A stretch of 51,550 nucleotides of DNA from a bacterium (GTDB lineage: Bacteria; Actinomycetota; Acidimicrobiia; Spongiisociales; ZC4RG35): positions 1 through 51,550 of the forward strand of contig JAHEDH010000007.1 of NCBI GenBank assembly GCA_024641285.1, given 5' to 3'. The position numbers and the translations under genes were made by a program. Positions within the stretch are counted from its first letter, which is position 1, and each line of letters starts with the position of its first letter. The notes under the pieces are model-generated. The model saw only the letters and a program-made list of their open reading frames with translations, was not told the origin of the DNA and did no database searches. Shown piece after piece: positions 1 through 51,550 of this stretch.

Positions 1-2
1 GA

Positions 3-2657
3 TACGGCGTCGAGAACGGGCTCAACCGCATCACCGTCTCAGGCCCCGACGACTGGATCGGGATCGCCGCCACCGGCTACACCTACTACGAGCTGCGCGA
101 GGCACTTCGCCGCCTCGGGTTTGCCGATGACGCTGATCTTCGTGACTCCGGTATTCGCCTGCTGCACCTCAGAATGCCGGTGCCATTCGACCCTGAGCTG
201 ATCCGCCGCTTTGCCTCGGGCATGTCGGAGGTGCTGGTGGTCGAGGAGAAGAACCCGACCCTCGAATGGTTGTTCAAGGACGCGCTGTACGAGCTCTCCG
301 ACAGGCCCAGGGTCTTCGGGAAGACCCACTCCGACGGCTCCGAGCTGATGCCGAGCCACGGCCTGTTGGACGCCGATCGGATCCTGCCCGGTCTCCGCAT
401 GCACCTCGCCTCCAGGCTGGACGCTCGGATGGCGCCACTCCCGGACCCGCCGAGGACGACGATCCCGTTGACCTCGAACCGGACGCCGTTCTTCTGTTCG
501 GGCTGTCCCCACAACTGGGGCACCAAGGTTCCCGACGGCGCGCTCGTCGGCGCCGGCACCGGATGTCACGGGATGTCGCTGCTCATGCCCGAGGAGCTCG
601 TCGGCGAGACGTTCGGCATCACCGCGATGGGCAACGAGGGCGCCCATTGGATCGGGATGGAGCCGTTCGTCGAGACCGGCCACGTGTTCCAGAACTTCGG
701 CGACGGCACGTACTTCCATTCGGGGCAACTGGCGATCCAGGCGGCGATCGGTGCAGGTGTCTCGATCACTTTCAAGATCCTCTACAACTCGACCGTCGCG
801 ATGACCGGGGGCCAGGACGCCACATTCTCCGTGGGGGTCCCCGAACTCGCAGGGATCCTGCTCGCCCAGGGCGCCCGCAAGGTGGTCGTGACCGTTCCCG
901 ATCCGAAGTCCTACGACCGGACCGGGCTTCCTGCGGGGGTCGAGGTGTGGGACCGTGAGCGCATCCTCGACGTCCAGGAACGGCTGGCGGCGATCGATGG
1001 TGTGACGGTCCTCATCAACGATCAGGAGTGCGCCGCCGAACTCCGAAGGGCACGCCGTCGCGGCCTCGTGCCGACACCGTCGAAACGGATCGTCATCAAC
1101 CATCGGATCTGTGAGGGCTGCGGAGACTGCGGCGACGTCAGCAACTGCCTGTCGGTCCAGCCGTTCGAGACCGGTCTCGGGAGGAAGACCATGATCGACC
1201 AGGCTTCCTGCAACTTCGACTACTCGTGCGTCAAGGGCGACTGCCCGGCGTTCATGGAGGTCGAGGTGGGCTATCTCGAAACCGGTGGGTTCGTCGCGCC
1301 ACCCGCCGTCGACGAGCCGCCGGCGTTCAAGGTCGCCGGCGTGCATCCCGTCCGGCTCGCAGGCATCGGTGGCACCGGGGTGGTGACTGCGGCTCAGATC
1401 CTGGCGACGGCCGCCATGCTCGACGGCTGGAAGGTGGAGGGGCTGGATCAGACCGGGCTGTCACAGAAGGCGGGCCCGGTCGTCAGTGACGTCATCCTCG
1501 TCGGTCCGGGTGGTGCGTCCTCGAATCTGATCGGTATGGGCGAGGCCGAGTCGCTTATCGCCTTCGATCAGCTGGTCGGCGCCGCCGATCCGGTGATCGG
1601 CGTGTGTGATGCCGAGCGAACCCGTGTCCTCGTGTCCATCTCGGTCGTGCCAACCGGAGCGATGATCTCCCGGCCAGAGCGCCCGTTCCCGGCTCACGAG
1701 GCGATCGAGCGGCTGACATCCTCGGCTGCCGAGGTGCTGGCGGTCGACGCCCAGGCGGTCACCATCGCGGTGGTCGGCGAGGTCGCCACGACGAACGTCT
1801 TCATGTTGGGAGCCGCCGTGCAACTGGGTCTGCTGCCGGTTGCGCCGGCCGCCATGCACCAGGCGATCGAACTCAACGGTGTAGCTGTGCAGGACAATCT
1901 GGCTGCGTTCGGATGGGGTCGCGCCTGGGCGAGTGACCCGGCGTCCGTGGAGGCGACGATGGCGGCGACGAACGGCGCGCTCGTGGTCCCGCCGCTCGCA
2001 GCGGCATTGCGGCACGGGGTCGAGACGGCAGTGACCGAGCCAGAGCTGCGAGAGACCATCACCTCGCTCGCCTCCGATCTCGTCGAGTACCAGGATGCCG
2101 CCTATGCATCCCGCTTCCTCGAGCGGATCGCCGAACTGGCGGCGGCCGTCGCCGGTCTCAGCGGATCGGCCGAGCTCATCGCCGTGGCGGCTCGCAGCCT
2201 CCACAAGCTGATGGCGTACAAGGACGAGTACGAGGTCGCAAGGCTGATGACGATGCCGGGAGCTCGCGCCGCCGCCGAGGCGGTCGGTGGCCCCGGGGCG
2301 AACATCCGCTTCATGCTCCACCCTCCATTGCTGAAGGCGCTTGGGCTCGACGACAAGCTGGCGATCGGTGACTCGATGCTCGGTGTGTTTCAAGGGTTGA
2401 AGCGCGGCAAACGTCTCCGGGGCACCCGGTTCGACCCGTTCGGCGCAACCGAGATGCGTCGGCTCGAGCGGGAGCTGATCGGCGAGTTCGAGGACGCCCT
2501 GGCGGTGATCTCCCAGGGGGCGACAGAAGCGAACCTCGAAGAGGCGATCCGGATCGCCGGACTGCCCGACATGGTCCGGGGATACGAGGATCTCAAACTG
2601 CGGCGGGCCGCCGAGTACCGCGCCACCCTGACGACCGCACTCGCCGCCTTCCGCTGA
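3..2657 (+). CDS. Indolepyruvate ferredoxin oxidoreductase (fused alpha/beta type), 5'-truncated by window start
   Basis: Frame is open from base 3 upstream of the listed ORF (YGVENGLNRITVSG...). Motifs CSGCPHNWGTK, GCHGMSLLMPEE, Fe-S cluster CEGCGDCGDVSNC, GIGGTGVVTAAQILATAA typical of IorA/IorB fusions. Confidence 0.9.
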   Translation, partial: YGVENGLNRITVSGPDDWIGIAATGYTYYELREALRRLGFADDADLRDSGIRLLHLRMPVPFDPELIRRFASGMSEVLVVEEKNPTLEWLFKDALYELSDRPRVFGKTHSDGSELMPSHGLLDADRILPGLRMHLASRLDARMAPLPDPPRTTIPLTSNRTPFFCSGCPHNWGTKVPDGALVGAGTGCHGMSLLMPEELVGETFGITAMGNEGAHWIGMEPFVETGHVFQNFGDGTYFHSGQLAIQAAIGAGVSITFKILYNSTVAMTGGQDATFSVGVPELAGILLAQGARKVVVTVPDPKSYDRTGLPAGVEVWDRERILDVQERLAAIDGVTVLINDQECAAELRRARRRGLVPTPSKRIVINHRICEGCGDCGDVSNCLSVQPFETGLGRKTMIDQASCNFDYSCVKGDCPAFMEVEVGYLETGGFVAPPAVDEPPAFKVAGVHPVRLAGIGGTGVVTAAQILATAAMLDGWKVEGLDQTGLSQKAGPVVSDVILVGPGGASSNLIGMGEAESLIAFDQLVGAADPVIGVCDAERTRVLVSISVVPTGAMISRPERPFPAHEAIERLTSSAAEVLAVDAQAVTIAVVGEVATTNVFMLGAAVQLGLLPVAPAAMHQAIELNGVAVQDNLAAFGWGRAWASDPASVEATMAATNGALVVPPLAAALRHGVETAVTEPELRETITSLASDLVEYQDAAYASRFLERIAELAAAVAGLSGSAELIAVAARSLHKLMAYKDEYEVARLMTMPGARAAAEAVGGPGANIRFMLHPPLLKALGLDDKLAIGDSMLGVFQGLKRGKRLRGTRFDPFGATEMRRLERELIGEFEDALAVISQGATEANLEEAIRIAGLPDMVRGYEDLKLRRAAEYRATLTTALAAFR

Positions 2658-2666
2658 GCTGATTGC

Positions 2667-2715
2667 GTTCTTGTGACGGTTGACCACCTATACGGTGGGT
2701 TTCCGTCACAAGAAC
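2667..2715. terminator. Long inverted repeat between two convergent genes, probable bidirectional terminator
   Basis: GTTCTTGTGACGG (2667-2679) / CCGTCACAAGAAC (2703-2715), perfect 13-bp arms, with an inner CCACC/GGTGG pair; lies exactly between stop codons at 2657 and 2718. Confidence 0.6.
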
Positions 2716-2717
2716 GG

Positions 2718-3515
2718 TCAGGCGGCGAAGCCGAAGCCGGGGTCGATCTCGAAGAGGAAGCGATCGGCGACGTGGTTGAGGACCCGGCGGGCCGCCCGGA
2801 ACCGATACGAGACATCGGCGATCATCGGCGCCGGCCGGGATTGCGACACGGCCTTGTACCACTCCGAGCCGAGCGTCTCGTAGGCGTCGAGCCCTCCCAG
2901 GCCGAGCGAGTCGCAGAGACCGAGGATCGCATCCGATCCCAACCCGACCGTCTTGCCGAGCCGTTCGGCGTCCGTCGGGGCGATCCAGCTCGAACCGGTC
3001 GAGTCGGGGAACACACCCGAGAGAAACAGCGCGAGATCGCCCAGGCGCTCCAACAGCACGACCCGGTCCGACTCGGGAACCGCATCCAACCAGCGGGCGA
3101 TCGAGACGAGGTCGTAGCGGTCGTCGACGGGGATCGGAAGCGGTCGCGGCCCCGAGAATGCGGTGAGCAGGCCGGCGAGGAACGAGACCCTGGCGGGGTC
3201 GGTGAGGAACTCGTGGACTCCGGAGATGTCGAAGACCGGCAGCCGGACCTTCATGCCGGCCCACTCGTTGACGAAGGCGGCGGTCCGCAGCTCCGACGCG
3301 GCGCGATGGACGAGGACCGAGAACAGGAGATATGGGGAGACGAGCTGGGCGGGATGTGCCTGGCGGTCCATCACCGCGTCGAAGACATCGTCCGACGCCA
3401 GGAGGTCGGCGCCGGTCCAGGGGCGGAGCCGCAGCTGTTGTGCCAATGCCTCGGTCGTGGTCGACGTGGCGGCGGCAAGCGTCGCGAGGTCGCGATCCGT
3501 GAAGCGGTCGAACAT
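2718..3515 (-). CDS. Hypothetical protein, 265 aa
   Basis: Long ORF convergent with IOR gene, good start context (ggagaccgcag upstream); no family recognised. Confidence 0.7.
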   Translation of the reverse strand: MFDRFTDRDLATLAAATSTTTEALAQQLRLRPWTGADLLASDDVFDAVMDRQAHPAQLVSPYLLFSVLVHRAASELRTAAFVNEWAGMKVRLPVFDISGVHEFLTDPARVSFLAGLLTAFSGPRPLPIPVDDRYDLVSIARWLDAVPESDRVVLLERLGDLALFLSGVFPDSTGSSWIAPTDAERLGKTVGLGSDAILGLCDSLGLGGLDAYETLGSEWYKAVSQSRPAPMIADVSYRFRAARRVLNHVADRFLFEIDPGFGFAA

Positions 3516-3747
3516 CTGCGGTCTCCTTTCGTGGTCTTCTCATCGGCCTGTCGACGCTCCGGTCAAGCCTTTCGAAGATCGCGGCGTCGTCGTCGAGGCG
3601 TGATCGTATCCGCGGCTTTGGGCGTGGCGGATGATCTGGAGCGCAGTCGGCACGCGTTGCAACGCCTATTCACACGGGCGAAACGAGCCGTCCACACAAG
3701 CGTCCCGTCATTCGATTCAGCGCATGCTCGACGCCCCACGACGATTG

Positions 3748-3761
3748 CGTGGTGAACCACG
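3748..3761. terminator. Short hairpin downstream of baeRF-like gene
   Basis: CGTGGT-GA-ACCACG, 28 nt downstream of the minus-strand stop at 3789; no T-run. Confidence 0.3.
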
Positions 3762-3788
3762 AAGAGCCTGCCAGGACTCGAGGCGGCG

Positions 3789-4901
3789 TCAGTACCGCAG
3801 CAGCGAGCCGATGTTCTCGTCGATCTCGCGTACCTTGACGATCTTGCCGCCGTTGCGGAGGGTGGCGCGAATCGCGTCGTCGACGAGGTTCCGGTGGTCG
3901 TCGCCGCGTTCGTCGTAGATGACGACCTCGACCTCGTCGGGATCGAACGTTCCCCAGATCGGCGTGGTATCGCCGACCAGCAGCGTCTCGACCCGCCCCT
4001 GATGTGCAGCGATGACGGTGGGGATGATCCCCTTCGTTGCCATCTTCGGACCGAGCGCCTCCTGCCAGCGGTGCTCCAGCGCGGTCATCTTCTCGGCCCG
4101 CGATGCCTCGATCACGTCGGCGGCCCTGGTCTGCAGTTCGGACAGGTCGAGGTCGTCGGGGTTGCCGGCGACGACCAGCTCCGAAACCCGGTGGTGAGCA
4201 TCGTGCTGGTAGGCGCTGGCCACTTCGTTGACGGCGGCCACGATCACCGGGCTGTCACCGACCACGGCTTTCGCGCCATCCGACAGCTCGCGGAGGAAGC
4301 GACGCAGGTCGGAACGCTCCGTGCCGGTGTCGCCGTGCCCGTGGAACTCGCCGCCGGTGAATCTGCCCCGCTCCTGAAGCTGCGCCTCGCGGTCGATGAA
4401 CCAGTTCGCCTCCTCCATCGATCGAGGGGTCCCTTCGGGGAGTGCGAGCTCGGACCCGCCCTGCTCGCCGAGCTGGAACAGTCGGGCGTTCGAGCGGCTC
4501 AACGCCAGCAGATACACCGAGTGCTCGCTGGTGGCTTCGACCAGGGGTGTGATGAGGAAGCGGTCGCTCACGCGCACGCGTTCGCTCACCGGCATCCGCA
4601 GCCGCACCTCCTCGAACAGCTCGTTCGAGATGAAGATCGCCAGACCCGAGCCCTGATGCCGCCAGAAATCCCTATCCTCGATCCGGTCCCTCGCCCGCGC
4701 CAGAAGAGAGGCCCGCATCGCATCGTCGATCCCGGCTGCCTCCAGCTCGGACTCTGCCGCCGACAGCGCGTTCTTGAGGCGTATCGGGTCCTGTTCGATC
4801 TCACGGCCCTTCACGTGCGTCGGGATGTAGATGCTGACACAGGGATGGCCATCGTGAGATGCGAGTTCCTTCAGCAGGTTGGTCTCGAGCGTCGTGAGCA
4901 C
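3789..4901 (-). CDS. Bacterial archaeo-eukaryotic release factor-like (baeRF) family protein
   Basis: N-term LLKELASHDGHPCVSIYIPTH, VYLLALSRSNARLFQLGE, GDTTPIWGTFDPDEVEVV layout typical of the baeRF families. Confidence 0.7.
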   Translation of the reverse strand: MLTTLETNLLKELASHDGHPCVSIYIPTHVKGREIEQDPIRLKNALSAAESELEAAGIDDAMRASLLARARDRIEDRDFWRHQGSGLAIFISNELFEEVRLRMPVSERVRVSDRFLITPLVEATSEHSVYLLALSRSNARLFQLGEQGGSELALPEGTPRSMEEANWFIDREAQLQERGRFTGGEFHGHGDTGTERSDLRRFLRELSDGAKAVVGDSPVIVAAVNEVASAYQHDAHHRVSELVVAGNPDDLDLSELQTRAADVIEASRAEKMTALEHRWQEALGPKMATKGIIPTVIAAHQGRVETLLVGDTTPIWGTFDPDEVEVVIYDERGDDHRNLVDDAIRATLRNGGKIVKVREIDENIGSLLRY

Positions 4902-4987
4902 AGAGTTCCTTTCTCGGCTTCGTTCTCTCTATTTCTACCCTCCGCCGGAGCTTGGCAAGCCAGCGAAGAGCATTTGTTTTCGTGACG

Positions 4988-6415
4988 TCAGGCCCGCAGG
5001 GTCGAGGAGGCGGCCTCGTTCATGAGCTTCCACAGCCGTTCGACGTGGCTCCGCTCGGTCGATTCCACCCCGATCGAGACCCGGACCATCCAGCCGTCCT
5101 CCAGTTTCGACGATGTGAGATACGCCTGGCCCGATCGGTTGATGGCAGCTGCCCAGGTCCGGTTGTGCGCATCGAGACCATCGTCGGTCATCCCTGCGGG
5201 GCGATGCCGCACGCAGACCGTTTGAAGCGTGACCGGGGCGACCAGTTCCCATTCGTCGGCGGCCTCCACCTGAGCTGCCAGCCATCGAGCGTCGGCCAGG
5301 TCCTCCCGCAATCGGTCCCGGATCGCCTCGATCCCGTCGATCTCGAGATGGAACAGCAGCTTGAGCGCCCGGAACCGACGCCCCATTGCGATACCCCAGT
5401 CGCGGTACTGGGTGACCGCACCGTCGACTGCAGACTGGAGATAGGTGGGGTTGGTGGACATCACACTGGTCAGCAGCGCGATGTCCCGCATGTAGAAGAG
5501 CGACGTGTCCAAGATGGTGCCCATCCACTTGTGCGGGTTCCACGAGATCGAATCGGCACCTTCGATCCCGTCCCACAGATCCCGCATCTCGGGCAACAGC
5601 ATCGCAGAGCCCGCCAAGGCGGCGTCGACGTGGACGAACACGTCGTGAATCCGGGCGACATCGACGATATCGGCCACCGGATCGATCGCGGTTGCGCCGG
5701 TCGTCCCGACCGTTGCGACGACGACGGCGGGAGTCTTCCCATCTTCGAGATCGCGAGCGATCGCAGCCTCGAGCGCCTCGGGTCGGATCGCCAGCGTCCG
5801 GTCGTCGCAGTCGACGGTGTGGATGTTGTCCCACCCGTAGCCGGCGAGCAGCGCCGCCTTTCCGACCGATGAGTGGGCGTGTGGGCTGGTGTAGACGACC
5901 AGGGGGCGCTCGACCGACTGCATCCCACCGCGGTTCTGCGACAGGTTCGACGCCCGCTCTCTGGCGACCAGCAACGCAACCAGGCTGGCCGTGGAGGCCG
6001 TGTCCTGGATCGTTCCCCTCCAGACGTCGCTCAGCCCGACCAGCTGCCGCATCCAGTCGCAAACGACCTCTTCGACCTCGGTCAGGGCCGGGCTCGATTC
6101 CCAGGAGATCCCGAGCGAACCGATCCCCGACGATGCCATGTCGCCCAGGACGGAGGCGAGGCTGGCATTCGATGGGAACCAGCCGAAATGCATCGGGTGT
6201 TGCACCTGGGTGACACCGGGAACGATGTCGGAGTCGAGTCTGTCGATCAGCTCCGAGATCGAGGCGCCTCCAGGTGGAGGTTCTGGTTCGAATCTCGCTC
6301 TGATCTCACCGGGCTCGACCTGTGCCAGCACCGGAAGCGAATCCGTTCGCGACCGGAGGTCGGCGATCCAGTCGATGAGCCGGTGACCAGCCTCTCGGAA
6401 CTCGTCGGGTGTCAT
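4988..6415 (-). CDS. PLP-dependent group II (aromatic-L-amino-acid-like) decarboxylase
   Basis: Starts MTPDEFREAGHRLIDWIADL; HVDAALAGSAML, SISWNPHKWMG PLP-lysine motif; HPMHFGWFPSNASLASVLGDM. Start trimmed from ORF 4988..6652. Confidence 0.85.
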   Translation of the reverse strand: MTPDEFREAGHRLIDWIADLRSRTDSLPVLAQVEPGEIRARFEPEPPPGGASISELIDRLDSDIVPGVTQVQHPMHFGWFPSNASLASVLGDMASSGIGSLGISWESSPALTEVEEVVCDWMRQLVGLSDVWRGTIQDTASTASLVALLVARERASNLSQNRGGMQSVERPLVVYTSPHAHSSVGKAALLAGYGWDNIHTVDCDDRTLAIRPEALEAAIARDLEDGKTPAVVVATVGTTGATAIDPVADIVDVARIHDVFVHVDAALAGSAMLLPEMRDLWDGIEGADSISWNPHKWMGTILDTSLFYMRDIALLTSVMSTNPTYLQSAVDGAVTQYRDWGIAMGRRFRALKLLFHLEIDGIEAIRDRLREDLADARWLAAQVEAADEWELVAPVTLQTVCVRHRPAGMTDDGLDAHNRTWAAAINRSGQAYLTSSKLEDGWMVRVSIGVESTERSHVERLWKLMNEAASSTLRA

Positions 6416-6456
6416 CGCCACATTGTCGTCGAGTTGCGACGCTCGCCCCAAATGGC

Positions 6457-7269
6457 TCAGCAGCCTTCCTGGTGGGGCAGCAAATGGCGGGCGAACAGGC
6501 GGTATTCGGTCCCGTCCAACTCCCATACCGTGACGGAGTTGGCGTCTCGTAGCGTCGTAGCGACGTCGGCCGCATCCGATCCATCCAGCGAGAGGCAGGC
6601 GAATCCGGCCGCGTCGCCCGCCATGTCGTCGGGCGAAAACGCAAAGGGCCATGGCCCAGCATCGACGGCCACGCCGGGGTCGAGGTTCTCTGCGGCCTGG
6701 GCGAAGACGACGAGCCGCTCGGGCTCGTACGGTGTGCCGGAGGTGCCGGCCACCGCCGTCTCGAGCCGGGCGATCATCGACTCGATGATCGTTGCTCGGG
6801 CGTCTCCGGACTCACCGAAGCCGAGCGCATAGATCGAGATCTTGTGCTCGCCGCCGGCGTCGAAGTAGCGCAGCGCCGTCGTCGAGGCGTCGGCGACGTT
6901 CGGCGCATCGCTGAGATCCACTGAGTCCACGTCCGCGAGCCCGAGGTCGTCGACGAATGCCAGGAGATCCGAGACGGTGTCCCCGTCGAGGCTCCGTTCC
7001 ACCAGAGGGATCAGCGCCGGGCTCGGGAAGATGAATTGCTCGCCGGTCGGCGTCACGACGCTGCCGTCACGGAACACGGTGAACCGTGGCACCCGCGTCA
7101 GGTTGAACTCGACCGGGACGAAACCGCCTTCGTCGGAGAACTCGAGGATCACGCCACCATCCGTTCCCTCCGGCACCGCCACGTCGGCGTCTCCTGCTGT
7201 CTCCCCGGCACCGCAGGCCGCGACGACGAGGGCACACACGATCATCAATGAAGCTGTTCTCATGCCCAT
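6457..7269 (-). CDS. Predicted lipoprotein, unknown function
   Basis: Signal peptide MGMRTASLMIVCALVVAACGAG with lipobox VAAC; start trimmed from ORF 6457..7332. Confidence 0.7.
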   Translation of the reverse strand: MGMRTASLMIVCALVVAACGAGETAGDADVAVPEGTDGGVILEFSDEGGFVPVEFNLTRVPRFTVFRDGSVVTPTGEQFIFPSPALIPLVERSLDGDTVSDLLAFVDDLGLADVDSVDLSDAPNVADASTTALRYFDAGGEHKISIYALGFGESGDARATIIESMIARLETAVAGTSGTPYEPERLVVFAQAAENLDPGVAVDAGPWPFAFSPDDMAGDAAGFACLSLDGSDAADVATTLRDANSVTVWELDGTEYRLFARHLLPHQEGC

Positions 7270-7322
7270 CCGACGGCCCTCCACCATCCCCGGGTTCCCG
7301 GCCTGCCGGCCGTTTCCTGCCA

Positions 7323-7408
7323 CAACGCGCAACGCGAGAAGCGCAGGATGCCCAGTCAGACCGAGAAGCGCCTATCCGCCGGGAGCCGGGAGTCGGCAGC
7401 CGGGAGCC
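7323..7408. repeat. Degenerate 7-bp-period intergenic repeats
   Basis: CAACGCG CAACGCG AGAAGCG CAGGATG (7323-7350) and GGGAGCC GGGAGTC GGCAGCC GGGAGCC (7381-7408). Confidence 0.6.
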
Positions 7409-7409
7409 G

Positions 7410-8684
7410 TCACTGCTCGTAATCCTCGAGCGCCTCGCCGATGACATCGATCGCCCAGTCGACCTCTTCGAGGGTGGTGATCGTGGGCGGGATGAAGCGG
7501 ATGATGTTGCCCATCGGGCCGCACTCGATGATCACGAGCTCCCGCTCCATGCAGTACTTCTGGATGTGGGCGAAGGCATCCTTGGCCGGGTCGCGGGTCT
7601 CCCGATCGGCGACCAGTTCGACGCCGATCATCAGGCCGAGGCCGCGAACGTCGCCGATCGTCGGGTGGTCGATGGCGAGCTTGCGGAACCGTTCGGTTGC
7701 CCGGGCCCCGACGTCTCGCGCATTCGGCAGTAGGGGGCCCATCGTGTCGATGACCGCCACGGCGGCGGCACATGACACCGGGTTGCCACCGAAGGTCGTG
7801 CCATGTGAGCCGACCGGCCAGTCGTCCATCACCTCGGCTGCCGCGCCGTAGGCGGAGAGCGGGAAGCCGTTGGCGATGCCCTTTCCCAGGGCGATGATGT
7901 CGGGGTTCACGCCGTAGTGATCGGCGGCGAACCACTCAGCGGTGCGTCCGAAGCCGGTCTGCACCTCGTCGAACACCAGCATGATCCCGTGCTCGTCACA
8001 GATCGATCGGAGCGACTCGAGGAAGCGCGGGGGTGCGGGGTAGTAGCCGCCTTCGCCCTGCTGTGGCTCGATGAGCATCGCGCCGATGTTCTTCGGGGTC
8101 ACCTCGTGACGGAACAGCATCTCGAGCTCGAACAGGGCGTAGTCGGTGGCCTCCTCGGCGTCCATGCCCCATCGGTACGGGTGTGGAAACGGCACGGTGA
8201 ACGTCGAGCCGAGGATGGGGTGATAGCCGTCCCGATACTTGGCATTGGAGGTCGTCCACGAGACCGAGCCCATCGTCCGGCCGTGGAAGGCGCCGCGGAA
8301 GGCGATCACGCCTTGGCGCCCGGTCGTCTTTCGGGCGAGCTTCACGGCGGCCTCGACGGCTTCGGCGCCCGAGTTGGCGAATCCGAACTTGTCGATCCCC
8401 TCTGGTGCGATCGCGCTCAGCTTCTCGCCGACCTCCACCACCGAGTCGTAACGGAACACGCATCCCGAGTGGACGAAGCGGTCGATCTGTTCGTGTGCGG
8501 CAGCGACGACGGCAGGGTGGTTGTGGCCGAGGTTGGTGACCGCTGTGCCGCATGCGAAATCGGCCCATTTGTTTCCTTCGGCATCGTGAATCCAGATGCC
8601 CTCTGCGCGTTCGATCACGAGGTCGGTGTCGAACGCGATGACCGGCGCGATCACATCGAGGTGACGTGCGACGAGATCTGACAT
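7410..8684 (-). CDS. Class III aminotransferase, 4-aminobutyrate aminotransferase-like
   Basis: FANSGAEAVEAAVKLAR, GAFHGRTMG, EPQQGEGGYYPAP, VFDEVQTGFGRT, IALGKGIANGFPLSA motifs. Confidence 0.85.
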   Translation of the reverse strand: MSDLVARHLDVIAPVIAFDTDLVIERAEGIWIHDAEGNKWADFACGTAVTNLGHNHPAVVAAAHEQIDRFVHSGCVFRYDSVVEVGEKLSAIAPEGIDKFGFANSGAEAVEAAVKLARKTTGRQGVIAFRGAFHGRTMGSVSWTTSNAKYRDGYHPILGSTFTVPFPHPYRWGMDAEEATDYALFELEMLFRHEVTPKNIGAMLIEPQQGEGGYYPAPPRFLESLRSICDEHGIMLVFDEVQTGFGRTAEWFAADHYGVNPDIIALGKGIANGFPLSAYGAAAEVMDDWPVGSHGTTFGGNPVSCAAAVAVIDTMGPLLPNARDVGARATERFRKLAIDHPTIGDVRGLGLMIGVELVADRETRDPAKDAFAHIQKYCMERELVIIECGPMGNIIRFIPPTITTLEEVDWAIDVIGEALEDYEQ

Positions 8685-8805
8685 GTTTGCTCCTCTACAA
8701 CGGTGGACGGCCTTCGAACGCGGTGGGGCCTACGGAGCTGCGAACAGGTGCTTTCTCGATGTCGTCGGGGTCCGGCGCATGCCAGGAGTATGCCATATGG
8801 CCGGC

Positions 8806-9201
8806 TCACGGCTCCGAATCGTCGGCAGGTCGGCGAGCGGCGATGAGGCGTCGAAGCTCGGCGATTCGGGCCTCCAGCTCATCCCGTCCCTGTGCGGCGT
8901 CGATCCGCTTGTTCATGTAGATGACGTCGACGCCCGCCGTGATGTCGCCGCCGAAATCGCCACCGCCGGCGTGGCGAATGTGGTCGAGGCGGTCCCGGTC
9001 GAGCATCTCCAGGCGCCGCTTCGCCTCGGCCAACTCTGATTCCAGCGAGATGTCCGGAACGCCCTCGGCTGCGAGCGCGCGGGCCTCGACCTGCAGGGCT
9101 CGTTTCCGCTCGAGCAGCAACTGACGTTCCGAGGGAGCCCCGGCGAGATCGAGCAGTGAGTTGATGTGTTGCAGTTCGTCCCAGATTCGATGGGCATCCA
9201 C
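8806..9201 (-). CDS. Small coiled-coil hypothetical protein, 131 aa
   Basis: ORF with helical heptad character, between class III aminotransferase and purM on the same strand. Confidence 0.6.
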   Translation of the reverse strand: MDAHRIWDELQHINSLLDLAGAPSERQLLLERKRALQVEARALAAEGVPDISLESELAEAKRRLEMLDRDRLDHIRHAGGGDFGGDITAGVDVIYMNKRIDAAQGRDELEARIAELRRLIAARRPADDSEP

Positions 9202-9218
9202 TCCGTGGATGGTATCGG

Positions 9219-10220
9219 TCAGGTGATCACGACAGCTTCGGGACCCTCCACGATCTCGCCGATGACGACGGGATCGTGACCGGAAACATGAGAGGCAACG
9301 TCGGAGACTCGCTCAGGCCTGACGATGAGGCAGAAGCCGATACCCATGTTGAACGCCTCGAACATGGCGCCGTCGTCGATGTCACCGATCTTCTGGAGGT
9401 GGTCGAAGATCGGTGGGCGCGACCAGGCCGACGTGTCGACTCTGGCCGACAGCCCCTCGGGCAGGGGGCGGCCGAGGTTTCCGGGCAGGCCGCCACCGGT
9501 GATGTGTGCCGCCCCGGTCACGCCGCCTGTCGCCATCGAGGCCAGCACATCTGCGCTGTAGAGGACCGACGGCTCCAGAACGGTCTCGCCGATCGTCGAG
9601 CCGTCGAAGCGGATCGCCCAGTCCGAGCCCGCCAGCAGTCTCCGAACCAGCGAGAAGCCGTTCGACCGCAGGTTCCGTGATGCCAGACCGATGACCAGAT
9701 CACCAACGTCGACAGCCTCGCCGACGATCTCTTCTCCTGCCTCCACGACGCCGAGCGCGGCACCGGCGAGATCGATGGCGTCGCGGTCCATCACGCCGGG
9801 ATGCTCCGCCGTTTCGCCCCCGACCAGCGCAGCGCCCACCTCGGCGCAGGCCGAGGCGATCGACGCAACCACGCTGGTGTCGCGATCGGGGTCGAGCCGG
9901 CCGACAGCCATGTAGTCGACGAACCCGATCGGTCTGGCGCCCACGGCCGTCAGATCGTCCACGCACATGGCGACGAGGTCGTAGCCGACCCCGTCCCACT
10001 TCCGGAGCTGTCTGGCGATCTCGAGCTTGGTTCCGACGCCGTCCGTCGACATCATGAGAACCGGCCGACGCATGCCCGCTGGGAGCTCGATACCGGCGGC
10101 GAAACCACCGAAACCACCGACGATGTTGGAGCCCCAGGTGGACGTCACCAGCGACCGGATCGCTTCGACGTGTCGTTCCGCTCCGGCCAGATCGACTCCG
10201 GCAGAGCCGTAGTCGGTCAT
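9219..10220 (-). CDS. purM: Phosphoribosylformylglycinamidine cyclo-ligase
   Basis: MTDYGSAGVDLAGAERHVEAIR, LMMSTDGVGTKLEIA, GETAEHPGVM, HITGGGLPGNLGRPLP, FNMGIGFCLIV. Start trimmed to ATG at 10220. Confidence 0.95.
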   Translation of the reverse strand: MTDYGSAGVDLAGAERHVEAIRSLVTSTWGSNIVGGFGGFAAGIELPAGMRRPVLMMSTDGVGTKLEIARQLRKWDGVGYDLVAMCVDDLTAVGARPIGFVDYMAVGRLDPDRDTSVVASIASACAEVGAALVGGETAEHPGVMDRDAIDLAGAALGVVEAGEEIVGEAVDVGDLVIGLASRNLRSNGFSLVRRLLAGSDWAIRFDGSTIGETVLEPSVLYSADVLASMATGGVTGAAHITGGGLPGNLGRPLPEGLSARVDTSAWSRPPIFDHLQKIGDIDDGAMFEAFNMGIGFCLIVRPERVSDVASHVSGHDPVVIGEIVEGPEAVVIT

Positions 10221-10222
10221 GT

Positions 10223-11674
10223 TCAGGGTGCCGCGGCGGGCTCGAGCACGAACTTGCCGGCGCCGTCCTCGATGGCCGTCGGGTACGTGCCGGTGAGACA
10301 CGCCGTGCAGAACGACTCCGACGGGGCACCGGTGGAGCCGAGCAGACCTTCGATCGAGAGGTATCCGAGAGAGTCGACACCCAGGAACTCGGTGATCTCG
10401 GCGACGCTCATCTTGGCCGCCAGCAACTTGGACTGATCGGAGGTGTCCATGCCGTAGAAGCACGGCCACCGATACGGCGGCGACGATACCCGCAGATGGA
10501 TCTCGGCGGCGCCGACGTCCCTCACCATGGCGATCAGCTGTCTGGTGGTGGAGCCGCGAACGATGGAATCGTCGACCAGGACCACACGTTTTCCGTCGAA
10601 GGTGGCAGGGATCGGATTGAGCTTGAGCCTGATGCCCTGGTCACGAAGCATCTGGGTCGGTTCGATGAAGGTGCGACCGATGTAGCGGTTCTTGACGAGG
10701 CCGTCGGCGTAGGGGATGCCGGACGCCTCCGAGAAACCCTGGGCGGCAGGAATTCCCGATTCGGGAACCGGGACGACCACATCCGCTTCGGCTGGGTACT
10801 CGGCGGCCAGGGTACGACCCATCCGCTGTCTGGCCCCGAACACGTTCGCGCCGTAGAGGTTCGAATCGGGTCGAGCGAAGTACACGAACTCGAAGACGCA
10901 CAGGCTGGGATCGGTGGTGGCGAACGGGCGGTGGCTCCTGACCCCGGTGGCGTCGACGACGACCATCTCGCCGGGCTCGACATCCCTGACGAAGGTGGCC
11001 CCGACGAGGTCGAGTGCTGCGGTCTCGGACGCGAAGACCCAGGCGTTGGCCCCGATCCGGCCGAGACAGAGCGGTCGGAAGCCATGCGGATCTCGTATCC
11101 CGACCAGCCGGCCCTGATCCATCACCACGAGTGAGAACGCTCCCTCGAATCGGGGAAGGACCTCCATGAGCGCCATCTCGAGCCCGCGAGCGTCGGATCG
11201 CTCGTCGTTCACCTTCTTGGAGATGATGTCGAGCATCAGTTCGGAGTCGCTCGACACGCCGGTGATGCCCTGCTCGCCGGCGAGCGTCGCGGTGTTCGTG
11301 AGGTTGCCGTTGTGGCCGAGAGCGATCGATGTGCTCCCGATCTGGCGGTGGACCGGCTGGGCGTTCTCCCAGCAGGAAGACCCGGTCGTGCTGTATCGGG
11401 TGTGACCGATGCCGATATGGCCTTCGAGTGCGGCGAGGTCGTTCTCGTCGAAGACCTGCGGGACCAGCCCGAGGTCCTTCACGACCGTCACGGTTTCGCC
11501 GTCCGACGTTGCGATGCCGGCCGCCTCCTGGCCTCGGTGCTGGAGGGCGAACAAGCCGAAGTAGATGGTGGCCGACACCTGCTGACCGGGGGCGTAGACA
11601 CCGAAGACCCCGCACGCTTCGCGCGGGCCGTTGAGATCGGGAGGCGGAGTGGCGGATGTGTCGGTCACGACCAT
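10223..11674 (-). CDS. purF: Amidophosphoribosyltransferase
   Basis: ACGVFGVYAPG N-terminal Cys region, LFALQHRGQEAAGIA, HTRYSTTG, VVLVDDSIVRGSTTRQL PRPP motif. Confidence 0.95.
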   Translation of the reverse strand: MVVTDTSATPPPDLNGPREACGVFGVYAPGQQVSATIYFGLFALQHRGQEAAGIATSDGETVTVVKDLGLVPQVFDENDLAALEGHIGIGHTRYSTTGSSCWENAQPVHRQIGSTSIALGHNGNLTNTATLAGEQGITGVSSDSELMLDIISKKVNDERSDARGLEMALMEVLPRFEGAFSLVVMDQGRLVGIRDPHGFRPLCLGRIGANAWVFASETAALDLVGATFVRDVEPGEMVVVDATGVRSHRPFATTDPSLCVFEFVYFARPDSNLYGANVFGARQRMGRTLAAEYPAEADVVVPVPESGIPAAQGFSEASGIPYADGLVKNRYIGRTFIEPTQMLRDQGIRLKLNPIPATFDGKRVVLVDDSIVRGSTTRQLIAMVRDVGAAEIHLRVSSPPYRWPCFYGMDTSDQSKLLAAKMSVAEITEFLGVDSLGYLSIEGLLGSTGAPSESFCTACLTGTYPTAIEDGAGKFVLEPAAAP

Positions 11675-11859
11675 GACGAGGATAGGCGGTTGCGGTCGGT
11701 TGCCCGTATCACCGGTGTGGGCGGGCGGGGGACGGGTGGACGGTGCTCCGAGGCCGTGACAACCCCGCCGGTCGTGCCGATCCTCGGGAACCAAGCCGGG
11801 ACACGGCAGACGTCAGCAGGCGACGTCGACGATCTGGATGAACGACCCCGGGTCCCGTG

Positions 11860-12945
11860 TCAGCTGAACGGGCGCCAGAGTCGGTACGGGTTGAGATACC
11901 CGGGATCGTCTGGCTCGAGCAGGTATCCCTCGATCTCCCTGTCCTTGTACAGCGTGACATCTTCGATGGGAGGAGTGGTCCCGGGTGGGAACACCTCGAG
12001 GATCTGATCGATGAGCAGCGTCTGATACCGCAGCGCGGCGGCGACCGCGCGCTTGGCCTTGTCCGGTGAGGCGATCGTGGCCCGGCCGACGATGCCGACC
12101 GGCGTCGCCACCATCTCCAGCGGAGTGTTGTTTCGAACACTCCACCAGAGATTCGGCCGGCTGCGCTGATTCGCCGACTTGTTGAAGTGCTCGTCCGGCA
12201 GGTAGCTGTGACCGACGGTGTCCACCGCCCGACTGAGGTCGACCGTCTCGGGAGCCAGCAGCATCGCGAGCGAGGTCTCCGCCTCGTCTGCATGAACGAA
12301 GTCGTCTTCGAATGGTCCACCACGGTCCTTCGTTCGGAAGAACTCGTTCATGGCGGCGCACCAGTCGAAGGCCACCGCAAAGAAGGGCAGCTCGGGATAT
12401 CGCAACGCGAACATGTCGATGGCACCGGCGATCACCCAGTGTTGGGCGTGGTTGTTGACGAAGATCATCTTGCGGTAGCCCTGCGACCACAGTCCGAACA
12501 TCACGTCGACCAGCAGCTTCTGGAGCACGCTCTGGCTGATCGGGATGGTGCCGATCAGGCCGACGTGGTGCTTCGGGTGGTTGCCGTAGATCCAGGGCGT
12601 CTGCGCCAGGGTGACTTCACGCCCCTGCTTGGCGGTGGCGCGTCTGACACCCTCGACCAGCCGGGTCACCTGGAGCGTGTCCTGGGCGCTCACCGAATGG
12701 GGCCCGTGGAGCTCGGTGGATCCGAGCGGAATCATCACGATGTCGTTGAGCCGGCGCTTCTCTGCCAGCTCCTTGGGGTGTGTGTTTTGCAGATACGTGC
12801 CGGGGATCTCCATCTCGCCGGGGGAGGGGATCTCATACTCCTCGGTCAGGATCCGGTCGACCTCGGCGTCGGTCGCATCCCAGAGCTCCTGCTTCATCCG
12901 CCCGACTGCATTGTCTTCGAACTCGGGTGCGTGGATCAGATTCAT
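11860..12945 (-). CDS. Creatininase-family hydrolase (possible 3-dehydro-scyllo-inosose hydrolase / IolN-like)
   Basis: MIPLGSTELHGPHSVSAQDT metal motif, FVNNHAQHWVIAG, HADEAETSLAMLLAP; ATGA overlap with upstream kinase. Confidence 0.75.
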   Translation of the reverse strand: MNLIHAPEFEDNAVGRMKQELWDATDAEVDRILTEEYEIPSPGEMEIPGTYLQNTHPKELAEKRRLNDIVMIPLGSTELHGPHSVSAQDTLQVTRLVEGVRRATAKQGREVTLAQTPWIYGNHPKHHVGLIGTIPISQSVLQKLLVDVMFGLWSQGYRKMIFVNNHAQHWVIAGAIDMFALRYPELPFFAVAFDWCAAMNEFFRTKDRGGPFEDDFVHADEAETSLAMLLAPETVDLSRAVDTVGHSYLPDEHFNKSANQRSRPNLWWSVRNNTPLEMVATPVGIVGRATIASPDKAKRAVAAALRYQTLLIDQILEVFPPGTTPPIEDVTLYKDREIEGYLLEPDDPGYLNPYRLWRPFS

Positions 12946-13928
12946 GGCCCTTCCCTTTCGATTGTCCGTTCTCTCACCGAATCGCCTTGCTCGGCCAGGA
13001 GTGAGCCGACTTTGGAGGCGCTGACGCCGCCGACACACCCGACCGCGGTTGCAGCGGAGGCTCCCACCGCCTGAGCGCGTACGAGGAGTTCGGTCAGTTC
13101 GTCGACACCGAGGCCGTCGAGGTGGGGTGCCGGCTGCTCTCGCAGATAGTCGACGACGCCTGCACAGAACGCGTCGCCGCAGCCGGTTGCGTCGACCGTG
13201 TCGACCTCGAACGGAGCCTGACTGACCCGGCGGCCTTCGGCGAAGGCGTGTGCCCCCTGCTCACCGCTGGTCACCAACACGAGCCGCACCCCGGCATCGA
13301 GGAAGACCTTGACGGCCTCGTCGAGTGTCGTCGCGCCCGTGTTGATCAGTGCTTCCCGTTCGTTGCAGTGGACGATGTCGGCCAGGCGGAGCGCAGGGGA
13401 CACGTAGTCGACCGGCCGGTCGGGGTGTGGCTTCATCAGATCCAGCATCACGACGACGTCCGTCAACGGTGCGAGGATCTCCGCCAGGTGCAGGTCGATG
13501 CCCGAGTACCCCGGCCGCACGGTCAGCAGATCCGGCCGCCACTCGTCGATGGCCGCCATGACATGGTCGGACCGCAGCCACCAGTTGGCCCCAGGGTCCA
13601 GATGGAACCGGCGGTCCTCGCCCGTCACCTCCAGCACCATGTTTCGCCCGGTGTCCTCCTCCTCCACGTCCTGGAGATACGTCCGGAAGCCGTACGGGGC
13701 GAGCGCGTCGCGGACGAACGACCCGAAGGGTCCCCGACCGACCGCAGCAGCCACCGCCACCGAGTCAGGTGAGCGGCCGAGGTCCACGAGGTCGATGGCG
13801 ACGTCGATGGGATGGCCGCCGAGGCGGGTGTCGACTGTGGTGTAGACGACCTCGCCGGGGCTGGCGACCGCATCAAGTCCAACGGCCAGGATGTCGACCA
13901 TGATGGTGCCGACGGCGAGCGTTCGCAT
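12942..13928 (-). CDS. PfkB-family sugar kinase
   Basis: C-terminal VDTVDATGCGDAFCAGVVDYL signature; N-term GTIMVDILAVGLD. Confidence 0.85.
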   Translation of the reverse strand: MRTLAVGTIMVDILAVGLDAVASPGEVVYTTVDTRLGGHPIDVAIDLVDLGRSPDSVAVAAAVGRGPFGSFVRDALAPYGFRTYLQDVEEEDTGRNMVLEVTGEDRRFHLDPGANWWLRSDHVMAAIDEWRPDLLTVRPGYSGIDLHLAEILAPLTDVVVMLDLMKPHPDRPVDYVSPALRLADIVHCNEREALINTGATTLDEAVKVFLDAGVRLVLVTSGEQGAHAFAEGRRVSQAPFEVDTVDATGCGDAFCAGVVDYLREQPAPHLDGLGVDELTELLVRAQAVGASAATAVGCVGGVSASKVGSLLAEQGDSVRERTIEREGP

Positions 13929-13931
13929 CGG

Positions 13932-14510
13932 CTAGCCGCCTTCCGCCAACGCCGCCTGGTACCGGTCCACCAACGTTGCCGTTTCTGCGACGGTCTCGCC
14001 CCATGCCACGATGCCATGGTCGATCAGCACGAAATAGCGAGTGTCGGGGTGTTGGTCGAGAAACCGCTCGATCTCCTCCTTCGACTCGCGCGTCCCGGCG
14101 GGGTGGTAGGTGCTCGTTGCGGGTACGCCGAGCCTCTGCAGGTCGTCGAGGCGCCCCACGTGGAGATGGAACACGGATGTGGCGGTCGGTCGCCTCTCGT
14201 AGAGCACCGCGTGGACCGAGGCGTCCTTCGATGGCTCGTGGAGTCCTCGTGAAGTCACAACCGGGCCGTCGGCATCGTGCTCGATGCCTGTCACCAGCAC
14301 CCAATCCTCGTTTGCGATCGTCGCGAGCGGCACGCCGGTCCGGGTGATCAGGAATCCCTCCGCTGCCCGGCAGCTCAGATTGCCCGACTCGCCCGGCGAC
14401 AGTCCCGCTGCCGCCAGTTCGGCGCCCCAGGTCGCCAGGCCTTCCAGTCGTGGGTCATCGAGAAGGTCTGCAGGGACGGGTCGACTGTCTCGTCGGTGCC
14501 CGACCTTCAT
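13932..14510 (-). CDS. Class II aldolase/adducin-family protein
   Basis: GNLSCRAAEGFLITRTG, HLHVGRLDDL, YFVLIDHGIVAWGETVAE; start ATG at 14510 overlaps upstream stop (ATGA). Confidence 0.8.
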   Translation of the reverse strand: MKVGHRRDSRPVPADLLDDPRLEGLATWGAELAAAGLSPGESGNLSCRAAEGFLITRTGVPLATIANEDWVLVTGIEHDADGPVVTSRGLHEPSKDASVHAVLYERRPTATSVFHLHVGRLDDLQRLGVPATSTYHPAGTRESKEEIERFLDQHPDTRYFVLIDHGIVAWGETVAETATLVDRYQAALAEGG

Positions 14511-15604
14511 CTCGGGTTGGGCTGGATCAGGACTTTCAGGGCGCCACCGAGGCGTTTCGTGAAGGTCTCGTACGCCCCGGCGAACTCCTGGAGCGGGAAC
14601 GTGTGGGTGGTGACGATGTCCACGTCGAGCTTGCCCTCTGCGATGAGCGGGATGACCTCGGCGCAGGTGCCCGGGTTGGCTCGTACACCGAACAGGTCCA
14701 TCTCCTCGAACACGATTCTCTGCAACGGCAGGACACACGGCTCCAGCGGGACGCCGATCAGCGCGATGCGGCCGCCCTTGCGTGTCATCGAGACGGCATC
14801 GGCCGGTGTGTTGCCGCGAGCTGCCGTGTCGACGGTGAAATGGGCGCCCTGGCCTTCCGTGAGCGCGCGCACGGCCGCGGGCCCGTCGGTGTCGGAGTTG
14901 TCGACGATCTCGAAGCCGAGTGCGGCTGCCGTCTCGAGGCGTTCGCCTCTCCCCACCATGATCACGCGGGCCGCTCCCATCAGTTGGGCCAGCAGACCCG
15001 CCAGCAGGCCCTGCGCACCCGGCCCGATGATGGCGGCCGTCTCCCCGGCTCTGGCACCGGCCCGCTTGACGGCATGAAGCGCGATCGAACTGGCATCCAC
15101 CAGCGCTCCCTGTTCGAGGGTCATCGAATCCGGAATCTTGAAGACGCTCTTGATCGAACTGGCGTGGTACTGCCGCATCGCCCCGGTGGAGTAGTGGCCG
15201 TAGTGGCGATGGCCGACCTCCTCGTTGCCGTAGTTGTCGCAGAGGTTGTAGCGGCCGATGGCGCATTGCCTGCAGAAACCGCAGCCTGCATGAGCGGTTC
15301 CGGCCACTCGGTCGCCCACGCGAAAACCGAGCTCCTCAGACCCCTCTCCTGTGGCAACGACCGTGCCCGACCATTCGTGACCGGGGGTGTACGGGTATCC
15401 CCTCGGCCAGCCCTTCTTCAGGAAGTTCCCCGAAATGATCTCTCTGTCGGTGCCGCAGATGGCGACCGAGTGGACCTCGCAGAGGACCTCATGCCGGCCC
15501 ACCGGTGGCACGGGCACCGTCTCGACCTCGAACCGGTCCGGCCCGAGAAGAACCAGCGCATCCATCGTCGGGGGAACAGCCCCTTCGTTCGGGGCCTGCG
15601 GCAT
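14507..15604 (-). CDS. Zinc-dependent alcohol dehydrogenase (IolM-like / threonine dehydrogenase-like)
   Basis: VAICGTDREIISG, GHEWSGTVVATG, HAGCGFCRQCAIGRYNLC structural zinc, IGPGAQGLLAG Rossmann motif; SD GGGAG upstream of ATG 15604. Confidence 0.85.
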   Translation of the reverse strand: MPQAPNEGAVPPTMDALVLLGPDRFEVETVPVPPVGRHEVLCEVHSVAICGTDREIISGNFLKKGWPRGYPYTPGHEWSGTVVATGEGSEELGFRVGDRVAGTAHAGCGFCRQCAIGRYNLCDNYGNEEVGHRHYGHYSTGAMRQYHASSIKSVFKIPDSMTLEQGALVDASSIALHAVKRAGARAGETAAIIGPGAQGLLAGLLAQLMGAARVIMVGRGERLETAAALGFEIVDNSDTDGPAAVRALTEGQGAHFTVDTAARGNTPADAVSMTRKGGRIALIGVPLEPCVLPLQRIVFEEMDLFGVRANPGTCAEVIPLIAEGKLDVDIVTTHTFPLQEFAGAYETFTKRLGGALKVLIQPNPR

Positions 15605-15675
15605 CGGAACTCCCTTCACCTGAGCGTCCAGCGATCGTAACGCCCCTCTCGCCCGCCGTCCCGGGCCATTCGGCC

Positions 15676-17139
15676 TCAGTTGTCGGGCGCGTACGCCGGC
15701 CGTGATGGTGATATGCGTCGCAAGGCGAGCAGTCCCAGCGCAGCGATGACAGCACCGATCCACGTCGCCAGCGCGAAGCCGTCGATCACCGCAGAGCTCA
15801 CCGGTCCGCCCACGGGAGCCGAGTCGCCGGAAAGCACGTCCCGGACCAATTCGGGGTCACCCACGGTTTTCGCAACCGTGGCGAACAGCGCCGCGCCCCC
15901 GATCGCCGACCCGAAAGCGAACCCCTGATTCCGGAAGAACTGGTGGGCGGCGGTCGAGCGCCCCATCTCTTGGGGCTCGCTCACATCCCGGAGGAGGGTG
16001 AGCGCGGCATTGGTCGCAAGCCCGATCCCCACACCCACACCGAAGAGCGCCGCGAAGAGGACCGGGAGAGCCAGAGCGAGCATCGCTGCCAGTGCGGTCG
16101 CAACCAGCGAGGGGATCGTGGTGCCGAAGCCGAAGCGGATCACCTTCAGTTCGGATCGTGAATCGAGGAGTCGAGAGGACAGGTTGGCACCCGCCGTCCA
16201 GCCGACCGTGAAGAACAGCACAGACCAGGCGGTCGTGGCCTCGGAGGCGAGCCTCCCGGCACTGACATAGAGCGGCACGAAGGCATTCGGTGCGAAGGCT
16301 CCGGTGATCAACAGCGAGATGGCGAAGGCGAGCGGCGCAAAGGGCGCTCCGGTCAGGTATCGGCGTTCGACCAGGGGCGACCGGTGGGTGCCCGAGCGCC
16401 GATAGAACGCCAGGCCGGACAGGACGGCAACCCCGAACCACGCGAACGATGCCCAAGCCAGGTCGTTGACCGCAAACAGCACGGCGGCGGTGAACGCCAG
16501 CGCCAGGATGGCTCCGATGTAGTCCATCGGTTGACGATCGGACAGCGTCTGGGCGGGCGGCATCACCCGCCAACCGGCCAGAAGTGACAGCAGACCGAGC
16601 GGAAGATTGATGAGGAAGATCCATCTCCAGTCGAGCTGGGTCAGCATCACGGCGGCGATCGCCGGGCTCGCCACACCCATCACGCCCCACACCGTGGAGT
16701 TCGCAGCGAACGCCCGGCCCGTGAGATGCGGCGGGTAGATCAACGTCACCGCTGCGAGCCCGACCGCGATGACCATCCCCGCACCTGCTCCCTGGATCGC
16801 CCGAAGTGCGATCATCGCCTCCATCGACGGCGCGAACGCAGCCATCACGCCGGCACCGGCAAACGCGACGACCGCCACCCGGAACATGGTCCGGACGCCG
16901 ATCGTGTCGATGAGTCGACCGGACACGATCGTCGCGACGCCCGAAGTCAGGAGGAATGCGGTGATCACCCAAGGCAGCAGTGAGACCGAACCGAGGTCGG
17001 CTGCGACCTCGGGGAGCGCTGCTGCGACGGCGAGGCCCTCGAACGCGGCCAGCGCGACCGTGACGAAGATCGCGGTCGACGCCGGCAGCAGCTCCCTGGA
17101 CAAGACACTCCGTGGCGTTGCGATTGATCGACCGTTCAC
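15676..17139 (-). CDS. MFS transporter (DHA2/drug-resistance-like)
   Basis: Multi-TM; ITAFLLTSGVATIVSGRLIDTIGVRTMF; DWRWIFLINLPLGLLSLLAGWRVMP. Confidence 0.85.
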   Translation of the reverse strand: MNGRSIATPRSVLSRELLPASTAIFVTVALAAFEGLAVAAALPEVAADLGSVSLLPWVITAFLLTSGVATIVSGRLIDTIGVRTMFRVAVVAFAGAGVMAAFAPSMEAMIALRAIQGAGAGMVIAVGLAAVTLIYPPHLTGRAFAANSTVWGVMGVASPAIAAVMLTQLDWRWIFLINLPLGLLSLLAGWRVMPPAQTLSDRQPMDYIGAILALAFTAAVLFAVNDLAWASFAWFGVAVLSGLAFYRRSGTHRSPLVERRYLTGAPFAPLAFAISLLITGAFAPNAFVPLYVSAGRLASEATTAWSVLFFTVGWTAGANLSSRLLDSRSELKVIRFGFGTTIPSLVATALAAMLALALPVLFAALFGVGVGIGLATNAALTLLRDVSEPQEMGRSTAAHQFFRNQGFAFGSAIGGAALFATVAKTVGDPELVRDVLSGDSAPVGGPVSSAVIDGFALATWIGAVIAALGLLALRRISPSRPAYAPDN

Positions 17140-17285
17140 GGTCTCAGCGTATGACCCGTCCGAAGAGGTGCCACATCGCCGGCACCCGGCAGGCGGACAG
17201 CGCCTACCCTTCGGCGTCGACGCGCCGGATGCGCTCGAGACACGTTGCAGCTGACACGCCCAGGAGCGTGTGGGAGGACTCTGAA

Positions 17286-18512
17286 GTGGAAGTCGTACTC
17301 TTGATCGTGGGACTGGTCATCGGAGTCCTCATCGGGTGGTTCGTTTGGAACCGCGTCGGCGCCAAGAAGCTCAATGACGACTTCGCTCGCCGGCTGCGCC
17401 ACACCGATGACCAGATCGTGACGCTTCGACGTCGGGCGGAAGAGGCCGAGGGCCAGCTGGAGCCGCTCCACGTCCAGGTCCGCGAGGTGAAGGACGAGCG
17501 TAGAGAGACCCAGAAGCAGCTCGAGAAGCTCAAAGGCCGCTTCGACAAGCTCAAGGGCGAGAAGGACGACCTCGAGTCGTCCATGGCGGAGATCCGCAAG
17601 CGCGCCGGCGAGGCCGACCGGTTCGCTTCGGAGGTCGACGACGAGCGACGAAAGGCCGTTGCGGCAAAGAGCGAGGCCGATGAGTTGCGTCTCCAGCTGG
17701 GCGGTGTCGACGACCTCCGCAACCGGCTGATTTCGGCCCAGGATCGGCTGGTCGAGGCGGAGCGCGCCAAGGAGGACGCCCGCCTCCGCGCAGCCGAGGC
17801 CGAGAAGGTGACGAAGCGGGCGACGGTCGAGCTCGAAGCCTCGATGGACACGATCGCCACGCTCCGCCAGGCGGCAGAAGGTGCGCTCGACCTGCAGCAC
17901 GAGCTCGATGCATCACAGTCCAGGGTTTCCGAGCTCGAGTCAACTGTTTCCCGGCAGTCGGGCGAGATCGCCGGATTGCGCGATCAGCTGGCCGCCTCGT
18001 CGGTCGTTGCCGACGAGCGCGGCAGCGCAGCCATCGAGCCGGAGGCCGTCGAGGTCGCCGCCATCGACCCGGCATCGGAAGCGGTGACACACCCGGACGA
18101 GGACGAGTCCCCTGTGCCCTCGCCGCAGGATGATCCCGTGGAGCACATTGCGATCGACACCGAGTCCGAAGCATCATCTGAGAAGGCAAATGACGAGTCG
18201 GTCGCGGAGACCTCCGAGCCGCTCACCGACCGAGATGCCGCCGTCGAGCGCGTGAAGGCGATCGCTTCGCGCACGTCGGGTGGACGAGAGGTCACCAACG
18301 ACGACCTGAAGAAGATCCATGGCGTCGGGCCCAAGATCGAGAAGCTGCTCAAGGGCATGGGGATCACCTCGTTCCTCCAGGTCGCGAACTTCACGCCGGA
18401 GGACATCGAGGCCGTGACCCTGGCCCTCGACGCCTTCCCGGGCCGTATCGAGCGCGACGACTGGGTCGGCTCGGCCGACCAGCTCTACCGGGACAAATAC
18501 GAAACGGATTGA
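17286..18512 (+). CDS. Membrane-anchored coiled-coil protein with C-terminal helix-hairpin-helix domain
   Basis: GTG start gives MEVVLLIVGLVIGVLIGWFVWNRVG anchor; long coiled coil; C-term DLKKIHGVGPKIEKLLKGMGITSFLQVANFTPEDIE HhH. Confidence 0.75.
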   Translation: MEVVLLIVGLVIGVLIGWFVWNRVGAKKLNDDFARRLRHTDDQIVTLRRRAEEAEGQLEPLHVQVREVKDERRETQKQLEKLKGRFDKLKGEKDDLESSMAEIRKRAGEADRFASEVDDERRKAVAAKSEADELRLQLGGVDDLRNRLISAQDRLVEAERAKEDARLRAAEAEKVTKRATVELEASMDTIATLRQAAEGALDLQHELDASQSRVSELESTVSRQSGEIAGLRDQLAASSVVADERGSAAIEPEAVEVAAIDPASEAVTHPDEDESPVPSPQDDPVEHIAIDTESEASSEKANDESVAETSEPLTDRDAAVERVKAIASRTSGGREVTNDDLKKIHGVGPKIEKLLKGMGITSFLQVANFTPEDIEAVTLALDAFPGRIERDDWVGSADQLYRDKYETD

Positions 18513-18616
18513 TGGCCGGCCGACTTTCGAACGGGGGTTCGGAGAGGTGGAGTGCTTCACGGGCTCGAAACCGACGCCGGTCGGTCGGGGCTCCGCCGCG
18601 TGCGCCGCGTCCGGTG

Positions 18617-18636
18617 CGGGGCCAGATCCGGCCCCG
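18617..18636. terminator. Hairpin between convergent genes
   Basis: CGGGGCC-N6-GGCCCCG between stops at 18512(+) and 18683(-). Confidence 0.5.
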
Positions 18637-18670
18637 TAGCTGGTAGCCGGTAGCGGGTAGTCGACAGCCG
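18636..18670. repeat. 7-bp-period tandem repeat
   Basis: GTAGCTG GTAGCCG GTAGCGG GTAGTCG ACAGCCG. Confidence 0.7.
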
Positions 18671-18682
18671 GGCCGAAGGCCG

Positions 18683-19807
18683 TCAGTCGCCGATGGCGAT
18701 GCCGAGGCGGCGGGCCGACTCGATCCAGGGGTGATCGAGCGGGACCGACTTGCGGTTGCCGGCGACCTCCTCGAGCGGAACCGGGACTGCCTCACCGTTT
18801 CGGGAGGCGATCATCACGCCCGTCACCCCATCGGCGATGGCATCTGTGGCCGCCGTGCCGAGCTGTGTGGCGAGCAGGCGGTCTGCCGTAGACGGGGTTC
18901 CGCCGCGCTGCACGTGGCCGAGGATGGTGACCCTGGCTTCGAGCCCGGTCAGCTCTTCGAGCTTCTCGGCGAGCCGCTCGGTGGAGTGCTTGCGTCCGAC
19001 ATGGAACGTGTTGAGCCGCTCTCGCAGCTCGGAGTCGTCGGCGTCGTCGTCGAGCTCGTCCAGTTGCCTGCGGAGATCGTCGTGCTCCGCCTTGTCGGCG
19101 GCAGACATCGCTCCCTCCGCAACGGCGACGATCGAGAAGTTGGAGCCACCCGCCTTCCGCTGGAGGATCGAGTCCGCCACCGCCTGCACCTCGAACGGCA
19201 GCTCGGGAAGCAGGATGGCATCGGCGCCGCCGGCGAGCCCGGCACCGAGGGTCAGCCAGCCGGTGTTGTGACCCATCACCTCGGCGATCATGATCCGATG
19301 GTGGGAGTGGGCGGTCGAATGGAGCCGGTCGATCGCATCGGTCGCGACGCTCATCGCCGTGTCGAACCCGAACGTCGTATCCGTGCCCCACACGTCGTTG
19401 TCGATCGTCTTCGGGAGTGTCACGACGGGGATGCCGACCTTGTGCAGCCGAAGGGCGTTCTTCTGGGTGCCCCCGCCCCCGAGACACACCAGGGCGGCGA
19501 GGTCGTGGTCTTCCACGACCCGTTGGATCATGGGGCGCATGTCGATACGGGTGCCATCGCCGACGTCGACCTTGTGGACCTTCACCCGGCTGGTCCCGAG
19601 GATCGTCCCACCCTTGGAGAGGATGCCAGAGAGCGAATCGCCGTCGAGCCTGATGTGCCGGTTCTGGATGAGGCCCGAGAAGCCGTCTTTGAACCCGATG
19701 ACGTGCATTTCGTACCGTCGTTGCGCCGATTTACCGACGGCACGGATTGCCGCGTTCAACCCGGGAGAGTCGCCGCCGGCCGTGAGGATTCCAATCGTCT
19801 TCGCCAT
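18683..19807 (-). CDS. pfkA: 6-phosphofructokinase
   Basis: [71 protein letters not shown]. Start trimmed to MAKTIG. Confidence 0.9.
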
Positions 19808-19837
19808 TCCCGCGAGCGTAGGCGGGATCGCTGACAG

Positions 19838-19872
19838 GCGTGATGCGTGTGGCGTCAAGACGTGGAACGCGT
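19838..19872. repeat. 7-bp-period degenerate repeat
   Basis: GCGTGAT GCGTGTG GCGTCAA GACGTGG AACGCGT between pfkA start and purL stop. Confidence 0.5.
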
Positions 19873-22127
19873 CAGTGCGCCAGCCGACGGGGGATGGCGT
19901 TGTAGAAGGTCTCGGTGGCGATGGCCAGGTCGACGGCGCCGCGGACCCCCTTGCGCTCGAAGCTGATCTCGCCGCCTCCGAAGATCCCGATCCGCGACGA
20001 GGGCAGTCCTGCCTCGTCGGCGATCGCCGCGACCGCCTCGGTGTGCTCGGTCGGGACCGCAGCGACGAAGCGGTGGGGGTCCTCGCAGAAGAGGCTCCGC
20101 CAATCCTTGTAGCTGGCCGTCACGCCCACCTGCGACGCGATGCACAGTTCCGAGACGGCCATGATGAGCCCGCCATCGGAGATGTCGTGGAGCGCCGGGC
20201 TCAGCCCGTCACAGGCGAGGCGCGTGGCGACCTCGATCGCCGCCTTGGCCATCGTCGGGTCGGGAGGGCTGGGCCGGCCGCCGACATGACCGAACGTGAT
20301 CTGTTCGAACGCGGAGCCTGCGAGGTTGATCGCCCGCTCCGGGCCGAAGACCCACAGCTCCATGCCATCGGTGACCCGGTCGTGGCTCGGCGGGATGGCC
20401 GGCATCGGGTCCGCCAGCCCGAGGAGCCCGATCACGGGTGTCGGATAGATGTCGAGGCCGTCCGTCTCGTTGTAGAAGCTCACATTGCCGCCGACGACGG
20501 GGATGCCCAGCCGTTCGCATGCTTCGGAGATGCCGTCGACGGTCTCGCGGAACTGCCACATCACATCCGGCTTCTCCGGATTCCCGAAGTTCAGGTTGTC
20601 GACGACGGCCATCGGCTTGGCGCCGGTCATGGCGACGTTGAGGGCGGCCTCGTAGACGAGACGCGCGCTGCCACGCCAGGGGTCGAGGTAGCAGAGCCGC
20701 CCGTTGCCGTCGGTCGAGACGGCGAGCCCCTTGTTGGTTCCCTTGATCCGAAGCAGCGAGCCGTCGTTCCCCGGCCCGACCACCGTGTTCAGGAACAGCA
20801 TGTGGTCGTACTGCTCGTACGCCCACGCCGCCGACGCGATAGACGGGTCGTCGAGCATCTTGAGCAACGAGTCGGCGATCCCCGGTCGGGCGACGAACGT
20901 CACGGTGTTGGACCACAGATCCTCCATCCATCCCGGCTCGCCGAGTGGGCGGTCGTATTTCGGAGCATCCTCCGACAGCGAGGCGGCCGGCAGTTGGGCG
21001 ACCAGCTCGCCGTTGTGATACACGTCGAGCGAGCCGCCGGCCTTGACCTCGCCCACGACCGATGCGTCGATCTCCCACTTCTCTGCCACCGCGAGCACGG
21101 CATCGACGTTGTCGGGGTGCACGAACGCCATCATGCGCTCCTGCGACTCCGACATGAGGAGCTCGGGCGCGGACATTCCGTCTTCGCGCACGTGCACCCG
21201 GTTGAGGTCCACGATCATGCCGGCGTCCGCTCGGGCTGCCGGTTCTGAGAACGCGCACGAGAGGCCGGCGGCACCGAGGTCTTGGACACCGACCACGAGC
21301 TTGTTCCGATACAGCTCCAGGCATGCCTCGATGAGCTTCTTCTCTTCGAACGGGTCGCCGACCTGCACCGAAGGGCGCTTGGCGCCCGACTCCTCGTCGA
21401 AGCCGGCGGAGGCCAGCACCGAGGCGCCGCCGATGCCGTCGCGTCCGGTGGCGGCTCCGAGGAGCACGGCGATCGAGCCGGGCTCTCCGGCGGTCCCGAG
21501 GACCAGTTCGTCGTCTCGCAGGATGCCGAGACACATCACGTTCACGAGTGGGTTGCCCGTGTAGCACTCCTCGAACGCGATCTCGCCGCCGACCGTCGGT
21601 ACGCCGACGGCGTTGCCGTAGCCGGCGATTCCGGCAACGACGCCGTTCAGGAGGTAGCGGTTCTTCGATTGGTCGAGCGGGCCGAAGCGGATCTGATCCC
21701 AGAGGGCGATCGGCCGGGCGCCCATCGTGAACACGTCCCTCAGGATCCCGCCGACTCCGGTGGCCGCCCCCTGATACGGCTCGACGAACGACGGATGGTT
21801 GTGGGACTCGATCCGCAGAGCAGCAAGCCAACCATCGCCGAGGTCGACGACGCCGGCGTTCTCTCCCGGTCCGACGACCACCCAGGGGGCCTCGGTCGGG
21901 AATCGACCCAGATGGATGCGCGACGATTTGTAGGAGCAGTGCTCCGACCACATCACCGAGTACATGGCCAGCTCGGCCGAGCGTGGCTCGCGACCGAGGA
22001 TCTCGCAGACCGTGGCGTACTCGTCATCGGTCATGCCGAGCAGTTGGTGAACGGGCGGTGGGTTGCCGTCGCTCGGCTCCGGAGGGAGCGCGTTCTCTTC
22101 AGGTGCCAGTTCGGTGTTCGAAGTCAT
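19872..22127 (-). CDS. purL: Phosphoribosylformylglycinamidine synthase subunit PurL (small, PurS/PurQ-dependent type)
   Basis: [51 protein letters not shown] motifs; about 750 aa. Confidence 0.95.
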
Positions 22128-22268
22128 TGCCAGATTCGGTCGACGCCGTCCGAGAGGATAGGCCACGGGGGCCGAAGGTGATGGAGGGCGTCATGGGTCG
22201 CCCGACCTTTGGTGTGCCTGAACCCTCGGGCTCGAATTCGTCAGGAGCCCGACACGGTCGTGGACGCT

Positions 22269-22964
22269 TCAGCGGCGGGAGACGTTGCCCGATCCGGACG
22301 TGTCGATCGAGACACTCGGGTCTCCCAGATACTCGACGTTCCCCGAGCCGCTGACGTTCACCTCGAGATCTTCACTCACGTTGACGGTCGCGCTCCCGGA
22401 GCCCGAGATGTTCACGTCGCCGACGTCTGCCTCGAGGCGCTCGCCGTCGAACGAGCCCGACCCGCTGATCGACAGGTCGAGCGCGCCCGTGTCTCCCGTC
22501 ACCGTGACGGCGCCCGATCCACTGATGCGGGCCGAGACGTCTTCTGCGGAGATCGCGTTGATCGACGCGGACCCCGATCCGCTGACCTCGACGTTGAAGG
22601 CGCCCGTCGAGAACTCCGTGACCGTGACCGAGCCGCTCCCTGATATCTCGACGCCTGTCAGCGTCTTCATGGTGACCGTGAAGATCACGTCCTCGGTTGG
22701 CCGGATCGGCCTGTCGGTCCCGAGCACCAGCGTTCCGCCGCGAACGTCGCTCGTGAGCAGGTCGATGAGGTTGTCTTCGGCTTCGATCATCAGCGATTCG
22801 GTGCCGTTCACGGTGATGCGAACCTCTCCCACGCCACGCAGGTCGATGGCATCGAAGCCTTCGACCGTCCGGCTCTCGCCGACAGTCTCGCCCGAGCCGA
22901 CCGTGCAGGCCGTCAGGAGTCCGGCCATGGCGCCGAAGACCGCCACCTTGATGATGCGTCGCAT
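22269..22964 (-). CDS. GIN-domain (DUF2807-like) lipoprotein
   Basis: Lipobox LLTAC; repeated SGSGS/ISGSGSxxV beta-strand motif typical of head-GIN domain. Confidence 0.85.
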   Translation of the reverse strand: MRRIIKVAVFGAMAGLLTACTVGSGETVGESRTVEGFDAIDLRGVGEVRITVNGTESLMIEAEDNLIDLLTSDVRGGTLVLGTDRPIRPTEDVIFTVTMKTLTGVEISGSGSVTVTEFSTGAFNVEVSGSGSASINAISAEDVSARISGSGAVTVTGDTGALDLSISGSGSFDGERLEADVGDVNISGSGSATVNVSEDLEVNVSGSGNVEYLGDPSVSIDTSGSGNVSRR

Positions 22965-23055
22965 GTCGGGACCTCCGTCTCCTCCGAGCAGTCCAGCACA
23001 CGATGCGCGCGACCTGATCCACCTCGACAGGGCACGAAGTCCAATCGGCTGTTCG

Positions 23056-23685
23056 TCAGCCGGCGATCGCCGACATCAGCACCCTGCCATCGGCCGAACC
23101 CAACAGTTCCTCCATGGCGCGCTCGGGGTGCGGCATGATCCCGACCACGTTGCCGGCCTCGTTGGCGACCGCGGCTGCCCGTCCCTGGCTTCCGTTCGGG
23201 TCGTCGACGTACTGCATGACGACGCGCCCGGTGCCGCTGGGATCGACGTAGTTTCCGTCGAACGAGTTCAGGGGGATCCTCAGTCTCTGCCCGACTTCGG
23301 CGCCCCGCGTGAGAACGGTGTCGGTGTCCGTCACCTCGACTTCGACTTCCCGGCAGATGAAAGCCAGGTCGCGGTTGGCGATCAGCGCTCCCGGCAGCAG
23401 GCCGGCCTCGCACATGATCTGGAAGCCGTTGCAGATGCCGATGACGGGCTGTCCCTCTTCGGCCATCCGACGGACCTCGGCCATGACCGGAGAGAACCGG
23501 GCGACTGCCCCGACCCGGAGGTAGTCGCCGTGGGCGAAGCCACCGGGGAGGACGACGGCGTCGAAGCGCCCGAGGTCGGTTTCACGATGCCAGACGAGCT
23601 CGGATTCGATGCCGACCAGGCCGAGTGCGTAGACGACATCGTGCTCGCAGTTCGTTCCGGGGAACACCACGACCGCAGCAGTCAC
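23056..23685 (-). CDS. purQ: Phosphoribosylformylglycinamidine synthase subunit PurQ
   Basis: VVVFPGTNCEHD, LPGGFAHGDYLRVGA, GICNGFQIMCEAGLLPGAL, MPHPERAMEELLG; GTG start in GTGA overlap with purS. Confidence 0.95.
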   Translation of the reverse strand: MTAAVVVFPGTNCEHDVVYALGLVGIESELVWHRETDLGRFDAVVLPGGFAHGDYLRVGAVARFSPVMAEVRRMAEEGQPVIGICNGFQIMCEAGLLPGALIANRDLAFICREVEVEVTDTDTVLTRGAEVGQRLRIPLNSFDGNYVDPSGTGRVVMQYVDDPNGSQGRAAAVANEAGNVVGIMPHPERAMEELLGSADGRVLMSAIAG

Positions 23686-23924
23686 GTGTGGATCTCCGCC
23701 ACGTAGTCCTCGAGCACCGGATTGACGAGGACCTCGGCGCACATGCGGTCCACCTGATAGTGGACCTCCTCGGGGTCGTCGTTGTCGATGTCGAGATGGA
23801 TGGTCCGATCGATCCGGACCTCCCGCACGTTGTGGTACTCGAGGTCCGCAAGGGCGCGGGACACTGCCTTTCCTTGCGGGTCGGCGATCTCCGGTCGTCT
23901 CGTCACGTGCACGGTCACTCTCAT
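23682..23924 (-). CDS. purS: Phosphoribosylformylglycinamidine synthase subunit PurS
   Basis: 80 aa, VHVTRRPEIADPQGKAVSRALADLEY; between purC and purQ with 4-bp overlaps. Confidence 0.93.
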   Translation of the reverse strand: MRVTVHVTRRPEIADPQGKAVSRALADLEYHNVREVRIDRTIHLDIDNDDPEEVHYQVDRMCAEVLVNPVLEDYVAEIHT

Positions 23925-24823
23925 GGGTTGTTCTCCAGCGGATGGTTCGGATCGGGTTCGTCGGTCGGGCTCATCACCAGATCTCGACCTGTGATGCGCT
24001 CGTATGCGTCGATGTAGCGGGACCTCGTGTTGGCGACGACGTCATCTGTCAGCGTCGGTGGTGGGGGAGTGTGGTCCCACCCGGTCGAGTCCAGCCAATC
24101 GCGCAGGTACTGCTTGTCGAAACTCGGCATCACCGACCCGGGGGCGTAGGAGTCGGCGGGCCAGTAGCGGGAGGAATCGGGGGTGAGCGCCTCATCACAC
24201 AGTGTGAGCTCGCCGTCGATCAGCCCGAACTCGAACTTCGTGTCGGCGATGATGAGCCCGCGTTGTTCGACGTGCGCCGCCGCCCGCTGGTAGACCGACA
24301 TGGAGGTCGATCGGAGCTGTTCGTACCTGGCGTCCCCGACCATCGATCGCGCCGCCGCCTCGGTGAGGTTCTCGTCGTGGCCCGATTCGGCCTTCGTGGC
24401 GGGAGTGAAGATCGGTTCGGGGAGTCTCGATCCCTGCAGCAGGCCGTCGGGGAGGTGCTCGGTCGTCGGGCCACCCCCCGCGAGGTACTCGCGCCAGGCC
24501 GATCCGTAGAGGTAGCCGCGTACGACGCACTCGATGGGAAGCATCTCCGCCCTCCGGACGACCATCGCGCGGCCGGCGAGCCAAGTGCGGTCCAGGTCGA
24601 CGTCTACGCCATCGAGTGACATCGTCATCATGTGCGTCGGGACGTCGAGGAGCCCGAAGAAATAGGCGGAGAGCTGGGTGAGCACCCTGCCCTTGTCGGG
24701 AATCGGCTCGGTCATGACCACGTCGTAGGCCGAGACCCGGTCCGTGGCGACGAAGAGCAGGCGGTCGGCGTCGATCTCGTAGATCTCCCTGACCTTCCCC
24801 GACGCGATGTGTGTCAACGGCAC
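23921..24823 (-). CDS. purC: Phosphoribosylaminoimidazolesuccinocarboxamide synthase
   Basis: SGKVREIYEIDADRLLFVATDRVSAYDVVM, ECVVRGYLYGSAWREY, LIIADTKFEFGL, DEALTPDSSRYWP. Confidence 0.95.
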   Translation of the reverse strand: MPLTHIASGKVREIYEIDADRLLFVATDRVSAYDVVMTEPIPDKGRVLTQLSAYFFGLLDVPTHMMTMSLDGVDVDLDRTWLAGRAMVVRRAEMLPIECVVRGYLYGSAWREYLAGGGPTTEHLPDGLLQGSRLPEPIFTPATKAESGHDENLTEAAARSMVGDARYEQLRSTSMSVYQRAAAHVEQRGLIIADTKFEFGLIDGELTLCDEALTPDSSRYWPADSYAPGSVMPSFDKQYLRDWLDSTGWDHTPPPPTLTDDVVANTRSRYIDAYERITGRDLVMSPTDEPDPNHPLENNP

Positions 24824-24884
24824 CGCCGTGAGGCTAGTTGTGCGTCCGAGCAGCGCCGTTCACGGTGTGGGCTGTCGGTCCCCG

Positions 24885-25901
24885 TCAGTTGCTGCGTTCG
24901 TGGTGACCGCCGAACTGCTCGCGCATCGCCGAGAGGAGCTTGTCTCCGTAGTCGCCCTGATCCCGGGAGCTGAAACGTTGGTTGAGCGACGATGCCAGGA
25001 CGTTGATCGGCACGCCCAGGTCAACGGCCGCCTGCACCGTCCACCGCCCTTCACCCGAATCGGACACGTGACCTTCGAAGTCTCGCAACTCCGGATCCTC
25101 CCAGAGCGCTGCGGCCGTCAGGTCCAACAGCCACGAGCCGATCACGCTCCCTCGCCGCCAGACCTCGGCGATGTCGGGAAGGTCGAAGTCGAACTGGTAG
25201 TACCGGGGATCTCGCAGCGGCGACGTCTCCGCGTCGGCCGTGTGTTGCTCGTTTCCCAGCCCGGCACGCGACAGGACTGCAAAGCCCTCGGCGTAGGCGG
25301 CCATCACCCCGTATTCGATCCCGTTGTGGATCATCTTGACGAAGTGGCCCGCTCCTGCCGGCCCACAGTGGAGCCAGCCTCGCTCAGACGGGCTCGGCCC
25401 GCCGGTCTTCCCTTCGGTGCGCGGCGCCGCGGGCAGGCCGGGTGCCAGTGTCTCGAAGACCGGAGCGAGCCTGTCGACGGGCTCGGCGTCGCCGCCGATC
25501 ATCAGGCAATAGCCGCGGTGCAGGCCGAACACGCCGCCCGAGACCCCGACGTCGAGGTGGTGTATTCCCTTCGACGCGAGTGCGTCGTAGCGATCGACGT
25601 CGTCGCGGTAGAACGAGTTGCCCCCGTCGATGACCGTGTCGCCCCGCTCCAGGTGCTCGGTCACCTCGTCCATCACGCTGCCGACGAAAGCGGCGGGAAC
25701 CATCACCCATACGTTGCGAGGCGCCGTCAACCGGGCGCAGAGGTCTCCGATCGAGCTCGCGCCCGTGATGACCGACTCAGCCGCCAGCGCTTCGACCGCT
25801 TCTTCGGCCACGTCGTGGCCGACGATCTGGTGCCCGCCTGCGAGGAGGCGGCGGGACATGTTCGCTCCCATTCGCCCAAGGCCGATCATTCCCAGCTGCA
25901 T
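24885..25901 (-). CDS. gnd: 6-phosphogluconate dehydrogenase (decarboxylating), short GndA type
   Basis: MQLGMIGLGRMGANMSRRL, VIDGGNSFYRDD, VSGGVFGLHRGYCLMIGG, HFVKMIHNGIEYGVM. Confidence 0.92.
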   Translation of the reverse strand: MQLGMIGLGRMGANMSRRLLAGGHQIVGHDVAEEAVEALAAESVITGASSIGDLCARLTAPRNVWVMVPAAFVGSVMDEVTEHLERGDTVIDGGNSFYRDDVDRYDALASKGIHHLDVGVSGGVFGLHRGYCLMIGGDAEPVDRLAPVFETLAPGLPAAPRTEGKTGGPSPSERGWLHCGPAGAGHFVKMIHNGIEYGVMAAYAEGFAVLSRAGLGNEQHTADAETSPLRDPRYYQFDFDLPDIAEVWRRGSVIGSWLLDLTAAALWEDPELRDFEGHVSDSGEGRWTVQAAVDLGVPINVLASSLNQRFSSRDQGDYGDKLLSAMREQFGGHHERSN

Positions 25902-25972
25902 CGTTTGCTCCGCTCTCGACAGACGCTGCCGACTCTACGAGCCGCTGTCGGTTGTGCCGGCGGGTGCGTCGG

Positions 25973-26992
25973 CTATCGCTCGGTGTAGTGGGTGTCGGGC
26001 AGGTCGCGGAGCCGTTGCGCCGCCTCTTCGGCGGTGATGTCACGTTGGGACTCGCCGAGCAACTCGTAGCCGACCATGAACTTGCGGACCGACGCCGATC
26101 GCAGCAACGGTGGATAGAAATGGGCGTGCACCGTCCAGTGATTCCCGGCACCCTCGAAGGGAGCGTTGTGCCAGCCCATCGAATACGGGAACGGGTATTC
26201 GAAGAGGTTGTCGTAGCGAACCAGCAGCTGTTTGAGCGCCTCACGGAGCTCCTCGGCCTGGAACACGTCCAGATCGGTCAGCCTGGGGACGCTTCGCTTC
26301 GGGACGACGAGGGTCTCGAACGGCCACACGGCCCAATAGGGAACGACCACCAGCCACTGATCGTTCTCGAACACGACACGTTCGCCTCCCACCTCCTGGG
26401 CGACGTAGTCCTCGAGGATGGTTCGCCGGTGCTCGGCGAAGTATCGGTCCTGCTTGTCGTCTTCGGCGGCGGCCTGCATCGGGAGAATCGATCCCGCCCA
26501 GATCTGTCCATGGGGATGCGGGTTGGATGCACCCATCTCCTCGCCGCGGTTCTCGAAGATCTGCACCCACCGGTGGTCGGGCCCGAGGTCGTCGAGCTGC
26601 TCCTGCCACAGGTCGATGACGGTTCCGATCTCATCGTGGGACATCCGCGCCATCGTGAGATCGTGACGTGGGGAGAAACAGATGACCCGGCACGTGCCCT
26701 CTTCACCCTCGGCGACCATCAGCCCGTCCGTGTCGATCCGGCGCCCGGTTCCCGGTCGGAGCGCGGCGAAGTCGTTGGTGAAGACGAAGGTCCGCTCGTA
26801 GTCGGGATTCTGGGCGCCCCCGACCCGGCCGTTCCTCGGGCACAGATAGCAGTTCGGGTCGTGCGCGGGAAGATCGTCGACGACAGCGTCGCCGGTCGCC
26901 CCCTGCCACGGACGGTTGGTGCGTCCCGCCGACACCAGCACCCACTCCCCCGTGAGTGGGTTGAGTCGTCGATGTGGACCTTCGATCATCAT
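25973..26992 (-). CDS. galT: Galactose-1-phosphate uridylyltransferase
   Basis: RRLNPLTGEWVLVSAGRTNRPWQG, CYLCPRN, FENRGEEMGASNPHPHGQIWA active-site HPH. Confidence 0.95.
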   Translation of the reverse strand: MMIEGPHRRLNPLTGEWVLVSAGRTNRPWQGATGDAVVDDLPAHDPNCYLCPRNGRVGGAQNPDYERTFVFTNDFAALRPGTGRRIDTDGLMVAEGEEGTCRVICFSPRHDLTMARMSHDEIGTVIDLWQEQLDDLGPDHRWVQIFENRGEEMGASNPHPHGQIWAGSILPMQAAAEDDKQDRYFAEHRRTILEDYVAQEVGGERVVFENDQWLVVVPYWAVWPFETLVVPKRSVPRLTDLDVFQAEELREALKQLLVRYDNLFEYPFPYSMGWHNAPFEGAGNHWTVHAHFYPPLLRSASVRKFMVGYELLGESQRDITAEEAAQRLRDLPDTHYTER

Positions 26993-27040
26993 CCCACCTT
27001 AGGAAGGGGATGCACGGTGGTCGAATGGTCAGCCAACGCC

Positions 27041-27106
27041 GCAAGCCACACGCCATATGTGCCACACCACGAATCGCGTCGCGTGAAGCGTGGGGCGTGA
27101 GGCGCA
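27041..27106. repeat. 7-bp-period degenerate repeat
   Basis: ...GTCGC GTGAAGC GTGGGGC GTGAGGC GCAG; preceded by ACGCCGC AAGCCAC ACGCCAT. Confidence 0.5.
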
Positions 27107-27107
27107 G

Positions 27108-28325
27108 TCACTTGATGCCGCTGGTGGCCACGTTCTCCACGAAATACCGCTGGGCGAAGGCGAACACCGTGAAGGGAACAAGCACCGACAGCACGATCCC
27201 GGCGAACAACAGGTTGGGCGATTCGCCGGCGGTCCCGCCGAGTTGCTGCAGCGCGAGCGTCAGCACGAAGTTGTCGGCGTTGGCCACGTTGATCGACACC
27301 AGTGGCCAGATGAACGAGTTCCATGCGTACAGGAACATGAACGTCGCCAGCGTGGCGATCGCCGGCCACGAAAGCGGAACGAAGATCGTCCAGAGGATGC
27401 GCCCTCGCTTGGCACCGTCGATGAACGCCGCCTCTTCGAGGTCCTTTGGGATCGCGATGAAGAACTGCCGCATGAGGAACGTGCCGTAGGCGTTGAACAG
27501 GAATGGCCAGACCAGCGAGCCGATGTGGTTCACCCAGCCGAGGCCGACCATCAATTGGAACAGCGGGATGATGAGCACGATGAAAGGGAGCATGATCGAG
27601 CCGAGGTAGGCGAGGAACATCTTGTCCCGACCGGGGAATCGAACCCGCGCGAAGGCGTACCCGCCCATGATCGACGTGAACAACGTCCCCGCCACAACGA
27701 GGATGGTCACGAGAATCGTGTTGGTGAGCGCCCGGTCCAGGTCCCTGAGCCCGATCACCTCCGAGAAGTTGCTCCACTGTGCGTCGATCGTCTCTGCCGG
27801 CGTCGCCGTGCGAGGGACTGCGTAGGTGACGCCGTCCCCGTCGAGCTGCTGGAACCGTCCCACCACGGTGTTGCGTTGCAGCGCCAGCGTCTCGGTCCCG
27901 GCCACCAACTGCACGTCGAATGTGGACAGGCTCTCGCCGCCGACCGTCACGGTTGAGCCTGTCTCACTCGCCAGGTCGAGCGGCCAGGGAACCGTGCGCT
28001 CAGGGTTGTCGGGGTCGACGAAGAGGCCGGCCGCCACGCCGGTCTCCACCAACACCGCCGGCTCTTCGCCGCTGCCGAAATCGAGGGAGAACACCTCGCG
28101 CTCTTCTCCGTCGATCTCTGCCACGAGCGGCACCCTGGGCAGCACCTTCGGGGGATACCGGAATGTGTCCGACGGGGTCTTCACGGCGCCGGTGGCCATG
28201 TAGACGAAGGGGAAGAGCATCACGGCGGCGAACAGGACGAGGACGAGGTACGCGCTGCCGCGGTTGACGGTCGTGCGGACCAGGCGACGGCGTCGATCCT
28301 GCTGCTGGGTCGGGGTGTCAGGCAC
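27108..28325 (-). CDS. Carbohydrate ABC transporter permease (MalG-like) with large extracytoplasmic insertion
   Basis: EAAFIDGAKRGRILWTIFVPLSWPAI EAA loop; GTG start at 28325 overlaps upstream permease stop. Confidence 0.88.
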   Translation of the reverse strand: MPDTPTQQQDRRRRLVRTTVNRGSAYLVLVLFAAVMLFPFVYMATGAVKTPSDTFRYPPKVLPRVPLVAEIDGEEREVFSLDFGSGEEPAVLVETGVAAGLFVDPDNPERTVPWPLDLASETGSTVTVGGESLSTFDVQLVAGTETLALQRNTVVGRFQQLDGDGVTYAVPRTATPAETIDAQWSNFSEVIGLRDLDRALTNTILVTILVVAGTLFTSIMGGYAFARVRFPGRDKMFLAYLGSIMLPFIVLIIPLFQLMVGLGWVNHIGSLVWPFLFNAYGTFLMRQFFIAIPKDLEEAAFIDGAKRGRILWTIFVPLSWPAIATLATFMFLYAWNSFIWPLVSINVANADNFVLTLALQQLGGTAGESPNLLFAGIVLSVLVPFTVFAFAQRYFVENVATSGIK

Positions 28326-29874
28326 TGAGCACCCCCTCCTCGTCCTGGCGGCTGAAGTAGACGAGCGTGATCGCAAAGATGAGCGCGAACAACGCCCAGG
28401 CCACTGCCGATGCGTACCCCTGTCGGAAGCGTTGGAAGGCGTTCTGATAGAGGTAGATCACCGGCGACAGCGTCGAGTTGCTCGGACCGTTCGGCGGGCC
28501 GGGCGCCTGCAGGATGAACGGCTCGTTGAAGAGTTGCAGGGCGAGAATCGTCGCGTTGGTCACGACGAAGACCGTGGTCGGTTTGAGCAGTGGGACCGTG
28601 ATCGATCGGAAGCGTGCCCATGCGCTCGCCCCGTCGATGTCGGCTGCCTCGTACAGCGAAGGGTCGATGCCCTGCATGCCCGCGAGGAACAACACCGTGT
28701 TGAACCCGAGCTGTTGCCAAGCGAACACGATCATGACCGAGAAGAGCGCAACCGAGCTGCCCGATATCCACAGTGGCTGGGCCGCCTCGAATTCGGCGCC
28801 GGTGAGCGAGTTGACGATCTCGGTGGCACGGAGGATCCCGTAGTTCACGAAGCCGACGGTGGCGTTCAGGAGATTCTTCCAGATGAGGGTGACCCCGACG
28901 ACTCCGGCGATCGACGGGAGGAAGTAGATGGCGCGGAAGACCTTCATGCCCGGGAGCTTCGAGTTGAGGAGGGCGGCGAGGAAGAGTCCGGGGATGACCG
29001 AGGCGGGCACGGCCACGAGCCCGAACACGAGGATGTTCCTCAGCGACTTGAGGAAGGCTGCGTCGCTGAAGAGCCGTCCGTAGTTTTCCAACCCGACGAA
29101 CGAGGCCTGTGTCAGCCCGTCCCAATCGGTCAGGCTGATGAACAACGACACGAGAAGTGGGCCGGCGAGAAACACGAGGAAGCCGATGAGGTTCGGAGAG
29201 ACGAAGAAGAACCCGTCCATGACCTCGGCCTGATTCTGATTCGTCCCGAACGAGCTGGCCGCTCGCTCCGACCACAGGAGGCGGGCGCTGTATGCGGCAA
29301 CGAGGGCGATCGCCAGTGGAATGAAGACGTCGGCCTGTGTCAGTCGGCGGGCGAACTCGACCAGACCGGGCAGGAGGCCCATCGAGACGAGGAGGACTGC
29401 GAGACCGGCCGCCATGGTCGAGCGAGCGATACGACGCACCAGCGCGGGTCGCTTGGTCTTCTCGGCGAATCCCCCGACGAACCACCCGACCACGATCAGA
29501 ATCAGGAACAGCGCCGAATCGTTGAATCTCGCCGCAGCCGTGTCGAGACCATTGAACAGGTCGGCTCCCTGTGCCATGGCGAACGCTGCGCCGATGGCGA
29601 CCAGATAATCGAGGAAGAAACCGGTGGCGCGTCCGCGATGGACCATTGTTCGGGTCCACTGGATGGCGAGGATCGCCAACACTCCGCCGATGCCGAGTGC
29701 GGCGGTGAACACCCATCTCAGGGTGCCCTCGACCTCGATCCCGACCGCGAATGCGACGCCGAACGCTGCGGCGAGCAGCCCGATCGCAACCACGACCCGC
29801 CATGCGAGCATGAGGCCGAGCGGCAGGTCTGTCTTGGCCGGATCGGCGGTGCGTGTCGGGGTGATGGTGTCCAT
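28318..29874 (-). CDS. Carbohydrate ABC transporter permease (MalF-like) with N-terminal multi-TM extension
   Basis: Core FFFVSPNLIGFLVFLAGPLLVSLFISLTDWDG ... YEAADIDGASAWARFRSITVPLLKPT; about 230 hydrophobic residues precede it. Confidence 0.88.
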   Translation of the reverse strand: MDTITPTRTADPAKTDLPLGLMLAWRVVVAIGLLAAAFGVAFAVGIEVEGTLRWVFTAALGIGGVLAILAIQWTRTMVHRGRATGFFLDYLVAIGAAFAMAQGADLFNGLDTAAARFNDSALFLILIVVGWFVGGFAEKTKRPALVRRIARSTMAAGLAVLLVSMGLLPGLVEFARRLTQADVFIPLAIALVAAYSARLLWSERAASSFGTNQNQAEVMDGFFFVSPNLIGFLVFLAGPLLVSLFISLTDWDGLTQASFVGLENYGRLFSDAAFLKSLRNILVFGLVAVPASVIPGLFLAALLNSKLPGMKVFRAIYFLPSIAGVVGVTLIWKNLLNATVGFVNYGILRATEIVNSLTGAEFEAAQPLWISGSSVALFSVMIVFAWQQLGFNTVLFLAGMQGIDPSLYEAADIDGASAWARFRSITVPLLKPTTVFVVTNATILALQLFNEPFILQAPGPPNGPSNSTLSPVIYLYQNAFQRFRQGYASAVAWALFALIFAITLVYFSRQDEEGVLSA

Positions 29875-29883
29875 GGTGAACGA

Positions 29884-29916
29884 ATCGGGAGGGGCCCCGA
29901 GCGGGCCCCTCCCGAT
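29884..29916. promoter_or_regulatory. Strong hairpin between solute-binding protein and permease genes
   Basis: ATCGGGAGGGGCCC - CGAGC - GGGCCCCTCCCGAT, 14-bp perfect arms. Confidence 0.75.
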
Positions 29917-29923
29917 CACGTCG

Positions 29924-31303
29924 TCAGCCGCTGAAGGCGTCTGCCGTTTCGGAGCAGATGTTCGCCTGGAAGTCGGCGATGTCACGGTCACCCGTGATGA
30001 CCGCACCGACCTCGGCGTCCATCAGGCTCACGAAGTCAGGCCAGCTTCCGGCCCACAGCGGGCCTTCGGCCGTCGGAGACTGTGCAAGCCCGTTCAGGAA
30101 CGCCTGATTGTTGGCAGGCGGTGTGAAGCCGCTGAAGGCGTCCAGTGCGGCATCGCTGACTCGGCTCGGGATGTTGGCACCGAGCGCGCTGATCTCCGCC
30201 TGGACATCGGCGGATGTCAGTGCGCGGACCAGCTCCCATGCAGCTTCCGGATTGGCGGTGTCGGCGTTCACCACATATGCGCCCCAGAAGAGCCAGTTGC
30301 CCGGCCCGTTTGGCCCGGTCGGCAGTCCGACGACGTCCCAGTTGAAGTCGACGGTCCGGATTCCAGGCGTGGCCCACCGGCCGTTCTGGAACAGACCGAC
30401 GGTGCCGGCGCGGAACGGCGGCTCGGGATCCTCGCCGTAGGGGATGACGGCATCGGTCGAGTACAGGTCACGCTCGAACTGGAGACCGGCGATCGATGCG
30501 TCGCTGTCGAGTGCACAAGCATCGCGGTCGGCGTTGAAGAACCCGCCTCCGGCAGCGTTCATCCAGGCGCCGTACGGGCCCCACCATGCGCTCTGTCCGT
30601 AGCCCTTGATCTCGCCACCGAGAGCAGCGATTCCGTCGACCGTCTCCTTGAACGCATCCCAGGTCCACTCACCGGCGGCTTCCAACTCGCGAGGATCGGT
30701 CACGCCGGCTTCCTCGATCAGATCGACGTTCATGTACAGGGCGAACGTCGACACGTCGCGGGGCAGGCCCCACAGTGCGTCGCCGGCGTTGCCGGTGTCG
30801 GCGCTGTAGGTCAGATGGAACATCGGGCCGGGATAGAAGTCATCGACGCTGAAGTCTGCATCTGCGTCTCCGTACTGCTTGAGATCGAGGATGACGCCCT
30901 TGGTCGCGAAGTCCGCCACATCGGTGCCGGGGATCCAGAACACGTCGGGCGCAGTCCCGGCCGACAGCTCGGTCAGCAGTGTCTGCTGGTAACCGGCGCC
31001 CTCGTTCGAGCCGGGCTGGTAGTCGAGCGTGATGTTCTCGAGATTCGCGTCGATCTCGGTGGAGATCGTCGAATAGACGTCGATTTCCTCCTGGTTGTCC
31101 GGGCGCGTGCGCCACACCAGGCTCACTTCGCCTTCGGATCCGCCCGCCGTCGTCTCGACCGACGGAGCTGCCGTCGTCTCAGTCGTCGCGGCTGCTGTCG
31201 TCTCAGTTGTCGAGCCTTCGGTTGTGTCAGCGCTGTCGTCGGTGCCGCATGCCGCCACCACGAGCGAGATCGCGAGCACGAGTGCCCACCATCGTTTTGT
31301 CAT
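29924..31303 (-). CDS. Extracellular sugar-binding lipoprotein of ABC transporter
   Basis: Lipobox VVAACG, Thr/Glu-rich linker, SBP-1 features LTELSAGTAPDVFWIPGTD, PEAAWELVRALTS. Confidence 0.9.
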   Translation of the reverse strand: MTKRWWALVLAISLVVAACGTDDSADTTEGSTTETTAAATTETTAAPSVETTAGGSEGEVSLVWRTRPDNQEEIDVYSTISTEIDANLENITLDYQPGSNEGAGYQQTLLTELSAGTAPDVFWIPGTDVADFATKGVILDLKQYGDADADFSVDDFYPGPMFHLTYSADTGNAGDALWGLPRDVSTFALYMNVDLIEEAGVTDPRELEAAGEWTWDAFKETVDGIAALGGEIKGYGQSAWWGPYGAWMNAAGGGFFNADRDACALDSDASIAGLQFERDLYSTDAVIPYGEDPEPPFRAGTVGLFQNGRWATPGIRTVDFNWDVVGLPTGPNGPGNWLFWGAYVVNADTANPEAAWELVRALTSADVQAEISALGANIPSRVSDAALDAFSGFTPPANNQAFLNGLAQSPTAEGPLWAGSWPDFVSLMDAEVGAVITGDRDIADFQANICSETADAFSG

Positions 31304-31462
31304 TTCGACCTACCTTTGGGTTGGTTTCCAATGCACAGCTGAAAGAGGATTCCCCCTTCGGCCTGCGCGGGAAGGAATCTATCGAATGGGACACGGGCCC
31401 GAAGGAGGCGGTCGCTTCTTTCTCGAAGGCACTTCGCCTCGCCGTCGACGCCAGGCAGTCGA

Positions 31463-33283
31463 TCACTCGGATTTTGTCACCAACCGGGTGTCGTGATCGA
31501 TCGTCCAGAGGGCCTCACCGCGATGGAACCTCTCGATGTTGCCGCCGATCGGGTCGAGGCCGGTGCGGTCGGCGATCAATGCCTGCCACGACTCGCGATT
31601 GGTGAAGCCGGCGTAGGTGAGCCCCTCGTTGGTGACCACCGCCGGGCTCCCGTCCAGGTACGTGGAGCCCCCGTATCGGGCGACGATCTCCGCCGACCAG
31701 ACCTCCAGCACGTCCGTCCAGATCCCGGCCGGAGTGCCCCAGGGCTCGATGGTGACGGCGAGGTTCTGGCTCGTCGGCTCGATCACCCTGGCGCCCAGTC
31801 GCTCGCTGAGCCCCGCCGGCAACGGGCTGTCGCTCCAGGCGTTCTCACGATCGATCACCAGGCTGCGGGCGCCCAGAATCACCTCGGTCCCGGCGTCGAG
31901 GGCACGGTTGATCGCTGCGATCCGCTCCGGCGTCGAAATCTGCATCGCGGGGGCCAGCACCAGTTCGAATGCGGTGAGATCGTCGGTCGAATCGACGATG
32001 GCGACATCGAGGCCGAGATTCCTGACGGCTCGATACGCCTCGAACAGGAGGGCGCGATGGGTCAGGCCGCGTCGGTGCGGGTTGATCTCGATCGCCCAGG
32101 CATCCTTGTACGAGTGGACGATCGCGATCCGCGGTCGCGGCTTGGGGAGGTCGGCGCGTCGAATCTCGGCGATCGTGGACCGAACCTCGTCGAAGACGCG
32201 CTCGGGCGTTCCGTCGTGACGGAGCAGCCCGGTGTGGTACTGCTCCTGGCCGTAGCGGGCTGCCCGCCAGCGGAACACGAGGAGGGCGTCGTACCCGTGG
32301 AGCGCCGCCTGCCACATCCAGAGTCGCGCCTGACCGCGGGGGACCTGGGGGTTCTCGTCGGTCCAGTTGACCGGCCCGACCTGTTGCTCCATGACCCACG
32401 CCTGCCCGTCGAGGCCTGACGCGGTGGCGTGGAGATCGAGCAGGTATGCCGTGTCGAAGGGGGTGGAGACGCCGTGCGGATAGTTGTCCATCGAGGCGAC
32501 CCCGGCGAGGCGCGCCACTGCCCGTGCGTCGACGTTCAGGTCCTCGCAGTAGAGGTTCGTCGTGATCGGGATCTCGGGTCCCACCTCGCGCCGGATGCGC
32601 TCGAACTGGATACGGAGGAAGTCGACGGACTGATCGGAGGCGAACTTCTTGTGCGCGAGGCGAAGTGCCGGGTGCTGAGACGTCATCGTGTCCCTGGGGA
32701 GGCGAACCGATTCGAATTCGGGGTACGTCTGGGACCAGAACACGGTGCCCCAAGCCTCGTTCAGTGCGTCGATCGTTCCGAAGCGGTCTTCGAGCCACCG
32801 GGAGAACGCCGACTCGCACTCGCCGCACCAGCAGCGGGCGGAGTCGTGGTTGCCCGGCTCGTTGTCTATCTGCCAGCCGGCGACGGCAGGGTTCGAGCCG
32901 TAGCGATCGGCGAGGGCGTCGGCGATGCGAACGGACTCCCGCCGATACGTCGACGATGTCGTGCAGGTGTGGCGGCGTGAGCCGTAGGCCACCCGCCTTC
33001 CGCGTTGGTCGGTGATCAAGACGTCGGGGTTTGCGTTCATCAACCAGACGGGAGGAGTCGCGGTCGGCGTTCCAAGCACTACGCCCATTCCGGCTTCACC
33101 GATCATGGCGACGGCCTCGTCGAGCCATTCCCACTCGAAACGGCCCGGTTCGGGCTCCATCTTCGCCCAGGCGAACTCCCCGATACGGACGAGGTCGAGT
33201 CCCAGGTCGGCCATCATTGCCACATCGGTCTGCCACCGCTTGCGAGGCCACTGCTCCGGATACCAACACACACCAAAACGCAT
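31463..33283 (-). CDS. Beta-galactosidase, GH42-like
   Basis: MRFGVCWYPEQWPRKRWQTDVAMMADLGLDLVRIGEFAWAKMEPEPGRFEWEWLD, GWQIDNEPGNHD acid/base region, CWCGECESAFSRWL. Alternative start 33292. Confidence 0.9.
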   Translation of the reverse strand: MRFGVCWYPEQWPRKRWQTDVAMMADLGLDLVRIGEFAWAKMEPEPGRFEWEWLDEAVAMIGEAGMGVVLGTPTATPPVWLMNANPDVLITDQRGRRVAYGSRRHTCTTSSTYRRESVRIADALADRYGSNPAVAGWQIDNEPGNHDSARCWCGECESAFSRWLEDRFGTIDALNEAWGTVFWSQTYPEFESVRLPRDTMTSQHPALRLAHKKFASDQSVDFLRIQFERIRREVGPEIPITTNLYCEDLNVDARAVARLAGVASMDNYPHGVSTPFDTAYLLDLHATASGLDGQAWVMEQQVGPVNWTDENPQVPRGQARLWMWQAALHGYDALLVFRWRAARYGQEQYHTGLLRHDGTPERVFDEVRSTIAEIRRADLPKPRPRIAIVHSYKDAWAIEINPHRRGLTHRALLFEAYRAVRNLGLDVAIVDSTDDLTAFELVLAPAMQISTPERIAAINRALDAGTEVILGARSLVIDRENAWSDSPLPAGLSERLGARVIEPTSQNLAVTIEPWGTPAGIWTDVLEVWSAEIVARYGGSTYLDGSPAVVTNEGLTYAGFTNRESWQALIADRTGLDPIGGNIERFHRGEALWTIDHDTRLVTKSE

Positions 33284-33301
33284 CGTGACCATTATGGAGC
33301 C

Positions 33302-33409
33302 GTTTGTTCCCCCTCGGGGGAACAGGCTTGCGTCAGCAAGCCATGGGGGGGACCGAGACCCCCCTGGCTGCCCTAGGGGGCAGCCTGTCCCCCCTGCGGG
33401 GGGACAAAC
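33302..33409. repeat. Compound palindromic element: five consecutive stem-loops with imperfect terminal inverted repeats (REP/MITE-like)
   Basis: TGTTCCCCC..GGGGGAACA; GGCTTGC-GTCA-GCAAGCC; CCA(T)GGGGGG..CCCCCCTGG; GGCTGCCC-TAGG-GGGCAGCC; TGTCCCCCC-TGC-GGGGGGACA; ends GTTTGTTCCCCC / GGGGGGACAAAC. Confidence 0.85.
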
Positions 33410-33990
33410 TGGAAGCTCGAGAAGATGTCTTGAACGACGCCCGAGAGGCGTTCGAGGGTGGCGGCGTTGGCGAAGAACGTGATCTCCCACGCCCGATTGT
33501 CGGCGTCGAGGATGAGCAGACGCGAGATGCCGACGGTGATGCCGTTCTCGGTGCTCGTCAAGGTGATCCCGCGCGCCGGGGCCCCGTCGATCGTGAGGTT
33601 GGCGACCTCGAGGATCTCGACCCCAGGCAGTGTCGACTGCAGGCGAGGGATCTCGCCCTCGAAGTAGCCGATGGCCGGGAGCTCGGCGGGAATGTCGCCG
33701 ACGGAGACGTTGAAGTTCGGGACAAAGCCGTCCGATGCGGCCGGAGCCGTCACCTGGAGCAGCGAGTCCTCCAGATCGACCTGGGCTATCCAGCCGGTCG
33801 GCTGGTCGATGGCGAATCCGAGCTCCGGCACCTCGACGGTCGTCATGGCGTCGATCGGGCCGGCCGAGCTGGTGGAAGTGGCGGAGGTGGTCGAGGTGGT
33901 TGCATCGTCGCCTACGACCGCGTCGGAGCCGGAGTCCGAACAGGCGGTGAGCAGGAGAGCGACAACGAGCACCGAGGCGATGCGTGTCAT
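33373..33990 (-). CDS. Predicted lipoprotein, unknown function
   Basis: MTRIASVLVVALLLTACSDSG lipobox; last codons (VPPQGGQAAP-stop) lie inside the palindromic element. Confidence 0.75.
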   Translation of the reverse strand: MTRIASVLVVALLLTACSDSGSDAVVGDDATTSTTSATSTSSAGPIDAMTTVEVPELGFAIDQPTGWIAQVDLEDSLLQVTAPAASDGFVPNFNVSVGDIPAELPAIGYFEGEIPRLQSTLPGVEILEVANLTIDGAPARGITLTSTENGITVGISRLLILDADNRAWEITFFANAATLERLSGVVQDIFSSFQFVPPQGGQAAP

Positions 33991-34038
33991 TGGCGCGAGG
34001 TTACCGCCGGCGCAGGATTGTGCAGCTACGTTGAGCCC

Positions 34039-34422
34039 ATGGTGTTGGATCCGGCCCAGATGCTGGCGGATGATCGGTATGCCTCCCTGCTCGGCGTCGA
34101 GCTGGTCGGAGCCGACCCCATTGCCGTGGCCATGACCATCGGCCCGGATCACCTCAACTTCCTGGGCGTCACGCACGGCGGCGCCATGTTCTCGCTCGCC
34201 GACTGCGCGTTCGCGCTCGCCTCCAATCAGGCGGGGGCACGGGCGGTCGCCATCGACACCCACCTCGTCTTGAGCGGAGGCTCGAAAGAGGGCGACGTGT
34301 TGACTGCGGTCGCCGAGGAGACGACGCGAGGCAGGACGCTGGGGACCTATCGAATCGTCGTGACCCGATCGGATGATCGAATCGTCGGGTTGTTCACGGG
34401 CACGGTCCACATCTCGAGCTGA
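34039..34422 (+). CDS. PaaI-family hotdog thioesterase
   Basis: LNFLGVTHGGAMFSLADCAFALASN motif; starts MVLDPAQML. Confidence 0.85.
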   Translation: MVLDPAQMLADDRYASLLGVELVGADPIAVAMTIGPDHLNFLGVTHGGAMFSLADCAFALASNQAGARAVAIDTHLVLSGGSKEGDVLTAVAEETTRGRTLGTYRIVVTRSDDRIVGLFTGTVHISS

Positions 34423-34496
34423 CCGTCACGCTGAGCGCGTGAGGGTCTCTCTCGGTTGAACCGGTTCTCCGTACCACAGTCGTAGACTCCCGGCCG

Positions 34497-35660
34497 ATGG
34501 AGCGCGTCGTCGAATGGGTCCGAGAGAAGCCGATTCTGGCCTCACTCACCGTGTTTGCCGGTCTGGTGCTCGGCACGGTCCTCTTTGTGGTCGTACAGGC
34601 CATCACCGCCGTGAACAGCATCGCGACCGAGGAGTTCGACCCGAGTCTGGCCGGTCAGACGCTCTCGACCAGGACCGAAGCCGACATCGCAGCGCAGATC
34701 GCCGCCAGGGAAGAGCAGCTCCGCGCCGAGGCGGACGCCCAACGGACCCAGGCGCTGACCGACGCCGAGATCCAGGCGCTGCTGGAAGAGCTCGAGGAGC
34801 AACGCAACGTGCCGACGGCATTCGTCGTGCCGAACACGAAGAGCCCCAAGCTCCCCGATGAGATGTTCACGTCGGTTCTGCTGATCGGCGCAGACGCATC
34901 CGGCTTCCTCGCCGATGTCCTGATCTACGTGCTGATCCCCTCGGACGGCGCGACGCCGATGATGGTCTCGCTCCCCCGTGACCTCTATCTCATCGACGAG
35001 TGCACCGGCGGGTACGGGCGGATCAACAGTGCGCTCGGTGGATGCAAAGGCGTCGCCTCCGGTCCGGAGCTGCTGTCGCTCACCGTGCTCGATTTCACCG
35101 GCATCGAGGTCGACCACTTCGCAAGAGTGAACTTCTCAGGGTTCGAGTGGGTCGTCGACCAGCTCGGCGGCACGACGGTGTGCGTTGGCGACCGGCCGAT
35201 CCGGGATCCCAAGTCCGCGCTGGATCTCGGCCCCGGATGCCATCAGGCAGATGGCCAGACCACCTTGGCGTGGGTCCGGTCGCGCAATCCCGAGTACCAG
35301 AACGACGCGGGCGAATGGAGCCGGCCCGGTGGCAGCGACTTCGACCGGCAGTCGAAACAGCAGGAGATCCTCTTCCAGCTGGCAGGCAAACTCACCTCGG
35401 CCTCGTCCGTCGGTGCGCTTTCGTCGATCCTCGGCAATCTCTCGAGCGTCGTCAGAACGGACTCCAGCTGGGGTGTCGGGGAGATGGCGTCGCTCGCATT
35501 CCAGTACCGCGGCATCGATTCCTCCTCGGTCCGTCGGCTCTCGATACCGATCCAGAACTACCGCACCTCTGGCGGCGCCCAGGTCCTGATCCCGGCGAAG
35601 CGTTTCAACGACACGCTCTCCGCCGTCTATCCGAGGGCCGCGCGCTCCTCCGATGAGTGA
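34497..35660 (+). CDS. LytR-CpsA-Psr (LCP) family protein
   Basis: N-term TM; SVLLIGADA, MVSLPRDLYL, GRINSAL, VDQLGGTTVCV, AWVRSRNPEYQNDAGEW...DFDRQSKQQEIL. Confidence 0.9.
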   Translation: MERVVEWVREKPILASLTVFAGLVLGTVLFVVVQAITAVNSIATEEFDPSLAGQTLSTRTEADIAAQIAAREEQLRAEADAQRTQALTDAEIQALLEELEEQRNVPTAFVVPNTKSPKLPDEMFTSVLLIGADASGFLADVLIYVLIPSDGATPMMVSLPRDLYLIDECTGGYGRINSALGGCKGVASGPELLSLTVLDFTGIEVDHFARVNFSGFEWVVDQLGGTTVCVGDRPIRDPKSALDLGPGCHQADGQTTLAWVRSRNPEYQNDAGEWSRPGGSDFDRQSKQQEILFQLAGKLTSASSVGALSSILGNLSSVVRTDSSWGVGEMASLAFQYRGIDSSSVRRLSIPIQNYRTSGGAQVLIPAKRFNDTLSAVYPRAARSSDE

Positions 35661-35700
35661 GGCAGCGCCCAACCGAGAGTGACGCAGCGTTCAGCAGGGT

Positions 35701-37002
35701 TCAGCGGTCGAGTGAGACCGATCCGAGTCGGTCGAAGACCTGCCCCGTGTTCCTGAGAAATCGATCGGGGAGGAAACATCGTTCCAGTGTGTCGGGTGAG
35801 AGCGTGACGTCGGGATCGCCCTGCAGCAGGTCCTTCAGCCGGCGACCCTCGTCCCACGACGCCATGGCGTTTCGCTGGACGATGCGATAGGCGTCGTCCC
35901 GCGTGAGACCGCTCTCGATGAGTGCCAGCAGCACCGCCTGAGAGAACACCAGGCCCCGGGTCGAATCGAGGTTCTCCTGCATCCGGTCGGTGTCGACCAC
36001 GAGCCGCTCGACGAGGCCGTCGAACTTCGCAAGCATGTAGTCGAGAGCGAGACATGCGTCAGGAAGGATGATCCGCTCGGCCGACGAATGGCTGATGTCG
36101 CGTTCATGCCAGAGCGCGACGTTCTCGAATGCGGTCTGCGAGTACCCCCGGAGCACCCGCGCCATGCCGGTCATCCGTTCGGACAGGATCGGGTTGCGCT
36201 TGTGAGGCATCGCGGACGAGCCCTTCTGCCCCGCTCGAAAGGCCTCTCTCGCCTCGCCGACCTCGGAGCGTTGCAGGTGGCGGATCTCCGTGGCGAACCG
36301 CTCGATCGAGGCCCCGGTCAAGGCGATCGTCGAGATGAAATGGGCATGTCGGTCGCGGTGGGTCACCTGCGTCGATGCGTCCTCGGTGCCGATTCCGAGG
36401 GCGTCGCACACGAAGGCCTCGACGCTCGGCGGAGTGTGGGCGTAGGTGCCGACCGCGCCGCTGATCTTGCCGACGGCGACGCCGTTCCGTGCGGCCACCA
36501 TCCGAGTGTGGTCGCGTTGTAGCTCGAAGGCCCAGTTGGCGAGCTTGAGCCCGAAGCTGGTCGGCTCGGCCCAGATGCCGTGTGTCCGGCCCAACATCGG
36601 CGTGTCACGGAATTCGAAAGCCCGCCGCCGGACCGTCTCGAAGAGGGACTCGATGCGGGTGAGGAGCAGGTCGGCGGCGTCGCGCATCAGCACACCGTTG
36701 GCCGTGTCGAGGACGTCCGAAGAGGTGAGCCCGAAGTGGATCCACTCGCCTCCGTCGCCGGAGTTCGCGGCCAGCAGATCGACGAAGGCCGCTACGTCGT
36801 GGTTGGTGACCGCCTCCCGCTCTGCCACCTCGGCGGGGGTCGGCACGGTCGCGGCATGCGCCGCGTCGGCGGCCGATCTGGGGGCGACGCCTTCGAGGAC
36901 CCACGCCTCGACCACGAGCGCCTCGACGTGCTTCCACGTCTCGAGCCGGCGCTCATCCGACCAGATCGCCGACATCTCGGGGAGGCTGTAGCGGGGTATC
37001 AC
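35701..37002 (-). CDS. purB: Adenylosuccinate lyase
   Basis: IPRYSLPEMSAIWSDERRLETW, HFGLTSSDVLDTA, GRTHGIWAEPTSFG, GSSAMPHKRNPILSER signature; GTG start. Confidence 0.95.
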   Translation of the reverse strand: MIPRYSLPEMSAIWSDERRLETWKHVEALVVEAWVLEGVAPRSAADAAHAATVPTPAEVAEREAVTNHDVAAFVDLLAANSGDGGEWIHFGLTSSDVLDTANGVLMRDAADLLLTRIESLFETVRRRAFEFRDTPMLGRTHGIWAEPTSFGLKLANWAFELQRDHTRMVAARNGVAVGKISGAVGTYAHTPPSVEAFVCDALGIGTEDASTQVTHRDRHAHFISTIALTGASIERFATEIRHLQRSEVGEAREAFRAGQKGSSAMPHKRNPILSERMTGMARVLRGYSQTAFENVALWHERDISHSSAERIILPDACLALDYMLAKFDGLVERLVVDTDRMQENLDSTRGLVFSQAVLLALIESGLTRDDAYRIVQRNAMASWDEGRRLKDLLQGDPDVTLSPDTLERCFLPDRFLRNTGQVFDRLGSVSLDR

Positions 37003-37065
37003 GGGCGAAAGTCTGACACGGCGGCCTCGTAGATGCACATCAGGTGAAGTAGCCTGTTCCGACGC

Positions 37066-37545
37066 ATGTCATCGGGAAGAGCACTTGGGGGAATCGTCGT
37101 TGCGTTGATCCTCGTGGCGTGCAGTTCCTCGGGTAGCTCGAGTGAGACGGTGGTGCAGTCGACGGTGGCGCAGACGCTCGCCACACTGGTCGACACGACC
37201 ACTACGAGTGGTCTCGAGCCCGGTGACACCATCCCGCGGGACGACGTTCCCCCGCTCGCCCTGTATCTCGCCGCAATCGACCGAGGTCTCATGGGCACCT
37301 CATACGAAGGCGACGTCTATCTCGATCCGGACGGCTACGTCAACGTCGGGCTGTTGTTCTGCACGCTCCTCGACGCCGACGTGACGCCGACTGGTGTCCT
37401 GGAGTCCTACGTTGCTGCCCTCGAAGCGGAATCGGACGAGCTGTCCGACGACGACCTGCTGCTCGGCGGAGTCATCCTGGGCGCCAGCGTGCAGCTGATC
37501 TGCCCCGACTATCTCGACGTGCTCCTGGAGACGACCGGTGGTTGA
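37066..37545 (+). CDS. Small predicted lipoprotein
   Basis: MSSGRALGGIVVALILVACSSSG lipobox. Confidence 0.65.
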   Translation: MSSGRALGGIVVALILVACSSSGSSSETVVQSTVAQTLATLVDTTTTSGLEPGDTIPRDDVPPLALYLAAIDRGLMGTSYEGDVYLDPDGYVNVGLLFCTLLDADVTPTGVLESYVAALEAESDELSDDDLLLGGVILGASVQLICPDYLDVLLETTGG

Positions 37546-37574
37546 TCGTGTAACACTCAGAGTGAGGTCGCTAC

Positions 37575-38171
37575 TTGACTGACAGAATGATCAGTGTCCG
37601 ACGTTTCATCGCTTCCATGCTGGCAGGAGCCCTGCTCGTGCTGGTGTCCGCCGCCCAGGCCAGCGCCCAGGCCGAGCCGAACCTCGACCGCGCCTTCGAA
37701 GGGGTCGGTCTCGGACTGGCGGCTGCCTCCGAGATCGCCGGGAGCGACGTGATCGTCGTCGACGAGAGCCTCATCAAGGCCTTCGATGCCTGGGACAAGT
37801 GGGTCGAGAAGCATCCGGAATTCGAGGCTCAGGGGCAAGGCCCGAGCCACGCCGACCAGGTCCATGCATGGCTGAGCAAAGGCCTGATTCCCGGCCAGAT
37901 GGACAAGGACACCGGATCGAAGCTCTCGAAGCTGGATGGAGCGTACGGCAAGCTCAAGTCCCAGTCCGACGAGGCCAAGAAGATCAAGGAAGACAAGGAC
38001 AACCAAGACAAAGAGGACAAGGTCAAGGAAGACAAGTCCCAGAACGACAAGTCGAAGAGCGAGGCCTCGAGCGGCTCGGCTTCAGACGAGTCGCGTCGAG
38101 ACGACAACAAGTCCTCCGACAGTGGCGACGAAGACGGCACGTCCTCCCAACCCAAAGGCAAGGACGACTAG
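37575..38171 (+). CDS. Secreted protein with K/E/D/S-rich disordered C-terminal tail
   Basis: Signal peptide ...LVLVSAAQASAQA; C-term EDKDNQDKEDKVKEDKSQNDKSKSEASSG... Confidence 0.65.
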   Translation: MTDRMISVRRFIASMLAGALLVLVSAAQASAQAEPNLDRAFEGVGLGLAAASEIAGSDVIVVDESLIKAFDAWDKWVEKHPEFEAQGQGPSHADQVHAWLSKGLIPGQMDKDTGSKLSKLDGAYGKLKSQSDEAKKIKEDKDNQDKEDKVKEDKSQNDKSKSEASSGSASDESRRDDNKSSDSGDEDGTSSQPKGKDD

Positions 38172-38246
38172 CAGCCGCCGCCCGTGAGCCGCGCCACCCG
38201 CGGCTCCGATCCTGTTTCAGGCCGGTCCGGATCCTACGATTCCCGG

Positions 38247-39434
38247 ATGTCCCCACGTCGCATGTCTGCCGATGCCGCCAGACGGCTTGCGCTGGCGAGT
38301 GCGGGTTTTGCCGGGCGTCCCCCGTCGGGCCGGCCGGACGTGCGCCACTTCCGCCGGGTGATGCGCCAGTTGGAGTTGATCCAGCTCGACTCGGTGAACG
38401 TCGCTGCCAGGACCCACTACTGGATCTTCTTCGCACGGCTCGGTGACTACGACCGCGACAAGCTCGATCACTGGCTGTGGCGTTCGGGTGAGCACTTCGA
38501 GTACTGGGCGCACGAGGCGTCGATCCTGCCCCAGGACGTGTACCGCCTTCTCGCACATCGGATGCGCTCGGCCGATCCCGAGGGTCGGGCGGCCTCGCTC
38601 ATGGCTCAGCATCCGGGCTACCTCGAAGCCGTCCTCGAAGAAGTCCGACGGCGAGGGCCACTGACCGTCGGGAGCCTGTCCGATCCGGGAGACCGGACCG
38701 GGCCGTGGTGGGGCTACGGGCGCGGCAAGATCGCGCTCGAATGGCACTTCAGGACCGGTGACGTGACCGTTGCCGACCGGCCGAACTTCCATCGGCTGTA
38801 TGACCTCACCGAGCGCGTCATCCCCGCACACCACCGCGCCGAGGTGGTGGATCGGGACGAGGCGATCACCGCTCTGCTGGAACGGTCGGCTCGCGCCCTT
38901 GGCGTCGGCACGCTCGCCGACATCGCCGACTACTACCGGATCCGCATGCCCGACGCCCGCCGCCTCTTCCCCAAGGTTCTCGACCGTGCCACGGTGTTCG
39001 AGGTCGAGGTGGACGGCTGGCGTGAGCCGGCATACCGCCATGTCGAAGCCGGCATCCCGCGGTCTGTGGAGGGTTCGGCGCTCATCTCCCCGTTCGATCC
39101 GCTGATCTGGTTCAGAGCGCGCGCATTGCGGGTCTTCGACCTCCACTACAGGATCGAGATCTACGTTCCCGAGGAGAAGCGAATCCACGGCTACTACGTG
39201 CTGCCGTTTCTCATGGACGGGGACATCGTTGCCAGGGTCGATCTCAAGACCGACCGCGGCGCCGGCGTGTTGAGGGTGAGGTCGGCACACCTCGAACCGG
39301 GCAGACCACGGGATCACGTGGCCCGGAGGCTGGCGTCCCACCTCGAGGGCACTGCGAGCTGGCTCGGCTGCCGGTCGGTCGCCGTCGAGGAGCGGGGGGA
39401 CCTGGCCGGAGACCTGGCGAATCGCCTCAGTTGA
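38247..39434 (+). CDS. YcaQ/AlkX-like winged-helix DNA glycosylase family protein (HTH_42/DUF1006)
   Basis: LELIQLDSVNVAARTHYWIFFARLGDYDRDKLDHWLW; GWREPAYRH; SPFDPLIWFRARALRVFDLHYRIEIYVPEEKRIHGYYVLPFL. Confidence 0.85.
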   Translation: MSPRRMSADAARRLALASAGFAGRPPSGRPDVRHFRRVMRQLELIQLDSVNVAARTHYWIFFARLGDYDRDKLDHWLWRSGEHFEYWAHEASILPQDVYRLLAHRMRSADPEGRAASLMAQHPGYLEAVLEEVRRRGPLTVGSLSDPGDRTGPWWGYGRGKIALEWHFRTGDVTVADRPNFHRLYDLTERVIPAHHRAEVVDRDEAITALLERSARALGVGTLADIADYYRIRMPDARRLFPKVLDRATVFEVEVDGWREPAYRHVEAGIPRSVEGSALISPFDPLIWFRARALRVFDLHYRIEIYVPEEKRIHGYYVLPFLMDGDIVARVDLKTDRGAGVLRVRSAHLEPGRPRDHVARRLASHLEGTASWLGCRSVAVEERGDLAGDLANRLS

Positions 39435-39506
39435 CCTCCGAAACATCGCTGATCGTCGAGCGACGAATCCGAGACCCCCGATGCCGTCGCGCAGATGGCC
39501 AGGAGC

Positions 39507-40763
39507 TCAGTCGATCGAGTCGGATGCGGCGATGTCGGATCTCAGCGTCTTGCCCTTGAACGAGATCGAATCTGCCGCCTCGTAGGCGTTGGCACGCGCC
39601 GTGGCCAGATCTGGGCCGCTGCCGAGAACACTCAGCACCCTTCCGCCGGCGGTGCGGAGGTGCTTCCCGTCCCGGGCCGTGCCGGCATGGAACACCAGAC
39701 CGGTGACATCGCCGAGCCCGGTGATCACGTCGCCCTTCCGGGGACTCTCCGGATAGCCATGGGCGGCAAGGACGACGTTTACCACCGAATCAGGCGACCA
39801 CCGGAGCTCGATGTCGGCCAAACTCCCCGACGTCGCGGCGTGGAGCACGTCGAAGAGATCGCTGTTCAGACGGGCAAGCACCACCTGGGTCTCGGGATCG
39901 CCGAATCGGCAGTTGAACTCGATGACCTTTGGGCCGTCGTCTGTCAATACCAGCCCGGCATACAGCACGCCGACGTAGGGAGCGCCATCGGCTCGCATCG
40001 TCGTGAGGACGGGATCGATCACGGAACGCTTGACGCGATCGAGCAGGTCTGCCGGCAGTGCGACCGGCGAATAGCTGCCCATGCCACCGGTGTTGGGGCC
40101 GGTGTCCCCGTCCCCGATCCGCTTGTAGTCGCGGGCGGGCTCGAGCAACAGGCTGTTGGTCCCGTCGCAGATGGCGAACACGCTCAGCTCGGGACCGGCG
40201 ACGAACTCCTCGATCACCACCCGGGGCTGCTTGCCCCCGAGCCCTTCGGCGATGCACTTGTGGGCCCAGCCGATCGCATCGTCACGGTCGCCGGTGACGA
40301 GGACGCCCTTGCCACCCGCCAAACCATCCGCCTTGACGACGTAGGGGCCGGGATGGCTTCGGATGTGCTGCTCGGCATCGCCGGCGTGGTCGAAGGCCCA
40401 GGCCATCGGCGTCGGCACCCCGGAGCGGATCATCACGTCCTTGGCGAACGACTTCGACGATTCGAGTCTTGCTGCGGCCCGTGTCGGGCCGAAGGCCGGG
40501 ATGCCGAGACCGGTGAGCGCGTCCACGAGCCCCGCTGCGAGCGGCGCCTCCGGCCCTATGACGACGAAGTCGATCGACTGGATCCGGGAGAGGGCGGCCA
40601 CGGCTCCGACGTCGGTCGCGTCGACGCCTTCGATCACGGCGCCGAGCTCGGCGAGACCGGGGTTCCCCGGCAGGCTGATGAGCTCGTCCACGTGATCGGA
40701 CTGAACGAGCTTCCATCCGAGCGCATGCTCCCGGGCGCCCGATCCGACGAGGAGAACCTTCAC
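39507..40763 (-). CDS. purD: Phosphoribosylamine-glycine ligase
   Basis: MKVLLVGSGAREHALGWKL, VVKADGLAGGKGVLV, DYKRIGDGDTGPNTGGMGSYSP, EFNCRFGDPETQ. GTG start overlapping purA stop. Confidence 0.95.
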   Translation of the reverse strand: MKVLLVGSGAREHALGWKLVQSDHVDELISLPGNPGLAELGAVIEGVDATDVGAVAALSRIQSIDFVVIGPEAPLAAGLVDALTGLGIPAFGPTRAAARLESSKSFAKDVMIRSGVPTPMAWAFDHAGDAEQHIRSHPGPYVVKADGLAGGKGVLVTGDRDDAIGWAHKCIAEGLGGKQPRVVIEEFVAGPELSVFAICDGTNSLLLEPARDYKRIGDGDTGPNTGGMGSYSPVALPADLLDRVKRSVIDPVLTTMRADGAPYVGVLYAGLVLTDDGPKVIEFNCRFGDPETQVVLARLNSDLFDVLHAATSGSLADIELRWSPDSVVNVVLAAHGYPESPRKGDVITGLGDVTGLVFHAGTARDGKHLRTAGGRVLSVLGSGPDLATARANAYEAADSISFKGKTLRSDIAASDSID

Positions 40764-42034
40764 TGGCGGCTGATCAGCTGCTGGCGTTCCGGGCCGACCG
40801 ACACCCAGCCGACCGGGATGCCGATGGCTTGCTCGATGAAGCGGATGTAGTCCTGCGCCTCGGTCGGCAGGTCACCGAACTCGCGGCATCCCGTGATGTC
40901 GACGTTCCAGCCGGCGAGCTCTTCGTAGATCGGGGCGCAGTTGTAGAGCACTCGCTGCTGTCGCGGGAATTCGTCGTATTGCTCTCCGAGCGACGTGTAT
41001 CCCGTTGCCACCTTGATCGTGTCGAACGCCGACAGGATGTCGATCTTGGTGAGGAAGAGCTGGGTGAGGCTGTTGACCCGCACGGCGTAGCGGAGAGCGA
41101 GCAGATCGAGCCACCCGCAGCGACGCCGGCGTCCAGTGACGACCCCGTACTCCCCGCCGAGCTCGACCATCGTCTCGCCGATCTCGTCGTTGAGCTCGGT
41201 CGGGAAGGGACCCGTCCCGACCCGGGAGATGTACCCCTTGGCGACGCCGACGATCTCGTCGATCATCTTCGGTCCGATTCCGGAGCCGACGACGGCACCG
41301 CCTGCGGTCGGATTCGAGGACGTGACGAAGGGATACGTCCCGTGGTCGATGTCGAGCAGCGTCCCCTGGGCGCCTTCGAACAGCACGTGCTTGCCGTCCT
41401 TCAGGGCATTCCAGAGGAGGAGAGACGTGTCGTCGACGTAGGGGAGCAGCCGTTTGGCGTACTCGAGGTACTCGTCTGCGATCGTCGATCCGTCCATCGG
41501 GAGTTGGTTGTAGACCCGGGTGAGCAGCTTGTTGGTGTCACCCAGCGCGACGTCGACCTTGTCCCGGAAGATCTTCGGGTCGAACAGGTCCTGGACCCGG
41601 ATCCCGCGGCGCTGGTATTTGTCGGTGTACGCCGGGCCGATCCCCTTCTTGGTCGTTCCGATCTGGTTTCGGCCCAGGAACCGCTCCATGACGGCGTCGA
41701 GCCGCTTGTGGTAGGGCATGATCAGGTGAGCGTTGGAGGAGATCCGCAGCCGGGACGTGTCGACGCCGCGAGATTCCAGCATGTCCATTTCGTCCAACAG
41801 GACCTTCGGGTCGATGACCGTTCCCGATGCGATGACCGGCACCGCATGGGGGTACATGACGCCGCTCGGAGTGAGGGAGAGGGCGAATTTCTCGTCCCCG
41901 ATGATGATGGTGTGGCCGGCGTTGTTTCCGCCCTGATAGCGGACCACGTAGTCGGCGGACTGGGCGAAGTAGTCGGTGACCCGACCCTTGCCTTCGTCAC
42001 CCCACTGGGCCCCGAGAACGACTGTCGATGGCAT
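40760..42034 (-). CDS. purA: Adenylosuccinate synthetase
   Basis: STVVLGAQWGDEGKGRVTDYFA, YQGGNNAGHT, GTTKKGIGPAYTDK, EGAQGTLLDIDHGTYPFVTSS. Confidence 0.95.
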   Translation of the reverse strand: MPSTVVLGAQWGDEGKGRVTDYFAQSADYVVRYQGGNNAGHTIIIGDEKFALSLTPSGVMYPHAVPVIASGTVIDPKVLLDEMDMLESRGVDTSRLRISSNAHLIMPYHKRLDAVMERFLGRNQIGTTKKGIGPAYTDKYQRRGIRVQDLFDPKIFRDKVDVALGDTNKLLTRVYNQLPMDGSTIADEYLEYAKRLLPYVDDTSLLLWNALKDGKHVLFEGAQGTLLDIDHGTYPFVTSSNPTAGGAVVGSGIGPKMIDEIVGVAKGYISRVGTGPFPTELNDEIGETMVELGGEYGVVTGRRRRCGWLDLLALRYAVRVNSLTQLFLTKIDILSAFDTIKVATGYTSLGEQYDEFPRQQRVLYNCAPIYEELAGWNVDITGCREFGDLPTEAQDYIRFIEQAIGIPVGWVSVGPERQQLISRQ

Positions 42035-42097
42035 GGGTGCGAGGGTAACGGTCGCGACCACACCCGAGGCATCGAGCCCGGTACTGATCGGCGGGTG

Positions 42098-43426
42098 TCA
42101 GCCTGCGGCGCCGCCGGTGAAGCGCCAGCCGGCCAGCCGAGCGGTCGGGACATGGGCGATGCCCGGCCCGAACTCGGAGTCGGCGAACCGAGCATCGCCT
42201 CCCAGGCCGAGGACTCTGCCGGGTCCGACCGCCGCCGCGAACGACTGGGTGAAGCGCATGTCCGACACGGCCGTGGTGATTTCGCCGTTCTCGATGAGGA
42301 ACGTGCCATTCCGGGTCAGTCCCGTGGCGACCGTCGTGCGGGGATCGAGGATGCGGACGTAGTTGAACGTGGACACGTAGAGCCCCCGTTCGACTCCGGC
42401 GATGAGGTCTGCGGGAGCAGACGTGCCCGGAGTGACGAACAGATCGGTCGGTAGCGGTCCGAAGTTCTGGCCGAAGAAAGTGACGGCGTGCCCGGTGCTC
42501 TCCGTTCCGGCCTTTGCCGCTTCGCGGCGGTCGAACACCGCGTTGGCGGTGATACCACCCGTGATCAATGGCATCCGACGTTTCGGAGTTCCCTCCGAGT
42601 CGAAGCGGAGCTTCGTCGAGCGCTCGTCCAGTCCGTCGTCGAACAGCTCGAAGGCCTCGTCGAACTGGCGGTCACCCACCCTCACGAACGACTGACCCTC
42701 GTTGAGTGCCTTGCCGTTGAAGCCATAGAAGCCGAGGAAGAGGACCAGTGTGGCGACGGCCTCGGGGGCGAGGACGACCTCGTACTCGCCTGGCTCGAGG
42801 TCGATCGACGACACTCCCCGTCGTGCTCGATCGGCGGCGAGCGAGCCGACCGCCGTGGCGTCGATGTCGGAGAACGTGCGCGAGGCTGCGTGCCCCGAGC
42901 CGGCCGATGTCGGCGTCTGATGGATCCCATCCAGGATGGCCGATGCCGTCGTTCCGGAGACGGTGTGCCCGGCGGAATTCGCGAAGACCACGGTCGAGGT
43001 GCCGGTCTGGCAGTACCCGGCCGCCTTCATGTCCTCGCCGGCGGCGACGAACTCGCCAACCAGCCTGGCGCGGTCATCGGGTGAAGCCTCAGCCGTCGAA
43101 TCAGGAACGGGAATCGATGATGGTATCTCCGTTGGTGGGGTCAGCCCGGGCCAGTCGGGATTGGGTGGGGCGATCCTGGTCGCTGCGACCGCGCGGTCGA
43201 CGAAGCTCTCCAGACCCTCGGGTGTGACGTTGCCGGACGACGCGGAGACCCTTCCGTTCCATACCGAGGTGAGCGAGACCGACGTGCCGACCTCTGACAT
43301 GTTCTGATGGATGAACGAGTTGGCGAATCGCGTGAGCGACGAGGTTCCCGCGGCGACGATAACTTCGCCGTCGAACCCCGACGGGAGGAGATCGAGCACT
43401 CGTTGCGCCGTGGACTCCGGGGTCAT
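42098..43426 (-). CDS. TldD/PmbA family protein (PmbA/TldE-like)
   Basis: C-terminal half of ORF 42098..44686; starts MTPESTAQRVLDLLPSG; ATGA overlap with tldD. Confidence 0.85.
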   Translation of the reverse strand: MTPESTAQRVLDLLPSGFDGEVIVAAGTSSLTRFANSFIHQNMSEVGTSVSLTSVWNGRVSASSGNVTPEGLESFVDRAVAATRIAPPNPDWPGLTPPTEIPSSIPVPDSTAEASPDDRARLVGEFVAAGEDMKAAGYCQTGTSTVVFANSAGHTVSGTTASAILDGIHQTPTSAGSGHAASRTFSDIDATAVGSLAADRARRGVSSIDLEPGEYEVVLAPEAVATLVLFLGFYGFNGKALNEGQSFVRVGDRQFDEAFELFDDGLDERSTKLRFDSEGTPKRRMPLITGGITANAVFDRREAAKAGTESTGHAVTFFGQNFGPLPTDLFVTPGTSAPADLIAGVERGLYVSTFNYVRILDPRTTVATGLTRNGTFLIENGEITTAVSDMRFTQSFAAAVGPGRVLGLGGDARFADSEFGPGIAHVPTARLAGWRFTGGAAG

Positions 43427-44862
43427 CCGCGCACTCCCATCCGGACGCCGGCGAATCGCGCGGGCATCGCCGGGTGGCCTGTCCTGCCCACCTGGACCGG
43501 CTGGCCCTTCCCGCAGTTCGGGGTGCCCCAGAAGACGCGCTCCGACTCGCCGGCGAGCATGTCGAGTGTCCCCCAGAACCTCGGCGTGATTCCCGTGTAG
43601 GTGGGGTTCTTGAGCATCCGGCCTCGCTCGCCGTTCTTGATCTCCCATCCGATCTCGCAGCCGAACTGGAAGTTCAGGCGCCTGTCGTCGATCGACCACG
43701 ACCGGTTGGTCGACATCAGGATCCCGTCGTCGGTGGCCGCGATCATCTGGTCCAGGGACGAGTCTCCGGGCAGCAGCCCGACGTTCGTCATTCGAACCAT
43801 CGGCAGCCGGTTGTATCCGTCCGCCCGCACCATGCCCCCAGGCGGGAGCCCGGCGATCGAAGCCGAGTCCCTGCCGGACAGCACGCCGACCCAGATGCCG
43901 TTCTCGACGATCGGGACGGACTGGGCGGGGGTGCCTTCGTCGTCGTACCCGAACGAACCGAGTGCCCCGGGGAGTGTTGCGTCCGCGGTGATGTTCATCA
44001 GGTCGGACCCGTAGCGATGCCTCCCGAGTTCTGGGAGCTGAAGATGCGATGTGCCCGCGAACGCCGCCTCCCATCCGAGGATCCTGTCGAGCTCGATGGC
44101 GTGGCCGACGGATTCGTGGATCTGAAGCGCCAATTGCGACCCGTCGAGGATGAGTGGCTTCTCGCACTCGTCCATCTCCGCAGCCGTGAGCAGCGCCGCC
44201 GACTCCGCTGCGATGCGCGGCGCCTCGGCGAGGTAGTCCCATTTGCGGATGGCTTCGTAGCCTGCCGACTCGTAGTGGACGCGAGACTGGGGATAGGTCC
44301 GCACCTGGGTCTCGCCGTCGCCGATCGACATCGCCTGCAGGCCGCCGCCCGAGTGGATCAGGTTCTGGTGGATCCGGTGCCCCTGTGACGAGACCAACCA
44401 TGAGTCCACGTCCCAGAAACCCAGCTGCCCGATGGCGATCGCCACGTTGGGCTCTTCCAGCATGAGGCGCGTCGACTCGACGAGCAGCCCGGCCTGTTCC
44501 TCGGCAGAGACTTCGAGCGGGTGCTCGTCGTACCGTGTCTGGAACTCGTCCTGATGAACCGGCACGTCGGCGAGGACGAGCGGCGGTCCGGGAACCCGGG
44601 TGCTTGCTCGGGCGATCGCCGTGGCCTGGGCTCCGGCGCGTCCGGCATCGGCCAGGGTCAATCGGTCTGTCGCCTGGAACCCCCACGAGGATCCGTAGAG
44701 CGCTCGGACACCGACGCCGATGGCTTCGGAGATCGAGATGGCCTGAACGTCGCCGTTCTGGACCGAGATGTCGCGGATCTTGCGGCCGATGACACGGGCG
44801 TCTGCGTAGGTGGCGCCGGAGGCGATGGCACCCTCGACCGCGGCGCTTGCGATGTCGAACAC
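43423..44862 (-). CDS. tldD: TldD-like metalloprotease
   Basis: LQIHESVGHAIELDRI HExxxH-type motif; GRMLKNPTYTGITPRFWGTLD; FWGTPNCGKGQP. Confidence 0.9.
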   Translation of the reverse strand: MFDIASAAVEGAIASGATYADARVIGRKIRDISVQNGDVQAISISEAIGVGVRALYGSSWGFQATDRLTLADAGRAGAQATAIARASTRVPGPPLVLADVPVHQDEFQTRYDEHPLEVSAEEQAGLLVESTRLMLEEPNVAIAIGQLGFWDVDSWLVSSQGHRIHQNLIHSGGGLQAMSIGDGETQVRTYPQSRVHYESAGYEAIRKWDYLAEAPRIAAESAALLTAAEMDECEKPLILDGSQLALQIHESVGHAIELDRILGWEAAFAGTSHLQLPELGRHRYGSDLMNITADATLPGALGSFGYDDEGTPAQSVPIVENGIWVGVLSGRDSASIAGLPPGGMVRADGYNRLPMVRMTNVGLLPGDSSLDQMIAATDDGILMSTNRSWSIDDRRLNFQFGCEIGWEIKNGERGRMLKNPTYTGITPRFWGTLDMLAGESERVFWGTPNCGKGQPVQVGRTGHPAMPARFAGVRMGVRG

Positions 44863-44885
44863 GAGCGCATCCTACGTTTCACGGG

Positions 44886-44955
44886 GCGTGTCGCGCGTTG
44901 CAGGCCACGCGGCAAGGGGCGAGCCGGAAGCCGATGGCTGGAAGCTGGTGGCCAC
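44886..44955. repeat. 7-bp-period degenerate repeats
   Basis: GCGTGTC GCGCGTT GCAGGCC ACGCGGC AAGGGGC GAGCCGG AAGCCGA TGGCTGG AAGCTGG TGGCCAC. Confidence 0.55.
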
Positions 44956-44971
44956 GAGACGAAGTCTCGTG
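44953..44971. terminator. Hairpin just downstream of corA stop (minus strand)
   Basis: CACGAGAC-GAA-GTCTCGTG, 8-bp perfect arms. Confidence 0.5.
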
Positions 44972-44977
44972 AAGCGC

Positions 44978-45949
44978 TTACAGCCAGCCGCTGGCTTTGA
45001 AGCGTCGATACAGGAATCCGCTGATCGCGACCATCACGAGGATCGCCGAGGGGTAGCCGACGCTCCACGACAGTTCGGGCATCGAGTCGAAGTTCATTCC
45101 CCACACGCCGGCGAGCAACGTGGGGACGGCGGCAATCGCCACCCACGCCGAGATCTTGCGCATGTCGTTGTTCTGACGGACCGTGACCTGCGTGAGGTTG
45201 GCGTCGAGGATGGACGAGAGCAGCTGTCGGAGCGCGTTGATACGGTCGATCACACGGATGAGGAGGTCGTGGGTGTCTCGGAAGTACTCACGCAGATCGG
45301 CATGAACACCGACGAAGCTCCCCTTTGCGAGCCGATCGAGCGGGTCGAGGAGCGGAATGGTCGCCTGCGAGAAGTTGATGACCTGCCGCAACAACCGATA
45401 GATCCGCTCTGTGGGGACGACGTCGGAATCGGCGAAGACGTCGGCCTCGACCTGTGCGATGTCGAGTTCGAGACCGTCGAGCACGACGAGGTAGTTGTCG
45501 ACGACGTGCTCGATGATGGCGTGGAGGACGGACCCCGGCCCGAGCCGCAGTGTGTCCGTATCGGCTTCGAGCGAACGTCTGACGTCGACGAGCCGGCTGG
45601 ACTTCCGATGGCGTACGACCACCGCGAAGTAGTCGTTGATGAAGAGGTGGATCTCACCGAATTCGACGGTCTCGGTGACGTCGTCGTAGATAGCCGGCTT
45701 GAGGACGACGAACAGCGTCTCGTCGTAGCGTTCGAGCTTCGGCCGCTGGTGAGCCTTCACCGCGTCTTCGACCGCGAGCTCGTGGAGGTCGTACTCCCGG
45801 CGGACCGCATCGAACTCGGCCTCGCCGGGCTCGTAGAGGCCGATCCACGAGAAGCTTCCCGACCGGCGGTCGTGGGCCAGTGCGCCGTCGAGCTCGAACG
45901 GCTCCGGGTCGCGTTCCCCGGTCTGATAGTGGGCGGCGTCGACGATCAT
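44978..45949 (-). CDS. corA: CorA-family magnesium/cobalt transporter
   Basis: C-terminal AGVWGMNFDSMPELSWSVGYPSAILVMVAISGFLYRRF with GMN signature. Confidence 0.93.
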   Translation of the reverse strand: MIVDAAHYQTGERDPEPFELDGALAHDRRSGSFSWIGLYEPGEAEFDAVRREYDLHELAVEDAVKAHQRPKLERYDETLFVVLKPAIYDDVTETVEFGEIHLFINDYFAVVVRHRKSSRLVDVRRSLEADTDTLRLGPGSVLHAIIEHVVDNYLVVLDGLELDIAQVEADVFADSDVVPTERIYRLLRQVINFSQATIPLLDPLDRLAKGSFVGVHADLREYFRDTHDLLIRVIDRINALRQLLSSILDANLTQVTVRQNNDMRKISAWVAIAAVPTLLAGVWGMNFDSMPELSWSVGYPSAILVMVAISGFLYRRFKASGWL

Positions 45950-46569
45950 GAGCCCGCCTCGCCGAAGTGCCGGTCGAGAACGACCCTCAATCGCTCCTCA
46001 CCGGTGCCGGCCACGAACCACCATCCGCCGACGGCGAGCGAGCCCAGTGTGAAGATGGCGAGGGTGACGAGGTAGGCAAAACCGATGTCCGCCCGCGCCG
46101 AGTCGGACAGGACGTTCAACGAGAGTGCCAGACCTGTGAGATAGGCGCCGACTCCAAGCAGTGTGTAGAAGGCCGTCATGAAGCCGAACCACGTGAAGTC
46201 CCCGCCGAACCGGAGTGTGACGATCTTCGCCCGGTCGAGCGGGAACAGGTACGACTCCTCCAACTCGTGGGCGATCAGGACTCTCGAATCCGTCCGATCG
46301 TTGATGAAGCGCTCCAGTCGCGTTGCGAACTGCCGCGAGAAGATGAGATAGGAGGCGTCGAAGGCGGTGGACATGGCTCCGAAGAGAGCCACGAAGGGAA
46401 TCGCCAGGAAGATCCACGGGTCGATGGCGGCTCCGGCAACGAACAAGGCGAGCAGCGTCACGGTCGTGAACCGGACATCGGAGAAGAACTGCCGGTGATA
46501 CAGCGCATTCATCCCGCGCATCCTCGAGAGCTGCTGCAGGGCGATTGCGATGTCGTGATCCATGTTCAC
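45946..46569 (-). CDS. Membrane protein, unknown function
   Basis: Four hydrophobic segments; ATGA overlap with corA. Confidence 0.7.
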   Translation of the reverse strand: MNMDHDIAIALQQLSRMRGMNALYHRQFFSDVRFTTVTLLALFVAGAAIDPWIFLAIPFVALFGAMSTAFDASYLIFSRQFATRLERFINDRTDSRVLIAHELEESYLFPLDRAKIVTLRFGGDFTWFGFMTAFYTLLGVGAYLTGLALSLNVLSDSARADIGFAYLVTLAIFTLGSLAVGGWWFVAGTGEERLRVVLDRHFGEAGS

Positions 46570-46597
46570 CCCCGGCGAGGTGAAGATCGTAGGCCGA

Positions 46598-46900
46598 TCA
46601 GCCGGTGCGGCGACGTCGATCTGCCAGCCAGCGACGCCGGACCGGCCTGCGCTCGTCTTCGGTCAGGCCACCCCAGATGCCGGAGACCTGGTTCGTTTCG
46701 ATGGCGTAGGTCAGGCACTCTTCGGTGACCTCGCACGTTCCACAGATCTTCTTCGCCATCTTGATCTGCTCGGCGGCGGGGCCTGTCTCGCCGGCGGGGA
46801 AGAACATCGAAGGATCCTGTCCTGCGCAGGCGGCGATGTCGCGCCACTCCAGGACGATGATCTCTTCTCCGAGGTACGGGTCGTACTGTTTCGTTGACAT
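46598..46900 (-). CDS. WhiB-family iron-sulfur transcriptional regulator
   Basis: AACAGQDPSMFFP, ICGTCEVTEECLTYAIE, GIWGGLTEDERR. Confidence 0.93.
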   Translation of the reverse strand: MSTKQYDPYLGEEIIVLEWRDIAACAGQDPSMFFPAGETGPAAEQIKMAKKICGTCEVTEECLTYAIETNQVSGIWGGLTEDERRPVRRRWLADRRRRTG

Positions 46901-47007
46901 GTCGTTCCTGCAGCTTCCTTCTCATGCGGCGGCAATGGGTGCAGTGATACCCGGGCGTCGCGCTCGTCAAACCAGTCGGTTCCCTTTTTAGTGATAAATT
47001 CGCACTG

Positions 47008-47826
47008 ATGTCGGCTCAACTCACACTTCATGAGGTCGCCGAGTCTCTGAACGTCCATTACATGACGGTCTACCGATATGTCCGCCTCGGTCTGTTGCCG
47101 GCCCGCAAGTCGCATGGCCAGTGGCGCGTCGAGCAGGCCGATCTGGCGGCGTTCCGCAGCGAAGCGCGGGGCACCGGAGATGCCGACGCTCCGTGGGCGG
47201 CCCGGCTGGAATCTCGCATGATGGTCGGAGACGCCACGGGTGCATGGGGGGTGGTCGAGGCAGCGCTCGGCGCAGGCCGCACGCCGGCCTCGATCTACTC
47301 GGAGGTGCTGGCCCCGGCGATGGAATCGATCGGCCGGCGTTGGGAGCGGGGGGAGGTGGACGTCGCCGACGAGCATCTCGCCAGCGCCGTTGCGATGCGT
47401 ATCGTGGGCCGTCTCGGGCCCCGCTTCGGACGCCGCGGGAGAACACGGGGAACCGTTCTGTGCGCGATGCCGGAAGGCGATCAGCACGGCCTCGGCTCGG
47501 CCATGGTCGCCGATGTCATCCGGGCCGCCGGATTCGAAACACTGGACCTGGGAGCCAACACCCCGCTCTCGGCGGTCACCTTGGCGGTTCGGCGGCTCGA
47601 GGATCTCACCGCACTCTGTCTGTCCATCAACAACTCCCAGGCAGTGGAACGGGGGCGCGAGATCGTGGCCGCCGTCAAGGAGATCGATCCGGGTCTCGTC
47701 GTCCTGGCCGGAGGTCGGGCGGTTCGCTCGGAGGATGCTGCAACTCGGCTCGGCGTCGATGGGTGGGGGACCACGCTCGCCGATGCGGTCGATCTCGTCG
47801 AGGCCGCCGCCACCGCCGACCGCTGA
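47008..47826 (+). CDS. HTH (excisionase/MerR-like) plus cobalamin-binding domain regulator, CarH/LitR-like
   Basis: LTLHEVAESLNVHYMTVYRYVRLGLLPARKSHGQWRVEQADL HTH; WERGEVDVADEH (W-x9-EH) and EGDQHGLGS (DxHxxG). Confidence 0.85.
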   Translation: MSAQLTLHEVAESLNVHYMTVYRYVRLGLLPARKSHGQWRVEQADLAAFRSEARGTGDADAPWAARLESRMMVGDATGAWGVVEAALGAGRTPASIYSEVLAPAMESIGRRWERGEVDVADEHLASAVAMRIVGRLGPRFGRRGRTRGTVLCAMPEGDQHGLGSAMVADVIRAAGFETLDLGANTPLSAVTLAVRRLEDLTALCLSINNSQAVERGREIVAAVKEIDPGLVVLAGGRAVRSEDAATRLGVDGWGTTLADAVDLVEAAATADR

Positions 47827-49170
47827 TCAGCGCCCAAGGCCCTCTTTGTACCTGGCGAGGGTGCGCTCTCTGGCCGCAGCGTGATCGACGATCGGGTCCG
47901 GGTAGGTGTCCCCGAGCACGACGCCGGCGGCCGCCAATTCGAGGGGCCCGGCGAGCCACGGCTCATGGATCTGCTTCCCCCGGAGTTCGCGCAACTCGGG
48001 CACCCATCGACGGATGTAGTCGCCGTGGGGGTCGAACTTCGTCGACTGGGAAACGGGGTTGAAGATCCGGAAGTACGGTGCGGCGTCTGCTCCTGTCCCT
48101 GCCACCCACTGCCAGTTCCCCACGTTCGAAGCCACATCGGCATCGAGCAGGTGGTGTCGGAAATGTCGTTCGCCCAGCCGCCAGTCGATGAGCAGGTCCT
48201 TGACGAGGAACGAGGCGACGATCATCCGGACGCGGTTGTGCATCCATCCCTCGGCCAGGAGCTGTCGCATGCCTGCATCGACGATCGGGTATCCGGTTCT
48301 TCCCGTCTTCCAGGCCTCGAGCCCCTGGGGGTCTTCCTCCCATTCGATGGTGCGATATTCCGGACGGAGTGCCGCATCGACGCTGTCCGGCTCAGAGTCC
48401 AGCAGGTCGGCGTAGAAGTCTCGCCACGCGAGTTGGCGAACGAACGCGGCCCGACCGTCGGTGTGGGTTCCGAGCAGGTCGATGATCGTGCGCGGCCCGA
48501 TCGAACCCCACTTGAGATCGACCGAGAGGCGGCTGGTCGTGTCCAGGTCGGGACGATCGCGCTCCTGGACGTACTCGTCGACCCGCTGGTCGAACGACTC
48601 CAGCCGGTCGAGCGCTGCGGCTTCGCCGGCCGGAAGCGGTGGCGGTCCCGCTTCGGGCACTCCGACGCCGGGGTCCGACGAGACCCCTGCAGTTCCTGTT
48701 TGGGGAGTCGGGACGATCTCCTGCTCGGCCCAGCGTCGGTGGAAGGGGGTGAATACCCGGTACCGGCCGCCTGCATTGGTCAGGATCGTCCCTGGCGGGT
48801 GCACGAGCTGGCCGTGGTGGGTCTTCGAGTCCACGCGTGACGCCACTGCCGCGTCGCGGACTCGGGCGTACGGCGTGTAGTCGGAGTTCCAGTGGACGAC
48901 GTCGATGCCCAATCGGCCGGCCAGCTCCGGCAGCGCCGTGCCCGGCTCGCCCTCGATCACGTGGAGCCGCCCGCCGCTCTCGGCCAGGTTGTCGTCCAAT
49001 GCGGTGAGGTGGCCGGCGAGCATCGCTCTTCGCCAGCTCGATGCTTGCTTCCACAGGAGCGGGTCGACGACGAAGACCGGAACGACCTCCTCGCTCGACC
49101 GGGTGGCGGCGCTCCACGCAGGGTTGTCGCCGAGACGCAGATCCCGACGAAACCAGACTGCGGCCTTCAT
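47827..49170 (-). CDS. phr: Deoxyribodipyrimidine photo-lyase
   Basis: AAVWFRRDLRLGDNPAW, HWNSDYTPYAR, RQLAWRDFYADLL, GYPIVDAGMRQLLAEGWMHNRVRMIVASFLVKDLLIDWRLGERHF. Confidence 0.93.
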   Translation of the reverse strand: MKAAVWFRRDLRLGDNPAWSAATRSSEEVVPVFVVDPLLWKQASSWRRAMLAGHLTALDDNLAESGGRLHVIEGEPGTALPELAGRLGIDVVHWNSDYTPYARVRDAAVASRVDSKTHHGQLVHPPGTILTNAGGRYRVFTPFHRRWAEQEIVPTPQTGTAGVSSDPGVGVPEAGPPPLPAGEAAALDRLESFDQRVDEYVQERDRPDLDTTSRLSVDLKWGSIGPRTIIDLLGTHTDGRAAFVRQLAWRDFYADLLDSEPDSVDAALRPEYRTIEWEEDPQGLEAWKTGRTGYPIVDAGMRQLLAEGWMHNRVRMIVASFLVKDLLIDWRLGERHFRHHLLDADVASNVGNWQWVAGTGADAAPYFRIFNPVSQSTKFDPHGDYIRRWVPELRELRGKQIHEPWLAGPLELAAAGVVLGDTYPDPIVDHAAARERTLARYKEGLGR

Positions 49171-49201
49171 GTGAGGTTCGGCCTCACGCTATGACCGAAC
49201 C
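49171..49201 (-). promoter_or_regulatory. Mutually exclusive hairpins in photolyase leader
   Basis: mRNA sense: GGTTCGG-TCATAGCGTGAGG-CCGAACC versus GTGAGG-CCGAA-CCTCAC directly before ATG. Confidence 0.5.
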
Positions 49202-49240
49202 GATCGGCCAGCCCGACCGTCACGTTCGATACGCCGGCTA

Positions 49241-49996
49241 TCACGTTTGGGCGAGCCAGGCGGCCGCGGCAGGATTCGATGACGACACGACTCCACCGGC
49301 GTCTTCGACCGTGATGACCAGTCCCTCGAGTTTCGAGGCGTCGATCTGGAACGCAACTGTTCCCGGGGACGAACCGAGAATGCCGGCGCTGATGACGGTT
49401 CCATCCTGAATTGCCCACAGCTGATAGGTCTGTGAAGGGTCGAGCGGAGCAAATTCGACGTTCGTCAGCCATCCATGCCCGTCCGGCAGGACGACCGCTC
49501 GGCTCGTGCCGATGTCGCCTCCCACAGTGACTTCGAGGGCCGTGCCGGAGGCGGCGGCGCGGTCGGCGGCGAGCTCGATCGGATCCCGCTGGAGTTCGGA
49601 CCGGGCTTGGTCGATGCCGGCCTGAAGCTCCGCAATCTGGTCGCGGAGTTGTTCGGTTTCGCGGCTCGCCTGAGTCCAGAGCACCGTCAACCCCACCGCC
49701 GCCGCGATGGAGACGACGGCGGCGATCGACGTCATTCCCTGAATCAGTGACCAACGGGGCCTTCGTCGAGACTGTGCGGATTCCAGCTCCGACCCGATTC
49801 GGTTCCACAGGTCGGTCGGTGCGGCCAGTTCCGCCTGCGCCATCACGGCGGCAACGCTGCGATGGTCGTCGACCTCTTCACGACACTCGTCGCACCTCGC
49901 CAGATGGGTCTCCACCATCGCACGCTCATCTGCATGGTCGATGGCGTCGAGCGCGTACACGCCGAGCAGATTGCGGATCTCGTCGTGAGTCGTCAT
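49241..49996 (-). CDS. RskA-like anti-sigma factor
   Basis: N-term zinc-binding HLARCDECREEV; single TM; C-term SRAVVLPDGHGWLTNVEFAPLDPSQTYQLWAI domain. Confidence 0.9.
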   Translation of the reverse strand: MTTHDEIRNLLGVYALDAIDHADERAMVETHLARCDECREEVDDHRSVAAVMAQAELAAPTDLWNRIGSELESAQSRRRPRWSLIQGMTSIAAVVSIAAAVGLTVLWTQASRETEQLRDQIAELQAGIDQARSELQRDPIELAADRAAASGTALEVTVGGDIGTSRAVVLPDGHGWLTNVEFAPLDPSQTYQLWAIQDGTVISAGILGSSPGTVAFQIDASKLEGLVITVEDAGGVVSSSNPAAAAWLAQT

Positions 49997-50604
49997 CGGT
50001 GCTGCTCCAACACGCGGCCGAGCTGCTTCATCCCGGATCGGATCCGGCTCTTGACGGTGCCCTCGGGCTCGTTCAGGGTCACCGCCACCTGTCGGTACGA
50101 CTGCCCTCCGAAGTAGGCGAGTTCGATCGCCCTGCGCTCGTCGATCGACAGCGTGTCGAGGGCCCGGCGGACGTGTTCTGCCATGTGAATGTCGATCACC
50201 TCGTCTTCGATCGATGGGGTGGAGCGTACGACCTTGAGATGCTCACGTTCCTCACGGGAGCGTCGTGACTGCTCGGAGCGGATGAGATCGACCGCGCGGC
50301 TGTGCGCAACGGTGAGGAGGAAGGTCTTCAGCTTGCCTCGGCTCGGATCGAACCGATCCGGTCTGCGCCACAACGACACGAACACATCTTGAGTGATGTC
50401 CTCTGCGAGCGAGCGGTCGTGGATGACCCGGAGCGCCAATCCGAATACGGCGTCCCCGTATCGTCGGTACGCCTCTTCCAGTGCGGCTTCCGCATCCGGA
50501 TGACGATCGGCGATGACGGCAGCCAGTTCGTCATCACTGTGGTCGGCGAACGGGACGAGCGGGGCGATGTAGGTCGTTTCCACGGCGAGAGCCATACCCG
50601 TCAT
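49993..50604 (-). CDS. ECF RNA polymerase sigma factor (SigK-like)
   Basis: YGDAVFGLALRVIHDRSLAEDITQDVFVSLWRRPDRFDPSRGKLKTFLLTVAHSRAVDLIR; ATGA overlap with anti-sigma. Confidence 0.93.
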   Translation of the reverse strand: MTGMALAVETTYIAPLVPFADHSDDELAAVIADRHPDAEAALEEAYRRYGDAVFGLALRVIHDRSLAEDITQDVFVSLWRRPDRFDPSRGKLKTFLLTVAHSRAVDLIRSEQSRRSREEREHLKVVRSTPSIEDEVIDIHMAEHVRRALDTLSIDERRAIELAYFGGQSYRQVAVTLNEPEGTVKSRIRSGMKQLGRVLEQHR

Positions 50605-50685
50605 GGTCGATCCGAAACTCGAATGCCGGCACGTTGTCCCATGGCACTTCTTCGGAGCCGATCGTCGGTTCGGATGACATCTCCA

Positions 50686-51006
50686 TCAGCGAGCTCGGCT
50701 GAGCATCTCCTCGACCGTCACCGAGCGCATCGCCGCGATGAGGACGTAGAGAGCGGTGGCGAGGTTCCCGAGCACGATGAAGGCGGCAATCCATGCGGAC
50801 GCGATTCCGACCGACCGTTCCCGCCAAACGACGAAAGCGCCGAACAGCGCGATCCCGACATACAGGTCGATCAGTGAGATCCGCCCCCACACCAGATCCA
50901 GGATCTCGCCTCCTTCACCGGTGAAGTCACCGCCTGTGAATCCGAAGAAGAGGGCGACCGTCATGACGGCCACTCCAAGTGCTGCGACGATGCGGATTGC
51001 CTTCAC
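50686..51006 (-). CDS. Small membrane protein, DUF1475-like
   Basis: ISLIDLYVGIALFGAFVVWRERS...LGNLATALYVLIAAMR. Confidence 0.6.
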   Translation of the reverse strand: MKAIRIVAALGVAVMTVALFFGFTGGDFTGEGGEILDLVWGRISLIDLYVGIALFGAFVVWRERSVGIASAWIAAFIVLGNLATALYVLIAAMRSVTVEEMLSRAR

Positions 51007-51071
51007 GATCGGAACTCCTCGTTGCTCGGTGCCAGCGGTATGGTCGCTGCGTTCCCGACAGACGTGAAATC

Positions 51072-51550
51072 ATGACGCGACGCCCGAAACCAGACACGCC
51101 AGGGCCCGGCCAGGAGTCGGTCTGGGACTACCCGCGTCCGCCCGCGCTCGAGCGCGACGACCGGTTGGTCGAAGTCAGATTCGCGGGCGAGGTCGTGGCC
51201 TCGACGACCCGCGCCTATCGGGTCCTCGAGACCAGCCACCCGCCGGGCTACTACCTCCCGCCCGAAGACGTCCGTGACGACCTCCTGATTCGCATGCCCG
51301 GAAGCACAGTGTGCGAGTGGAAGGGCGTCGCCGCCTACTGGAGCGTCCAGCTGGGCGGCGAGATCGCCCGCAACGCCGCGTGGTCGTACCCGGATCCGGT
51401 CCCCGCCTTCGTGGCGATCACCGACTTCGTCTCCTTCTATCCCGGACGGGTCGATCAGATCACCGTTGGCGGGGAGGTGGTTCGTCCCCAGGCCGGCGAG
51501 TTCTATGGCGGATGGATTCTCGATGAGATCGTGGGGCCGTTCAAGGGAGA
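51072..51550 (+). CDS. DUF427-like protein, 3'-truncated by window end (absent from ORF track)
   Basis: Manual translation MTRRPKPDTPGPGQESVWDYPRPPALERDDRLVEVRFAGEVVASTTRAYRVLETSHPPGYYLPPEDV...CEWKGVAAYWSV. Confidence 0.85.
   Translation, partial: MTRRPKPDTPGPGQESVWDYPRPPALERDDRLVEVRFAGEVVASTTRAYRVLETSHPPGYYLPPEDVRDDLLIRMPGSTVCEWKGVAAYWSVQLGGEIARNAAWSYPDPVPAFVAITDFVSFYPGRVDQITVGGEVVRPQAGEFYGGWILDEIVGPFKG

Follow-up and report, generated by a model that had tools for sequence, protein, structure and literature searches.

A REPIN-like dispersed palindromic element in an acidimicrobial genome and DUF559 Vsr-like nucleases as its candidate partners

The element at positions 33302 to 33409 of the window (the whole stretch of 51,550 nucleotides analysed here) is one copy of a multi-copy family of compound palindromic repeats that sit in intergenic DNA and are absent from orthologous sites of a sister species, and hairpin families are associated, family by family, with genes for short DUF559 proteins. 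We consider it probable that the element is a REPIN-like, non-autonomous, dispersed palindromic repeat whose trans-acting partner is a DUF559 Vsr-like nuclease; this partner is proposed because repeats of the same build cluster around short DUF559 genes in several phyla. A broader generalization, to which we give slightly less than even credence, is that DUF559 Vsr-like nucleases could supply, across several phyla, the missing trans-acting partner of a large class of palindromic repeats with G/C-runs; they would then form a second REP-mobilising system, not of the HUH type, with one hairpin family per nuclease.

Architecture, copies and distribution of the element

A preliminary description of this DNA, made from the letters alone, had claimed five adjacent hairpins bounded by terminal inverted repeats with one mismatch, and reading of the sequence confirms both: the stems measure 9, 7, 6, 8 and 9 bp, the spacers between the hairpins are nearly nil, and the ends, GTTTGTTCCCCC and GGGGGGACAAAC, are inverted repeats that differ at one position (Table 1). 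The copy in the window lacks about 14 nt of the usual central loop of about 20 nt, that is, most of the loop. The RNA folding proposed at that stage bore the structure out, given that the RNA of 33290-33420 folds at -86 kcal/mol against -60.0 +/- 4.6 for its shuffles (z = -5.7), none of the 200 being as stable. A scanner that demanded two or more internal hairpins in addition to a terminal inverted repeat returned this element as its sole match in the 51.5-kb window and returned zero matches in three Markov shuffles of the window. The contention that this is not a simple terminator also holds, an intrinsic terminator being ruled out on reading the sequence by the five hairpins and the absence of a T-run. 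Identity with an Rfam RNA is likewise rejected, no family having scored above its curated threshold in the window.

Table 1. Coordinates of the element, its parts and the adjoining genes in the window
Feature	Position	Strand	Basis or remark
Whole compound element	33302..33409		Two inverted halves, H1-H2-G6 and C6-H4-H5, flanking a short central loop
Left terminal inverted repeat, GTTTGTTCCCCC	33302..33313	+	Read from sequence
Hairpin H1, stem TGTTCCCCC/GGGGGAACA, 9 bp	33305..33324	+	Sequence reading, architecture scan, covariation
Hairpin H2, stem GGCTTGC/GCAAGCC, 7 bp	33325..33342	+	Sequence reading, architecture scan, covariation
Hairpin H3, stem GGGGGG/CCCCCC, 6 bp, encloses the variable central loop	33345..33364	+	Sequence reading, copy alignment, scan
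Hairpin H4, stem GGCTGCCC/GGGCAGCC, 8 bp	33366..33385	+	Other copies carry compensatory variants
Hairpin H5, stem TGTCCCCCC/GGGGGGACA, 9 bp	33386..33406	+	Sequence reading, architecture scan, covariation
Right terminal inverted repeat, GGGGGGACAAAC	33398..33409	+	Read from sequence
Downstream neighbour, glycoside hydrolase family 42 (GH42) beta-galactosidase gene	31463..33292	-	Start about 10-20 bp from the element
Upstream neighbour ORF, lipoprotein-like N-terminus, weak PsbP_2 match	33373..34410 (ORF extent)	-	Element supplies the last codons and the TAG stop

The window was correctly said to hold no second full copy, yet about 30 copies lie elsewhere in the genome, a 3.4-Mb draft that is 89.5% complete. 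The element has 30 blastn matches there, and a covariance model (R1), built from 14 copies, detects more than 30, distributed over about 19 sites that each hold a single copy or a tandem cluster of two to four. The alternative that the preliminary description had reserved for a failed copy search, a single-copy structured spacer, is therefore rejected. The consensus of the family, TGTTTGTTCCCCC-TCGGGGGAACA GGCTTGCGCCAGCAAGCCAT GGGGGG-N20-CCCCCC T GGCTGCCCCAGAGGGCAGCC TGTCCCCCC-TCGGGGGACAAACA, describes two inverted halves, each made of two hairpins and a G-run, that enclose a fast-changing loop; the copies are about 110-125 bp long and near-symmetric on both strands, and most of the full ones keep the terminal inverted repeats. 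Under a simple codon model, each of the 18 contexts examined lies between genes or reaches into the end of one by no more than about 40 bp, and many copies lie within 50 bp of a stop codon, often abutting it; the adjoining genes are convergent, tandem or, in a few cases, divergent.

The pairing of the stems is maintained through compensatory changes while the sequence varies. A smaller, independent alignment (A1) includes three stem pairs with double changes and four compensatory changes against 0.6 in shuffles. The larger alignment (A3) gives 26 of 36 pairs and 140 compensatory cells against 46 in shuffles, with the optimum at slide 0, these counts being biased towards structure, given that A3 takes in both strands of quasi-symmetric copies fitted to the model.

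A sister genome of the same genus (G001) possesses the orthologous flanks of at least five copies (L041, L029, L039, L034 and L042) but lacks the element at each, and the arrangement in the metagenome-assembled genome Ww501, which may be the same genome, is as in G001; for a further site (L043) no alignment was obtained in the sister genome. At the site of the window copy, neither the element nor the lipoprotein-like gene beside it is present in the sister genome, where GH42 is only about 100 bp from the gene that follows. The spacers of the sister genome are about 75% alike or worse, so exact junctions and target duplications are not definable at these empty sites, and in the flanks of the copies no target-site duplications were seen.

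Within the order, the covariance model has matches in 40 of 138 genomes. Separate within-genome families, among them those of G054, G135, G015, G025, G133 and G113/G114, differ in their letters and share one layout, in which an outer and then an inner palindrome lead to a G-run and, beyond the variable centre, a C-run is followed by an inner and then an outer palindrome. Exact-pattern scans of the genome_contigs and viral_contigs collections produced no match to the element, and the plasmid collection no DNA match to either the window element or that of G015. When R1 was run on a sample of 398 genomes of the phylum, with eight candidates scored per genome, only the genome of origin was recovered; relatives from the same order were missed as well, so this search says little on distribution.

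Two further observations concern the genome of origin. A 0.9-kb segment comprising one gene and part of an element is duplicated, at 90% identity, between contigs C62 (L032) and C163 (L038), and one element copy lies near a candidate selenocysteine tRNA gene, recognized by eye (L015, contig C79 near 14.4 kb).

DUF559 genes beside hairpin families

So which enzyme could be responsible for the spread of these repeats? Of the linked RAYT or other transposase for which the preliminary description had recommended a search, the RAYT did not materialize: there is no match to the Y1 (RAYT-type) transposase family PF01797 in the genome of origin (89.5% complete), and 134 of the 138 genomes of the order lack one, only four encoding it. 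A RAYT-driven REP is accordingly rejected. The initial label, compound REP/BIME or MITE-like, thus survives in part, as the repeats are dispersed, intergenic, compound palindromic elements with terminal inverted repeats that are missing at the orthologous sites of a relative, and fails for want of the Y1 transposase that a RAYT-type REP requires.

The densest cluster of the family (contig C99) includes, between element copies, an ORF of 113 aa that belongs to DUF559 (PF04480; E 1e-27; 96.6 bits against a Pfam gathering score of 20.6). Among the neighbour genes scanned around the element copies, none recurs apart from DUF559. Around 49 further loci in the order that encode short, full-length DUF559 proteins, hairpins reach 5.6 per kb within 150 bp, and past 600 bp their density is about 1 per kb; at least one hairpin lies within 150 bp at 39 of these 49 loci, compared with 3 of 20 controls (Fisher p = 9e-7), which encode long proteins that possess just the C-terminal portion of the domain and around which hairpins number 1.1 per kb. 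In plasmid records, the 14 DUF559 loci examined, from Alphaproteobacteria, Deinococcus and Cyanobacteria, all show hairpins in the nearest 150 bp; the density there is 8.3 per kb, and at greater distance it is 0.4-0.7 per kb. The enrichment is about 5- to 9-fold in the order and, relative to the far flanks, more than 10-fold in plasmids, as measured against controls unmatched for intergenic length. In Neisseria, Escherichia, Photobacterium and a fourth Deinococcus record, repeats adjoining the DUF559 gene were seen by eye and are unscored; they are palindromic in the Neisseria (L268) and Photobacterium (L270) records, and in Neisseria the gene has a similar repeat on either side, the two in direct orientation.

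Inverted halves with a score of 28 or more bracket DUF559 at 12 of 50 loci and at none of 150 mismatched pairs, a score also reached by 2 of 18 long controls; the near-perfect bracket of G121 extends across about 55 bp, and at several loci the gene lies within the spacer that separates two half-elements. In seven genomes (G121, G015, G054, G113, G035, G036 and G106), the flanks of DUF559 match dispersed elements of the same genome. The genome of origin has a second DUF559 gene (contig C98), and the dispersal of its flanking hairpins, which we had predicted beforehand, was indeed found: they represent a second dispersed family, which has 46 matches spread over about 20 contigs. G053, a genome assembled as one contig, carries DUF559 between two full elements that have 60 matches genome-wide. 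At the level of whole genomes the association of DUF559 with the element is modest (p = 0.011), and 19 of the 40 model-positive genomes, many of them incomplete drafts, lack a strong short DUF559 match.

The units of the second family (L211, C98:2167-2416), arrayed around the second DUF559 gene, begin with a C-run and end with a G-run, between which hairpins lie on either side of a short spacer. In G035, a genome from another taxonomic family of the order, a different G/C-run hairpin repeat (GGTCCCCCCGCAGGGGGGAAAGTACCGCC...) is arrayed in tandem (L009, C107:1781-1843) and also adjoins the DUF559 gene of that genome (L181).

Nine residues (E24, W28, R41, R42, D52, E63, D65, H69 and R77) are invariant in 22 short DUF559 proteins; E24, D52, E63, D65 and H69 are the conserved nuclease residues among them. 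Judging from its AlphaFold model (pLDDT 91.6), the protein would adopt a Vsr / PD-(D/E)XK-like nuclease fold, the model matching 3hrl (E 3e-6), the catalytic domain of I-Bth0305I (E 2e-4) and, weakly, Vsr (E 0.15).

Proposed mechanism and competing explanations

We infer that DUF559 binds or cuts the hairpins and mobilises the repeats. In the action proposed, the nuclease would recognise its own family's hairpins or cruciforms, where it would nick or cut, after which copying or repair could spread the element to intergenic DNA; for the element of the window, the partner would be the DUF559 gene encoded on another contig, within a cluster of the same repeats. By analogy, this suggests that for such repeats DUF559 may play the part attributed to RAYT transposases in the case of REPs.

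Could the relationship between gene and repeat be the reverse of the one proposed? The repeats might be the older targets, themselves spread by something else, into which DUF559 inserts as a homing-type endonuclease gene. The closest solved functional relative of DUF559 is indeed the catalytic domain of a homing endonuclease, and the loci at which the gene occupies the spacer between two half-elements are compatible with such insertion; however, the presence in one genome of two DUF559 genes, each with its own dispersed family, and the intactness of the flanking halves as inverted pairs tell against this reading but, being also expected of a partner gene, are not decisive, and we regard homing as unlikely.

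An origin of the repeats as MITEs of an ordinary insertion sequence, with a DDE transposase that is absent from the draft or unassembled in it, would account for terminal inverted repeats, a length of about 110-125 bp, intergenic placement and absence from orthologous sites. Such an origin appears improbable nevertheless, as no target-site duplication is evident, MITEs have no need of internal hairpins that are conserved and covary, and no autonomous partner with the same ends was seen in the families searched (Y1 and DUF559).

Another scenario dissociates the gene from the repeats altogether: DUF559 would be a Vsr-type repair enzyme and its neighbouring hairpins incidental, both being accommodated in permissive intergenic DNA. 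In its favour stands a DUF559 protein of Caulobacter, VsrA, which is functionally tied to a cytosine methyltransferase and has been construed as an enzyme of Vsr-type mismatch repair (PMC12907096). The strong enrichment of hairpins near DUF559 over distant flanks or long-protein controls, the bracketing by inverted halves and the pairing of each DUF559 gene with a specific dispersed family all run counter to coincidence, and we consider this scenario highly improbable.

Finally, a structured RNA or DNA element with a host function (protection of mRNA 3' ends, transcription buffering, or nucleoid or gyrase binding), spreading only secondarily, is the least probable of these explanations: very stable folds, compensatory changes and the many copies adjoining stop codons speak for it, but the tandem and divergent contexts besides the convergent ones, the lack of an Rfam match in the window, the absence of the element from the sites in the sister species and the near-symmetry of both strands do not fit.

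Relation to known repeats and nucleases

REPINs are REP doublets that are coupled to RAYTs, the REP-associated tyrosine transposases (PMC3116915; PMC3733652). The present element resembles them in being an inverted doublet of palindromic units with a variable spacer, in its intergenic location and tandem clusters, in the repeat cluster beside each partner gene and in the allotment of one repeat family per partner gene. It differs from them in its partner, a DUF559 PD-(D/E)XK/Vsr-like nuclease rather than a Y1 HUH transposase, in lacking the GTAG tag and in having halves composed of two hairpins and a G-run, for five hairpins in total. Because the genome of origin lacks the Y1 transposase, we do not assign the element to the REPIN/RAYT system; the likeness in operation is one that we infer. 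With respect to its fold, the DUF559 protein resembles Vsr and the EDxHD homing endonuclease I-Bth0305I; in contrast to both, it consists of only about 113 aa with no added DNA-binding modules and is tied to palindromic repeats, not to introns or methylation sites.

Few kinds of repeat are as common in bacteria as short palindromic ones, and an enzyme has been named only for those of the RAYT type. The CGTC-tagged REPs of Alphaproteobacteria and Neisseria, single palindromes of 20-40 bp, are reported to have no association with transposase genes (PMC3733652). That DUF559 adjoins a hairpin family of its own in several phyla bears on what spreads these CGTC-type REPs, which have been described without a dedicated transposase (PMC3733652); in plasmid records of Alphaproteobacteria and Neisseria, DUF559 genes adjoin palindromic repeats, whether of the CGTC kind or another. 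In the titles, abstract openings and passages covered by our literature search, nothing links DUF559 to palindromic repeats; most subscription papers lie outside that search, so novelty is unproven, and under the same limit Vsr and repetitive extragenic palindromic repeats are brought together in no paper. For DUF559, a domain of unknown function, the association provides a concrete hypothesis other than mismatch repair. The question of how the repeats spread is testable with a protein of 113 residues and a substrate of roughly 110 bp.

In its dimensions the element is reminiscent of RIME1 of Rhizobiaceae, a 108-bp element with two large palindromes. The two are alike in the length of about 108 bp, the outer palindromes, the terminal inverted repeats, the intergenic placement and the many copies, and unlike in sequence, which is unrelated; the R1 model does not match the RIME1 candidate, as it found nothing in the first 50 kb of the Sinorhizobium meliloti plasmid pSymB, which include that candidate. 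Membership of the element in RIME is rejected, as 250 kb of pSymB yielded only an element of different sequence. That pSymB element (L147:24893-25000), which is probably RIME1, spans about 108 bp, has terminal inverted repeats as well as two outer palindromes, and was found only in plasmids of Rhizobiaceae.
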